Origin: Rusavskia elegans
Lineage: Eukaryota; Ascomycota; Lecanoromycetes; Teloschistales; Teloschistaceae
Assembly (NCBI GenBank): GCA_011316305.1
Contig: SAUG01000124.1
Span: forward strand, 1 to 64,000
Direction: 5' to 3'
Length of the DNA: 64,000 bases
Position numbers and translations under genes: made by a program
In this document: positions 1 to 64,000 of the stretch, piece by piece
Position numbering within the stretch: the first letter of the stretch is position 1
Layout: each line of letters starts with the position of its first letter
The notes under the pieces: model-generated
Seen by the model: only the letters and a program-made list of their open reading frames with translations
Databases searched by the model: none
What the model was told of the DNA's origin: nothing

Positions 1-52
1 ACATTATTCTCGTTGGTGCTCGAGACTCGTCCTCACTTCTCATTTGGAACAA

Positions 53-1834
53 TCAAGCGTTTCCATGGAACTCGACGAATCGACCTTGTCCTCTTCTCCT
101 GTTCTCCTTCCCACTGTATTCTTCACTTGCCCGCACTTTCTCCCAAAGTTCTTTTTCCTCTTCTCCACCCACCTTGGCCTCCTCTAGGCTATGCTTCCCC
201 ATACTTCTTCCTTCAGCATGGTGCTCGTTGTCAGATGAAATCTGCTTCATGACCCCTTCCGTCACGCTGGCCTCCTTTCTGTCTACCGTCTCTGCATGTT
301 CTTTGCACCTTTCCATCTCCCATTGGAATTCCTTGAGTGCCCTCAGTTCACTTCCCTCAAATAAGCCCCCAATCAAACCCTGCACAATGCCACCGCCCAG
401 GTTCAACGTGCTGATGAACACAAGCATGAAAGATATACCTGCATGAGTCGACCACCAGATCGCGATGAAGCAAACGATCGAGATGACGACAGACGCTATG
501 AAATGAAAGAGGCGAAGTCGGCGTTGTCGATGTGCGCGCATCTTGTCCGAAGATATGAGAGCAAGTATCTCATCGTATACCGATGAAGGTAGGTATCTTT
601 GCGAAGATGCTGGTGCTTGGTCAGAATGCGAGTCCGGCGGTGACGGTGTGCGAGTAAAGGGTCCCGGAAGGAAGGACGATGTCGGTGAAGGGTTATACGA
701 TGTGTAGAGTGTCGGATGGAGCGACGTGTTGGTCAGCTTTCGCAGCGCCGTGTCGCTGGTCTGTTCGTGCAAGGGGGACTGCTTGGGCAAGACAACGGCG
801 TCCGCTGTTGAGCCTGCGGGAGCACGCGAGATGGTCGCTTCAACGGAGAAATGGTCACTGAGCGAGCAGTCGAGCGTCGGATGGCGTTCGGTCATGCCGA
901 CTTTGGCACTATCGATCCGCCAAGGGGCCGACCGCGGCGATACAGACAGACCATTGCTGAAGAAGATGTAGTCGAGACGTTTGGCCCGAGGATCAGGCTG
1001 CGTCTGATCGACAATAATGGATCTACCCTTGAAGAGCTGCTTCTGCTGCTGCTTACTCCAACGCCAAGTGTTCAACACACTATCGCATGTGGCTCCATTC
1101 TCCCGTAGATTGTATCTGGCATTCGGTATCTCTCTTTGCCGGGCTTTCTCCAGTGGATGGGTCGCGGAGGCAAGTGAAGAATCCGGATGTAGCGTCCTCC
1201 ATACGTCTTGCATAGGCGCGTGAGTAGTGATCAGCTGATACGCCAGACTCGAGGGAGTCAGGTTAAAGTCCCCTAGTCCAATGACGGCGTGTCCTCTCTC
1301 GGCGGCGTGGCGCATCAGCCTGGCAATCTCCCAAGCCTGTGCTGTTCTATGGCACATGTACGAGTCTTCGGATTCCGGGGCATAGGGAGCATGCAAGTGT
1401 GTGCAGAAGACTTCGACTATGCTTTCTTCCCCTTGGGCAGTCTGGATACTTGCACAGGCGACACCTTTACCCACGTACCAGTCGCCGCGAAAGAAAGCAG
1501 TCGGTCGACCATTTAGCGGGTAGCGGACCATATTCGATTCGACGATTGGCCATTTGGACAGGATTGCCAGGCCACCGCCAAAGACGCCGCTGTGGTAGAA
1601 TTTTCCGTGCGGGAGGATATGGCGGGTTTGCCTTCTGATAGCAAGATAGTCCTCCTGGGTCCAGCATTCTTGCAGACCAACGATTTCGGGAGTGGTGACG
1701 GCAGCGGCAATGGATCTCCCGATTTCCTGAAGGCGCTCGACGCGATACTTGGCCAGATATTTGAGACCCCAGCAGTTGTACGTCAAGAGATTGATAGTCG
1801 AAGGAGTCTCCGCTCCAGCCTCAACAGGGTTCAT
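53..1834 (-). CDS. ISC1: Inositol phosphosphingolipid phospholipase C (neutral sphingomyelinase family)
   Basis: Cleaves inositol phosphosphingolipids (yeast Isc1 role) to ceramide at ER/mitochondrial membranes. The protein has an endonuclease/exonuclease/phosphatase fold. Seen in order: TYNCWGLK near the N-terminus, GLQECW with the metal-binding Glu, a P-loop-like GDWYVGKGVA, FCTHLHAPY, GLGDFNLTP with the Asp/Asn pair, RLDYIFFSN, and LSDHFSVEA with the catalytic His. Near the C-terminus two hydrophobic segments (starting FHFIASVVISIVC and ISFMLVFIST) match the paired membrane helices of the family, followed by a charged Lys/Glu-rich tail. It is a single exon. I start at the Met just before the NCWGLK motif (593 aa). 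The frame stays open to another Met at 2089, which would add a hydrophobic 85-residue N-terminus not usual for the family. High confidence in function, moderate in start. Confidence 0.9.
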   Translation of the reverse strand: MNPVEAGAETPSTINLLTYNCWGLKYLAKYRVERLQEIGRSIAAAVTTPEIVGLQECWTQEDYLAIRRQTRHILPHGKFYHSGVFGGGLAILSKWPIVESNMVRYPLNGRPTAFFRGDWYVGKGVACASIQTAQGEESIVEVFCTHLHAPYAPESEDSYMCHRTAQAWEIARLMRHAAERGHAVIGLGDFNLTPSSLAYQLITTHAPMQDVWRTLHPDSSLASATHPLEKARQREIPNARYNLRENGATCDSVLNTWRWSKQQQKQLFKGRSIIVDQTQPDPRAKRLDYIFFSNGLSVSPRSAPWRIDSAKVGMTERHPTLDCSLSDHFSVEATISRAPAGSTADAVVLPKQSPLHEQTSDTALRKLTNTSLHPTLYTSYNPSPTSSFLPGPFTRTPSPPDSHSDQAPASSQRYLPSSVYDEILALISSDKMRAHRQRRLRLFHFIASVVISIVCFIAIWWSTHAGISFMLVFISTLNLGGGIVQGLIGGLFEGSELRALKEFQWEMERCKEHAETVDRKEASVTEGVMKQISSDNEHHAEGRSMGKHSLEEAKVGGEEEKELWEKVRASEEYSGKENRRRGQGRFVEFHGNA

Positions 1835-2440
1835 GGTAAAGCAGTCACGCTTCTCCAAGCACTCTGACAGGCCGTCGAAAGGCTGTATTGCCACGGCGTT
1901 AAGCGTATTTGATGGGAAGCTAAAGTACAACTGGATCAGGGGCAGGAGACGTCTATTCGCATGTTTGCTTGAATAAAGATTGTACAAGTATTGTCGACCC
2001 CAATGGATTGGGAAGTATGATTCGCTTGAGAGGAGAGTTCTGAGAAGCAATAATAATGCAAGAGTTAAGAAAAGAGAGATGAAGGGCACTCCGAAAGTTA
2101 CTAGGGCATACTCCGTACTGTACTTCGGCTTCTGGCAGGTGCACCTTCCTGGGGCAAAGAACTATTCCTTGATCGTCACTAATTTCCGGCTGATCGTTCT
2201 CGTGCCCTTGGATGATTATTAATGATTGCCAGATGGTGGTGAAAAGCGCCAGTATCAGACCTCCAAGTCCTTGACATATGTCACTCTCTGGCCATCACTC
2301 CAGCCTTACTATACACAACAGTATTTGAATCTTTACTCCGTAGGGCTCTCCCAATGCCAAGAAAGAGTCTAATCTTGGGCATCCAGGTGATTTTCCCCAT
2401 CCCTGCACTTCAACTTGATGTGAAGTATCCATCTATCGCC
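1835..2440. promoter_or_regulatory. Divergent intergenic region ISC1 / SWD3-like
   Basis: This is the shared upstream region of the minus-strand ISC1 and the plus-strand WD40 gene. It contains in-frame Met codons for both neighbours (2089 minus, 2354 plus), so the true non-coding core may be only about 2,090-2,353. No RNA gene or repeat was seen. Confidence 0.5.
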
Positions 2441-4018
2441 ATGGTCGAGTCTGCCTCTGATCTTCTCTATGCTCCTCAGGCCCCTGCGCCCAAACGAAGA
2501 CGCATCAATGGCAACCACTCCCCGTCCCGCTATAGCTCACCAGACGAGCTCGCCGCCAGCTCCGACCACGACACCCCAACCTTTCATCGCCGCACCAGCT
2601 CCAAAAACCTGAGTCGTACTTCTGCCGAGACCCAGCGGCGCAGCTATGAAGACTCCCCTGCTGAAGATAGTCCCGACGAACTTGATCACACCATCCATAC
2701 CTTCTATCGCGGTGGCTTGAGGCGCAACCTAAAACCCACTGCTTCCAGACATGCCACCCCGGACGCCCCCAGCGAGATTTCTTTGCTCACCCCGATCCAA
2801 GCTCCCGCTTCACCAACCACATCAGTTCCACCAACAACCCCCCTGCCCCCAGCGGTCAATGAAGCCAGGTATCTCCCGTATAAACAGCAAATGGTTCTGA
2901 AGGGTCATCGAAAGGGCGTCGCCGCCGTTCGCTTCTCTCCCAAAGGGGACAAGATAGCAAGTTGCTGTCAGTAACAGTACTGGCACCCCAGTCACATGGT
3001 TTCGCATGCTGAAAAGATTCGTGTAGCCGCTGACGCAACCATCAGAATCTGGGAAACCTCCACCGGCAAACACCTCCACACCCTTGAGGGCCACCTCGCC
3101 GGTGTCTCCACCATCGCATGGAGCCCCGATAATAGAGTCCTGGCGTCGGGCTCGGACGACAAGTCCATCCGGCTATGGGACACCGTCGCTGGGAAACAGT
3201 ACCCGCGCCAACTACTCGGCCACAACAACTACATCTACTCGATCGCTTTCTCGCCCAAGGGGAACATGATCGTCAGTGGCAGCTACGACGAAGCCGTTTT
3301 CCTGTGGGACGTAAGAACCGCAAGACCCATGCGCTCGTTACCGGCACATTCGGATCCTGTCGGAGGGGTGGACTTCATCCGAGATGGGACCCTCATTGTC
3401 AGCTGTGCTGGGGACGGATTGATCCGTATCTGGGACACTGCCACGGGACAATGCCTGCGAACTTTGGTACATGAAGACAATGCTCCCGTGAGCAGTGTGC
3501 GCTTTGCGCCCAATGGGAAATTCGTCCTCGCATGGACTCTGGACTCCTGTGTTCGTCTCTGGAATTATCACGACGGTCGATGCGTGAAGACCTATCAAGG
3601 ACATCAAAATGTGAAATATAGTCTGAATGGCGCATTTGGCGTATACGGGGATGAGAACGGGGAAGTACCGTTGGGGGAGAAGAAGGCCTTTGCGGCGAGT
3701 GGAAGCGAAACCGGGGAGATTGTCTGGTGGGATGTGGTGAGTAAGGAGGTTTTGCAAAGAGAAGCAGCCCATGAGGGCTGTGTGTTAGGTCTTGATACCT
3801 TGGCAAAGGACGGGTTGGCATTGGCCGTTAGCTGTGGGTTGGATAAATCGATCCGGATTTGGGAGAGGATCTCAGACGAGCCGAGGCTGGAGATGGGACC
3901 TTTTGAGGATGGGCTGATTGGGGGTGACGGATTCGCTGGACAGACCGGAGTAGACGGGGAGACGATAGGTACCCCGATGAAGATGGAAGCTGAGGAGGGC
4001 GAAGTAGACGGAGTATAA
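2441..4018 (+). CDS. SWD3: WD40-repeat protein, Swd3/WDR5-like COMPASS subunit
   Basis: Probable WDR5/Swd3-type beta-propeller of the COMPASS histone H3K4 methyltransferase complex (nuclear). Two exons: 2441-2966 and 3027-4018. The 60-bp intron 2967-3026 restores a perfect WD repeat (ASCS|ADATIRIW). A low-complexity Ser/Pro/Arg-rich N-terminus of about 145 residues is followed by seven WD blades with repeated GH...D...IRLWD spacing. The blade containing LPAHSDPVGGVDF and the phrase KTYQGHQN are hallmark WDR5/Swd3 sequences. The product is 505 aa, longer than yeast Swd3 because of the N-terminal extension. An upstream in-frame Met at 2354 would give 534 aa. I prefer the ATG at 2441, after which the sequence looks protein-like. 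Assignment to COMPASS rests on family similarity only. Confidence 0.85.
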
Positions 4019-4439
4019 TAAACGTGGACGATTCATCCAACAGAAACACTTCAGTACCCTTATCGAATTTCTGTCCAGCTTACCTCTATCGAATGGTTCA
4101 ATACCCTTTGCTTCAGCTTTTCTACTATTCACAAACAATGGCACTTACAATCAGAACGACCGTCTTGATACCAATATACCAATAGCATTGTCTGTCCGTC
4201 CGGCTACCCATACCTATGACCAAACATGCTAAAGTTTCTGTACCTAAGTCCATGAAGCATACCTTAAGTGATACCGAGCTCAGTTCAGCGCACATCATCA
4301 TCCCACTGCATTCTGCTCGGCCACCAAATCCTCCATCTCCAACCATACCACGGACTCCATATCCTCATCACCCAGCCACGCTACAAGACACCGCATCGAT
4401 ATCAGCCATGGCTGCCCGGCCAAAAAAAAAAAAAACCAA
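4019..4439. other. Convergent intergenic region with A14 tract
   Basis: This is the 3' flank shared by the WD40 gene and UBR1. A 14-nt A run (4422-4435) lies directly beyond the UBR1 stop, so it is a T run on the transcribed UBR1 strand. No gene was recognised. Confidence 0.5.
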
Positions 4440-7400
4440 TCACAATGTTTCCCACCCACCACTATTGATATCGGATTCCAATTTCCTCGAAATGGTCGTC
4501 GGGATCCCATGCTGCAGCCAAACATTCCGCAGCAAGGCATCGTAGCGCCGCTGGTTGAGGAACAGCTGTCGGTTATGTTTCAAGCTGGGATCGACTTCCC
4601 CGTACTGGTCGAGGTAGGGGGCATTGTGCCAACTGCCGTTCTTGTCGTGCAGGAACAAGACATTACATTTTCGGATGTTGATGAAAAGACCGACGTTGCG
4701 ACTGCAGCTTCAAGGCACCAAAGTAAGTCAGTACTGGCGGCGACCCTTTGAGACAGGAGATATGAGGACGCGTGACTTACTTCTTGATATGCTGATTGCA
4801 ACCACCCAGATTTTTGTTCTTCAAACAGCAGTTGGCTTGGCTGCAAAAGATGGCTCCGCAGAAAAGGCAGAGGACTGGATCCGAGAGCTCCTTCCCTGTC
4901 GTTGGGCACCGGCGTTTCATCGTCTCAGCCGTGAGAACATCGTACGCTTTCGGAAGGCCGATCAATTCGAATATGACGGGATGGTTGATTCGCATACCAT
5001 TGAGTGCGGCTTCTGTGATGTCTTTCTCTGGATCTTGGCTCCATCTCCAATGCTGGATCCAGCCAGTGAGCATCGCTGAGCTGATACTGTTGGTAGCCGT
5101 AACCGAGGAAAACATGTCCGGAAGAGACGGCAGTCGTAGCGTTCGCGTCAGTCGTTCCAACTCTGGCGCATCAATATCCATGTAGCCAGTGCTGGGGGTG
5201 TCAAGTCCACACTGCACGTGTAAAAGGATGGTCACCTTGCGTAAAAAGGGCGACGCGTAGCTACGGACCATGTTATACCAGCTCCTAGCCAAAGCTTGTG
5301 ACGCAGAATCAGCGCTGAAGACGGAAACACTGGTTTGACTCCAGACTCTGTGGATGTGCTGCACAAAGTTCATGAAAGAGCCCAAGTCCTTGTTCGAAGG
5401 CCAGGGGTGATTTGCCGCAGCCTCGGATCGCCCGTACATGGGCAAGCGAGGACTTCTAAGAAGGCAGAGGACTACCTTTACCAGCTCCAGGAGGTAGCAC
5501 AATCGAACAATGTGGTGGATTTCCAAATTGAATGCCGGACCCAGACAGACCGAGCATTCGGCAAGGAATACGAAAGGATCCTGTGAGATAGCTGGCAACA
5601 TCGAAGTCAACGAAGTCTTGGTGTACTTGCCCCATGCTGAAAGCCCCATACTGACGATTTGAGGATGGCCGCCAAAAAGCTGCAAGAGCTGATTGACGCT
5701 CGTGTCTGAGAATTCCGGTGCTGACCGATTGGTACCAGTACCAGGAGTGCGCATACCGCCAACGGCGATATAGGACGAAGCCGTCTCCGAGAGGATTCGC
5801 AAGTGCGTCAAAACCAGCGAGGGGATTTTCTCGAGCAGCGTCATGCCCGGCTCCGCCTGGATGCCTCTCTGGGCAATCTCAGTCGCAGCGATAGAGTATC
5901 CCAATGTCCTCGGTAAGGTATCGGTGTATATCAGATCTTCGGGTGACATGGCAGGTTTGGTCGGATAGGTTCGGTCGCTGAGTTCATTTGCCTTGATGGT
6001 GTCCTTTAGACGCTGGTACACAAGTAGACATTCTTGCATCGGAATAGACTCTGTTGTCGGTGGGAGAGTCGGAGCCATTGAATTGATTCCGTCGTCGGTA
6101 GGGTAGTTTCCAGGCATGGATTGCAATCCAGACGCGGAACTCCTGTTCGGATATTGAGCTGAACTTGAGGCGGCGACGTGGGCCTGTATCATCTTCGTGG
6201 CCAGCGAGGGAAAGATGGTCTTCGAGGTGTAATGGATGAAGAGTTCCTTGGGACGACTGCAGTCTTCGCTGACGGGTTGTTTCTTAAACCTATCGAGAGC
6301 AAGACCGATACCTGAGACCAACCAGTCGTCAAAGGGCACTTCGACTTGCAGCACCCCTGGAAACATCTCTTCCTTGCCCTTCCAGATGATAGGCAGAAAT
6401 GTGTTCCCGAGTGCTTTACACAGCGGACAGACGAATTCATTGCGCTTGAGTCTCTCAGGATGGTTGCGTGCGATCTGGTGGTTTTGTCGACGATACGCAG
6501 CTGCACTGAACGTCTCGAAGCATTTGTAGTGCATGACATGACCACAACCTGTTGACACTGGCCCTGTTGCTGTATGTGCTGATGGGAACCCTTTTCCAAG
6601 CCCTTGATATTCCGCCATGACTTCCTCCCCACTCGAAGCCAATTTACGGACGTGCTCTCGATTTCGTCCGGCCACACCGAACGGACGTATCTCATCTGCT
6701 GACCTGTCGAGACTGGCCGGTGTGGAGAGCACCTCCCCGACGAAATCCTCATCGGCCAGATCAGTCTGTCGGAAGATATTGCTATTCATCATGAGGGCGA
6801 AGGTGCCGTACAACCGCGATTCATTCACTTCTTCTTGACACACGAGACAATTGTCGGCAGGATACTTCCATGTCTTCTTGTGTTCCTCAGTGGCAGCAGG
6901 TAAAGTAGGTCCCGAAGCGTCTGGATCGTCTTCACCCCAGTCGATGTTTTCCTGGTTCGCCTTCTCGAAAATCTGCTGCTGCTGCTGGAAGTTCGCCATG
7001 ATCTTTGCTTGCCGATCCAATGCTTGCCGCTTCTTGGCCTCTCGCGATTCTTGTGCTTGCTTGCGTTTGGCTTCGGAGTCGTCCGACAGAGGTGTCAGTG
7101 GTGATTCAGCGCCCAAGCGATCAAGGAGCATCCGCTGGCTCGCATTTCCAGACGATTGGATCTGTGCAACAGCGGACGCGTAGAGGCGAGGCCGGCGTTG
7201 CTGTAGCCGGTGCATGATGAGACGTATCTTGGGATGACAGGCCTTGAGCTTTTCGTTTTCCAACATCTTGACCAACAAACTAAATATGGTTGGGAGGTAA
7301 GTGCCAGTATGAGCGGCCTTGCAGAGAGCATGGAAGACAAACGACTCGCTTCGATCATCTGTATCATCCATAGCGATCCGTTCGTCTTCGATGACGGCGG

Positions 7401-10400
7401 CCAATGTCAGATGCAGCACCACTTGCAGAAAGGCCTCGAGTCTCGTATCGGGAATCTGAAGCTGTTGTTGCGCGACAAGGGGGAAGGACAGTGAGTAGTA
7501 AATGATCTGTGCGAACAGCAGTGTCTTGGTAAACGCAGCCAGATCTTTGAAGAGACCCGACTGAATGGGTTGCAGCTTCGGTTCAAGCACGATCTCGGAC
7601 ACTGCCTGGCCAGTCACTTTAGCTGCCCATGTTCGATAGGCGTTTTCGGCCTCGTCACGTTGATTCTTGCTGAAATGGGCAATGTACGGGTCTACGTCAG
7701 CGAGATACTCTGGCTTCAGCTCAAACGTTCCGGAGTCTGATAAGCCTTCGGGAGCCTTAAAGTTGGTCATATCCTCCAAGATCTTTTGGAACTCTTCGCC
7801 ATCTTGCACCTTCTCTGACAGGCGGCTGCACAGCTCGGAGAAAGGAATGGGTTTGAAGCACAAGATATGTGTCAAGTCACGACGTATGGCGAGCGTCTGA
7901 GGCTTGGAGCTGGCATCCAGCGGCTGCAGCAGGGTCCGATCGCTCAGCAGAACAATCATGAGGTGGATAAAGTCTTCAGCAACGTCTAGTTGCTGGTTCG
8001 TTTCGAAGCCTGAACGAATGACATAGTTACCTCTCATCCAGTCGTCCATACCGAAGCGGTCAATCATCGATGCGAGGATTATACTTGGATCGCAGACCAC
8101 CACCGCCGTTTGCAAGAGGAAGATGTCTCGGTTGTGGGCAAGGTCCCGATTGCCAACACCGCGATAAGTTCCCTGCTGATGCCGAAGACTGAGACCATTG
8201 CGAACCCACATACCGGCTTTCATTTGGGCCAACCAAGCGCACACCCGTAAAGGCGAGTCGAACAGAGCCAGTAGATATTTGTCCGCTTCGAGATCAGGCA
8301 CAAAAATCCTATACGACGGTGATTCTCGCAACTCTTCGCTCGTGAAATGTAGGAGGCGTTGCAGATCCGTAGACGACATACTCTTGGCTTGACCTATGAG
8401 CCACGATAGAGTATAATGCAGCGGATGGTGGAAACTGATGGGTTTATTTTCGACGACAAAGTCGACCACTGAATGCTGCGGCCGTTGGTCATCGGCTACC
8501 GTTTCGAAGTCGAAAGGCTGCAACGTCTTGAATTTGATCTCCTCCTTGATCTCAGCCTGATCAAAGCGAGCCCTCTCGGCGCCCGTCGCATTGGTGATTG
8601 TTGCCTTTGCGACTGTTCGTATAACCCGCGAGGCATGAACCAGATCCTCGGATGTCTTGCACACGAAAGATTCCGAAAACACTCGACAAAGTTTGTTGAT
8701 GTCCCTTGTGAGTAGCGAAGCCATGATCCACGTATCGGTCTCGTATTCGACATGCTCTCCAACAGCTCGAACGTTGGGACATATACCCTGGGGGAGCCTG
8801 ATCAGATCCAAGAATTGAAGAGCATAGCGTTGTTGTGTACGCAGAAGGCCGTGCACGTATTCGCAGTCAAGGAGGTGCTTTAGGTGTTGGAAAGGATGTG
8901 TCATTCGACGATTGGTGACCGAGCCAGCATCGAAAGCCAGGGTGTCGCTCACAGATACTTCCCATGGATGACCAACCTGGCGGCGCGTCAAAAAAGTGTA
9001 CAGAATAGCGATTAAAGTGGTCAGAAAATTGCCCCTTTCGACGATTTCCTCGGTGATCGAGGCTGTCGTGAGCATTTGCGTCGACAGATGGATTATTGAG
9101 TGGTCTGGTTCACGGTCTGCAATGAGATAGAGCTGGGAGAGTACGGTATACAACCCTGCGAATCGAAGCCCCAATATTCGCTTGAAGTTTGGAACCGTAA
9201 CGACCGTCTGGATGTATAACTCTCGAAGATCTGTTCTGGCCTTTTTCCATAGTCTTAAGTCAAAGAGGATGAGCCAATCCAACCTAATCCGTTGACGAAG
9301 ATCTTGCTCAAGCGGCACGTGTGCTCTCGATACAAATCCTTCTGGCTGTTCCAACCAGTATGATGGCGGCTTGCTTTGCGGGTTCCGAGGCTGTTGCTTC
9401 GGAGTCTTGGGAATCTCTACGTTGACCGTGGAGCTTGAGGAGATGAGTGGTTCGGTAGGATCAGCATTCGACACTGATCTGCGCTGGGACAACCGTCCCA
9501 CAGGCCGCACTGGGGGAGGCGGAGGCGGTGGAGGTGGATAGCCGGCATATGTTGCCTCAGATATCTCGATAGGGTCTTCGGGCTCTCCAGAGGTACGCAT
9601 GTCGAGGTCTCGGCCGACTGCTCTGACCTCAGGAGCGATATCCACGTCGATGTCCATTTCATCATCATTCGCCTGACTATCCGCCTCATCATCTCCGTCG
9701 TCAATGTCGTTGTCGTTGGACCCAGCATCGGAATCACTGTCCGGGACAATGGGTCGTAGGCGAGCGATGAACTCACCACGGAACATCTGAGCAGCATACA
9801 AACGTTCGAACGCTTCATTCTCGTCGGCTTGCTGATCGTCGAGGCCATCTTTGCCCACTGTTGAGTTCACCGCGGCACTGCCAGTCCGCCACGATTTCAA
9901 GATTTCCTCGCAGATCGTGTTCCGTAGAAGTACATGATCTGAACCTACACTACAACCGTCGATATCTTGAAGCCACTCGATCATAGTCCCGCACATCTGT
10001 TCTCTGAAAGTATCGCGGGATGACCGAATGGTCACGGTGATCTTGATCTCCTCGATGATCTTTGCAATCTTGAGCAGCCGTTTGACGTCCTTTGAGTATG
10101 TCACAACGCTGCGACCAGTGTCGTTGGTCTCGTTTGCTCTGTCTAAACCGAACTGTAATTCCCTTTTACAAGCTCGCGCCACCTGATTCGTCACTTCGTC
10201 CACGGTATGTTTTTCGTCATTCCAGAGGATCAACGCAAACTCGGGATCGGGGTCATCGATTTCTTCGTACCACTTGGAGGCTAAATGTGAGAGTTGCTCG
10301 TCATGTCTGATTGAGTCCTCGGTCTTCTGTAATCGAAGCTGCTCGGGCGAACAAGAAACCACATCGCAGATATAATCGAATGTCCTCCCAATAGTCATCC

Positions 10401-10941
10401 TGATGCTTTCCAATAACTCATCAGGCAATTGCGGGGCCTCTTTCGCCTTGCCGGTACTCTTTGATGAATCCTCGGCATGTATGGCACAAATGACAGGCGA
10501 CTTCCAGGCCTCTGGATCTCCACAGTCGCAACAGCCTCCATTCCCCGAAGAGTTGTTGACGGAAACGATGTGACCAGTGTGTTCCGAGGCGTTAAAGCAA
10601 CGGCTGCAGAGGACGGACGTGTCGTCGATCTCACAGGTCCTGCACCGGTAGACGGCTTCTGCATTCTTGAAGATATGCCCGCATCGTCTACCCCGAGCTC
10701 CTGGCGAGTACTCTGCACCTTCGACTAAACCTTGGGCTTCCCGGAGTGACCAGGGCTGCAAGCTGGCGGGGACAGTACCGCCGAAGAGACCACGGAGGAA
10801 GTCGTCGTTATCAGCTGCTAAGGATCTGAATAGATGCTGCTGCAGAACGCTTCTCGCTGACTCGTCATAACGATAATTGTGCTTTGCGGGCAAATCTCGA
10901 AGGATCTGACAGAGTCGTCGCTCCCGACTTGTGAGAAGCAT
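4440..10941 (-). CDS. UBR1: N-recognin E3 ubiquitin ligase UBR1
   Basis: Recognises N-degrons and ubiquitinates substrates with an E2 of the Rad6 type (cytosol/nucleus). Two exons: 4781-10941 and 4440-4707, with a 73-bp intron (donor GTAAGT, branch TACTGAC). The product is 2,142 aa, close to the family's usual length. The UBR box lies at residues about 87-157 (RCGHIFK, RCRTC, CSRCF, CDCGDPEAW). An acidic linker and a run of nine prolines follow near residue 480. The RING-type motif (TGCGHVMHYKCFETF...VCPLCKALGN) is at roughly residues 1,440-1,490. The C-terminal autoinhibitory domain ends with the conserved LFLHDKNGSW and RNVWLQHGIP...GGWETL, the latter encoded by the small last exon. The start Met at 10941 leaves a normal N-terminus of about 85 residues before the UBR box. 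Confidence 0.96.
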
Positions 10942-11519
10942 GGCTGGCCCGAGTTATCATAGCTGGACTCGTCCAGTACAGTCTTTCGCTGGAGTTGCTC
11001 CAAGTAGACTCTGCCGATATCAAGGCAGGCTGGATGCTTTGAGTGAATGCGGGCGAATGTTGATGATGGAGACGGAATGGCACGGAGCGGATTACTTGAG
11101 CCTTAGTTGTTGGAGGTTCAGTGCTGTTGTAGGTGGTGGCGGAGTTGCGCAATATGGAATTTGTTTGGAGGTCGTTAAGTGGAAGTCACACGTGGGGAAG
11201 CTCGAAGATCTACGTATCTTTCGAAATTTCACAAGACCATACGACTGGACAAATTTCGGATTGCAGAATCGACTTTGGATGACAGTTGAATCGATGGATG
11301 ATCCGTTATTATATACAGGTCTCGCAATGAATGCATCCCTCAATTGACGCGAGCACACCCCTTTTCATGCCGTTTGCGCAGACGACCGAGCTCCCACTCT
11401 AGTATCAGAGTCCAAGCGCACTACCACCAAAGCTCGCCTTTGCCTCATGATGCCCTCGAATAGCAGAGGCATGTTGCCGGAGTCTACTCTTAGCTGATAG
11501 CGGGTGCCCTCCAGTCTCG
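10942..11519. other. Intergenic region, UBR1 promoter / QCR9 3' flank
   Basis: This holds the 5' region of UBR1 and the 3' flank of QCR9. Open frames here are short, lack family similarity and overlap on both strands. No repeat or RNA gene was recognised. Confidence 0.4.
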
Positions 11520-11945
11520 TCACTCGTCCTCATCCTCCTCACTCTGCACGTATTTGTGGCGTATGTCCTTCCATTGTCGCTGCCTATGCGTTAATTTCTG
11601 GCGCAAAGGTGTGACGACAGCGCTGTAAATCTTACGCCTTTGTTGTTCCAGTCCCATATCTTCGTCAAGGCGGTGTCGAATCCGCTGCGAACGAGGTGTT
11701 GCGTTAGCCTCCGTCGTTCCATGTAGATTTGTAACGATTCTCACATTTCGAAAGCAAAAGCTCCTGCGAAGACCGTTGTGAGGAAAACCACGTTCCGCCG
11801 AAACAAAGCGCTGTTTCCAAATCAGCAGGGAGCTTTGTACGTGGTCCGAGGCCACTTGCTTGTAGAGGCCAGAAGCGATCTATGGGTGACGGTCAGCCTG
11901 CGGATTGAGCTTGATAGATGAAGCTTCTGGACCTACGCCTGGCAT
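11520..11945 (-). CDS. QCR9: Cytochrome b-c1 complex subunit 9 (complex III)
   Basis: A small single-span inner-membrane subunit of ubiquinol-cytochrome c reductase. I assembled it from five exons: 11937-11945 (Met-Pro-Gly), 11860-11879, 11745-11810, 11636-11684 and 11520-11579. Together they give 67 aa, the family's length. Seen in the product: LYNALFRRN at the N-terminus, the membrane segment VVFLTTVFAGAFAFE, GFDTALTKIWDWNNKG, and the C-terminal QWKDIRHKYV plus an acidic tail, all matching QCR9. Every junction keeps phase. Intron 2 (11811-11859) begins GCAAGT, so it is a GC-AG intron. The others begin with GTAGGT, GTGAGA and GTAAGA. The 9-nt first exon is the least certain part. The gene shares a 301-bp divergent promoter with PYM. 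Confidence 0.88.
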
Positions 11946-12246
11946 CTTGCCAACCTATCCGTATGCCCACGAATTCCTTCCTTGATGCGAACGAGGGTAT
12001 TGTTTGAATGGCTGCGTGTCGGAGAGAAGGAAAGTCGCAAGCACACTAGAGTTTCCGTATCATTGGGGAGGGCCCCATTATTGCTGATGCGTGATTGGCT
12101 GCCAACTTGGCGTCTTGGCAACGGACTTTCGATCAACGACTTCCGATGATGTGACCTGACTTTCCCCAATCTCTTCCGTGATAGCAGCCGTCGAGGCTTT
12201 CGCTTGCATTTTGTCTGGGCGGTTCTCCTTCAGCTCCTTGAGCAAC
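11946..12246. promoter_or_regulatory. Bidirectional promoter region QCR9 / PYM
   Basis: The 301 bp between the start codons of two divergently transcribed genes must hold both promoters and 5' UTRs. No specific binding site could be assigned by eye. Confidence 0.5.
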
Positions 12247-12891
12247 ATGCCGTCCGTAACCACTCCAGGCACCAAGTCTGGAATCATCACTTCAACAAGC
12301 GGCGAACGGCACATCCCAGCCTCAGTGCGCCCCGATGGTTCCACCCGAAAGGAAATCAAGATCCGCCCCGGGTACAAGCCTCCGGAAGATGTCGAAGTCT
12401 ACAAGAATCGAACAGCGGAGGCGTGGAAAACAAAAGGGGTTGGAGCTGGCGTACCGGGTGCCGAAGTCATAGGCAATGATGAAATCAAATCTACCAGCAA
12501 CAAAAACGCTAAGAGGAGAGAAGCTAGGAAGCGAGCAAAGGAAACTGGTGAGGTCAATGCAAATGGTGTGGACGCAGACGAAGGCACTCAGAAGCCGGAG
12601 GGAACACCAGAGAAGCAGAACCTTTCCGGTAAAAAAGTCGCTCTGGAAAATAGCGATTGGAGGAAGCAAGACCAGGAACCGGCAAGCACATTGGATCCCG
12701 AAGCCGAAAAGGAAAAGCAAGCACGGAACCTGAAGAAGAAACTGCGTCAAGCCAGGGAATTGCGGGAGAAAAAAGACAATGGCGAAAATCTGCTACCCGA
12801 ACAGTTTGCCAAAGTCATCAAAATCAACGAAATCATACGCCAACTTGACTCGCTCGGGTTTGATGCTGAGGGTGAGCGGAAGGAACAATGA
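12247..12891 (+). CDS. PYM1: PYM/WIBG homologue, Mago-Y14 partner (exon junction complex disassembly)
   Basis: A predicted cytoplasmic partner of Mago-Y14 that removes exon junction complexes at the ribosome. The N-terminal PYM domain is clear: SGIITSTSGERHIPASVRPDG followed by RPGYKPPEDVEVYKNR, corresponding to the Mago-Y14-binding N-terminus (GERxIPASxRPDGTxRK). The middle is Lys/Glu-rich and low complexity. The C-terminal coiled segment (LKKKLRQARELREKK...EQFAKVIKINEIIRQLDSLGF) matches the conserved C-terminal helix of PYM. It is a single exon of 214 aa from the ATG at 12247, chosen because the frame upstream of it (from 12178) shows no conserved sequence. The EJC link is known from animals and plants and is inferred here. 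Confidence 0.88.
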   Translation: MPSVTTPGTKSGIITSTSGERHIPASVRPDGSTRKEIKIRPGYKPPEDVEVYKNRTAEAWKTKGVGAGVPGAEVIGNDEIKSTSNKNAKRREARKRAKETGEVNANGVDADEGTQKPEGTPEKQNLSGKKVALENSDWRKQDQEPASTLDPEAEKEKQARNLKKKLRQARELREKKDNGENLLPEQFAKVIKINEIIRQLDSLGFDAEGERKEQ

Positions 12892-13324
12892 CCCCGGTGA
12901 TCAAGGACTAAAGTGACGGAACCTCCGGAATGCGATCACGATGCATGAATTGGCGTATAGGAATGGTCATCTGACTTTGGCGACGGTATACCCTTTTCAC
13001 GGCTTGGAGAGCTCCGATAGAGAGCTTGTGGTAGTGGACTCATACTTTGCTTAGAAAGGAAGCATGGAATCGTCCTCGGAGTGACAGGCTATGGTATGCA
13101 TTTTGGATAACAGAAGCATTAGGAATACTTCACCGGAGTGTGGGAGCAAGTTACAAGGCTTCAAAACTTCTCCATAACATGCTTTCCTTCGAGTGTGGTA
13201 TCGAGATGTTGTGGTCAAATTAGACGGAGATAACAGCCAAGATGCATGGTGTGGCGACAGTTCTTCGTTGAGGGTTTGCGTTGATAGTGTTCCTGCTTGG
13301 TGGAAAATGGAGGATCACAGCTTG
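12892..13324. other. Convergent intergenic region PYM / HEM14
   Basis: This is 3' flank for both genes. One plus-strand open frame (13193-13534) runs into HEM14 antisense and looks like a shadow. Nothing else was recognised. Confidence 0.4.
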
Positions 13325-15182
13325 TCAATCCTTTTTCTGTCGCATGACAGGAGCATAGTCCTTTGTAAAGGCCTCCAGACCAGTCTTCTCATCCTTACCC
13401 TCCACCAAGCCCATGACCACTTCTCTCGCAGATCGGACACAGTCGTTAAGTCCAACGCCGTTGTAGCTGTTGCCTGCAACTCGAAGCCGTCCATTGAATC
13501 TTTTCAATGCTTCATGTGCTTGTGCCATCCGTGAATGATGGCCTACCGTATACTGGGGTATACAATTCCTCTGCAAGCCCACGTGAACCGCTTGTGGCTC
13601 CTCTGAAACTCCCAAATGCCTCTGAAGGATAGCCTTCGCCATCCTCGCCCCTTGTTCTTCATCCGGGTACGCGACCCATCCGTCCCACCAGTGACCGCCC
13701 AGCATGACTGTAACCTTGGTCCCAGGGATCTCGTCCTGGCCGATAGTTGCATCAGAATCAAAGACGACTCCTAAAGCACGCTCCGGGTTCTGCTCGAAGG
13801 CCAGAGAACGTGGGAGTAGGTAGCCAAAACCTCGGGCTGGTAAGATCGATGGGTTGGAATAGTACAAGTTCACTACCATCACTGTTACAGAGGGGGTCAG
13901 GGACAGAACGGAGAGTCTAGATTCTGGTCTGATAATGTTATTCAGTGCTTTGCCTGGGATAGTTGAGATGACATGGGTAAAAGATTCTTTCTCCGACTGG
14001 CGAGTGATCTCGCCGTCGGATCGAGCCACTAGACTCATCTACGAAGGATGAGCGTAAGCAGTCGACAAAGCAAGCGCTCTAAGGCGTATCTACTCACGTT
14101 GGGAACGCCATCCACCTGGTCTAGCTGGAGTTCATCCACCTTGGTCAGAAGTCGGGTTGTGACATTGGCAGACTCCCGCAATTCGGCCTCCAACCGTCCG
14201 GCGAGCTGGCCGATGCCCTTTTTGAATGTGAAGACGCTAGAATTTCTGATCGCCTGGATGGTGTCGGAAGCGGGGGGTGCTTTGGCCCATGAGGCCTCGA
14301 GAGCTGTATCTTGCGGCCAATTTAGGCTCCACCCTCCAACAAAACCTGCAGTAACAGACTCCGCGGCTTCTTCGGCGGCCCATAGAAAGGGCATTATGCT
14401 TCGTACGCTCAACTGGTAGATGTCTCCGGCGTATATACCGTGTATCCCAGCAGAAACCAGATTATCTGCCAACGAAGATTTGCATCGGCGAGAAATGAAA
14501 GATCCAATTGACTCGTCATCAATGTTACCTCTGACAGGCTTGAAGAATTCAGTCAGACTTGCCGAGAACATGTTTTTGTACAAAGGTTCTGTGAAGATGG
14601 AGAATAAAACGTTGACTAGGGAAGATCCAGGCCCTGGCAAACGAACAAGATGATCAGGAAAGTAAATGAAACGGTTCTGAGCCGCAATCGACTCCTTTGA
14701 AGTCATCAAGACTTGGTCCTCCAAGGCTAGGTCACGTATCTGAGCAGTATCTTCAGCAATTGAGCCGCCCAAAAGTCGTTCTTACTAACCAGATCCAAAG
14801 TGACCCATCCATTTGGACGGGAGGGCCGCAGAGTACGCGGACCCTGCTCAAAGACAATGTTGCCGGTTCCTACATCGATCTGCTTCGAATGTAGCCATCC
14901 CCCCAGCCTCGAACTGCCTTCGAAAAGGGTGATCTGAGCCTTTGGTAGTTGCTGAGCAAGGTAATATGCACTTGCTAATCCAGTAATGCCACCTCCAAGT
15001 ACAGCAACGTTGAGAGAAGCTCGGTTGCTTTCATCCTTGAGATGCCTGGTTGCAAGAGTTCGTTGTTGAAGAGAATCATGACCACAGGCCGGCCGATGAC
15101 GGACGAGTCGACGTCGCCATTGCTGCGCCAGTGCCTGAGAGGTACATACTGAAGTCCTCTGCGCAGAAGCCCATGCAAGCAT
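13325..15182 (-). CDS. HEM14: Protoporphyrinogen oxidase, mitochondrial
   Basis: Oxidises protoporphyrinogen IX to protoporphyrin IX in the inner mitochondrial membrane (penultimate haem step). Three exons: 14790-15182, 14739-14098 (read minus) and 14038-13325. The introns are 50 bp (14740-14789, GTTAGT...CTCAG) and 59 bp (14039-14097, GTGAGT...CGTAG). The product is 582 aa. An Arg-rich presequence precedes the FAD dinucleotide motif NVAVLGGGITGLASAYYLA. Then come SRLGGW, FEQGPRTLRP and, across intron 1, TLDL|IRDLALEDQ followed by RFIYFPDHLVRLPGPG, all typical of PPO. The C-terminus carries the flavin-binding part VAGNSYNGVGLNDCVRSA. The gene is intact. Confidence 0.95.
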
Positions 15183-15568
15183 TACCTAACGCTACTGCAA
15201 TCAAACAAATTAATTCATCAGGGCTATATGTACAGCGACCCTGACCTTTCTTTCAAGTTCGTCAATTGATTTGAATTGTAAGCGAGCGGTTGGGGGCTGA
15301 AATTCAAGTCACTTCTCTCGTTGATCACGTGGTCCGTCATTCATTATTCAACTGTCACATAGCCATTCCCAATAATATTTAATGTATGCTGACAATTAGA
15401 TAGATGTTTTAGGCATGCTCCCTGTATATAAATGTCATTCGCAGCCGTATCTATCTACCCCTTACGCCGGACTTGTTCCAATGCCCTGGTGACCGCCCCC
15501 AAATCGTACAGAAACATGAGTAAATATTGAAACATCAACCAGCCTTTGCATGCAACCCTGACAAGACC
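15183..15568. other. Intergenic region HEM14 promoter / NAB2 3' flank
   Basis: The 386 bp between two minus-strand genes includes an AT-rich stretch near 15,350-15,430. No gene or repeat was recognised. Confidence 0.4.
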
Positions 15569-17277
15569 TCAAGTAACAACTTCTGCTCCAAGACTCGAAG
15601 GGTCACTCGACTGCGCTTGGCCATTGCTGGGTACCACCAGTTCTTCCGCTACGTTATCATCAATAAATTTCCGCTCGCTAACATGTTCCTTCTCCTGATC
15701 TCCATCGGCCGTCCACACCTTGTCACCAAAGGCCCCTTTTTGTTGACCCTCTGCGTGTTTGTAAGGGCATGCAGGGTTAAGGCAGGGATTGAATTTGCAT
15801 GTGACGCTGCTATGCTTGAATTTGCAACCTGGCCGGGTGCAATTCTCGCCAAATCGGCATGACGGCATCGGTGGCATCGATGTTGGGTGACGGAACGGGC
15901 ATGAGGGATTCGTGCAGTTGGGGAAAAAGCGGCAATCTTCGGTGGTGCTATGAGCCGGATTTTGAGAAGGCGAGGGGTGTCGCATCACGCACTTTCGATT
16001 CTGACACCGTGCGCCAAAGGGACAACCGCTTGAAAGATCCATCGTGATTCCTGGAGGGGCAGCAGGAGACTGGTGAGCGAACGGGCAATCTTGCTTCGTA
16101 CATTTGAGATTGAACTTGCAGATGGTGTCTGACGATTGCTCCCGCTGGGACTTCTGCGAGCTCTCAGCCTCCATCGATGATGTTATGTCACCGTTAACAG
16201 CGTCCTGCCCGTTCTCAGCAACTCCATTCGCCTGCTGCTTGCGAGCCTGGAATCCGGTTTGAGTATTTTGCTGGCGTTTGTTAAAGTTTCCGTTCGGCCG
16301 GGTTGATGGACGCTCGACTCTCTCAAACAATGATCGATCAGGTTGCTGGTTTTGGATTTGGTTTCCTGGACGGAAGTTTGGATTAATAGCCGGTTCTGTT
16401 ATCCCTTGGTTGAAGGACTGCTGTTGTGGGGAGAAGATCTGGGACATCATGCGAGCTTGCTCTTCGAGCATAGCCAATAGCGCCATCTGTTGTTGGGGCG
16501 ATGCGTTCATGAGAGGCCCAGCCATGCCACCGCTTGGGGCTCCTGCGCTTGGAGCTCCCGTCGGCCTCAGGTTCGGTGGGACTCGTTGATTGCGATTCAG
16601 ATCTCCGCGCGGGCCCTTGGGTGGCTGTCTGTTATGCATATTGATCCGCTCAGTACCCTGCTGAGGCCGCACCCGGTGGAGCATGGCGTCGCCCGAGCGG
16701 TCCATTGCTTTTGAGAGCTGTCCGATCAATCTCTTATTTCCAGTGCGTGATCCATTTCGCATTGACTTTGGGCCGGTTGGTCTGCCAGCACAACCCATTA
16801 GCAACGGACCAGGTATTCTGTACGTTGCAGAACGTACATTGAGCCCTCTTGAACATCATCCATGGCCTCACCCACATCCGCGTCTGGCGTCCCCATCGAA
16901 CCGAGCTGTCTGTGATCATCATGTGATCTGTTCTCTTCGGTTTCATAAGATGGGATAGCCTGTGCATCCGGTGCCTGTTGTAATTGGGGTGCAACGCCGC
17001 CGGAAATCTGCGCATTCAGGAGATGCACCTGCTCAAAAAGCCATACTGCAAAGTCTGTTGCACCGCTATCGCCGGGTCCAAAACTAAGCAAGTCATTTGA
17101 GAGTTCTGATGCGATCTGGTCCTGGGTTTTGCCGTTCACGAGCATAAGGATAATGTATTCTCCAAGTGCCGAATCATCAAGACCACCAGTGCTCCAGCCA
17201 AGCTCTGTAAGTTTCGGTTGGACGACATTGCTCAGCGCATCAGCCAGAGGTGTGTTGAGGGAAACCTCCACCGACAT
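15569..17277 (-). CDS. NAB2: Nuclear polyadenylated-RNA-binding CCCH zinc-finger protein
   Basis: An NAB2/ZC3H14-type protein that binds poly(A) and controls tail length and mRNA export. Two exons: 16838-17277 and 15569-16781. The 56-bp intron (donor GTACGT, acceptor TGGCAG) preserves phase. The product is 550 aa. The N-terminal Nab2 PWI-like fold spans residues about 1-110 (LADALSNVVQPKLTELGW...LSFGPGDSGATDFAVWLF). A conserved PTGPKSMRNG follows, with GNKRLIGQLSKAMDRS next, then a Gln/Pro/Asn-rich middle. Five tandem CCCH fingers of the Cx5Cx4-6Cx3H type are near the C-terminus (for example CKFNLKCTKQDCPFAH, CRFFPNCTNPSCPFRH and CRFGENCTRPGCKFKH). I start at 17277. An in-frame Met at 17358 would add an unlike sequence. 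Confidence 0.93.
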
Positions 17278-17688
17278 GATGGACCGAAAGGAAAGGTTTG
17301 GGGCTTTGAGACTGGGCGAGTTCAAGCAAGCTCCTCCGGGATCAAATAAACAAAGCAACTAGAATTCTAGTAGCGGACAGTATCGAGTAACTTGTGCAGT
17401 CGTATTCCGGAGAGAATAAGTTGTTAGGTTGTTTCAAGCACAATGCAGATGGAATCAAATGCGGCAAGCGGATCATTCATAAGGCTGATTTTAGCCGCCA
17501 AGCACCCTAAGGTAGTGTACCTTAGTTCTCGTTACGTGAGCTGTACCGTACCTACGTACACCTTGCTACCTCGCCCAACTACCTCACTCCTCCTGCATAG
17601 CTATCACACTTGACCTACGCACAATCGAGAACGATCGACTCGTTCTTTGAAGCTACTTCGCAGCTTTCAGCCCCTCACACCCTGAACG
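17278..17688. promoter_or_regulatory. Divergent promoter region NAB2 / PRE2
   Basis: The 411 bp between two divergently transcribed essential genes include a C/A-rich stretch of CTACGTA/ACCTA-like repeats around 17,500-17,600. A proteasome regulatory element (GGTGGCAAA) was looked for by eye and not seen. Confidence 0.5.
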
Positions 17689-18725
17689 ATGAACTCACTC
17701 GTTGCCCAGTACAGCCGGCCAGCGTTTCGGAATGAAGGATACTCAGAGCAGGAGCAAGATGAATTCTCACAGACTACACCACCACTATCTTTACGATTCG
17801 CCATGCCCCCGATAGCGAATGTGAGCATTATGTCCAACCCTTCTATGGACAGCTTCATTCCGCCTGATATAGAAGCTGATCATCCTAGCCCTCTTCATTC
17901 CTTCGCGCTGTAACGGATGACTATTCGAATCCAAATTGTCCGATCAAGCTAGCGCATGGCACAACGACGCTGGCTTTCAGATTTCAGGGTGGTATCATTG
18001 TCGCCACGGACTCCCGAGCTACCGCGGGGGACTGGATAGCAAGTCAGACGGTTAAGAAGGTTATCGAAATCAACAACTGCCTGCTCGGGACAATGGCGGG
18101 TGGAGCTGCGGTGAGCTCCATCGATACCACCATCAATGGCTCTTCCCCAAGCTGACGGCGGTTGTTCCCTAGGATTGTCAATACTGGCTCGCTTACCTCG
18201 GGATGCAATGTCGGCTGCATGAGCTTCGTCACAAGCATCGTATATCGGTAGCTGCAGCCTCGAAGATACTTTCCAACCTTGTCTACTCGTACAAAGGCAT
18301 GGGCTTGAGTATGGGGACAATGTGTGCCGGAGTGACGCCACAGGAAGGACCAGCACTGTACTACATTGATTCCGACGGTACACGGTTAGCGGGCAATTTG
18401 TTCTGCGTTGGGTCAGGGCAAACGTTCGCGTACGGCGTTCTCGATGCGGAATATCACTATGACCTTTCAGAAGAGAACGCGTTGGAACTTGGCCGAAGAA
18501 GTATACTGGCAGCCACTCACCGGGACGCGTTCTCTGGTGGTTTCATCAACCTGTATCACGTCAAGGAGGACGGATGGGTTAAACATGGATTCAATGTGAG
18601 TATCCCCCAGCAGGCCATGTCATCCGTGCGCGAGCTAACATGCTTCGCAGGATACCAATCCGATATTCTGGAAGACCAAGTTGGAAAAGGGGGAGTTCTC
18701 CAATGTGACTTCGGAGCTGGTGTAA
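17689..18725 (+). CDS. PRE2: 20S proteasome subunit beta-5 (chymotrypsin-like)
   Basis: The catalytic beta-5 subunit of the 20S core. Four exons: 17689-17820, 17889-18110, 18173-18595 and 18651-18725. All introns are 55-68 bp, start GTGAGY and end in CTAG or GCAG. The product is 283 aa. An approximately 70-residue propeptide ([12 protein letters not shown], then [15 protein letters not shown]) is cleaved before the nucleophile in [11 protein letters not shown]. Further hallmarks are [55 protein letters not shown] and [16 protein letters not shown]. The C-terminus ends in NVTSEL plus one residue, as in the family. The first intron is essential. Reading through it gives a stop, which hides the gene from simple frame inspection. 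Confidence 0.96.
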
Positions 18726-19114
18726 GACAGGCCATGTTGCATGCGGATGTGGCTTTTCTCGACATCATACACAGCATTGAAAGGCGCTTGACTTCTACTG
18801 TAATTTCTAGCCACTGTCGTATTAGCTTAGGGATGAAGAGATCGTGGGCGTGGAAACAAAGATGCCAAGAAAGCATCAATCTGATTCAATGTACTATGAG
18901 CCATTCTATCAACTTGATGCATCGACAGCGTCGACGCTCTGTGTTAGCACAAATACAGTATATAGTACGGAGTACTGTCCGATTCGTCATGTCGTCAAGC
19001 AAAGCTTTCGCCAAGTACATTTAGGCCACGTTCAGGTGATCGACCCGCACCATTGAGGTCTTTTCAGCCCTATCACTATCGCCTCTTCGTGTCATGTGCA
19101 AGGATGAGGTGGTT
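18726..19114. other. PRE2 3' flank up to transposon island
   Basis: Ordinary-composition sequence with normal CpA/TpG frequency. A plus-strand open frame that overlaps PRE2 exons continues here but is out of frame with it. No gene was recognised. The TA target dinucleotide of the inserted island is at 19115-19116. Confidence 0.45.
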
Positions 19115-19116
19115 TA

Positions 19117-19206
19117 CAGTCGTATTCAAAACCCTGAAGTTCCGGCCGAGGGCGGGGGACCTAGGGTCGATTTATTAGCGAACTATACTAAAATTAACTA
19201 TAAATT
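19117..19206 (+). repeat. Left terminal inverted repeat of outer element
   Basis: Starts CAGTCGTATTC immediately after TA (19115-19116). The reverse complement of the right end matches it for about 90 positions, with only a few C/T or G/A differences in the inner part. The middle is very GC-rich (CCGGCCGAGGGCGGGGGAC) and contains no CpA or TpG, so RIP could not touch it. Confidence 0.9.
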
Positions 19207-19399
19207 ATAATCTAATCTCTATAGCTATAGAAATTATAATTTATATATCTAATTCGGCTAAATTAAAACTCGCGATAGTATTTTATTCGTAAATCCTAGT
19301 AGTTATTTCTAGACGCTGTTATCTAATCCTTTTTTTGCCGCTACTATATTTTTACTATTTTCTTCTACTATTCGTATTAATATCTTCTATCGTTTAACC

Positions 19400-20420
19400 C
19401 GCGGGAATTTTAATAAAACTATTATTAACGGTTATAAAAGCCGTATATCTTTTAGCTAAATAGAAAAAATAAAACGAAATTAGAAAAAAAACGGCGATAT
19501 TATTACTAAATCGAAAAAGAAAATCGATTTTTTTTAATAAAAAAAATTTCGAATAATTTAAAATCTTTTTAAATTAAAAACCGCAAGTTTATTATTATAT
19601 ATTATAATAGTTTTTATATAATTTCTATAATACTATCATTAGCTAACTAATATTTAGTAGAATTTTTAAAAAGTTTTACTATTTTAAAAAAAAGGTTTAT
19701 TATATCGTCGTCTAAAAATTCGATAAATTAAAAAAGAAATAGCGTTAGCGTATAATTAAATACCGTTTAGATTAAATTATCTATCTAAATAAATCGGCGG
19801 CTTATAAATAAATAGATTTAGTTTTTTTTTCCTTTTCTACTAATTTAATACTAATTCGGTTAAATAATAGAAAATTCGGATAGAATTATATAAACGTATT
19901 CTATAAAATTAAATAAAATCTAAAATATTAAAAGAAATAAAATATTTTTTTAATATTAGATATAATAGAATATATTATCTAGAAAATTATTTATAGAAAT
20001 TATATAAACGAGCTTTTTAATTAATTTATTAGATAATATATTCTATCTAAAATAGATATCGGTAATAAATTTCGATTAATATTAGTATTAGATAATACGA
20101 AAATCTATTATAACGCCGAATTAAAAAATATATACGCCGCCGTAAACGTTATATTAATATTTCTATTTCTATATTTTCCGGATTTTAATTTTATCGAAAT
20201 TTTATTTATATTATTAAAGATTTAAATAAAGAAATACTATAGATTTATAAATATTTATAGTAAAAAAAAAAAGAATTTCTAGACTTTTTTAATAACGTTA
20301 TAGAGTTTTAGATATAGAATAGTAAATTAATAGATCTATTTCGCAGTATAGATTATATTTAAAAACTTTAAATAGAAATATATAAAAACTATCGCGAGAA
20401 ATTGACGAAATTCAAATCGT
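19400..20420 (+). pseudogene. Tc1/mariner (IS630-type) DDE transposase remnant
   Basis: The clearest part is 20,083-20,240. Translated, it reads LVLDN followed by an AELK-like helix, AAVNVILIFLF and then PDFNFIE. This lines up with the hallmark mariner block (LDN...HH..., V.L.FLPPYSPDLNPIE) that carries the second and third catalytic acids. Prolines in the hallmark appear as Leu/Phe, as RIP C-to-T changes predict. Upstream sequence has scattered TAA/TAG codons of the RIP type. The boundaries are approximate. It is non-functional. It agrees with the TA duplication and inverted repeats of the whole block. Confidence 0.75.
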
Positions 20421-20617
20421 TTATATATATAAATAGTTTATATCTCCTTTAAAATTTCTATCTATTTTACTATAAATTATTATTATTATTATTATTTAAT
20501 CTAATATAATAGGCTCGATTATCTAGATTTTATATATTATTTTTATTAAATAAATTTTTATAATTTTTCTGCTATATCTAATTTTATATAGTTTATTATA
20601 AAAGGTTTTCCGCCGAT

Positions 20618-20844
20618 TTATTATTAAAATATAAAATTTCAAACTGATTTTCTATAACTATAAAAAAATAAAGTATTTATATATATAAATATTTCCACGC
20701 TAGATTTATATCTATTTCTATACCCGTTTTTACGATTAGCGACCGGATTAATTAATATTCGAATTCGTATATAACTATATAATCTAAATATATATTCTAT
20801 AATTTTTAAATCGTTTATATAATTTAAAATTCTAATTATTATAT
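20618..20844 (-). repeat. Probable 3' LTR of the Gypsy element
   Basis: Direct-repeat partner of 33800-34026. The best-matching core runs from CTATAACTAT through ATTTCCACGCTAGAT to TATATTCTATAAT. It is more AT-rich than its partner, so it was hit harder by RIP. Confidence 0.7.
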
Positions 20845-22089
20845 TTTCTCTTTTCTAAATAAAATATAGAAGGAAGTAAATATTTTCTAAAACTAAATAG
20901 TAATAGAAATAAAACTATAACTAGTAATAATAAATAAAATAAAATAATAAGTAAAAATTTATCTTCGTAAGATTTATATAGAAGTAAATAAATATATTAA
21001 TAGAAACTCGCTATCGACTACTATAATTTCGAACTTTTTAATTTTCGGAACTTTTTCTTTTAATAATTTTATCGATTATCTATTCTAATAATAATAATAA
21101 TAACTATAATAGTATATCGTATCTAATCCGGCGGCGGTTAAAATTATTATGAAATTATTATAAAATAGTAGATAGCGAGTTAAAAAAATAATAATTATTA
21201 TTTATAAAAGTAGTTACTATTTATATATAGTAATAGATACTATAAATTAGACTATTCGATAAAAATATCGTTTATATTAGTAGTTTCGTTAATTTATTTC
21301 GGGAAATATTACCTTTTCTAATAATTTCCGGCGTTAAAATATCGAAATTTATATAGAATATTTTAGTAAATTTAGGCGATTTATCTAGATTATATATCTA
21401 TAAAAGTTTAATACTATTTTTATATAAATAAATTATTTTTTAAATATATACGATCTATTTTCTTTCGAACGACTAATTTTATTTTAGTTATATAGAATTT
21501 AAACGAGTAAATTTTATAGTTTTTATACTAGCGATATTATCCGTTCCTTTATCTATTATATAAATATATAATAGAAATTCGAAGATATTAGACTGGCCGT
21601 CGGGTCGGGTTTCGAATTTAGATTAGCTAATCCGATCCGACCCGAATCGAATTAAAGAATAGTCCGATCCGACCCGAGTCGAGTCGGATTATTATAAGAT
21701 TCGATCCGATTCGGATCCGGATCGAACCCGGGTTTCTAGATTCGACCTATTAAAACTACTAAAACCTTCTTTTCTATATAGAAAACCTCCGCTTTTACTA
21801 TATATTTATATTAATATTTTAGGTACTATTTAAATAGATATTAATTTTTTACTAATAAATAGTAAATAATAATTAAGTTAATATTTATATATCTATATTA
21901 TTCTTCTATATTACTTTATTATCTAAATATAAATTATATTAATTCTAAATCTTTAAAACTAATATAAAATATCTAATCCTTTTATATCTAGCGAGATTTT
22001 TTCCGACGGGTTCTTTTTAGATAAGATCTATCCTAGCTAGTCTATAAATCAGACGGCAAGCCGATCTATAAGCGTTATACTATTAAAAT

Positions 22090-24440
22090 TTAATCGATTA
22101 TATAAAAAGTAAAGACAGATTATTAAAGATATAGCTAATAAGATTCGAACCGACTATCTAGTACTAGTTTTTCGGGACGATAATAGGTATATTTAATAGA
22201 ATCTAGATTACTATAAAGAGTTCGAATATTAGTAGTTTAGTATTTCTTTAGCTATCGGTATTAAAGATAAATTCTATAGAAAACTAGTTAATCCTTTTTA
22301 GTTAAAAAAAGCTATAGAATATATATAGTCGAAATAGTAGTAAAAATTCTACTAGATAGCTTTAATAATAGATAGTCTACCTAAGATTATATATAAAAAC
22401 TATTCTAAGATTTTCGACTATTTTATAACTTCTAGTTCTTCTAATATATCTACTATAAAGAAATTCCTTAATACTATCGTTTACTAAAAAACCAAGCGAC
22501 ATAACTCGTAGTTTTTTATTAAATTAATATTTATCCGCGTAAGTAGCTAATAGTAATATAAAGAGATAATATAAAGCTTATTTTAATTATAGAAAAAGAG
22601 CTATATTAAATTCGAATCTATTTTCGACTAAATCGTATAGGATAAATACCTATATAAAACTTTCTTAGATCTAAATCTACTAGTTCGGACTATCGAAAAT
22701 AAAAGATTTAAACTACTACTATAAATATTTCATCTAGATATAAAGTTTATCGGCCGTATATAATTTATATAGATAGTTTTCGATAGCTATAATACTATCC
22801 GCGAGTAAATTAAATCTAATTTAATAATTTTAGGATATATTTCCTTTATATTAGATATTTAGTTAAGTCTGTAAAAGGTCGCGTATTTAGAAGTACTCGT
22901 ATACTAGATTAATATTTATTTTTAACTTTAGAAACGTCTAATTAGATTTATATTCCTTTCTATTAATTACTCTAGCTATTTATAGTACTAGAAGCTATTA
23001 AAGCTTTTAGAATTTTTCCAGCTTAAGCCGAAGCTTCTAGATATTATTACCGATAATACCAGTTCTAATAGTACGTTAAAAGAAAAGTTTAAAAAGGTTT
23101 TTACTCGGCTCGATAGCCGATAGAATCGAGTCTAAAATTTTCTACTTTACCTAGCTTATATAATTAATCTAGTAGTTTAAAACTTTATTAATACTATTAG
23201 ATTATAGATAATTAGCGACGATTTTATCTAAAAATTAAATAAAAAGTAAATTAGGACTATTAGTACTAGCCTATTAAATATCGTAAAAAAGGTAATATAC
23301 GTAGGTAATATAAATTTAGAAGTTTTAAAACTAATATTTATTTTAAGCTCGTATTATTATAGTCTATATCTCTACCTCCTTTTAATATAAGCTTCGCTTT
23401 AAAGAAATCTAAAAAAGGATCGATTCTAATTTCTAATCTAGAAATATAATTTAAGATATTTATATTTAATAGAATTCGATGTATTTTATAATTCGTCGGG
23501 TATATTAATTATACTATTTTATTAACGAATTTATAGAAAAGAATTCGCAAGATCTATAAATATAAGAGATTATCTTTAATATAAATAAATAGCAACCTTT
23601 TTTCTTTATAGATAGTATATTATAGCCGTTCTATAAAATTACTTTATTAGTTTTAAAAACTATAGATATTAGAATTTATTTAGTATTCCGACTTTATAGT
23701 ACTATTTTCAATTATTTTATTAGAATAGAAAAAGTAGTTCGATTATCGAACTACGCTAATAAAGAAATAATATTAATAGTTTATAATAATACTTATATAA
23801 AATTTACGAAATATTATTTTCGTACTAAAAATAAAAGTAGATTAATTTATAATATTACGAATATTTTAGATTCTATAGTAAAATTTAACCTTTATCGAAA
23901 CTAGAATAAAAAAGATAACGACGAAAAAATAAAAGACTTTTTAAAGTATAAAAATAGGTATCGGAACGAATTTAAAGAATATTTTACTAAATACTACAGG
24001 GAACCTATTAATCTATTAAAATCTAAAACCCGCCGTATAGAGAAAAATAAAGTAATATAAAAAGGTAATATATTATAACTTTACTAATCAGTTTAAAGTC
24101 TATTTTATCTATTTTAAATAATATTTTTTAATAACTTTAGCGTTTTCGAGCAGCTGTTTCCGAAGCTAATCGATATCTTTATACTAATACTACCGAGGAA
24201 AATCTAAATTAGATATTCTAGAAAAATAATACTTCGAACTTTCTAAAACTAATATAGATAGCTCGCAATATTTTTATTTATCTAATATCCTCGGTAGGAA
24301 TAGAGCAGACTTTTAGTTTTATAAGGAAAGTTTATTAGTAGGATTAAATCTAAATAATTCCAGAGTATATAGAACAGATAATAATAATTAAATACTATAA
24401 CCGTACTATAGATTTAGAAGTAGAAAAAGCTTTAAAAGAG
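22090..24440 (+). pseudogene. hAT transposase remnant
   Basis: Two blocks are recognisable after translation. At about 23,040-23,190 it reads IITDNTSSNSTLKEKF and then LAYIINLVV, matching the hAT RNase-H-like core (TTDNASNN...CLAHVINLVV) with a catalytic Asp. At about 24,240-24,410 it reads ARNIFIYLISSVGIEQTFS and IIPEYIEQIIIIKYYN, matching the C-terminal hAT dimerisation domain (ARD.L.IPSSS...E..FS...LSPETIE). In-frame TAG/TAA codons are spread throughout, as expected from RIP of CAG/CAA/TGG codons. The N-terminal boundary and any BED zinc finger could not be fixed. It is non-functional. Confidence 0.8.
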
Positions 24441-25299
24441 CTATAGGATATATATAACCGGGTAAAACTAGAAGATAAAATTCTATCTAGAAAACGGGAT
24501 CCCTTTAAAAAGGAATTTAGGAATATTTTAGATAGATTAATCTAAGTACTCTTTAGTTTAGAGAAAAAATATCTATTCCTAATATTTAGACTATTTCGTC
24601 GATTTAAATATTAAATTCTAAACTTTCGACTTTAATAAATAGAAAAATATTAAAAAAATAAAAGAATTTAAAGTTTTACCGTATTAAATAGAAGTTTTAT
24701 ATTTTAATAAGATTTATTATATAGTAGATAATTTAAATATAGTTAAAATCTTTCTAGAATAGATGATAGATCGAATAGATTAATAAAATAATAATAATTA
24801 ATTATTTTTTTATAATAGATTTATATAGAATACTTTTATAAAACTTTAGATAAAATTTCGAAACTTAATTTAATTATATAGAAATAACTTTTTATATTCT
24901 AAATAAAATTATTTCGCTAAAATTAAAGTAAAGACAGCTATAAAAGAGATAATTAACTTCTAGCTAAATAAAAAATTAAAAAAGTTTATAATAAAAAGAT
25001 TTAAAATTAAAATATTAAATATTTAATTTCTTTTTTTCTATTATTAAACTTTTATTACTAAATCTACTACGTAGATATCAGATTCACTCTTTATTAGAAT
25101 CTCGGTCTCTTTATATATATCTTAGAATAATAGTAGATTTAAAATTAATAAAATAATAAAAATATATACGAATTTAAAAATTTTAAATCTATAATTTTAT
25201 ATTAAAATATATTATTCAGATAAAATTAGTTTTTTTATTAATAATATAGTAATATATCGAAGTAATATATTTATCTAAATCTACTATTCCTAGATATAG

Positions 25300-26260
25300 A
25301 TAACTAGTTAAAGAATTTAATAATCTCTTTTATATTTTTATTTTGATCGTCTTCGGTTTCCGCCTCCGCCTTTCTTTCTATATCTCCCCTCTTTTCTATA
25401 TCTTTATCTTTATCCTTATCTTTATTCTCGTCCTCGTCTTAATTAAAGTTAATAATTTTAATTAAACCTTTATTATCTTTAAATTCAGTATTATTCTACG
25501 TAGAAGAGTACCTCTCTACTATCTAATCCTTTTTATTAATTTTAATAATATTATCGCTATTCTTGTCCTTCTTTCTATAAAAAGATTTAATATATTTATT
25601 AGCTATATTCCCGCTATAACTAAATTTTTTAGTAAACGCCGTCTATTCCTTTAAAAGATCTAGAGTTCTAGCGGACTAAAGTTTTTAGAAGCCGGTATAA
25701 TAGATTACTTATTATTAGATAAAATTAACGATTAAAGCTATATACTTTATTAAAATTACTCTATTCGGACTATTAAAAGCGATATTAGACTAGAGAAAAT
25801 ATTAGAAATAAATATTCCTATACTAGATAGCTTTATTTATATTCGATATATTATTCTAATATATTACTTTACTCTATTCCTATTTTATCTATTTAATAGT
25901 TATTACCTCTTCCGTATTTTTTATAAAAGCTTTAATATATAGATTGTTTTTATAGTATAATATTATATATAGATCAGTATCTAGTATAGTGTATATTATT
26001 TTATTATATTACTATATATCTTTTTTTCGATTCTATAGTCTATCTTCTAATCTTTTATATTCTATTCTAATACGGCCTTTATCTCTATATCTACGCTATT
26101 CTAGAAATCTATTTCTTTAAATTTTTTAAGGTATTTATATATCGTAATACGGTCCGTATTCTATTTTTTATAGAGTTTATATTTAGTATCAGACTACTTT
26201 TTACCGCGTTTACGGTTTATAATTAATTTAGATTTTATAGATAGTAGTTTTAATTTAGAT
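25300..26260 (-). pseudogene. Unrecognised hAT-borne open frame (RIP-mutated)
   Basis: On the minus strand the sequence reads as protein-like text for some 300 codons if RIP-type TAA/TAG are taken as former Gln/Trp codons. Near its start are NRKRGKK and YKYLKKFKEIDF. Later there is a stretch TKKFSYSGNIANKYIKSFY, and near the end a strongly acidic/basic repeat rich in Asp-Lys pairs (about 25,340-25,440 on the map). The first and second halves are in different frames, so an intron or an indel is needed. I do not recognise a family. It lies between the transposase and the H3-like remnant and points toward the transposase. Confidence 0.4.
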
Positions 26261-26678
26261 ATAATAGATAGTAAACTAAGTAATATAGTAGAATAATATA
26301 ATTAGTAGCTATAGAATTATCTAAAAACTCTATATATTATAGTAGTAGAATACGCTAGAAATTTATAGAAGTATATAGGCTTATTTAAAGTTCTAGCCCT
26401 CTAGCTATAGTATAGCCGACGATTATCTAAATAACTTTATTTTACTTTTAATCTTCTATTCTTTAATAATTAACTACTATAATAAAATATTAATATACTA
26501 TATACCGTATCGTATTATATTTTATTCTATTATTAGTCTTTCGTTTTTTTTATTCGTCGTAGCGTAATATATAGTACGTATAAATCTAAATAGAAATAAT
26601 ATATTAAAATAATATAATTAATCGTATAATAACGTTAAAACTATTCTAGATAAGAAATTAATTCCGTCCTATAGAAGT

Positions 26679-27119
26679 ATAGTAAAGACTTAAGAAAATA
26701 GAATTAAAAAAGATAAAAAAAAAAGTAAAAGGAAATCTTATAGCGCTATAGTACCGGTAATATTCTAGAATAATATATTCTAAATAGTCTAACTAATAAT
26801 CTATTAAAAGAAACGTAAATAGAAACCTAGAACCGTTACTTTTCGAAAAATCCGCAGATACTAGAAAGGCTTCGAACCTTTTATTTCTAAAGTACCTTTC
26901 GCTAGACTATATCGCGAAATCTTTACTAACGTCGCTGCCGTAAATATAAATAGAAGGATTAATAGAATATAAAGTATAGCGTTAATTGTTCTATAGAATA
27001 CGATAGAAAGATATATAATTACTTTTCTAATAAATAAATATATTATTTTACTATATTACTATATATATCCGACTATATTTATTTTTTATAGATTATTAAC
27101 TAGCTGTAATCTATATTAA
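26679..27119 (+). pseudogene. Histone H3/CENP-A-like remnant inside the hAT element
   Basis: From the codon ATA at 26679 (a plausible RIP-mutated ATG) one frame of 146 codons runs to TAA at 27117-27119, the size of an H3-type histone. The tail (residues 1-48) is Lys/Arg-rich. Residues about 49-81 read KPRTVTFRKIRRY, stop (former CAG, Gln), KGFEPFISKVPFARL, any residue, REI. This follows H3's KPGTVALREIRRYQK, ELLIRKLPFQRL and VREI at about two residues in three, with no gap. PFARL is the form seen in fungal CENP-A. The loop to the next conserved QS is about 6 residues longer than in H3. ALQ-, E- and Y-positions of alpha-2 follow, and the length to the end equals H3's. The alpha-3 region is poorly conserved. 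All in-frame stops are TAA/TAG of the RIP type. It is non-functional now. Confidence 0.65.
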
Positions 27120-27658
27120 ACGCGTTACTATTTAATAGAAAGATGTTTAGTTTATTAAAAGATTAATATAGAATCTGGAGGTATAGCCGGAAATATAACG
27201 ATAGCTAGTTAATAATAAATTCTAAAGGATTAAAAGTTCTAGAAAAAAAATATATATCTATAGAATTATTTAAAAGAAAATAATACTATTTATATAGTAC
27301 CGGTATATAAACTAGTATTAAATAGAATATATTACCGTTTATATTATCTATAATTACTTTCGTATTCGACTATCTAATACGATTATAAATCGGGTCGAAT
27401 CGAGTTTCTATCGGATTCTATTCTATAATCCGATCCGATTTTCGGTTTTAATACTAGGATTCGATCCGACCCGTTTAACGGGTCGAACCGGTTCGACCCG
27501 CCAAGACTCGGGTCGGATACTCGACGGTTCGACGGAAATCCGACCCGAAGTGGCCAGACTAGAAGATATATATAGTAACTATTTATAGAAATACCGTTAA
27601 AATAAATATCCGTATTTATTATTATATAGATCGTAATCTATAGTTAATATAGAATTTC

Positions 27659-28223
27659 TGTTACGGATATAAATCCCGTAATTTTCTAGAAAATAAACGG
27701 ATATAAAAACTAAAAGCCGTATAGACGATAATTTTATACCGCTTTCTTTTATTTTACTATAGCTATACCGATTATCGTCGAAGCGAATTATAGACTATAA
27801 TATTTTTTCGCCCGATTCTTTATAGAATAATAGAGATTTTAGTTCTTGAGTTTTATTTTTCTAGTCTACTATTAATAATTCTAATAGATTTAAATAAAAA
27901 AATAATCTTTCTATAATTTAAATCGAAACTTTATTAGCGAATATAATTAAAAGAAAAAAAGCTAATAGTCGTCTGTTAATTAGATTTCTATTATATATAT
28001 TAAAGGTTACGAATTCGTTTAATTATATATTTTTATCGAATACCGATTATATATAATTAGATTTTTAGTTGTATTTTGTATTTTTTTTAGAAATTATTTT
28101 TTCTTTTTTTAGCGTCTTCGGATCTAGAAAATATATTACTTTTACTAGTCGTTTCTATTAACGCCCGCGCGGCTCGCCGCGAGACTCGCCGTATATATAC
28201 CTTTAAGGTATAGTATATAACAG
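27659..28223 (+). repeat. LTR-like segment with TGTTA...TAACA ends
   Basis: A 565-bp stretch starting TGTTACGGATATAAATCCCG and ending AGTATATAACA, followed by a plus-strand open frame (GNFDFIESNKYIKSKEQE). The palindromic ends resemble an LTR. I found no second copy in the window and no target duplication, so it could be a solo LTR, part of a truncated element, or chance. Confidence 0.3.
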
Positions 28224-28799
28224 TTTAACGTTAAATAAATCGATTCTAAAACGAAAGAAAACGCGAACGCGGAAACTTCGGTTTTACTAATAAAGATCGC
28301 TCTAGTCTTTAACGGAAATTTCGATTTTATCGAAAGTAATAAATATATTAAATCTAAAGAATAGGAGATAGTTATTTAGATTTCGGCGTAGCTATATTTA
28401 AAATACGATAGTTATATTATAAAAAGCGATTCTATTATATTTAAACTTTATATTAGAATATAGAAAATCTTATTTTCCGAAATTTTAATTTAAATTTTTC
28501 CGGTCTAATAAATATATATCGTACGTATTTTAAAATAAAAAACTGTATCTAAAAACGCTATTAAATTTTTATTAAATATAATTCCGTAAACTAGTAAAAA
28601 GTTTCGCTTTTAACGTTATTTTAAAATTATTTATATATTTATTTATTTTTTATTCTACGGGAAATTAATAAAAATAACTTTTTTTTAAAATAAATAAAAG
28701 GTAAAGATATTATATCTAAACAAGAATTAAATTATATTTTAATATATACGAATATATAAAGTAATAAATAAAAGTAAAAATTTAATTAATTTTTTCTTT

Positions 28800-31700
28800 T
28801 TCTAGAAATTTATATTTTATCGTCGTTTTTTTTACGGAAATTATTTTTAGATATAGATCTAAACTTAGATAAATAATTATTATCTACGTTTTCCGCTAAT
28901 TTCAGCTTGCGAAATCTCTTTCGTTTATATTTTTCGCCTGGCGGAGGCTGTTCTATAGTAACTTTCTTTAATCTTTTACGTCTATAAAGTATTTTCTATC
29001 TAATAATAATATTTTTTTCTTTAAAATATTTCTTTATATAATCTCTACTAATTAGATATTTATTAATTAATCTACTAAAAGGTTTCAGAATATAGATATT
29101 TAAAATCTTCGTTTAAATAACTTTATATAGACTATACTAGTTAACTTCGAATTTTTAAAATTATTTAGTTTTAATTAAAACTATATTCCTTTTAATAAAA
29201 ATATTATCTTTTATCTTTAAATTCTATATCTTTTTATTAGCTTTTATTTGTATTATTATATCTTTATATACTTTAGCTCGATTACGCGAAAGAAATAGTA
29301 TAGGATCGATTCTTTTATAAAATCTTTCCGGAAAAGAGCTAGAAGTATTAGTCGGTAGTATTAGGTTAACGTTATAAAAAAATAAAAGGATAAAAATCCA
29401 ATAGTCGTATATATATAAGAACGTATAGTAAATAGAATCTAGTTAAAATAAAAGTTTTAAATTTTTTTCGGCTATCCGATATAGTATTTAGTAAATATTT
29501 TCCCGAGAATTCTATTAAATCTTTTAATAGCGTTATTCGTTCGTAGATAATTAAACGTCGTACCTTAATATTTAATTCCTAGTAGGCGGTATATCTCGTC
29601 TATAGCTAGAATCTAAAGATTTATACTTTAATTAGTAATAATTTCCTTCGGAAAACTATAATTATAGTAGATCCGATAAATAATAAATTCGGCTAGTACT
29701 TTTACTATTACGTTTAGAAACGACTAAACTATAGACTATCGGATAGTATAGTTAATCGTGGTTATAATCTATTTATTATCTAGTTCGGTTTCTAGTAAAA
29801 AATCGATAAAATCGAATTTCTAATATTTAAAAAAATTTAATCTATTTTTCTAGATACTAGAAAAATATATTATATTCTATTTAATATCGCGAAAAATAGA
29901 AGTAAACTAATATTCGAGATAGTATTTAATATAATATTTAATATCCTTTTTTATTTCGGGCTACTACTATTTTATATAAATAATATCTATTATTATTTTA
30001 TATAAATAGTAATTATATTATTTATAGATATAGTCTAGAAAGTTCGTACGAGCCTATACTAATATTTAGGGTATCTAATTATTTTAAAACGAGTTTCGGT
30101 ACTATACTATATTATTTTTAACTCGGAAATAATATTCGTACTTTTCTAAAATAATCTTTATTTCCAGATTATTAAATAAGGTTCTAGACTCCGTATAAAT
30201 TCTAATAGCGTCGTTAAATAAAATTATACGATTATCGACTTTACTAATAAATAGCTAGAAGTTTCTTTTTTAATTTAAAATATCTACTACTGTTATTTTA
30301 CTATCCGGTTTATATTTAATATCGAGTTTATATTTTCTAAATTCTACGAGCTAGTAAACGAGCTTTTTAGAAGGTTTAGTAGTAGTTTTAAAATATTATA
30401 AATTTATATAATCCGTTTTAATAGTTATAATTATTCCGTTTTTAATATAGCAGCGCTATTACTATAGAGATTTTTTAATTATAAAAAGTTTTTACTTATA
30501 GATAGCGTAATTATATTTTATAGATATAAATACCTTGCTTTTAAAAGTAATAGACTATTTAATACTATCGGTATTAACCTAGTAGAAAACGGCGTTCTAT
30601 CTAAAATCGGAAATATCTATTTCGATAATAAAAAATAGAGTTATATCGGGTTAAATAAATATTTTATCGTTTATTATAATATTTTTAGTTAGTTTATACG
30701 TATTTTAAACGGAAAAATTTATTCGAATTAGTTTATATTTTTTACCTTCTAAACTTTAGATTAATTTATAGAAAAATCTATATATTAGCGCGAAATCTTC
30801 TATAAATCTCCGGTAATAGATATATAATTCTAAAAAGAACCGTATATCGTATATTATTTATAGCGGCGGCCAGTCTTTAATAGTTTTTACCTTCGCTATA
30901 TTTATACGGATTCTTTTATTATTAATAATATATTTATAGAATTTAATATACTTTTAGAAAAATAGATATTTTAAAGATTTTATAAATAATTAGTTTTTTT
31001 CGAATATTTCTATAATAGTTTTAATATACTATAGGTATTCCTCCTCGTTTTTTAAATAGATTAAGATATTATCGAGGTAAATAACTACGAAATTATCGAA
31101 AAACGATTTAAATATATTATTTATTATAGTTTAGAATATTATAGATACGTTCGTCAATCTAAATAATATAACTAAAAATTTATATTTACTAGCTTTAGTA
31201 TTAAAAGCCGTCTTTATACGATTTTTATCGATAATATTAATCTATTAGTAACCGTTTATTAGATTAATTTTACTAAAGTACTTTACTATTCTAATAGTAT
31301 CTAGATAATCTTAAATTTTAGATAATAGATATCTATTCTTTATAGTTATATTATTAAAGCCTCGGTAGTTAATATATATACGCCAGCTGTCGTCTTTCTT
31401 TTTAGTAAAAAGAACAGGCGCGCTCTAAAGAAATTAATTTAATCAAATTAATTCTCGTTCGGTAAAATATTTAATCTAATACTTCTATTTTTTATTTTAT
31501 TTAAAAGATAAACTATAATAAATTCAATTAATAGGTCGAATATCGCCGGTTTTAATTATATAATCTAATAGCTTTTCCGATAGTAGTTTTATTAGAAGAT
31601 TATTTTAGAGACGATCTAGAAATTTCGGGCCGAAAATTCTATCTAGTTCTATATAACCTATCGTTTTCTAGACCGGATTAAATTATTTCGGAAAGTTAGG

Positions 31701-32120
31701 TTCGTTTTATATAATATATAGGCAGGCCTATACGCCCTTTCTAATAAATTCTTCGAATCTTTTAAAATTAATTTCGAAAAATTCGATCGAGATATTTTTA
31801 AAAATTTATAAATAATATATATTCGAGACGCTATATAATTAATATATATTTCTATTTTTTTAGATTCGTATTTCTAGAATATTACAGTTAGATATTAAAT
31901 TATATTATTTCTAGAAATCTTTTCCGAATATTAGATTATAGTTTATATCTAATATTATATTAAAAATAGTAGTAGAAAAGATTTTATAAAACTATAAAAG
32001 TTCCGTTACTTTTAAAATATCTATAGTTTTACTGTTTTCGAGCTATATTTTATCTGATAACTACTAGAACTCTAATTTAAAAAGGTTAATAATACGCCTA
32101 GAGATAAAGTAATTAGTGGT
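28800..32120 (-). pseudogene. Gypsy pol remnant: protease, reverse transcriptase, RNase H region, integrase
   Basis: Read on the minus strand. About 31,850-32,120 shows a retropepsin-like stretch (NYFISRRIINLF, then IFGKDF). About 30,920-31,430 shows reverse transcriptase ([49 protein letters not shown]). About 29,340-29,825 shows integrase (FPKEIIT, DEIYRLLGIKY, IKRFNRILGK, GFSPFY). The polypeptide continues to about 28,800 with a basic tail (PPPGEKYKRKRFRK). The catalytic YLDD appears as YLDN, exactly the change a TpG-to-TpA RIP mutation makes in GATGAT. Many TAA/TAG codons interrupt it. The RNase H part was not checked motif by motif. Confidence 0.8.
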
Positions 32121-33799
32121 ATCTAAATTAATAAAAAATTTAAAACGATTTCTACTAATTTCCAGATTAAACTATATCTATCTATTAAAATTCGGTATTC
32201 GATCTATATATAAAAGTCGTTTACTATTCTATATATTTCTAAGCGACGGTATTATATTACGGAAAATAGTTAAAACCTTTTCCGGCGTCTTTTTAAAAGT
32301 TATTTCTAATTCTTCGATCTATACTTTAACTAGGCTAAGCTATTCCTCTACTATTAAAAGCTTTATATCGATATTATACGTATATTCGGATACGTATAAT
32401 ACTAGGTATTTTCCGATAATCTATTATTAATAGTCGCCGATAGGTTTTTCCTTTTAGAAAAGATCTAGTTTTCGGAAATATATCCCGGAATATAAACGTT
32501 CCGGTAATCTTTTTTACGATAGCTAGATTTTCTATAATTATAGTATTTATTAGAGCTATTAGATCCCTTTTATCTATTTCTTCCTTTTCGACCGCTTCGG
32601 TTTTAACCGCGGCTATTCTAATTATTTCGACTAGTATTTATAGAATTAATTTCGGCGGTATTAGATTATTCGACTATCAAAAAAGCTATAATATTTTGGT
32701 TACTATAACGTTTAGTAGTAACCTTTTCGAATATTATTACTGCGTTTATAATATTTATAAAACTTATTGATTATTTATTATTATAAAGTAAAATATCTTT
32801 CGATAATTATCTAGATATTAGATTTTAAATAATCGATAAAATATTTTAAATAGTATATTCGCTAATTTTACTTTTAATATCTATATATAATTTAATAAAT
32901 ATAGAATAATAGTTTTTAATATCGCTAAATTTCGTATTCTAGGCTAATCTACGCTAAATAGCTAAAATATTTTCTATAAAATTCGGTTTATTCTATTATT
33001 TTAAAAAGGCTTTTTAAAAGTATTTCTAGAAACTTTTATCTAGGTTAAAAACCTATTTAATATACTACGATTCAGTATTTTTAATAAAATATTAACTATT
33101 ATAGAAAACGGGATCCGCGATAGTTATATTATAAAATAAATAGTAGTATTTATAATAGCAAAGCCAAATATAGACGATATAGTAGTTATATTTATAATCT
33201 TTAAAGTTAGAAAACTTTTTATTATAGACGTTCTATATTATATAAGCTATAGAAATATTAAAAGTATTAGAAAAAATAGATTTACGTAACAGCAGATAAA
33301 GATTTCTACTAGAAGGCTCTAGTAGTCTTTAATTAAAGCTATTATAATCGGAACGACGATAATCTAAACCGGTATAACTATTTCTATAATTTATATAAAG
33401 ACGATTAAAAGATCGATTATATCTATTACTAGATCTATTCTTATTATCGTTATTATAAAAAAAGTTATTTCCGGAAATATCTAGAATACTTCCGAAACTA
33501 ATTTTTTTTCTAAAAGAGTCGTTTTCTATAATAGATATAGTCCCGAATTAAACCGTAAATAAATTATTTAAAAGAATTCTATAGCGGGATTTCTAATTTA
33601 TATATACTTTAAAAAAAGCTGTTATTTTATTATATATCGTTATTCGTTCTATACTAGTACCGAGTTAAAAATAGAAGAAATATTTTAGTTAAAAACTTAT
33701 ATTCGAACTTAGAGAATTTCGTTTATAAAAATAAATAAAACCGGTTTAAAAAAGTTTTAATAATAAAATAAAATTAGATTATTTATAGTTTAAAAAATT

Positions 33800-34026
33800 A
33801 TTACTACTAGTATAGAATCCCAAGTTAGTTTACTATAATTATAGAAAAGTAAGATATTTATATATATAAATATTTCCACGCTAGATCTATATTTATTTCT
33901 ATATCCGTTTTTATAATTAGCGACCGAATTAGTTAGTATCCGAATTTATATATAACTATATAATTCAAATATATATTCTATAATCTTTTAAACCGTTCGT
34001 ATAATTCAAAATCTTGACTACTATAT
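33800..34026 (-). repeat. Probable 5' LTR of the Gypsy element
   Basis: Direct-repeat partner of 20618-20844. It retains some CpA (CCCAAGTTAG, ATAATTCAAA) where the other copy has TpA, showing the direction of mutation. Its right end directly abuts the CGGCTAA-repeat element. Confidence 0.7.
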
Positions 34027-34644
34027 CAGCGGATTCTAAAATGGATTTTCAGATTAGACCGGCTAACAGCTATTTCAATCCAAATAATCTAAATAATCTA
34101 ATTAATCTAATTAATCTAAAAATCTAAAAAGTAGATTTTCGATAAATTAAAGTTCTAATAGTATCTATAGTACGAATATCTATTTAGTAAACAGCTTAAA
34201 ATAAGATCTATATATAAACTAAAAATAAGCCTATATAATCTTATTCGAAAATAAAGTTTAGCGGCTGCCGCTAAAAGCGGGAATAACGGAAGTCGAATAT
34301 CTATTTAATAAATTACGCTAGACCTAATCTAATTAGATTTTAGTAAAGAAATATATTATTTTCGATCTAGATAAAGCTAGTCTAGTATTATATATAGGCG
34401 TATATAGGCCTACTAACTACTAATAAAGATTTAAACGAGTTTAAAATCGAATTTCTAAATTTTTTTAGCCGTTTTAGCCGTTTAGCCGTTTTAGCTATCT
34501 TAGCCGCGTAGCTATATAGTTTCGAGTATACCTAAAACCGGCTAATAAGCCGTTTATAAACCGCTCTTAGCTGTACCGGCTAAGAACCGGCTAAGACGGC
34601 TAAGACGGCTAAGACCGGCTTCAAGCCGGTTTTGGAAAATGCTG
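34027..34644. mobile_element. 618-bp non-autonomous element with CGGCTAA-type repeats
   Basis: Starts CAGCGGATTCTAAAAT. Its right end, reverse-complemented, starts CAGCATTTTCCAAAAC (11 of 16 positions match, most differences being RIP-type). The right third has tandem GGCTAAGAC/CGGCTAAG and TTAGCCG motifs in both orientations, like hAT subterminal repeats. The left part has repeated AATCTAATTA units. There is no coding frame. ATAT lies on both sides, too weak to call a target duplication. It directly abuts the Gypsy LTR at 34026. Confidence 0.5.
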
Positions 34645-36707
34645 ATATACAAAGATTGGTATAGAAAGGAAAATTATTTTAAAAAGAATTTAATTAAAGG
34701 TAAGAAGAAAGTAGCTATTAGCTTTTATATTATCTATAAAATTCGCTGGATTCTTTTAGTATAAATTTAATAATACTAAATTTTATTTTAAACGCGTTCT
34801 ATTCTTTTTTTAAATAAAAATCCCGCTTCTAATTTTATAGTACTATAAGGTTATAGTCTATATCTTTAATAGAAGCGAAGATATTCTATAATTATTATAT
34901 CTTTATCGATTTAATACGGAAAAGATATTATAGAAATTTATCGAGCTCGCTATTAATAAAACTATTTAGAAAAACTATTAAAGCTTCGGGCTATCTAGTA
35001 TCGATAGTAGTAGGTCTAGTTCTATTCGAAAAAAACGAATAAAATAGTAATCGAATTATATACTACAATTAAATATATAATTATAGACGTTCTCGCCGTT
35101 CTTTTTATTTTAGTTTTTTTTTTCGCTTTTTTCTATCTTGCCGGTCCCGAGCTATATTCTACTAGATTAAATAAACTAGTATCGTATTATTACCTCTATT
35201 TAGTTAAATAACGATAGAATTAAAATTATTACTAGCGGTAGTTTTCGTAATAGTATTTTCTTTCTATTATTTTTTTTTTCCTTTTATTTTAGTAGGAAAT
35301 CTAGAATATATATAGCGATAGGTTTTTAAAATCGTAGTTTCTTCTTTTATCTATATTACTAGCCTAGCTAATAATATAAAATATACTAATTCTATAATAA
35401 TAACTATTATAAATATTAGAATCCTTTTAATAATAGATATTTATTTTTAAACTTTTCTATTTATATATAGTAGACCGGTAACGGAGTTTTTTCTATAGTT
35501 TTTAAACTTTTAATAGAGACTAGCCTTTTATAATTCGCTCTTTATCGCGTTTAACGGCTTCGAAAATAAAAATCTAAATAGTAGTACCTTTTTTTAATAT
35601 AGAAATTTAAAGTAGAAGTTAAAATTATCTAATTATAATCTATAATAACGTCGTTTTAATCTTTTAGCTAAATATTATAGATAAAATTATATACTTTTTA
35701 TTTTCGATTAAATACTATTTAGTCTATTTAAATATTTTTTACTAATAGCCGAAAGCGAAAATATTTAGATCGATTTTAGTAAAAGTCTTTTTATATAATT
35801 TCTAAAATATAAATTTAAATTTTATATTAATCGAAACCGTATTAAATAAAGTAAACTTTTCTATAGTAGCGTACTTTCTTATAATACTCTTTATTAAAGT
35901 AAAGAAATTATTAAAATCGATATAATTTCTTCTACTAGAAATTATATTAATTCGATTTATATTTAATTCTTTTTTATAAAATATATATTTTTAGATAAAA
36001 AAATAACTATATAGTTTTTCCTTTTTCTTTTTTTCTAGATCTAGATCTAGATCTAATAATAGCGAAACCGGCAGTAGTAAAAACTTCTTTTAATATTTCT
36101 TCGCTATAACTATTCGAGAAATATTATTCTAAGAAATTTAAATAGAAAAAATCTAATTTTTAGAATTAACTAATAGTATAAAAATAAGAAAATTATTACT
36201 AGAAAAAGCGCTACCGCGAATATTTTTATCGATTTAATTTTCGATATAATAATAATAAATTTAAGTTATTAAATAGTTATATATATCTAATATTTAAAAA
36301 TATAGATTTTTTTTTACTTTTTCTTTCGCTTTTTTTTTTCTACTTTTTTCTCTTTTTTTACCGCGGAGCTAACTATAATCGGAATAGAAAATTTACTTTT
36401 TATAATAGACTTTTTTTTACTAGAATTTCTTTCGCTATAGGTTTTTTTTTTCGGCGATAATATAGTAGATTTCCGGACTATAAATTTTAATTTTTAAATA
36501 GAAAGAATTTTAATATTAATTTAAAAAATAGTATATTTATATCCTAGAGCCGGCGGCGGTAGTAACGGCAAGATATTATTATCGGAAGAAAAAAAGACGG
36601 CTTTTTTCCTATAAAATATAATAATAAAAACCTCTATTAAAATTTATAAATATAATACTGCGGCGAGCTTTAATTTAGCCGAATTAGGTATATAAATTAG
36701 GTTAGGA
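34645..36707 (-). pseudogene. Unidentified RIP-mutated coding remnant at the right end of the island
   Basis: A minus-strand frame reads through about 36,000 to 35,450 with only RIP-type TAA/TAG interruptions (fragments such as LAKRLKRRYYRLQLDNF and FSKPLNAIKSEL). A very Lys-rich/Thr-rich segment lies near 36,300-36,400. A CTAGAT microrepeat is at about 36,039-36,057. I could not match it to a transposase or retroelement domain. It may be the remaining part of the outer element or a further insertion. Confidence 0.35.
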
Positions 36708-36795
36708 TTTATAGTTAGTTTTAATATAGTTCGCTAATAAATCGACCCTAGGTCCCCCGCCCTCGGCCGGAACTTCAGGGTTTTGAATACGACTG
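36708..36795 (-). repeat. Right terminal inverted repeat of outer element
   Basis: Mirror image of the left repeat, ending GAATACGACTG followed by TA (36796-36797). The outermost roughly 60 bases look identical to the left copy. Differences appear only toward the inside, where they are transitions expected from RIP. Confidence 0.9.
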
Positions 36796-37064
36796 TACCA
36801 CCGCATAAGAACGTGCACTAAAGCAGCAGCCAGATGCCCGGTCGTGCAACCTACGGGCAAGAAATTGCAGACACAATGGCGGGGTTTCGCCCAACCACGT
36901 TCTGGCACGACCATCGAAGGATCCGGAGCATTCATCCATCCGACCAGGACACGACCCGTCCGTTTTGAGATCTCGAAGAAACCGTGAAGAAACCTCTCTG
37001 CTTCTACCTAGTCCTATTGTTTCCATATCTGCTTGTATTGTGACCAGACCTCGTAACATCAGCC

Positions 37065-39260
37065 ATGGGCTTTTGGAAGAAAGCCGAAAAGCCAGCGCCT
37101 CCGACGAATGTTGCATGGGAGCAAAGGGGACTTCCAAACGACGAGCTGGAGGAGAAGTGTCAAACTCCAGATGTTGAGGGATACGTCCAAAGGCCTCATC
37201 ATGTCAGCTCGGAGCTTGAGAGGAGAGTAATAAGAAAGCTGGATCTCCGAGTGGTGCCACTGCTTTCCGCTTTGTGTTGGTCTCTCGTTTTTGTTTCATA
37301 TGGAAAATGCTACTGAAATGTTTCTCAGATCTTCTTGCCTTCCTTGATCGCTCCAATATCGGGTACGAGGCTTCTCCATTCCATCTTGGCTCGATCTTCG
37401 CTACGGTTGTGCACAAAGGCTCCATGCTAAATTGGGTGTATATGCCAGCAACGCAAGGATTGCTGGTATGGAGGAGGCCCTTGATTTGGATCCACACGGA
37501 AGTCGCTATCAATGGCTGCTCAATATCTTCTACATCGCATACATCGTATTCGAATTCTTCGCACTTATGTGGAAGATCGTGCCTCCGAACAAATGGGCTG
37601 CGTTTGTCGTCTTTGGATGGGGAGTTGCAGCCACCCTGCAGTCTACGACACAGGCTTGGGCAACCGAGATGGTCTGCAGGTTCTTCTTGGGTAAGTTCAT
37701 AACCTGAGTAATTCGCTCACACTCTCGAAGTGCTCATCTTGATAATCCACAGGACTTTTCGAGGCTGGCTTTGGCCCGGGGATCCCTTATCTTCTGTCTT
37801 TCTTTTACCTTCGCCATGAGCTGGGACTACGGATCGGTATCTTTCTGAGCGCTGCGCCGCTAGCCACAACTTTCGCTGGCGCTCTTGCCTACGGCATCAC
37901 CTCTGGCCATTCCGCAATGGCGAGTTGGCGATTGCTCTTCCTGGTTGAAGGCTTACCAACTATCATCATGGCTGCTGTAGCCTACCGGTTCTTACCGGTC
38001 TCTCCAGAGCAGGCGCGTTTCTTAACTCAAGAAGAAGCTTTAGTTGCCAAAGCCAGAGGTGTGCGTCAGGTTGGCGACGTCACCCGAGTTGGAGGCATTG
38101 TTTGGAGAGATATCGGAGCCACTCTGATAGATGCAAAGGCTTGGATCACTGCCGTAAGTCCCTCATTTCGTACCGAATTCCCTGCACCTTTCTAGCCAGA
38201 ACGTCATTCTGGTCCCCATCGGCTAGTAAGTGGGTATCCCACACTTCGAATGAGAGTCAACTTAGATGGCTTGCCGCACATACGATGGCCCCAACTCGTA
38301 CGAATATTGACAGATGATACAGCTTATGTATTTTAGCACCAACGTTGGCTTTTCGTCATTACCAGGTAAAGGGGACTTAACAAATCAACCAACATGTCGT
38401 TCGTCACGCTAACGAATATAGTATTTCTTCCCACGATTCTAGAAGAGATGGGCTACTCAAGTGTCAACGCGCAAGGCCTAACTGCGCCCCCATTCTTCCT
38501 GTCATTCTTGATCACCATCATCTCCGTGTATGTTGCGGATAAGACGCAGCAGCGTGGACTCACTGTGGTCGTGATGTCAACAATTGGTTTCATTGGATAC
38601 GTGCTGCTCGCTGCGTGCAAAACTGTTGGCGTCAGGTACTTCGGGGTCTTTCTAGCTGCGGCAGGGATTTTTCCCACCATTGCAAAGTAAGGCACCATTC
38701 GGAGCTGTTATTACTTAACCCATCCCAAGTCATATGAGACATGATCCCAAGGCTCGAGCGTGGCCCCAAAACCATCTGAGCTCTGAAGACATGTTCTCAG
38801 AACTTTACGATATCTCCTTAAGCAGACTTGCTGACTCCGAATTTATTATAGCATTTTACCCTGGGTACTAAGTGGGTGTTCCACATCCTTTTGCTTCCGG
38901 GTGACTCAAATTGACCGTTCTCTACCTCTAGATAATCAGGGTTCGGACACTCGTCGTGGCACTGGGATCGCCATTCTAAACTTTATTGGCCAGTGTGGAC
39001 CCCTTTTGGGCACCAACATCTTCCCAAAGACCGAAGGTCCGCGGTACACAAAGGGCATGTGGCTCAGTGCCGCATTCACCCTCTTTACAGCTTTCCTTGC
39101 GCTGGGCTTGAGGATCTTGCTCGTATGGGAGAACAAGAAGCTCGACCAGAGACATGGGCCCAAATCCGAGATTCCCCGTGGGGGTGCTACAGATCCAGCA
39201 TCTATGGAGACAGCGATTGGTGAAGAGAATTACGGCCCAAATTTTCGATTCGTTCTCTAA
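37065..39260 (+). CDS. MFS transporter, anion:cation symporter family (Dal5/allantoate-permease type)
   Basis: A plasma-membrane major facilitator, substrate unknown (the family carries allantoate, nicotinate, pantothenate and similar carboxylates). Eight exons: 37065-37275, 37329-37362, 37449-37690, 37753-38153, 38323-38365, 38422-38686, 38852-38871 and 38932-39260. All junctions are GT-AG and keep phase. The product is 514 aa. Family landmarks: DLRVVPLLSALYLLAFLDRSNIGNARIAG across introns 1-2 (membrane helix 1), RFFLG|LFEAGFGPGIPYLLSFFY, then WRLLFLVEGLPT, a cytoplasmic loop, FSSLP|VFLPTILEEMGY, and ANILPWVL|NNQGSDTRRGTGIAILNFIGQCGPLLGT. It contains unusually short exons of 34, 43 and 20 nt. 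It is the first gene to the right of the transposon island, with a 267-bp 5' gap, and looks intact. Confidence 0.9.
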
Positions 39261-40031
39261 TGTATCATCTTTCGATCTGTCCTACAACTGATTGGTCGGA
39301 GTATGTAATGTCTGCACGTGTGTCTGGCTTGATATCCATGTTGGACCTCAATTCTGATTTGTATCTCACTTATCAAAGCTGTGCCTTTCCCGAGCTCGCT
39401 GCCTCCCTGGCCGTGCTACTGCCTGGACACTGCCTGTTCTGATATGCATACCATCAAACATGCATCTCGGTCGAGTCGTGTCTTGATCTAACGACTTGGA
39501 CGATACCGTCATGATCTCAACGTCAACCAACACCAATCGGCGAATGTTGAGCACCAAACAATATGGCCAGGTGAATGGGGTACTCTGCTCGTTCGCAATG
39601 TCATCGATGAAGCTTCTTTCTAATAATAGCTAGGTCTTCAACAGCACATCAAGCCTACATTCATCATGTCATGCCCTGGCGATTTGTCATATATAGGCAA
39701 GATCCTGAATGTGGTGAGTTGCCTGAAGGAGGGTATGCGCCGAGGGATCCTTCTATGTACATCATGAATCACTAATAGTCCTAAAGTTACCATGAGTCCA
39801 AATACTTCAAAACCCTATTTTCATTCATGGGAGTCACCGAAGCAACAGAGCGATGGAATTGGAGTCAGCAGTGAGGACCCCAGTCATCCTACGACTATAT
39901 ATTCAGCTAACTCCACTCTCTTTGTGGAGAATCCTCTCTATGTTCATTTACAGTACCTATCGTCAGCACATTACCTGCAAACCACCTTCCACCTGCAAGC
40001 CAACAGCAACGCTTACCTCTTGACTGCAAAC
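39261..40031. other. Intergenic region downstream of MFS gene
   Basis: About 770 bp of normal composition. The frame of the next gene is open upstream to a Met at 39792, but the sequence between there and 40032 looks non-conserved and I treat it as 5' UTR. No RNA gene or repeat was seen. Confidence 0.4.
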
Positions 40032-41308
40032 ATGTGCTACAACGTGATTGACAAATTCCCGTGCGGGCATGAAGACAAGGACTGGATACCATGCGAAAGC
40101 TTCTGCGAGACCGGTACTTGCAGTAAGCCTGAGCCAGACAAGATCCGGGACAACGATGAACCTAAGTGCGCCAAATGCAAAGAAGCTGCTGCGGAGGAAG
40201 AGTACTTGCAAGAGCAGTTACGAGACTTCTCGATAAGTGACAGCCTGAAACCGTCAACAGCACCAAGGGTTCGCGATCCCAACGCGCCGAAGAAATATTT
40301 CAAATGGTGTATTGAATGGGAGCGATGCAAGCGTAAGTATCATACGCAGGCTGTCAGTATAGCTACAGGGTATCAGTGCGGACTGACTGGATTCGGTACA
40401 TAGACCGCAGCCACTCACGACCAAGCGATTTGGAACGAAACGACGGAGATGAGGAATACCTGACTGTGCCAGGCATAGGCCAGTGCTATGACTGCAGCAA
40501 AGCACCCGATTGGAAAATTGCAGAGATGAAGCAGAGTGGTGACTACAAGAAGCAGGACCCATGGGGCGCCCTGTCGAGAGTCGAAGTTGCAGAAGGATCC
40601 TCAAACGATCCCACTCCTCAGCCGCTTGAAGCGATTGCCGGACAGCGTAGCCACGCACCGCATGAAAAGGCACAGCAAGCCGAGGACGATTTCTTGGATG
40701 CTCCCTCGCCGCTACCTGACAGGTATGGACAACTAGGGATGGCTGAAGATTCGGATGATGATACAGGCGCTGCCAAAGGCAAGGGCCGTGCCGGCGAACC
40801 TCTTGCCGCACGCGGTGTCGAAGGTGCAGCCGAGTCAGATAATTCTGATGAGGAAGGTCTCGGTGACGCAGCGAAGAAGAAGACTGCCAAGGAGGCGACC
40901 AAGAAGAAGACGAAGCAGAGCAGGAAAGAGGCCGCAGATGACGATGAGGAGGAGGATGAAGATGAAGGCACCGAGGAAGAAAGAAGCGAAGAGGAGGATG
41001 AGGAAGACGAAAAGCCCGCGCCGATCCCCGACTGGTCGAGTGCATCCGACACGCACCCTCTTGCGAAGCGGGCAACCTCCAAGACAGCCAATCATACCAA
41101 CGGCGATGCCGAGGGTGACGATGACGACAACAAGGAGAAAGAACGTGGGCCGGAAGCACTGAAGGCAGAGGGAAACGAGCTCGCTAGCGCCGAAGAGCTG
41201 AAGGCCGCTGGGCTCCCGGCCGATTGGGACATGACGAAAGCGCAGGCGCAGGTAATGAGGCAGCGGAAAGAGAAGAACGGGGGAAAAGCGCAGGATGAGG
41301 GAGCATAA
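40032..41308 (+). CDS. Hypothetical protein with Cys-rich N-terminus and acidic/Lys-rich tail
   Basis: Family not recognised. Two exons: 40032-40332 and 40404-41308, separated by a 71-bp intron (GTAAGT...ACATAG with CTGAC branch). The product is 401 aa. The first 60 residues hold a possible zinc-binding set: CYNV, FPCGH, IPCESFCETGTC and PKCAKCK. A second Cys/Trp-rich part (KYFKWCIEWERCK, then GIGQCYDCSKAPDWK) follows. The C-terminal half is low complexity: Lys-rich then a long Glu/Asp run (about residues 270-320), ending in the helical SAEELKAAGLPADWDMTKAQAQV. It shows no signal peptide or membrane helix. The start was chosen at the first Met before the Cys-rich block. It could be a nuclear or nucleolar protein judged only by composition. 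Confidence 0.65.
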
Positions 41309-41881
41309 GACAGGTGCCCTTGATAAGCAGTGCTGGTCAGAAGGAGTCAGCAAAGGTAGAGTAGTTGGAAAGGAGACGATTGTTGGCCAGAGAGAGCGAG
41401 AGAGAGAGAGACTAGGGGATATGTGCAGTTGGCCGATGTCGTGATTTTTAGCATGCACTTCAATCCAGTAGTGAAATGATCCGAATGTTTACCTTGCTGG
41501 CATCGAATTCAGTTCTGGCGGGTTGACGCTGTGACTGCAGGACGTTACCCCCTATTTCCTCGTATAATAAGTACGGTAGTTTGAGCCTCGGCCAGCATGC
41601 ATGTTAAGGTACGTGTACTCTGTACAGTACATGGACATACTGCATGTCGAGTACATGTCCCCAACGCCCGACGACGGTTCCCTTTCAACCGCTTCATGCC
41701 AGCTTTCTTCCCTGGAATATCGTGTCGAGCACTGTTACATTTGCATTCATCATCGGTGCTTATCGAGATGACGCTTCCTTCGTCTCTGTTTCATGTCTTG
41801 CACGAGTAGTCTCTATCATCGTTTCCTACCCGACTTCTTCAGATTGCATCGTGACCTCTCATAGCTTTCGATCCCGTCAAT
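41309..41881. other. Intergenic region with GA-repeat tract
   Basis: 3' flank of the hypothetical gene and promoter of the RTG2-like gene. A GAGAGAGCGAGAGAGAGAGA tract lies at about 41,390-41,410 and repeated GTACATG/GTACGTG-like motifs at 41,610-41,660. No gene was recognised. Confidence 0.45.
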
Positions 41882-43555
41882 ATGGCCGAGCAGGACGAGC
41901 CAGAGCATTATCAAGCTCTCGTAGACATGGGAAGTAACGGCATTCGCTTCTCCATATCAAACCTTTCACCCCGAACTGCACGACTCATGCCTACCATCTA
42001 CCAAGACCGCTTGGGCCTTTCTCTCTACGATGCCCAATACCAATCCGGCAACAAGGTCCCGATTTCTCAGTCCGTCATTGATCAAGTCCTAAAGGCCCTT
42101 TTGCGCTTCAAGCGGATATGCGAAGATTATCATGTTCCCCAAAACAATGTCCGCATCGTTGCCACAGAAGCGACGAGGAATGCTATCAACAGTACCGCTT
42201 TTCGTCAGCAGATCGAGGAAGCTACGGCGTGGAAGGTCGAGATGCTGGCCAAAGAAGATGAAGGCAGGATCGGGGCCATGGGCGTCGCCAGCAGCTTCGG
42301 CACCATTAAAGGCCTTGTCATGGATCTAGGAGGAGGAAGCATCCAAATGACTTGGATGATCTCCGAAAACGGCGAGGTCCGCACCAGTCCCCAAGGTGCC
42401 GTGAGTTTTCCCTACGGCGCGGCAGCACTGATGAGGCGACTGGCCGAGGCAGGTGTCGAGGGCCATGAGCCTCTGCGCAGGGAAATGTCCACCAACTTCG
42501 AGAAAGCACTCCACGACCTTGAAATCCCCGAGACCCTAAGCAAAGGAGCGGATGAAGACGGCGGTTGGACGCTCTATCTCAGTGGCGGCGGCTTCCGTGG
42601 ATGGGGATACATTCTCATGTCAATGCACTCAGTCAACCCATACCCCGTTCCCATCATCAACGGCTTCCGAGTCCCAAGATCATCCTTCCTACCCAACGTC
42701 AAGGAGTACTCCGATCCGGAAACCACATTCCGCATATCTTCACGAAGAGCATCACAGGTCCCTGCCATCACCTTCTTGATAAAAGCGCTCGCTGAATCCA
42801 TCCCGTCCATTGCATACATCCATTTCGCTCAAGGAGGCATCCGCGAGGGTCTCCTATTCTCCCGTCTTCCCGCAGATATCCGGTCTCAGCACCCCCTTGT
42901 GACTGCCACACAGGTCTATGCTCCTCCATCTACTTCTTCATTATACCAACTGTTGAAGAAATCGATTCCTCCAGCCCACCGATCCGACTCCTCGAAAGAT
43001 CTACCCGCCACTCTGACTTCTCCTGGTTTCCTCACCTCGACTATCCAACTACTCTACGCCCATGCTTCCTACCACAAAGACATCAGCGCGGCCGCCGCGT
43101 TGCGTAGCACCACGACCGGTATCTTAGGAAACGCCCACGGACTGAGTCACACCGACAGAGCTCTACTCGCCCTGGTGATGTGTGAACGATGGGGAGGCGA
43201 GCTGAGCTCGAACGACGAGCAGTACTTATCGAAAATGCAAGAGTTCGCTGGACCACAGGCGAGCTGGTGGGCCAAGTACATAGGGCGTGTAGCCGGCGGT
43301 ATCGCTGCGCTGTTCCCGGCGGGAGTGGTAAGGGAACATGAAGGGTCTGGAGTGGATGTAGCAGCGTCATGGTGTACCGTGGAGAAAAAGGAGGCGGTGG
43401 AAGCTATCGATCTCCATATTCGGAACAGAATCCAGGATCTCGATGGTGCCATCGAAGTTTGGCTGCATGAGATGGAGAAGGTGGGTAAGAAGAAGAATTG
43501 GATCGGGGGAAACGGAGGATGGGGTGTTAAGGTTATAACGACTGGTATGAAATGA
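41882..43555 (+). CDS. RTG2: Ppx/GppA-fold protein, Rtg2-like retrograde regulator
   Basis: An exopolyphosphatase/Rtg2-family actin-like ATPase fold protein. In yeast Rtg2 transmits mitochondrial dysfunction to the nucleus. It is a single exon of 557 aa. The phosphate-1 motif is VDMGSNGIRFSI (residues 14-25). Then come EATRNAINST, the phosphate-2 motif VMDLGGGSIQMTW (about residues 146-158), LSGGGFRGWG near residue 235 and FAQGGIREG near residue 318, all in the order of the family. The C-terminal half corresponds to the Rtg2-specific helical region. It is intact. Function as a retrograde regulator is by homology. An exopolyphosphatase activity cannot be excluded from sequence alone. Confidence 0.88.
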   Translation: MAEQDEPEHYQALVDMGSNGIRFSISNLSPRTARLMPTIYQDRLGLSLYDAQYQSGNKVPISQSVIDQVLKALLRFKRICEDYHVPQNNVRIVATEATRNAINSTAFRQQIEEATAWKVEMLAKEDEGRIGAMGVASSFGTIKGLVMDLGGGSIQMTWMISENGEVRTSPQGAVSFPYGAAALMRRLAEAGVEGHEPLRREMSTNFEKALHDLEIPETLSKGADEDGGWTLYLSGGGFRGWGYILMSMHSVNPYPVPIINGFRVPRSSFLPNVKEYSDPETTFRISSRRASQVPAITFLIKALAESIPSIAYIHFAQGGIREGLLFSRLPADIRSQHPLVTATQVYAPPSTSSLYQLLKKSIPPAHRSDSSKDLPATLTSPGFLTSTIQLLYAHASYHKDISAAAALRSTTTGILGNAHGLSHTDRALLALVMCERWGGELSSNDEQYLSKMQEFAGPQASWWAKYIGRVAGGIAALFPAGVVREHEGSGVDVAASWCTVEKKEAVEAIDLHIRNRIQDLDGAIEVWLHEMEKVGKKKNWIGGNGGWGVKVITTGMK

Positions 43556-43748
43556 TGAGTATTTGCCTGATGCCGAGGAACAGATACCCCTTTTTCGATA
43601 TTACGATTGTATGATTTTGTTTATCAATAGTTCTTTTCCAGTGTTGTTCAGTAGCGCAGTGAAACTGGTTTGTAAGCTCTACCTAACAGCTCCCAGTATA
43701 TGCAGCCAATTCCCACAGTTAATGCATCGCTTCTTCCGTTCCCATTCA

Positions 43749-46700
43749 TCAAGGCGTGATATTAAACTTCATCTTCACACCCATAGCACTCAACTCCACA
43801 TCTAGATACCTCAGAACCCCCGGCACCGCCACCACCGTCGTATCTTCCCCCCCAATCCACTTCCCACCCTGTCCATCTTCCCAGATATCCCCCTTCTCTA
43901 ACGCTTCCGTCTCCCGGGCAGCGAGCACATCCTCCAACCGCTTCGCACACCGTCTACACCTCACAACCCCTGTTCCCTTCCCCCCCCTTTTCACCCCGGC
44001 TCCCACCGTCGGCTGCGTACTCAAAAAGCTCCCGCAGCCCTTACACACCCACGCCCGCGTATAGTCACTACAATTCATCAACCGATCCTGCAACAAAAAC
44101 GCACACCCATGCGCCAACAAACTATCGCGTTCCATCTCGCCAACCCGAATCCCCCCGCCTTTCGACCGCCCCTTGATCGGCTGCCCCGTCAATTTCGTCA
44201 CGGGCCCCGTGGTCCGCACCTGGAACTTATCATTCACCATGTGCCGTAACCGTTGGTAAAACACCACTCCCATGTAGATATCCGCGGCGAACTCTCCGCC
44301 CGTGATGCCGCTATACATGGGTTCGTTCCCGTAGTAATTGTATCCCGCAGCGCGCAGTTGCTCGCCGAAGTAATTGCCGGCCGTATGATCCTCGTCGAAT
44401 CTCCAGGGGGAGGAATCCTGCGCCAGACCGTGCAGGGCGCCGGATTTGCCCGCCAGCGACTCGATGAACATGCCGATGGTCATGCGCGATGGGAAAGCGT
44501 GAGGGTTGATGATGACGTCGGGTACGATGCCCGATTCCGAGAACGGCATGTCGATCGCGGGCCATTTCTGGGAACACACGCCCTTTTGGCCGTGGCGAGA
44601 GGAGAATTTGTCGCCGATGACGGGGGAGCGGGGGATGCGGAGTTTGATGCTGATGGCTTGGCAGGGTTCGTTGCCCGTTTCGCTGCCGAGGATTCGCACT
44701 TCTTCGATGAAGGCGGTCTCGGGGTCCTTGTATTTGTGGAGCTCGTTCTGTCCGTCGCGGTTGATGTAGCCGTGTTTGACTGGTTCCCAGGTGACGGTGT
44801 AGGAGGAGGCGAGGATGTCGCCTTCATTGATCTGGGAACCGATATAGGGGAGACCGTCGGCGTCAAGTTTTGCTCGTATGTGTGGAGAGATGTGGCTGTT
44901 GGGGGCGAAGCCAAATAGCTTGGTAATGGAATGGGCCGAACGTGTCGAGCGGTCTTCATTCAATCGGACGATTTTGGTCTTGTAGATGGTGCCGTGGCCG
45001 AAGCCACGCTCGTGGGCGGATTTGTTGATAATCATAGCGTCGTCCATGTCGTAGCCAGTGTAGGAGATGACAGCTACAACAGCATTCACGCCATTGGGAA
45101 AGTTATCAAGACCGTACTCATTATAAAGCGGAGGTCGGACGATCGGGGTTTGGCCCGTCTGTAGGAGGTAGGCTTTATTGTCAGTGCGGTAGCGAAGGGA
45201 TGTACCTGGTGTACCCATTGCTTGCTTTCCCATCTGACACTGATACATGTTTCGGGGAGATTGGTTGAAGTCGGAAAAGGGGGTCTGATTGGCAACGATG
45301 GACAAAATATTGGTTGGATCATACTCGACGTGCGTGGATTCCCCAGACTCGATCTCGTTGTCTGTACAGGCGATGGACATGTATGGCTGCTCGAAGGGGC
45401 CCACGAAGTCTTCGGCGTCCAGTGGCAGGTACTTAACTGGTCTGATCATTCGCGAGGCTTGTGAGAAGAGATAGATTCCGGGGTATTGTCCACCTTTCGA
45501 GTTCTGGATGTATCCGATTTCAAGTTCGATGGGGACATTGTGACTGCCCTGGACTTTCCAGTATCTCAGAGTGTCTGCGATCGCGTGAGCCTGCTCAGGG
45601 GCGCAGAAGCCCATGATACGGCCATCGAGTTGAATGACAACCTTCTCATCCGTCGAAGCCGACGACAAATCAGAAACGCCCAAGCCTGCGAGGAGTCTTG
45701 GGATGGGAGACACATCAAGGTCGCGTGTAGTGACCTTACATTTGTGGGCAAGATGGTTTAGTAGCCCACATGGACTGCCATCAGGTGTATGCACCGGACA
45801 AAGGAAACCCCAGCTCTCTGGCAACAACTTGCGAACCGTGGTCGTCTTGAGCTGAGCAAAAAAACTCCCCCTGTGCACCATCCGGAAGTGGCTGATGAAC
45901 CGGTAGAAATTGATTTTCTCTGCAACCACGGTATATCCTGAAGTTTGCTGGAGATCAAGCCCTGTAGAGCTGACCAGATTGCCTGTGGAGAGGAAATACT
46001 CGACCAAGCTCCCAATGTTTTCGTTGGTTCTTCTCAGGATCTTCGATGTAAAATCCCTCGTGAAGCCGGGATCTGTGAAGGTCGCTCCAGAAGTTCTGAT
46101 CCAATCCTCACATGCTCCTTGGACACTCCGTAGCCAGTCCTCGAACTTCTCCTTGATAAGCATGCCGTAGAGGAATCCAGAGAGGAGAACCTCCTGATTT
46201 GACACGGCATCCGGGTTATCAATGGCGCAGTCACCCGCAACTAGAGAGTAGAGCTTTCGAATCATGAAAACGAGCAGCTTGAACTTGTCAATGTCTTGTG
46301 ACTGAGATACATCGACGTTACCAAGATGAACAAGCACAACCTTGCGTAGAAATTCGGTACCAACGTCTTCATTTTTCATGTCATCGGGAACGCCTAAAAC
46401 AGGCCTGAACTTTTCCCCCAGATATGCGCGCGTCCTTGATTTGCCTAACAGGTTGTAAGATTTGTATGTACGTAATAACAACTCCACGCGATCTGCCATG
46501 AACGTGGCCTCCACACCCTGGGACCCAATGTTGCCGACAATACCCTCGAAGATCTCCCGGTCGTTTGTCTCAACCAAGGCCTTCAAAATCATCATGACTG
46601 GTATGAGGTACTCATTCTTGCGCCACGAAAACCGGAAGGTGATGTTGCCGTCAGCAAGGTAATGGAGTACATTCGTTTGGGACGTCTGATCCGGCCGTAC

Positions 46701-47420
46701 CGATCTTATCTGCATTCCATACTTGGTATATGTTGCGCCTCGATCAACGAAAGAACCTCGGACGATGGCCATGGGGAAGTTCCTGCGTGAGACTATGAGC
46801 ATGCGGATCAATTTCTCGATACCGTTGACGATGAAGTAGCCACCAAACTCCTCGGACTCTTCCTTTTGCTGCACCAGCTGCGCTGGAGTGCAGTTTTCCA
46901 GGTGGCAGCGATTGGTCTTCAGCATGATGGGGATCTGACCCATGTCGCGGATTGATTCTTGCCATTCCCCAGTGTTCACCCTGTATTCCAAGCGGATCCT
47001 GAGTCTACCCCGATAAGTGGCGTGCCTTTCGCGGCATTCGGCAGGGTATATCTCGCGATTTTTGGTGCTGTACTTGTTGGCCGGAGGGATGGTCGCCTTT
47101 TCCACAAAGACTTCTCGTATCCGCAGACTCAGCTTATTCCCCTGTGTTGATTCCAAGCCTTCCCCATCTTTGACTGTTGCAGCATTGTCTTCGGGTCCTC
47201 GATGCAGGAATGACTTGGTGCCAATGTCCGCGATGCCTGCAGCTAACAGTTGATTGCTCCCAAGCAGAGCATTGAAGGACTGAATGTGAGGTTGTGTAGC
47301 GTCAACCAGGGCTGGGTAAGCTGTATGATCTCTGGGCGGGTTCCGAAAGAGGTTTTCCCGACGCGAAGTGTCGAAGTCTGCAGACCATTGGGTCGTGGTA
47401 GATGTTCGGTGTGGAGCCAT
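43749..47420 (-). CDS. RPA2: DNA-directed RNA polymerase I second-largest subunit (A135)
   Basis: The beta-like subunit of Pol I, which transcribes rDNA in the nucleolus. It is a single exon of 1,223 aa, the family's length. Seen in order: [10 protein letters not shown] near the N-terminus (Pol I-type), [66 protein letters not shown], the active-centre region [38 protein letters not shown], and the hybrid-binding [17 protein letters not shown]. A C-terminal zinc ribbon is formed by CKGCG and CRRCAKR. The Pol I origin is indicated by the [10 protein letters not shown] wording and zinc-ribbon spacing. It is convergent with RTG2, 193 bp apart. Confidence 0.96.
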   Translation of the reverse strand: [1223 protein letters not shown]

Positions 47421-48177
47421 CGTCGGTGAGATTGAAGACTAAATGATCATGCTAAAGGCTGAGCACTTGATGGAGTCCAGAAGTACAGTCATGCTTGATC
47501 AAGGTTCGGTAGGTTGGAAGGCTAGAGTATTTTGTTGATTTGCAAGTTGCTGTCTTCGATCCGTGTACAGCAAAAAGGACACGGCTAAAGTAGCGTGCGC
47601 ATACAGAGTAAGGTAGAGCACATCCAATTGCATATGCAGGGAAACACGCGTTATTAGTAGCAAAGTAGAACAGTAGAGGCATACTCCGTACGCAACGAAA
47701 CCCTGTTAGGTGCTCTGGAGTAATGATTCATATGCAGGCCACAAGCCTTTCCCCCCATTAATATTATTATTCAATGCAACCAAAACGGCCGCAGGGCATC
47801 ATGTGCACAAGCCACCTGTGGCCCGACTGATGGTAACGTCTCGGTCGGGCACACTACCACTACTTCATGGGACACCGTCCACACTCGTTCCTTTGCAATT
47901 ATAATCCTCCCGGTGCAAGGCAGAGTGCATCTGAATTACTACATCCGATATCGTGTGCCGAGGAAGTAGTGAATACCTTAAGCTCGATAAGGTAGGGTTG
48001 AAACCGACTTGGCAGACTACGTCGTTTGTGGCAAGGTCGCCGTCCCACTTAAATTCCACCCAAGGTTCTCAGCCAGTGACCAACGATTGCAGAGAAGCGA
48101 CAAGTGTTCCAGCATCCAGAAGCCACCAGTATCGTGTCCCATCTGGCCCAGCAATTGCCGATATACCCTTCTCAACT
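47421..48177. promoter_or_regulatory. Divergent intergenic region RPA2 / ARL8
   Basis: The 757 bp contain both promoters. Short open frames on either strand have no recognisable similarity. No Pol I-specific promoter box was identified by eye. Confidence 0.45.
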
Positions 48178-49104
48178 ATGGCCGGCTTCTTCAAAAGCAT
48201 CTATGACTGGCTCTTGCGCCTGTTCTGGTATGTCCTGTCCTGTCCTGTCCTGTCCTGTCCTGTCGAAATGCTGTCCTGCTTGCGAACGCATGGGCGGGGA
48301 AAGCAATGTGACCGACGCTACCTTATAAACCTCTGTGATGGCCTTGTAGTGCGGATGTTCCGGCTGACCACTTGAAAGGGCGACGGAGATGGACATCACC
48401 ATGATCGGCTTGCAGAATGCTGGCAAAACGTCCCTTTTGCGTGTCTTGGCGGTAAGTTGTCGCACATTGAGCCTTCTTCTCCAAGCTGATCCACGTTCTT
48501 GTAGGGAGGAGAGTTCACCATTGAGTAAGCCATTGCAGTTTCCGTCTGGGGTGTCAAAAGGATTGCTGACTCGCTTGATCGACATAGCTCCATCCCCACC
48601 GTTGGCTTCAACATGAAGCGAGTCCAAAGAGGTCATGTCACCTTGAAATGGTGAGCCACGTAGACGTCCGCTGACCCGATTGCAATCTCGGATTGACCGT
48701 TGCTAGTTGGGACCTGGGTGGTCAGCCACGCTTCCGATCCATGTGGGAGCGGTATTGTCGAGGTGTCAACGCCATCGTGTATGACGATCCTGATATGTCC
48801 GAAAGGCGGCGATGCTGATTGAGTATCAAGGTATATTGTAGATGCAGCCGACAAGAAAGCTCTGCCGATCGCACGGGAGGAACTCCACGCTCTACTGGAC
48901 AAGCCGGTCCTGGACGGCATTCCTCTTCTTGTGCTCGGCAACAAGTCGGACCTGCCCGAGAAGCTCTCAGTCGATGAGTTGATCGAAGCTCTGGATCTGA
49001 AAGCCGTCTCACACCGCGAGGTCAGCTGCTACGGCATCAGCGCCAAAGAGGAAACGAATCTTGATGCCGTCCTCCAATGGTTAATCAAAAGATCGAGCAA
49101 ATGA
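48178..49104 (+). CDS. ARL8: Arl8-type small GTPase
   Basis: An ARF-like GTPase of the lysosome/vacuole and organelle-positioning clade. Six exons: 48178-48227, 48379-48451, 48505-48524, 48588-48650, 48707-48778 and 48831-49104. All introns are GT-AG and phase-consistent. The product is 183 aa (animal Arl8 is 186). An N-terminal amphipathic helix [17 protein letters not shown] without a Gly at position 2 is typical of Arl8 (no myristoylation). Next come [20 protein letters not shown] (P-loop), GGEFT|I and [13 protein letters not shown] (switch 1), [19 protein letters not shown] (switch 2), [10 protein letters not shown] and [10 protein letters not shown]. The long first intron (151 bp) contains a TGTCC tandem repeat next to its donor. 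Confidence 0.94.
48231..48264 (+). repeat. (TGTCC)6 microsatellite in ARL8 intron 1
   Basis: Six perfect TGTCC units plus a partial TGTC, starting 3 bp after the GTA of the intron donor. Pyrimidine-rich on the transcript. Confidence 0.9.
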
Positions 49105-49923
49105 ATCAAAGGGAGAAGGAAAACGCTGCAAGCTGTCGGAACGTTTGTAACAACGGTCATGTCGACTTTGCAACACTACGCAGGGAAAGAAAACGTTTCA
49201 TCTGAGATGCAACTCAACGCTGACGAAGTTCACGAGGAAATGAAAAGATGTAAGCCAGCGATGGCAGGGTACAGTTTCCCATGCTCGGCGCGTTCTGTCA
49301 TAATATTCTGGATCTCAAAAAGTTTCTCAATCATCTCTTCCCACGCTCTTCTGAGTGCCAAGCGTGGCGATGGGGTATAAGATGCATAAGGTAATTGTGC
49401 TCGTGAATAAATCCGTGAAGAATATCGCCTGAATGAGAGTCGTCGAGAATTGGTCCCTGTTGGCGCAAGATAACATCAAAAGGGGTACATGAAATTTCAA
49501 AAGGATGACTTCGAAGAACAGCAGCTCGACCTTTTTACGACAAGCCAGCTCGATTGTTGACAACTCATCGTGCATATTTAGGGCTGAGATTAGCCTCACT
49601 CGCGTCTTCCTACCCGCGAGCACGGACGACGGTCGTGACTGGCGAGCATGGCTACCTTAGCGCCAAGGCAATGCCAAGACGCCATACCGATATCGTAATA
49701 AATAATAATCTTGCTTTCGCGTCGTTCTTCAAAGGGTCCTATCGCCACATTACACTGCATCGACTGCGCCCCCAAGCATATTCGTATATATTGCTCTGAG
49801 TGTTCTGGGTCTGCGAACTACAACATATTGTCGTCGTTGTTTCTCTTACCGCGCCAGAATCGCCAGAATCGCCAGAATCGCTAGAGACAAACCTTGCTTG
49901 TGCATACCATCCTGTGAATTGTG
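49105..49923. other. Intergenic region ARL8 / RCR-type gene, with 9-bp tandem repeat
   Basis: About 820 bp of mixed composition. Three perfect copies of CGCCAGAAT lie at 49852-49878, about 45 bp upstream of the next start codon. The open frames here have no recognisable similarity. Confidence 0.45.
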
Positions 49924-50579
49924 ATGTCGATCCTCCCTAGGCAATCGTGAGCTTTTCCTTCACCCCTCCACACTGGCGCATCAGTTGCAGCGTGCCCCTG
50001 AGGAGACTCAACATGTTCGAGATCCTCGACTAATTGTATTCTAGATACACATGCCCACGAGGTTACTACTACCGTCGTGGAAGATGCGTCCGCAACACCA
50101 GTGCGTTTAGTTCCTGGGGTCGATGGATTGTCTTAGCTATTGTGCTCCTCGGCGCAGTCTTCATCTTTTTTGTCTTTGCGTAAGTCACCAAAGGACCCCA
50201 GGTCACCGTGTGATCAGCGTTAACGTGGCAAAGATGCATCACCGCACGCCGCCGTCGTCGTCAGGGCATGACACCATTCCGCGGCACCGGATGGGCAGCT
50301 GGACGACCACCGCCTGGCCATGGGCCGGCTCAGTATACCGGCGCTCAACCTCCGCCGAATTACAACGATCAAGGCGCTTACAACCAACAGCCCTACGCTC
50401 CGCCTCAAAATCAGAATTACTACGGCAACAGTGGAGCAAATCAGAGTTATTTTGGCGGGCAGCAGAGCGGGGTGGAGCTCCAGCAGCCGAACAACAGCTA
50501 TCAACCTCCGCGTGGAGGTGATCAAGTGTACAGTCCACCATCCGGACCACCGCCAGGCAAGGACGGTATCATCAGGTAA
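49924..50579 (+). CDS. RCR-type membrane protein (Congo-red resistance / chitin regulation family)
   Basis: Yeast Rcr1/Rcr2 are single-span proteins that affect chitin deposition and plasma-membrane transporter trafficking through Rsp5. Three exons: 49924-49946, 50045-50179 and 50234-50579, giving 167 aa. Seen: a short extracytoplasmic part YTCPRGYYYRRGRCVRN with two Cys, a membrane helix WIVLAIVLLGAVFIFFVFAC, a basic stop-transfer TARRRRRQG, then a Gly/Pro/Gln/Tyr-rich cytosolic tail. The tail holds one PPNY (a PPxY motif, the binding site for Rsp5-type WW domains). The layout is that of RCR proteins. Similarity is mostly architectural, so moderate confidence. Confidence 0.75.
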
Positions 50580-51225
50580 TCGACATCCATGGCGAGGTGC
50601 TGCGAAATGGGATCACGGGAGACAGACTGCCCGTTCGTCTTTGCTTTTGTAGCGACATGCCACGATGGTGGAGTTTGTTAGGTGCTTGTCTCTTTGGCGT
50701 AGCCCGAAGTCTCCTATGATATTCTAGCAACGGAAGGCGGGCAGTCACAGGAGAACAAGCTACCCTGGGCCATCTCTTTATTCTCCTATGGATTAATTAC
50801 CTATCACTCGGCTTGCGCCCTGAACTCACCATGGCAAACTTTCATCGCTCCCGTCAGATGACGTGACCCAGAAGAGCCAAGTCAGCCTATCACTGCTTGG
50901 ATAGGTCTGAGATATTTGGATGTGTTTCTGTTATCGACATCGTTCGAAACATGCAAGACGTGAACTCTGTATACTTGTTTATAATTCAACCCAGCGATTA
51001 GACTGCCACGCCCCCTCAAAATGGACTACGAGTAGCCGAATTTCTGCCTGCGGATATAACGTATCAAAAGTTTCTTTGTTGACTTACCACCGCGCCGGAT
51101 TGCTAATTTTCCCACGATCAACTACTTGGACTTCTTGCAGTCTTTCCTCCCGGTTAGGTCGAGTCAATTTGGTACTACATGCTCAACGTCAAACTCCTTG
51201 ACGGTAAAGGAATCAACGGTCTACC
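50580..51225. other. Intergenic region RCR-type gene / SRC1
   Basis: About 650 bp containing the 3' flank of one plus-strand gene and the promoter of the next. Nothing further was recognised. Confidence 0.4.
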
Positions 51226-53439
51226 ATGGCTTCCACCTCTGATGACGAGTTGGAGTACTTGACTCCTTCATTCGATCCAGCAACCCTCACGGTCCCCAAG
51301 CTACGATCTGTCCTCTTTTCGCATGATATTACCTTTCCCGCGTCAGCGAAAAAGCCGCAGCTAATTCAGCTCTTCAATGAAGAGCTGAAGCCCCAAGCAC
51401 GTAAGATTTTGGCTGCTCGCTCTCACATTCGTCGAAGCAGTAAGGGAATCACCAACGTCCCAAGCAGCCAGGAAAGTACTGTCAACGGCGACGACGATGG
51501 TTCTATGCTACCACCCCCAATCCCGGATACACCTCGTCGGAAACCCAGAATGAGTAGTAGACAACCATCAGAAGATCCTGCTGCCGAACACTCAGCACAC
51601 ACGCTATCGCGAAAACGTTCAACTAAGCATCCTAGGCCATCTGACACGGACACCTCCGAAACCGAAGTCAAGCAGCCTCCGGTGCGTAAGACCAGAAAGA
51701 GCGAAATACATTCGCTGGTAAAGCCCCAAGAGTCGGAAGACAGACCCCTTCGCCCGACGCTAGAGAAGAGTCCCTTCAGCGACGAGAATCCGTTCCAGAG
51801 TGGAAGCTCACCGCCTGCGCCGAGCGACAACCGACGAAAGAGTGCAGGGCCAAGTGCTGATCGGAGGAAGAGTACTTCGAGACGAAGAAAGACCGAAGGT
51901 GTCGCTCTTGCCCCCCATCGTCCACCACAGCAGGACGGAGTCACCGTCCCTTCATCTAAGACCTTTGACCTCTCGGTTGCTCATCACCGCAAGGCAGATC
52001 GGCTGGACGAGCCTTACGAGCAAGTAGAGGCTGGGGAGGATTTTACTCCGGAAGAACAGCTTGAACTTGTCAAAGATCGTGCCGCGCACGGTGGAATCGA
52101 CCTACTTCCGGTGCGGAGGAACAAACGTTCGCGTAATCCAGGCGGCAGCGCGATTCCAAGTTCAGCACCATGGATGGTGATAGTTGCTCTGCTCTCAGGC
52201 TACGCTTTATGGCTCCGCAAGGAAAAGGTTGAGGTCGGATACTGCGGCGTTGGGAAGACATCGGACAGTATTGCCGGACTACGAATTCCAGACTGGGCGA
52301 GCTTGTTGCAGCCACAGTGCGAGCCATGTCCACAGCATGCTTACTGCTACGAGAATATGGACACTAGGTGTGAGCCCGACTTCGTTCTGACGCCGCACCC
52401 ACTATCTCTTGCTGGAGTTGTACCCCTGCCGCCTTCATGCGAACCTGACGGAGAGAAAGCTCGAAAAGTCAAAGTGGTTGCAGATAAGGCTATCGAAGAG
52501 CTCCGGGAGCGAAGTGCAATGTCAGAGTGTGGGACATTGACCGATGAGCAAGGAAGAAGCGTCCGGACTCCAGAGATTGACGAAAAAGACTTGAAGAAGC
52601 AGGTCGCCAAGAGGCGGAGAAAGGACATGAGCGACCGTGAGTTCGAAGACTTGTGGAAGGGAGCCCTCGGGGAGATTGTCGGTCGAGAAGAAGTGGTTCA
52701 GAACAGTGATGGGTAAGTTATCTCCACGGAGTTCTTATGGAAGCACTTTTGCAGCACATACAAAGCACGCCGCCTATATCGTTCTGACATGGCCACTGAC
52801 CAGATCTTCTCTCCCCACCGCAGTCATCGAAACCTCCTTGCCAGCACCTCCCTCGCCCGAATCCCCTTCAGTTGCGGTGTCCGAAGATCCCTCCGCCTCG
52901 CGGTGGCGCGATATCGAATCGAAATTGCAATCCTTGTGATCATGGCATACTCGATCTTCTATGCCCGTAGCCGTATCATGACTCTCCGGAGCGATACCGC
53001 TCGCGTTCCAATGCTTGTATCGACTACGCTCGATCGTCTGGCGACACAAGCAGCATTGTACAACCGAGGTGAAGCGCCTGAAAGCTGGATTAGCATCGGG
53101 CAGCTCCGAGATGACGTGCTGAGAGATGAATTCTCAGCGAAGAGGAGAGAAGCGTTGTGGAAGCGTGTGCGAGCGGTGGTGGAAATGAACACTAACGTGA
53201 GGGCCAGTGAACGCGAGCTTAGAGCCGGGGACGTCAGCAGGGTATGGGAATGGATTGGCAACCTTGGTCTGGTAGATGATGCTTGGGCCGAAGGCGGAAG
53301 GCGGGCGGGGGTGAGATTCAGCCTCAGCGACCAGAGGAGGGACTCTTCCACCCTCACCGGAAGGGTTCTGGAGATTGGCCAGGGCAGCAATGAGATGGCG
53401 GAGAAGAGGCAGTGGGACGAAGGAAGGCCCATCTACTGA
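51226..53439 (+). CDS. SRC1: Src1/Heh inner-nuclear-membrane protein (HEH/LEM-like and MSC domains)
   Basis: An inner nuclear membrane protein of the Man1-Src1 family, linked in yeast to rDNA tethering and nuclear-pore quality control. Two exons: 51226-52712 and 52755-53439, giving 723 aa. The intron is only 42 bp (GTAAGT...TTGCAG). The N-terminal HEH domain is at residues about 16-60 (LTVPKLRSVLFSHDITFP...QLIQLFNEE). A long Arg/Ser/Pro-rich nuclear linker with basic clusters follows, then membrane helix 1 (APWMVIVALLSGYALWL). The luminal MSC domain has Cys pairs (CEPCPQHAYC and CEPD) before membrane helix 2 (IEIAILVIMAYSIFYA). The C-terminal winged-helix-like part (ALWKRVRAVVEMN...NLGLVDDAW) follows. 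A second possible acceptor at 52,803 would change the frame (see findings). Confidence 0.9.
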
Positions 53440-53631
53440 CAAGTCCATGTCTTCGGCACCAGTCTGCGATGCCTTTCTCTGGGCTGTTGGTATGAGCGAC
53501 AGTGGGGAAGCAATTATTGTTAACGACTGGGTCTGGCATGGCTGAGGAGGTGACGAAGAAGCTCACGCGAGTCTCGTTCGATTTGATGGAATCCAGTAAT
53601 TCTGGGTTGAATGTGTGTGGTGTTGTAAATC

Positions 53632-55992
53632 CTAATCTTTCACACCCCATTTCCCAACTTCAGCCATAGCCTCCGGTCCCCCATCCCCTAATCTCTCATC
53701 ACCCAGCAGACCCGCGAGACACTTCCATCCATCCCTACTCCCACCCCACTGAAGCACTTCGTTCCTGAATCTCTGGCCCCCTTCCCGCCTGACGGCAGCA
53801 CCATCCCTCCCACCATCAAACACCTCCTGCCAAACCTTGCCCGCAATGGCCCGGTCGAACAGATAACTATAATACGTTCCCCCATACTCAACCAAATGCC
53901 CAAAGAACCCCTGCGCACTCGTCTCCCGCGGCTCCTTGACACTCCCATACCGATCCCACACGTCCTGCAACACTTTGGTGCTGTCGAACCCGCCTTTCAT
54001 GCTCAGAGGCAGATCGGAATGGTAGGCCTGATCGAGCATCGCGAGCAGGATCTGTTGTTCTGTTTCCACGCCTTGACCTCGACGTTCGATCGCTAGTCTT
54101 TCGGCAATCATTTCATACGGTAGCGGGGCATCGGTTTGCCAGTGCCGTGCGAATAGTTTAAGGACATGGGCATCAGCGGCGAAATGCTCCATTAGCACGG
54201 AGGGGAGTTCGGCGAAGTCTGTGGCGCAGCGAGTGCCGGAGACGACTTGGCAGGCGGTGCGGCCGAGGATGGAGTGGATTGCGTGGCCCATTTCATGGAA
54301 GATGGTTTGCACGTTGCGGAAGGAGAGGAGGGTTGGTTCATTGGAGTCGTTCTGATGGTCGCTGGGTTCCTCGAAATCGCATATCAAGGCGATGGTGGGG
54401 AGTTGATAGGTGGTATCCTTGGAAGAATCGTGGGAGACTGCCATACCGTCATTGATGACTTGCATAGGGTCGAGGTTGGGATGCAACACCGATGCCTCTT
54501 TGACTTCCGAGATGGAGATGTGTCGAGAGCAGCGGAGGGTGAAGTGAGCAGGGTTGGGGCTCTTGCCTGGTCGAGCGAACAGATCGCAGTAAAGGACTGC
54601 GATGCGGCCCTCGTTCTCTTCGATCACGTCGAGACGGCGGACGTTAGGGTCCCATACTTCACCTGGGCATATGGGTACGGGTTCGAAACGAACACCGTAC
54701 AGTTGAGTGAAGAGGCGGGAAAGGCCTTGCATGACGGTCCCTAGTGAAAAGTAGGCGGACATGAAATCCGGTCTTCGGGACCTCGATCTCTGCTTGTTGG
54801 CTTGTTGGGTCTGGTAATAATCTCGGTCCCACGCTTCGATCTGAAGCGATGTGTCTCTGTCTCCCTGCTCAAGCCTCTTTAACAAAAGCATCTCTTCCAT
54901 CTCTTGCTGGGTTTGCAACTCGTTATCCTTCGACAATGCAGAGAGGAAAGAGTTGACAGCAGCTGGTGATTGGGCCAACTTGTCTGATAGGTTCATATCC
55001 GCATAGCTACGATAGCCACTCAGGTTAGCCATCTTTGCGCGAGTCTGCAAGAAATCTTGTAGGGTCTGCAGCTGGGCCTTTGGTGCCGTCCTTCCAGCAA
55101 TATATAGCTTCTGTCGAGCGGCCTCATCTTTCATGGATCGCAAGGCTGTGACAGCCACGGGACCTACTGTCGGAATGGAAATCCCCGTGAGATACCTTCT
55201 CGTAGCGTGCTGCAGCACGAGTGGATCGACATCCTTTAATTGTCGATGTTGAAATGAAATGTTCGACAGCTCAGGGCGCATGTCTTTGATAAATTTGGTA
55301 CCTAGCTGACTGATGCGATTCGAGAAGTCAACAAAAGCCTGTCTTTGCTCGTCGGGCAGATCGATGGCGGATTTAGAAAAGTCCCTGAGCAGTATCTGGG
55401 CCACCATTCTCTCCTCATTGTTCCACCTAGCTTCAATCTTGGGGTCGCCAAGGGCGCCTTCCAGTCTGACTTTCAGATCCGGAGTGGTATTGAGAACGTT
55501 CATGAATTCAAACAGTATGGCGTATGCCTCAGTCGAAGCCTGCCGCCATGAGCTGTCTGGATGCGTGGAGCGGACGAAATCTGCCATATCCAGGACTCGG
55601 CATAGCGAGTCGCTCAAGCGATCGAGAAGATACGGTATATTGCATTGTTCCTCTCCCGTGGAAGCACCAACAACACTCGCAACGAGCTGTTGGCATTTTT
55701 CCACGGTCGCCTTCGAAAAGTCAAGAAAACCCTGTGGGTGGGTTAGGTAACGATTGCCGAACAGCCCTCTGGATTGTGTGGTTGTAGATTCCCTAGCACG
55801 TCGAAAATTGCGCCAGAAGGACTGGGAGTCAAAGACATGGCGTAAGACAGTATCGTCCGGACCCTGTGGAGCACAGGTCTGGCAGGCCGCAGCGAAGGCT
55901 AGACGGCGGCGTGATTGATGCTGAACTGCAATGGAGCCAAAGAGGGTCGGACGAATAGAAGCTCGGTGAAGTCGACATGGTGATATCAGCAT
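53632..55992 (-). CDS. OCT1: Mitochondrial intermediate peptidase
   Basis: An M3-family metallopeptidase that removes N-terminal octapeptides from matrix precursors after MPP. It is a single exon of 786 aa. The N-terminus (LHRASIRPTLFGSIAVQHQSRRR) is a mitochondrial presequence. FWRNFRRARE and GLFGNRYLTHPQGF match the conserved N-terminal region of MIP. The active site FHEMGHAIHSILGRT (HExxH at about residue 565) is preceded by LLSFRNVQTI. It is followed by CATDFAELPSVLMEHFA, which carries the third zinc ligand Glu (FxExxS-type motif). The C-terminal GGTYYSYLFDRAIAGKVW is typical. Intact. Confidence 0.95.
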   Translation of the reverse strand: MLISPCRLHRASIRPTLFGSIAVQHQSRRRLAFAAACQTCAPQGPDDTVLRHVFDSQSFWRNFRRARESTTTQSRGLFGNRYLTHPQGFLDFSKATVEKCQQLVASVVGASTGEEQCNIPYLLDRLSDSLCRVLDMADFVRSTHPDSSWRQASTEAYAILFEFMNVLNTTPDLKVRLEGALGDPKIEARWNNEERMVAQILLRDFSKSAIDLPDEQRQAFVDFSNRISQLGTKFIKDMRPELSNISFQHRQLKDVDPLVLQHATRRYLTGISIPTVGPVAVTALRSMKDEAARQKLYIAGRTAPKAQLQTLQDFLQTRAKMANLSGYRSYADMNLSDKLAQSPAAVNSFLSALSKDNELQTQQEMEEMLLLKRLEQGDRDTSLQIEAWDRDYYQTQQANKQRSRSRRPDFMSAYFSLGTVMQGLSRLFTQLYGVRFEPVPICPGEVWDPNVRRLDVIEENEGRIAVLYCDLFARPGKSPNPAHFTLRCSRHISISEVKEASVLHPNLDPMQVINDGMAVSHDSSKDTTYQLPTIALICDFEEPSDHQNDSNEPTLLSFRNVQTIFHEMGHAIHSILGRTACQVVSGTRCATDFAELPSVLMEHFAADAHVLKLFARHWQTDAPLPYEMIAERLAIERRGQGVETEQQILLAMLDQAYHSDLPLSMKGGFDSTKVLQDVWDRYGSVKEPRETSAQGFFGHLVEYGGTYYSYLFDRAIAGKVWQEVFDGGRDGAAVRREGGQRFRNEVLQWGGSRDGWKCLAGLLGDERLGDGGPEAMAEVGKWGVKD

Positions 55993-56927
55993 GTCCTATC
56001 TGGCACATGAAGGGCCTTCCACCCGAAGTCGGTGAGAAGGTTCTTGCTCTAAATCGTCGCCAGGATCCAGATTACTCAGCAGCATGATGTCAGAGATGGA
56101 CCGGCTCTATGGCACGTGGCTCTGACGTTGTGACGCGTGGAAACAACTGTGGGGTAAAGTACAGGGATGTAAAACTGTTCGACGATTCAAGCCCTTCACA
56201 TCTTCAAACATTGCTCTTGCTCCTAGGAACTTTCAGCCTCGTACTCATTCTCCAAGAAATCTTTCGAAAGACTTGGCCCCCCACCTTCCACAGCTTGTCC
56301 TCGCAATCAAGTCATCAGCCTGCGAAGACCAACAGCATGCCTTCCCCATCCGGCGCATGGCAATCCTTCAATATCCTGGGCTCTTCGAAGCTCAATACCC
56401 CAGATGGGAAGAATCCGTCCGCCTCATCGTCAAAACCAAGCTCGGATCAGCAAGCTACGGGCTCTACGAATTCCAACGACTACCATAAACAATGTGCCAG
56501 GGCACATGACGAGCTCGAAGCAAAACTCAGAGACCAGGAGCTCAATGGAAGATCCAAAGGATGGTAGTTCGACATTGATCATGCAAGTACCATGGACGAT
56601 GAGGGACTGGCTTGAACCGCTGTCGGGTTAGAGCACATTTCGGCATGATCATGGAACAGTCAAACGTCGATCCATTCAAGACCGAGATATCCACCAAGCC
56701 AGACGCTCGTCAAAGATCGAAGGTGCATGATATTCGGAAGTCACTCTGGTAGCTTGTTATTTCTGTACCACCCAACACCCACCTAGGAGGCGCAAGTTGT
56801 CAATCATATCGCTGCTTCGGTCAGTCTTTTAATGTCATCAGTGTCTTCTCGTTTGGTCCATCGGAAACCAGTATTGCTTCCCGGGGACGTCAAGGAAAGC
56901 CTGCTCCTAGACTCAGAGCCACAGTGC
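55993..56927. other. Intergenic region OCT1 / trehalase with one possible small gene
   Basis: About 935 bp. The only candidate coding sequence is the short plus-strand frame listed separately. The rest is non-coding 5' flank of OCT1 and 3' flank of the trehalase gene. Confidence 0.4.
56109..56567 (+). CDS. Possible small hypothetical protein
   Basis: An open frame of 152 codons, or 76 codons from the internal Met at 56337. The upstream part has a hydrophobic stretch (LQTLLLLLGTFSLVLILQEIF). The downstream part is Ser/Asn/Gln-rich with a short helical HDELEAKLRDQELNGRSKGW end. It is not recognised. Its position, divergent from OCT1, is compatible with a real gene, but length and composition are also compatible with chance. 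Confidence 0.3.
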   Translation: MARGSDVVTRGNNCGVKYRDVKLFDDSSPSHLQTLLLLLGTFSLVLILQEIFRKTWPPTFHSLSSQSSHQPAKTNSMPSPSGAWQSFNILGSSKLNTPDGKNPSASSSKPSSDQQATGSTNSNDYHKQCARAHDELEAKLRDQELNGRSKGW

Positions 56928-59384
56928 TCAAGCCGGCACTGTACCGCCCCTCTTGGAAAAGTCCTCCCAGGACACGCCATCTGCGAGGGCCTTTTTAGCC
57001 TCATCACCCATAGAAGACATACCGTAGATGTAGCTCCCATTCTGCAGAGTGTTAGCCTTACTCTGGACTAAGACTGTAACCTTGGAACGACATTTGGAAA
57101 GATCGAGGGTTCTAAAGTGAGCATATGTTTGGACGGATAGAAGCCTGAGCATTGCTGCAATTACCTACCGTCCAACCGAAACTGCGTTTTCCGTTAGCCT
57201 TCCCTTCTTAAATATCTTGTTCATGCGTGCAACAACACAACCTTCCTGTGGAGCATACTTGAAGTTGCGCCCCTGATTACCATATTCCGCATCCACAGAA
57301 TGTGAGCGTTCAAGCTGAGTGACATCGTACTTCTCGACAACGGTCCCGTTCCAATTTCTGAAGGTCTCTGTCATCATATGGAGCCAACGGTATGCCAGTC
57401 TGTCAGCTTCGTTATGGAAGCCATAGCTTCTGAGGCCATCCCACGCGAGCACTTGGTGGGGAGCCCATCCATAAGGATAATCCCACTGCTTCTGAGGATT
57501 CTCTTCGGTCACGGTACCCCTGGTACTCTCAGAGGTGCTCGATAATCCGCCAATGCACTCAAATTTCGGCAACGCATGTTCGACGAGCCTCTCCGCTTGT
57601 GATTTGTTCGCTGCACCGCACCATAATGACCAAAGGCAAGTAACACTTTCGGCGGTACTCTGCTGTCTTGTGACGGTGTTGTAGTCGAGGTAGATACCTT
57701 TCTGCTCATTCCAGAGATACTTATCAATCGATGCTTTTCTTTTCTCTGCTCGTTCGCGCCAAAGTCGAGAAGTTTCAACCGTGTCTACCTTTTCTCCAGG
57801 GATAACGTAGTCCTCAGGGATGGCAAGACCGTCATTGAAGTGTGTGTGGATTGTGGACGCAATGTCGTTTTCTATTTGGAAGAGGAGACAATTCAGGTCA
57901 ACTGTAGCCAGGTCTGCACAAACGCCTTCAACGCGGTTTGAAGTATCGTGACCACTTTCACGGACCGCTCGGTCATGGTCAAAGAAGATATCAAGATCTG
58001 GCTCTGAGATGGAACCCTTGTTGTATGCGTCGCTCACTTCTTGGAGCGTCATGTCATACTTCTTGCCATATGGCATGAACACATCTGCAAAGACTATGGG
58101 CCGACATTCTGGGGGCGATCCCTTGCCGACTTCACGCCAATTAGCGGATACTCAGCAGACGGCGGGCACAGATCCATACTTGGACGGTACCTTGACAAAC
58201 CGGATTCCGCATCAAGTCGCGGCGTTGAGGTCCACCACGAATGATATTCCTTCCGGGCTGCTAGGATGGCAGCTTTCAAGATGCCCAAAGCGTCAGGCTC
58301 ATGCTTGGTTCGGTGGAAAGTCTTCAGGGCAAGCCAAGTGAGCAGTGGAGGCTGTGCTCGGCCAAGGTAGTATGAGCGATTTGCATTCAGAATCTTACCA
58401 TAGTGTTTGATCTCAAAGATGAAATTCTTGACAAGACCCTTGACAACAGCCAAGTGGTTGTCCAGCATGCCAAGGGCGCAAAAGCAGGCATCCCAATTGT
58501 ACAGCTCATTGAACTGGTCGCCAGGTACAATGAAAGGTACTCCCTTCATTTGCTTCGTCACTGACTGTCCCTGAGGTTGGACAGCCTCCATGTCCAGGGC
58601 AAGGATACCAGGTTTATCGTTGATACTTTTGATGAAATCAGCCGTTATCTCACCACCGGGTAGCCATTGCACGTCCAGGTCCATCGCGGGACGATCTTTG
58701 GCGACTGTGCTGTAGTAAGCAAATTGTTCAGGGGCGCCTGGTGGGACGTAGATCCTGAGGGATGACTTCGACTTCGGGGTTGATACCGTAGGCTTAATGC
58801 CCTCTGAGTCTCCGCGCTGAGTTAGGTTGTCTGGCGCAGCCCGATCGATGCCGTCTGCGTCTAAGCGGCGAGTCAGGTTGTCCCACCATGTTGTTGTAAT
58901 CAGACGGCTGAGGCGGTGGACAGGGTCTTCCTCGAGCTGGGCACGCTTGACCGTTGCGGTCGCCCGACCCTTTTGTTGGGCCAGAAACAGTTCTTGCAGC
59001 AGGTTGCTCAACTGGTATACACCTTGGACGTCGAATTTGGATTTTTCAGGGGTGGCGTATCTACCCAAAGGGAAATTCTAGGCTTCGTTGACACCAAACT
59101 CACGTCAATGGCGACGAAATCACCCACCTTGGGCCCCCGATCGTCTATTGTAATCAAGCAATTCCCGTCCGTGTCTTCGCGGGCCAAAAGATCCCGCATA
59201 GTCGTATCTACATCGACGGAAATAGACTCATGGTTCGATTTGCTTTTGTCTGTGTACAAGAGGTAAGAATGCCATTAGAAAGGAATGAAGCCGTCCTCTG
59301 CTTGAGGCCGATCAAGCACTCACCTTTGTCTCTAGAATCAGTGGAAGTCGAGTCTTTGTCCGCTATGGGCAGTGCAGAGGCCAT
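56928..59384 (-). CDS. NTH1: Neutral trehalase (GH37), short N-terminus
   Basis: Hydrolyses cytosolic trehalose to two glucoses. My model has six exons: 59324-59384, 59128-59249, 58180-59077, 57259-58129, 57169-57181 and 56928-57041 (692 aa). A Ca-binding EF-like loop DTDGNCLITIDD is near residue 45. Trehalase signature 1 appears as VPGDQFNELYNWDACF and signature 2 as QWDYPYGWAPHQ. The catalytic Asp is in ESGHDTSNR and the catalytic Glu in VDAEYGNQG. The product lacks the long N-terminus with cAMP-kinase (RRxS) sites seen in yeast Nth1. The splice between exons 4 and 5 is uncertain. The model uses donor GTATGC and loses the conserved PQEG before FGWTNG (see findings). Other junctions fit the family well. 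Confidence 0.82.
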
Positions 59385-60542
59385 CTTCGGGCAGTTGAAG
59401 TGACTTCAGCCTTTACTCTGTCAAATTGTACAGACACTGTGGGCACAGCAAAGATCATTGATCACGAGAAGGTAGATTGCCAATGCCAAAGAGCACAGAC
59501 CAGTTCACGCTTCTAAAGTGGTAGTCTCACAGAAGTAGATGGTAGCTGGGAGACAGGCCGCACGTAAATCGCACGGAGGGCGGAATAGAATAAGGAGATG
59601 GGATCGCACTGCTGGAGGGTAACGGCTGGTAGAAGCTAGCTAGTTTACTGGAAACCATATGGGTCTTCAGTCAGACGTCTGACAAATGATATGGGGGTGT
59701 GTGACCGCGTTGAAGTCTATTTGACAGTTGATAGGGATGTGTGGTTGCTAAGCAGTAGTCGTGAGGAATTACCAGAGCTACTCTAGAGTATAGTAGTGTC
59801 GGAGGATTCGAGAGCTGACGCCAGGATGCGTGGTGCTTCAGCTTTTATTATTGCCGCCGACACGTGGCACTGAATTGAACATCTCCTGCGGGCTACAAGA
59901 CTCCAACGGAGAAAGCAGCACGCAGGTCGTCGTATGTAGGCAGGCAAGGCAGGTAGAAACCACCAGAATACCCATCGACCGTAGGCAAGTCATACGTATG
60001 TATCATGCAATTCTCTGTAGAACCACATGTCCACGGCCTGTACAGCCGATCTGAACTACTGTCGACAGCAACCCAAAACTATGTATGTGCTTCCCAGTCC
60101 CAAACCACTCTTCGAGGCTCTGCCCCCACCCTGGAGCCCCTGAGGACAACGACTGCTTGGATACATAGGTAAGGTACTCCATGTTCGGAAGTTATTATCA
60201 TCCCCCAACGACAGCTAGATAAAATATAAAGGAACACCCGTCTAGAAGTCTCCTTCCAAGCAGTCAGCTGGATCCCCATAGGTCAAATCCAAATTATCAC
60301 CATGAGCAGAAGCTATGACTTTGGAGCTCCAAGCATGAGTGTATGGCGGCAAATTGCATTGGGGGTATTGAGACGTTCAAGTACTTCTCGCTCAACCAGA
60401 CTATCTCCGTGAGCATCACCTCAACAATTCTGGTCCCAAGAAATGAATCTGATGGTAATACATACCAGCAGCAAGAAAAAAGAAAAATCAATTCATACAT
60501 CTCGATGGTAAATTGAGACCAAGATGAACGCCACGCCGGCTC
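59385..60542. other. Intergenic region NTH1 promoter / MED14 3' flank
   Basis: About 1.16 kb, the longest unexplained stretch outside the transposon island. It is of normal composition. Short frames on both strands overlap each other and resemble nothing known. No tRNA-like fold or repeat was recognised. Confidence 0.4.
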
Positions 60543-63500
60543 TCAATCCAGAGCCACGATTTCGTCTTCGTCATCTTCTCTTTTCCGCTTCTGAGCCTTA
60601 TAGTCCTGGAATTCGGTATTTGGTGCAGGCTCCATGGCTGGCACATTTTGGAATACGTCATCCATCTTCTTCAGAAGCGCTTCCACTCCGGAAAGAGAAG
60701 CAACTATTCCTGGACTCATGCCACTCCAGCCGTCGCCTTTTTCATTGATCATGCTGCGGAATCGTTCATGAACTCGCGAGTCGGTCTTCTTACCATCTGG
60801 TAAACTCGCTTCTTCGACAAACCACATAAATTCTTCTCTTCGCCTTCGTAACCGAAGATCGAACCTCCCTAGTTGATCTGGCAATCGTATTTGATACCAC
60901 TCTGCCGATCGAGACAGTATACTGACCTTGTCGTCTCCGTGTACGGTCTCCATGGCTGCTAGAGCCCGCATGAGGGAAAGAGTCACAGCGAGAAGCAGGA
61001 TGACGTGTTTCAACCCATCGGGTCCCCGGAGAAGTACTGTGACCTGGTTCTGTATCCGAAGATGCGGATTGCCATTTTCGAAAGAGATCTGAGGTGGGCC
61101 TTCACCTGTGAAGGTAATCTTGGCTCGGAGATCATGTGGTTCCGTAGCGTACGTGAATTCAACATGGCGGAGGGAGAATTTATGTATCTTAGATGCTTGC
61201 ACAACTGATATATAATCGATCAGGCGCTGAATCTTCGCCAAGCAGCCTAAGAGACCTGGAATAGCTGACGTCCCTACAGCGGTCCTTAACCGAAAGGCGA
61301 AAGCGCCCGAAGTAGGGTGGAAAGTAACGGACTCCTTATCCATAGAGTCCATAGCTCGAGAGCGAAGGTTGACGCAATTGCTCTGAGCAGTGACCAGATG
61401 ATTTGCATAAGAATCAGATTCGTCGGTGCCGATGAAAGAAAGCCGCAAGACTTGACTGTATCGCGGCATCTTCGCAAAATTTTGCGTTTCAAGCGTAGCT
61501 TGTACTCGGGATTTAGGAAGACGGATGTAAAGCGCCGGGAAATTGGAGGACGGTCTGGTCGAGCTTGTCACGACGAGTCTATGTGGAATTTTCTGGAGAG
61601 CGAGTTGCCTCGAATCTGTGTGTTGAGATATCATGCCCGCCGCGGTAACCTCGATTTGAGAAAGCTCCGGATACGAAAGCTCCCTAAGAGCAACGGGATT
61701 GGCAGTTGAAAGCACTTTGAACGCGGCTCGAATGGATGGTCCAGGTGCTGCAGTCTGATCCACTCGCGAGCTGCTGTTGTCCAGCTCAACGATCCACCAG
61801 GAATCTCCTGCAAGGCTTGCTGTGAAAGCGAAAAGCCACTGCGCGTCCCAAGTTTTCTTCCTGAAGAAGCTAGCCCGAAGGGTTTCACGGCCAAAGTGAT
61901 GCCTCACCTTGTCTTGATTTGGCCGAATCGAGTTGGCGATAGCCCATCCATAGCACCGTAGTGTACATTCCACCTCCTCACAAGAAGCAGTGGCTCGGAG
62001 GTTCGCGATACATGTGGCTGCCGTCTTCTCGGGTGAGATTAGACCATTGAGGTCTCTTTCCGCTCGACTGTATAGTGACGACGGAGGCAAGAGTACCATT
62101 CTCCCAGACACAGGCTCCTGGATGATAGTACAGGACTGAGATATTGTAAGTTGGACCGACAGACTGATTGCGGTTGGTTCAATTGTAGATCGAGTATGCC
62201 TCAGCCTTAGGGTTTTCTGAGCATAGAGATGACCTTCTCTTAACTTCGTCTTTGTCTCCTTGAAGATAGCGTTCGTGTGCGCGGATATGATCTGTTTCAG
62301 AATGGCTTCCACAGACAGATCTCCAAGGTCGATGATCAAGGGGACATCGGCAACTTCCTTTCCGGTACAGAACCAGCGAATCCCAATATTGGGTTCATCC
62401 TCTTCTTCATGAAGCCACGATGATCTTTTGACGTTTCGCCGACGGATTCCGAGCTCTATCCAGCTCTTCGCTCCGGGCCGAGTGACCCAGTATTGGATGA
62501 TCAGAGAGCGGTGAACGGCTTCTACCTTCAGATGCTCAGACCAACTGGTTTGCGACATGCGATACGCCTGATGCCGGAAGATGTTGAGTTTGTGGCTCAG
62601 GACAAAGTTGTGGAGGAATCCATAGCACCCTTTCAGACCGTCATGACCGAGCAGTATGTTGATTCGGGCCTCAAGATCATCGCGTAAGGGGCCTTGAGGT
62701 ATCGCTGCTGGTGAGGGTGAGAATAGAAACCGAAAGTCGATGAAGTAGAGCTGCGAAAAAGGATTCTCGTCCGCTACGGAAAGGTCAACTTCGAAATCGT
62801 TGGGTACTCGGAATGTTACACGGCCGTTGGATATCGAATAATTCTTCAGAGGTGGTGGTATAGGCTCATGCAACCGCAGTCGTATGGTGAGCTGCGTATT
62901 GATGCCTCGAAGAGCTTTGAGAAACCGTTGAGGCGGTACTTGCTTTGGGGGCAGGTAGCCTAGATCTGGCAGCCCAGGTACTTTCCCCATAGATAGAGCT
63001 TCCAGCGCGGTCTTCAGGTCGGGATTTGGCATTCTCTCCAGTGCCATGATCCTCCTGAGCTCCCCTATCCAGGTACACGCACCGTCGTACTGACGAGTTT
63101 GGGCATCCAACCAGGCTTTCATGTCTATCACTCTGCTGATCGACTCCGCCCGCCGACTCCACTGTGAAAGCACTAAGATCTTGATGAATTTTGCTCTTCG
63201 ATCCTGAGCAAAATCCAAGAGCCTGATTTTCTTCTGTACGATTCCTTGCGAAGGATTTACTAGGATAGAACCGTTCGACTGCGGCATCTGCAATTCGGAC
63301 ATCTCGTTGACAACCTCGGTAATCCCATTGAAAGTTTCTTGAACAAGTCGCTTGATAAGATCCGATAAGGGTAGGTAGCCCATTGTAATTCGCGCAATCT
63401 CTGGTGGCAGCTGTTTTGAAGAGCCTCCCGCAAACGTTGAGCTATCTGCCTGGGATCGCCCCGTCGCAGACAGATCGCCATTAGTCTGGTGTTGAATCAC

Positions 63501-63827
63501 CTCGCCAAGAGATCCATTAATGGCTGACAAGCTCTCTTCCTGGTTCCTGTGCTCAGTGCGATTCGTAGCATTGTGATCCGCCATAGTGGCTGATTTGGTT
63601 GGGAATCGCTGCGAGGGTGTAAAATGCTGACGATCATCCTGTTCGCTTCTGAGTAATCCCGGCATCGTCTGCTGGTTGTTCGTAGGGCCCCGCGATGTGT
63701 CACCCTTCGCTCCTTCCTCCCCTCCCCTCGGCCGCTCCAGGTCGCCACTCTCCACACCGCGTACTGCCGCTATCTTGCCCAGACGAAGTGCATCCGAGAG
63801 GGATGTATTCACACTATGAGCGCTCAA
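60543..63827 (-). CDS. RGR1: Mediator complex subunit 14 (Rgr1)
   Basis: The backbone subunit joining the head, middle and tail modules of Mediator (nuclear). It is a single exon of 1,094 aa from the Met at 63827. A Met at 63584 (MADHNATNRTEH) is an alternative that removes a Gly/Arg-rich non-conserved leader. The MED14 N-terminal domain is clear: PPEIARITMGYLPLSDLIKR, then VQETFNGITEVVNEM, VQKKIRLLDFAQDRRAKFIK and LVLSQWSRRA. It is followed by the repeat region VPNDFEVDLSVADENPFSQLYFIDFRFLF. The C-terminal part is less conserved and ends in a basic/acidic tail (QKRKREDDEDEIVALD). The promoter lies in the last 173 bp of the window. Confidence 0.93.
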   Translation of the reverse strand: MSAHSVNTSLSDALRLGKIAAVRGVESGDLERPRGGEEGAKGDTSRGPTNNQQTMPGLLRSEQDDRQHFTPSQRFPTKSATMADHNATNRTEHRNQEESLSAINGSLGEVIQHQTNGDLSATGRSQADSSTFAGGSSKQLPPEIARITMGYLPLSDLIKRLVQETFNGITEVVNEMSELQMPQSNGSILVNPSQGIVQKKIRLLDFAQDRRAKFIKILVLSQWSRRAESISRVIDMKAWLDAQTRQYDGACTWIGELRRIMALERMPNPDLKTALEALSMGKVPGLPDLGYLPPKQVPPQRFLKALRGINTQLTIRLRLHEPIPPPLKNYSISNGRVTFRVPNDFEVDLSVADENPFSQLYFIDFRFLFSPSPAAIPQGPLRDDLEARINILLGHDGLKGCYGFLHNFVLSHKLNIFRHQAYRMSQTSWSEHLKVEAVHRSLIIQYWVTRPGAKSWIELGIRRRNVKRSSWLHEEEDEPNIGIRWFCTGKEVADVPLIIDLGDLSVEAILKQIISAHTNAIFKETKTKLREGHLYAQKTLRLRHTRSTIEPTAISLSVQLTISQSCTIIQEPVSGRMVLLPPSSLYSRAERDLNGLISPEKTAATCIANLRATASCEEVECTLRCYGWAIANSIRPNQDKVRHHFGRETLRASFFRKKTWDAQWLFAFTASLAGDSWWIVELDNSSSRVDQTAAPGPSIRAAFKVLSTANPVALRELSYPELSQIEVTAAGMISQHTDSRQLALQKIPHRLVVTSSTRPSSNFPALYIRLPKSRVQATLETQNFAKMPRYSQVLRLSFIGTDESDSYANHLVTAQSNCVNLRSRAMDSMDKESVTFHPTSGAFAFRLRTAVGTSAIPGLLGCLAKIQRLIDYISVVQASKIHKFSLRHVEFTYATEPHDLRAKITFTGEGPPQISFENGNPHLRIQNQVTVLLRGPDGLKHVILLLAVTLSLMRALAAMETVHGDDKVSILSRSAEWYQIRLPDQLGRFDLRLRRRREEFMWFVEEASLPDGKKTDSRVHERFRSMINEKGDGWSGMSPGIVASLSGVEALLKKMDDVFQNVPAMEPAPNTEFQDYKAQKRKREDDEDEIVALD

Positions 63828-64000
63828 CTATGCTCGCGAAGTGCTGTTTCGCAATGTCACAGATCCAGGCCAGAGCAGGAAATTGACAGTGGGCGATGAG
63901 GGATAGGATGAACTCTTGGGAAAGCAATCTAATGAAGTCCGATTCGAAGGTGGGGCCGAACAAGCGCGGCCGGAGTGTGTGTGTGAGGTCGGAGGATCGG

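Follow-up and report, generated by a model that had tools for sequence, protein, structure and literature searches.

Within the window, the whole 64,000-nucleotide stretch of DNA from Rusavskia elegans that was analysed, lies a hAT element (Table 1) that carries a histone H3-type gene ruined by RIP. The ends, the target-site duplications, the transposase domain, a complete H3 fold read in two frames around an intron, the high copy number and RIP were all observed. They are very probably explained by a hAT family that carries an H3-like gene (from here on H3L), the copy described here having been inactivated by RIP; on this reading an intron-less H3 copy would have been captured long ago, would have acquired an intron and would have been expressed and retained by selection during the active life of the element. 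Because H3L lies downstream of the transposase and inside the terminal repeats, it was multiplied and moved with the element.

Table 1. Features of the hAT element and its H3-like gene (window coordinates; "." = no strand given)
Feature	Position	Strand	Remarks
hAT element	21589-27561	+	5973 bp; ends TAGACTGGCC / GGCCAGACTA within perfect 8-bp duplication
Target-site duplication, left, GAAGATAT	21581-21588	.	direct repeat outside left end
Target-site duplication, right, GAAGATAT	27562-27569	.	direct repeat outside right end
Left terminal inverted repeat TAGACTGGCC	21589-21598	+	
Right terminal inverted repeat GGCCAGACTA	27552-27561	+	
Transposase region, RIP-ruined	22017-24561	+	extent by alignment with sister copies
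hAT dimerisation domain	24210-24392	+	PF05699, 24.7 bits, cut-off 21.4
Central region, coding strand ambiguous	24620-26600	.	between transposase and H3-like gene
H3-like gene, 5' part: tail, alpha-N, alpha-1, loop 1, alpha-2	26679-27033	+	exact start insecure
H3 core block, 69 codons	26823-27029	+	same block of the L044 copy used as genome search query
Intron in loop 2, 58 bp	27034-27091	+	5' GT mutated in window copy; ends TATAG
H3-like gene, last exon: loop 2 end, alpha-3 (K-R-V-T-I...K-D), short tail	27092-27198	+	other frame; TAA stop inferred
CpG-rich subterminal repeats (GGGTCGAACCGGTTCGACCCG and related motifs)	27391-27546	.	echoed at 21601-21675

An earlier note on this DNA had described a hAT element bounded by a perfect 8-bp target duplication, and GAAGATAT is indeed found at both ends. 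The label hAT is a tested one, since the dimerisation domain (PF05699) is above its cut-off at 24210-24392 on the same strand as the H3 frame; in the least damaged sister copy (C179/L044, with a GC content of 0.337 the highest among the eight copies measured) it reaches 29.9 bits (cut-off 21.4). With terminal inverted repeats, an 8-bp duplication and this domain the window element is a hAT element. The remaining transposase of the L044 copy (430 residues searched) gave no Pfam match, nor did the central region of this copy in the four of six frames that were tried. By eye several minus-strand frames of the latter look protein-like in the L044 copy, with a Lys/Asp-rich end, but neither Pfam nor the codon phase of transversions singled out a coding strand. 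The motif GGGTCGAACCGGTTCGACCCG at the right end of the element is near-palindromic, and related motifs stand at the left end (21601-21675); these CpG-rich subterminal repeats, possibly sites for the transposase, were barely hit by RIP because they are without CpA.

When the 441 bp of the frame first read were used as query, 40 scored matches were obtained in the genome among 323 candidates; the 69-residue H3 core of the least damaged copy gave 150 scored matches among 289 candidates. Element ends were inspected in a sample of 20 loci of approximately 10 kb extracted from the genome. At seven of them both ends and the 8-bp duplication were inside the stretch, six of the duplications being perfect and that of L044 having one C/T difference; end candidates at L028, which were low-complexity 8-mers with one mismatch, were discarded. 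The elements thus delimited are long forms of 5298, 5336, 5418 and 6243 bp (L033, L036, L037 and L044) and short forms of 2728, 2812 and 2981 bp (L031, L035 and L039), and those inspected have one H3 match inside each. Since ends and duplications bound these H3-bearing sister elements, the H3 gene travels with the element. The earlier note had considered that related hAT copies might lack the H3 segment, which is not what was found: an H3 core lies downstream on the same strand at no fewer than 22 of 40 transposase places and at 17 or more of 32 dimerisation-domain places, both numbers being lower bounds because the list of H3 places used is incomplete. Upstream or on the opposite strand an H3 core was in range at 4 of the 40 and 2 of the 32, respectively.

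The RIP substrate index (CpA+TpG)/(ApC+GpT) is 0.11 in the element versus 1.26-1.30 in the flanks, and the element is in an AT-rich island with a GC content of 0.22 versus 0.52 in the flanks. The island surrounding it is approximately 17 kb long (19500-36500 of the window, GC 0.22). The ten stops in the window frame are without exception TAA or TAG, as had been noted before. Their proposed origin by RIP of CAA and CAG is supported by the index and by the finding of CGA, CAG or TGG in some of the 22 copies at five of the nine stops before the intron (26691, 26766, 26790, 26805 and 26862), but these codons are absent from all 22 copies at the other four (26781, 26820, 26970 and 26994). In-frame stops were present in 149 of the 150 scored H3-core places, among which no intact copy was found. 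The sole stop-free core, at C164:104071, was rejected as such: it is AT-rich and heavily mutated, has stops in the last exon and has lost the AG at the 3' end of the intron.

The frame from 26679 to 27119 reads KPRTVTFRKIRRY-stop-K...PFARLYREI. In alpha-N and alpha-1 of the window copy 20 of the 32 readable positions are identical to H3 of the host (counted on the alignment), in close agreement with the approximately 21 of 32 given in the earlier note. The copies were used with their natural letters and X at the stops, and as profiles of natural copies. On the Pfam Histone profile (PF00125, cut-off 26.4 bits) the window copy alone scored 18.8 bits (E 0.002) and in a genome-wide scan 22.9 bits, also below the cut-off, whereas three sister copies (C202, C179 and C158) were above it in the genome scan with 34.5, 32.4 and 26.9 bits, and the least damaged copy, with X at stops, reached 46.2 bits. 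The histone HMM check that had been suggested for de-RIPed letters, when run on the letters as they stand, was thus below the cut-off for the window copy and above it for the L044 copy. In comparison with yeast H3 (PDB) the L044 copy gave an E value of 2.6e-17. In the query behind the 46.2 bits and the 2.6e-17 the tail stretch 26757-26822 was omitted, which hardly affected the matched residues, 17-114 and 26-121, respectively; in the query for the 2.6e-17 M stood in place of I at the start. A profile of 14 natural copies (14 of 16 aligned rows, L047 and L049 being excluded and L005 cut after the core) matched yeast H3 in the PDB with E 2.1e-17 over a span from just before alpha-N to alpha-3. 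Sister copies and profile bear out the H3-type frame inside a hAT element that had been read from one copy. Judged by its sequence, the element gene would encode a histone fold, with alpha-N, alpha-1, alpha-2 and alpha-3 in H3 spacing.

The genome-wide PF00125 scan yielded 17 matches, of which 7 are copies of the H3-carrying hAT family; the other 10 sit in sequence with a GC content of 0.44-0.52. A stand-alone, GC-normal and divergent H3 variant of the host (L012, G000:C214:42716-42916) has 54.8 bits on PF00125. In the protein collection a single-copy query, likewise without 26757-26822, found no match among 26 candidates, and the 14-copy profile found three proteins among 5358 candidates (P0121, P0122 and P0123), all of them H3 variants. 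Unusual among H3 proteins for a long or altered tail, they were rejected as relatives of the transposon gene because the longer loop 1 is missing from them. Absence from the protein collection says little, since protein prediction may have passed over copies that are spliced or RIPped.

The tail encoded by the element gene is rich in Lys, Arg and Gly and by eye cannot be aligned to ARTKQTARKS. K-R-K-S is kept in at least 4 of the 22 aligned copies (L001, L002, L004 and L043), and the tail of the window copy has KRKSYSA; the claim that the tail is without every ARKS-like site cannot be made. Since a conserved modifiable tail was not recognised, the gene is regarded as an H3-like variant rather than as a replication H3.

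In the frame first read the likeness to H3 ends at approximately 27029 and resumes at approximately 27094 in another frame. In the least damaged copy (L017/L044) 58 bp bounded by GTAAGT...TATAG separate the two parts, and removing them restores the exact H3 length at loop 2; among 30 displayed copies four have retained the G at the 5' GT (L017, L005, L008 and L043). In the last exon Y-x-L-A-x-I-x-x-K-R-x-T-I-x-x-K-D is recognisable by eye in 20 of the 22 copies, L005 being frameshifted and L033_772 weak. The 146-codon frame of the earlier note is therefore present as described, but its last 28 or so codons are intron, and the gene ends near 27198 in another frame; alpha-3, which had been thought too degraded, is recognisable there, at 27092-27198. 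Neither the H3 gene (L009) nor the CenH3 gene (L010) of the host has an intron at the loop-2 position of the element gene. The host H3 gene is interrupted at KPG/TV, the one of its two junctions that the comparison covers, whereas by eye and by alignment the transposon copies continue through KPGTV, so that the element gene appears to be without this host interruption, as in a retrocopy. Given an uninterrupted KPG/TV and a private intron in loop 2, the simplest history would be that an intron-less copy was captured and acquired the intron afterwards.

The MAKTR-like start at 26679 (compare MARTK of H3) is insecure, since in the diverged subfamily this codon stands for Leu. A 66-bp intron at 26757-26822 (GTAATA...AAATAG) was rejected, since between the main and the diverged subfamily (L022, L031b) transversions in it are below the average of the neighbouring core and since at three of the five stop positions some copies have TGG, CGA or CAG.

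RIP yields transitions, and transversions therefore report divergence other than RIP. Between the best copy and L022 there are 6, 9 and 16 transversions in the core at codon positions 1, 2 and 3 (of 69 each; Fisher p 0.018). In the comparisons of the best copy with L022, L031b, L047, L049 and L050 the numbers are 6-7, 8-10 and 13-17, with p values of 0.018, 0.086 (not significant), 0.037, 0.022 and 0.006, respectively, and the five count as a single split, these copies being one diverged subfamily. The 3' non-coding control had 13, 11 and 9 transversions of 89, 90 and 91, and the tail, best copy versus L022, had 7, 3 and 4 of 44, without codon-position bias. The pattern is also absent from L033_772 (77% alike), with 0.072, 0.036 and 0.025. 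From the all-copy comparison 3 of 19 main copies (L038, L039 and L042) were excluded as frameshifted. The codon-position bias in the H3 core is thus a modest signal. The two subfamilies are 62-66% alike in DNA, and both retain the H3 core. The intron of its own, the core kept across subfamilies and the codon bias together suggest that the element gene was once expressed.

In 2010 the repeat R25 of Phaeosphaeria (Stagonospora) nodorum was reported to have similarity to histone H3, with H3 of Pyrenophora tritici-repentis as the best match (PMC3017866). By the accessible part of that deRIP paper R25 has in common with the element described here that it is a RIP-degraded repeat with a weak likeness to DNA transposons and with H3 similarity; the paper re-classified it as a presumed endogenous gene region, and that part gives no account of an element anatomy. 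In 2013 a 5.6-kb hAT element of P. tritici-repentis with a transposase, a central ORF and an H3-like gene was described, together with a 2.3-kb short form (Manning et al., 2013; PMC3538342). According to the accessible part of that paper its H3L fits neither H3 nor CenH3, ESTs exist, and a figure legend marks introns in ESTs, the gene being unspecified. In 2019 Dhillon et al. found RIP-killed H3-like copies by the hundreds in hAT elements of six genomes from Cercospora, Pseudocercospora and Sphaerulina, and argued for a captured transcript, in events independent of Pyrenophora (PMC6710886). The H3-carrying hAT element is therefore a known kind, published for Pyrenophora, Pseudocercospora, Cercospora and Sphaerulina, although the earlier note was aware of no histone-encoding hAT family. 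As far as these sources are accessible, the published cases are from plant-pathogenic Dothideomycetes and were attributed to H3 transcripts that were captured independently and met different fates (PMC3538342, PMC6710886). An H3-carrying hAT element in Lecanoromycetes was not found in the literature searched, most subscription journals lying outside that search, and the accessible part of a paper on the lichen Cladonia mentions none; nor was an intron of its own in a transposon H3 gene found in the accessible parts of PMC6710886 and PMC3538342. Added to the known cases are thus the lichen-fungus host from another class, the Lecanoromycetes, the own intron and the H3 core retained in two subfamilies with a modest codon-position bias.

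Compared by description, as far as the paper on it is accessible, the P. tritici-repentis element shares with that of R. elegans the dimerisation domain, an H3L between terminal inverted repeats and the long and short forms, and the two H3L share an altered tail and the fit to neither H3 nor CenH3; transposase and H3L of the R. elegans element are on one strand, and the middle part, 24620-26600, may be the counterpart of the central ORF. The two differ in host class, Dothideomycetes versus Lecanoromycetes, and in condition: 26 very similar copies, two of them frameshifted, are given for P. tritici-repentis, versus the 150 scored places in R. elegans with their 149 ruined cores. With the hAT elements of Pseudocercospora, Cercospora and Sphaerulina there are in common the 8-bp target-site duplication, RIP-killed H3 copies in AT-rich blocks and one intact host H3 (PMC6710886). 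The P. fijiensis element, however, has 9.5 kb, one or two H3 copies and no intron, and a dimerisation domain was not found in it (PMC6710886), whereas in R. elegans the long form has 5.3-6.2 kb, one H3, the 58-bp intron and the domain. Of the traits of a Pseudocercospora-type capture the R. elegans gene shows the absence of a host intron, at KPG/TV, but with its loop-2 intron it is not intron-less.

That H3 was captured separately in Lecanoromycetes and Dothideomycetes, instead of descending in one old lineage of H3L-carrying hAT elements, has an even chance. The hAT consensus sequences of Dhillon et al. are without similarity to the P. tritici-repentis hAT (PMC6710886), which is as expected for separate captures; against them speak, by the accessible description of the Pyrenophora element, the like plan of transposase, middle part and H3L, the paired size forms (5.6/2.3 kb in Pyrenophora versus 5.3-6.2/2.7-3.0 kb in R. 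elegans) and an H3L in both that fits neither H3 nor CenH3.

It is also conceivable, with somewhat less than an even chance, that a copy of an H3 transcript was trapped once, rendered the element no service and was amplified as a pseudogene, which is in essence the view of Dhillon et al. for Pseudocercospora (PMC6710886). The nearly universal stops, the uninterrupted KPG/TV, as a retrocopy would have it, and the weakness of the codon-position bias agree with such passive cargo. It leaves unaccounted for the intron that is absent from H3 and CenH3 of the host, the H3 core retained in two subfamilies so far apart in DNA, and, in many elements, an H3 that shares its strand with the transposase and lies to one side of it.

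The earlier note favoured a CENP-A-like protein because of the PFARL form and a loop 1 longer than in H3. The loop is longer, by six residues in the main subfamily and by seven in L045 and L031b, but it is also unlike that of host CenH3. The least damaged copy is identical to host H3 in 44 of 87 positions (51%) and to host CenH3 in 38 of 92 (41%), the window copy in 37 of 84 and 31 of 89, respectively. At the 25 sites at which H3 and CenH3 of the host differ, the best copy has 7 times the H3 residue, once that of CenH3 and 17 times neither. A tree with H3 and CENP-A, as proposed earlier, was calculated from 13 rows, including, as in the alignment, 7 of the 22 H3 copies (with X masking the last exon of L030 and some of L031b) and, as outside references, human H3, yeast H3 and human CENP-A, with the root at the midpoint. 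In it all transposon copies group in a single clade (100/100), and host and human CenH3 in another (97/95); RIP damage accounts in part for the length of the transposon branch, and L012 falls outside the transposon clade. CENP-A names were absent among the 60 PDB matches listed of 176 for the L044 query and among the 60 listed of 172 for the 14-copy profile. Identities, diagnostic residues and tree led us to reject a CENP-A identity, and a captured or element-encoded CENP-A working at centromeres is very improbable. That an AT-rich frame resembles H3 by chance, as the score of the window copy by itself under the Pfam cut-off might allow, is practically out of the question, sister copies being over the cut-off and alpha-3 being in register past the canonical intron.

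In the history of capture and loss that we prefer, an intron-less H3 copy would long ago have been captured by a hAT element and have gained its intron within it; the spliced H3L would have been expressed and maintained by selection as long as the element was active, and RIP by the host would afterwards have ruined the copies examined. H3L could have been a variant H3 placed on chromatin, perhaps that of the element, favouring expression or mobility of the element. This is a guess, and a tentative one, at what is the most likely role; such a working, chromatin-acting H3L and passive cargo are about equally likely. Less likely still, indeed rather doubtful, is that H3L, instead of being accidental cargo, belongs permanently to an old hAT lineage in at least two classes of Ascomycota, which with its own histone variant, distinguished by the altered tail and the longer loop 1, alters chromatin at its copies and evades or delays silencing, the host countering by RIP. 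With a member from a lichen fungus, an own intron and a trace of constraint across subfamilies it is worth asking whether a histone was kept as a working part of a transposon, and, should intact relatives turn up, the action of a transposon on chromatin via its own histone could be tested directly.

The host was placed by one gene in the right flank (41882-43555), whose protein shares 95% identity with a protein of a Xanthoria sp.; its next five matches, from Calogaya, Polycauliona, Flavoplaca and Xanthoria parietina, are at 79-85%. Xanthoria forms lichens, and its lineage belongs to the Teloschistaceae of the Lecanoromycetes.
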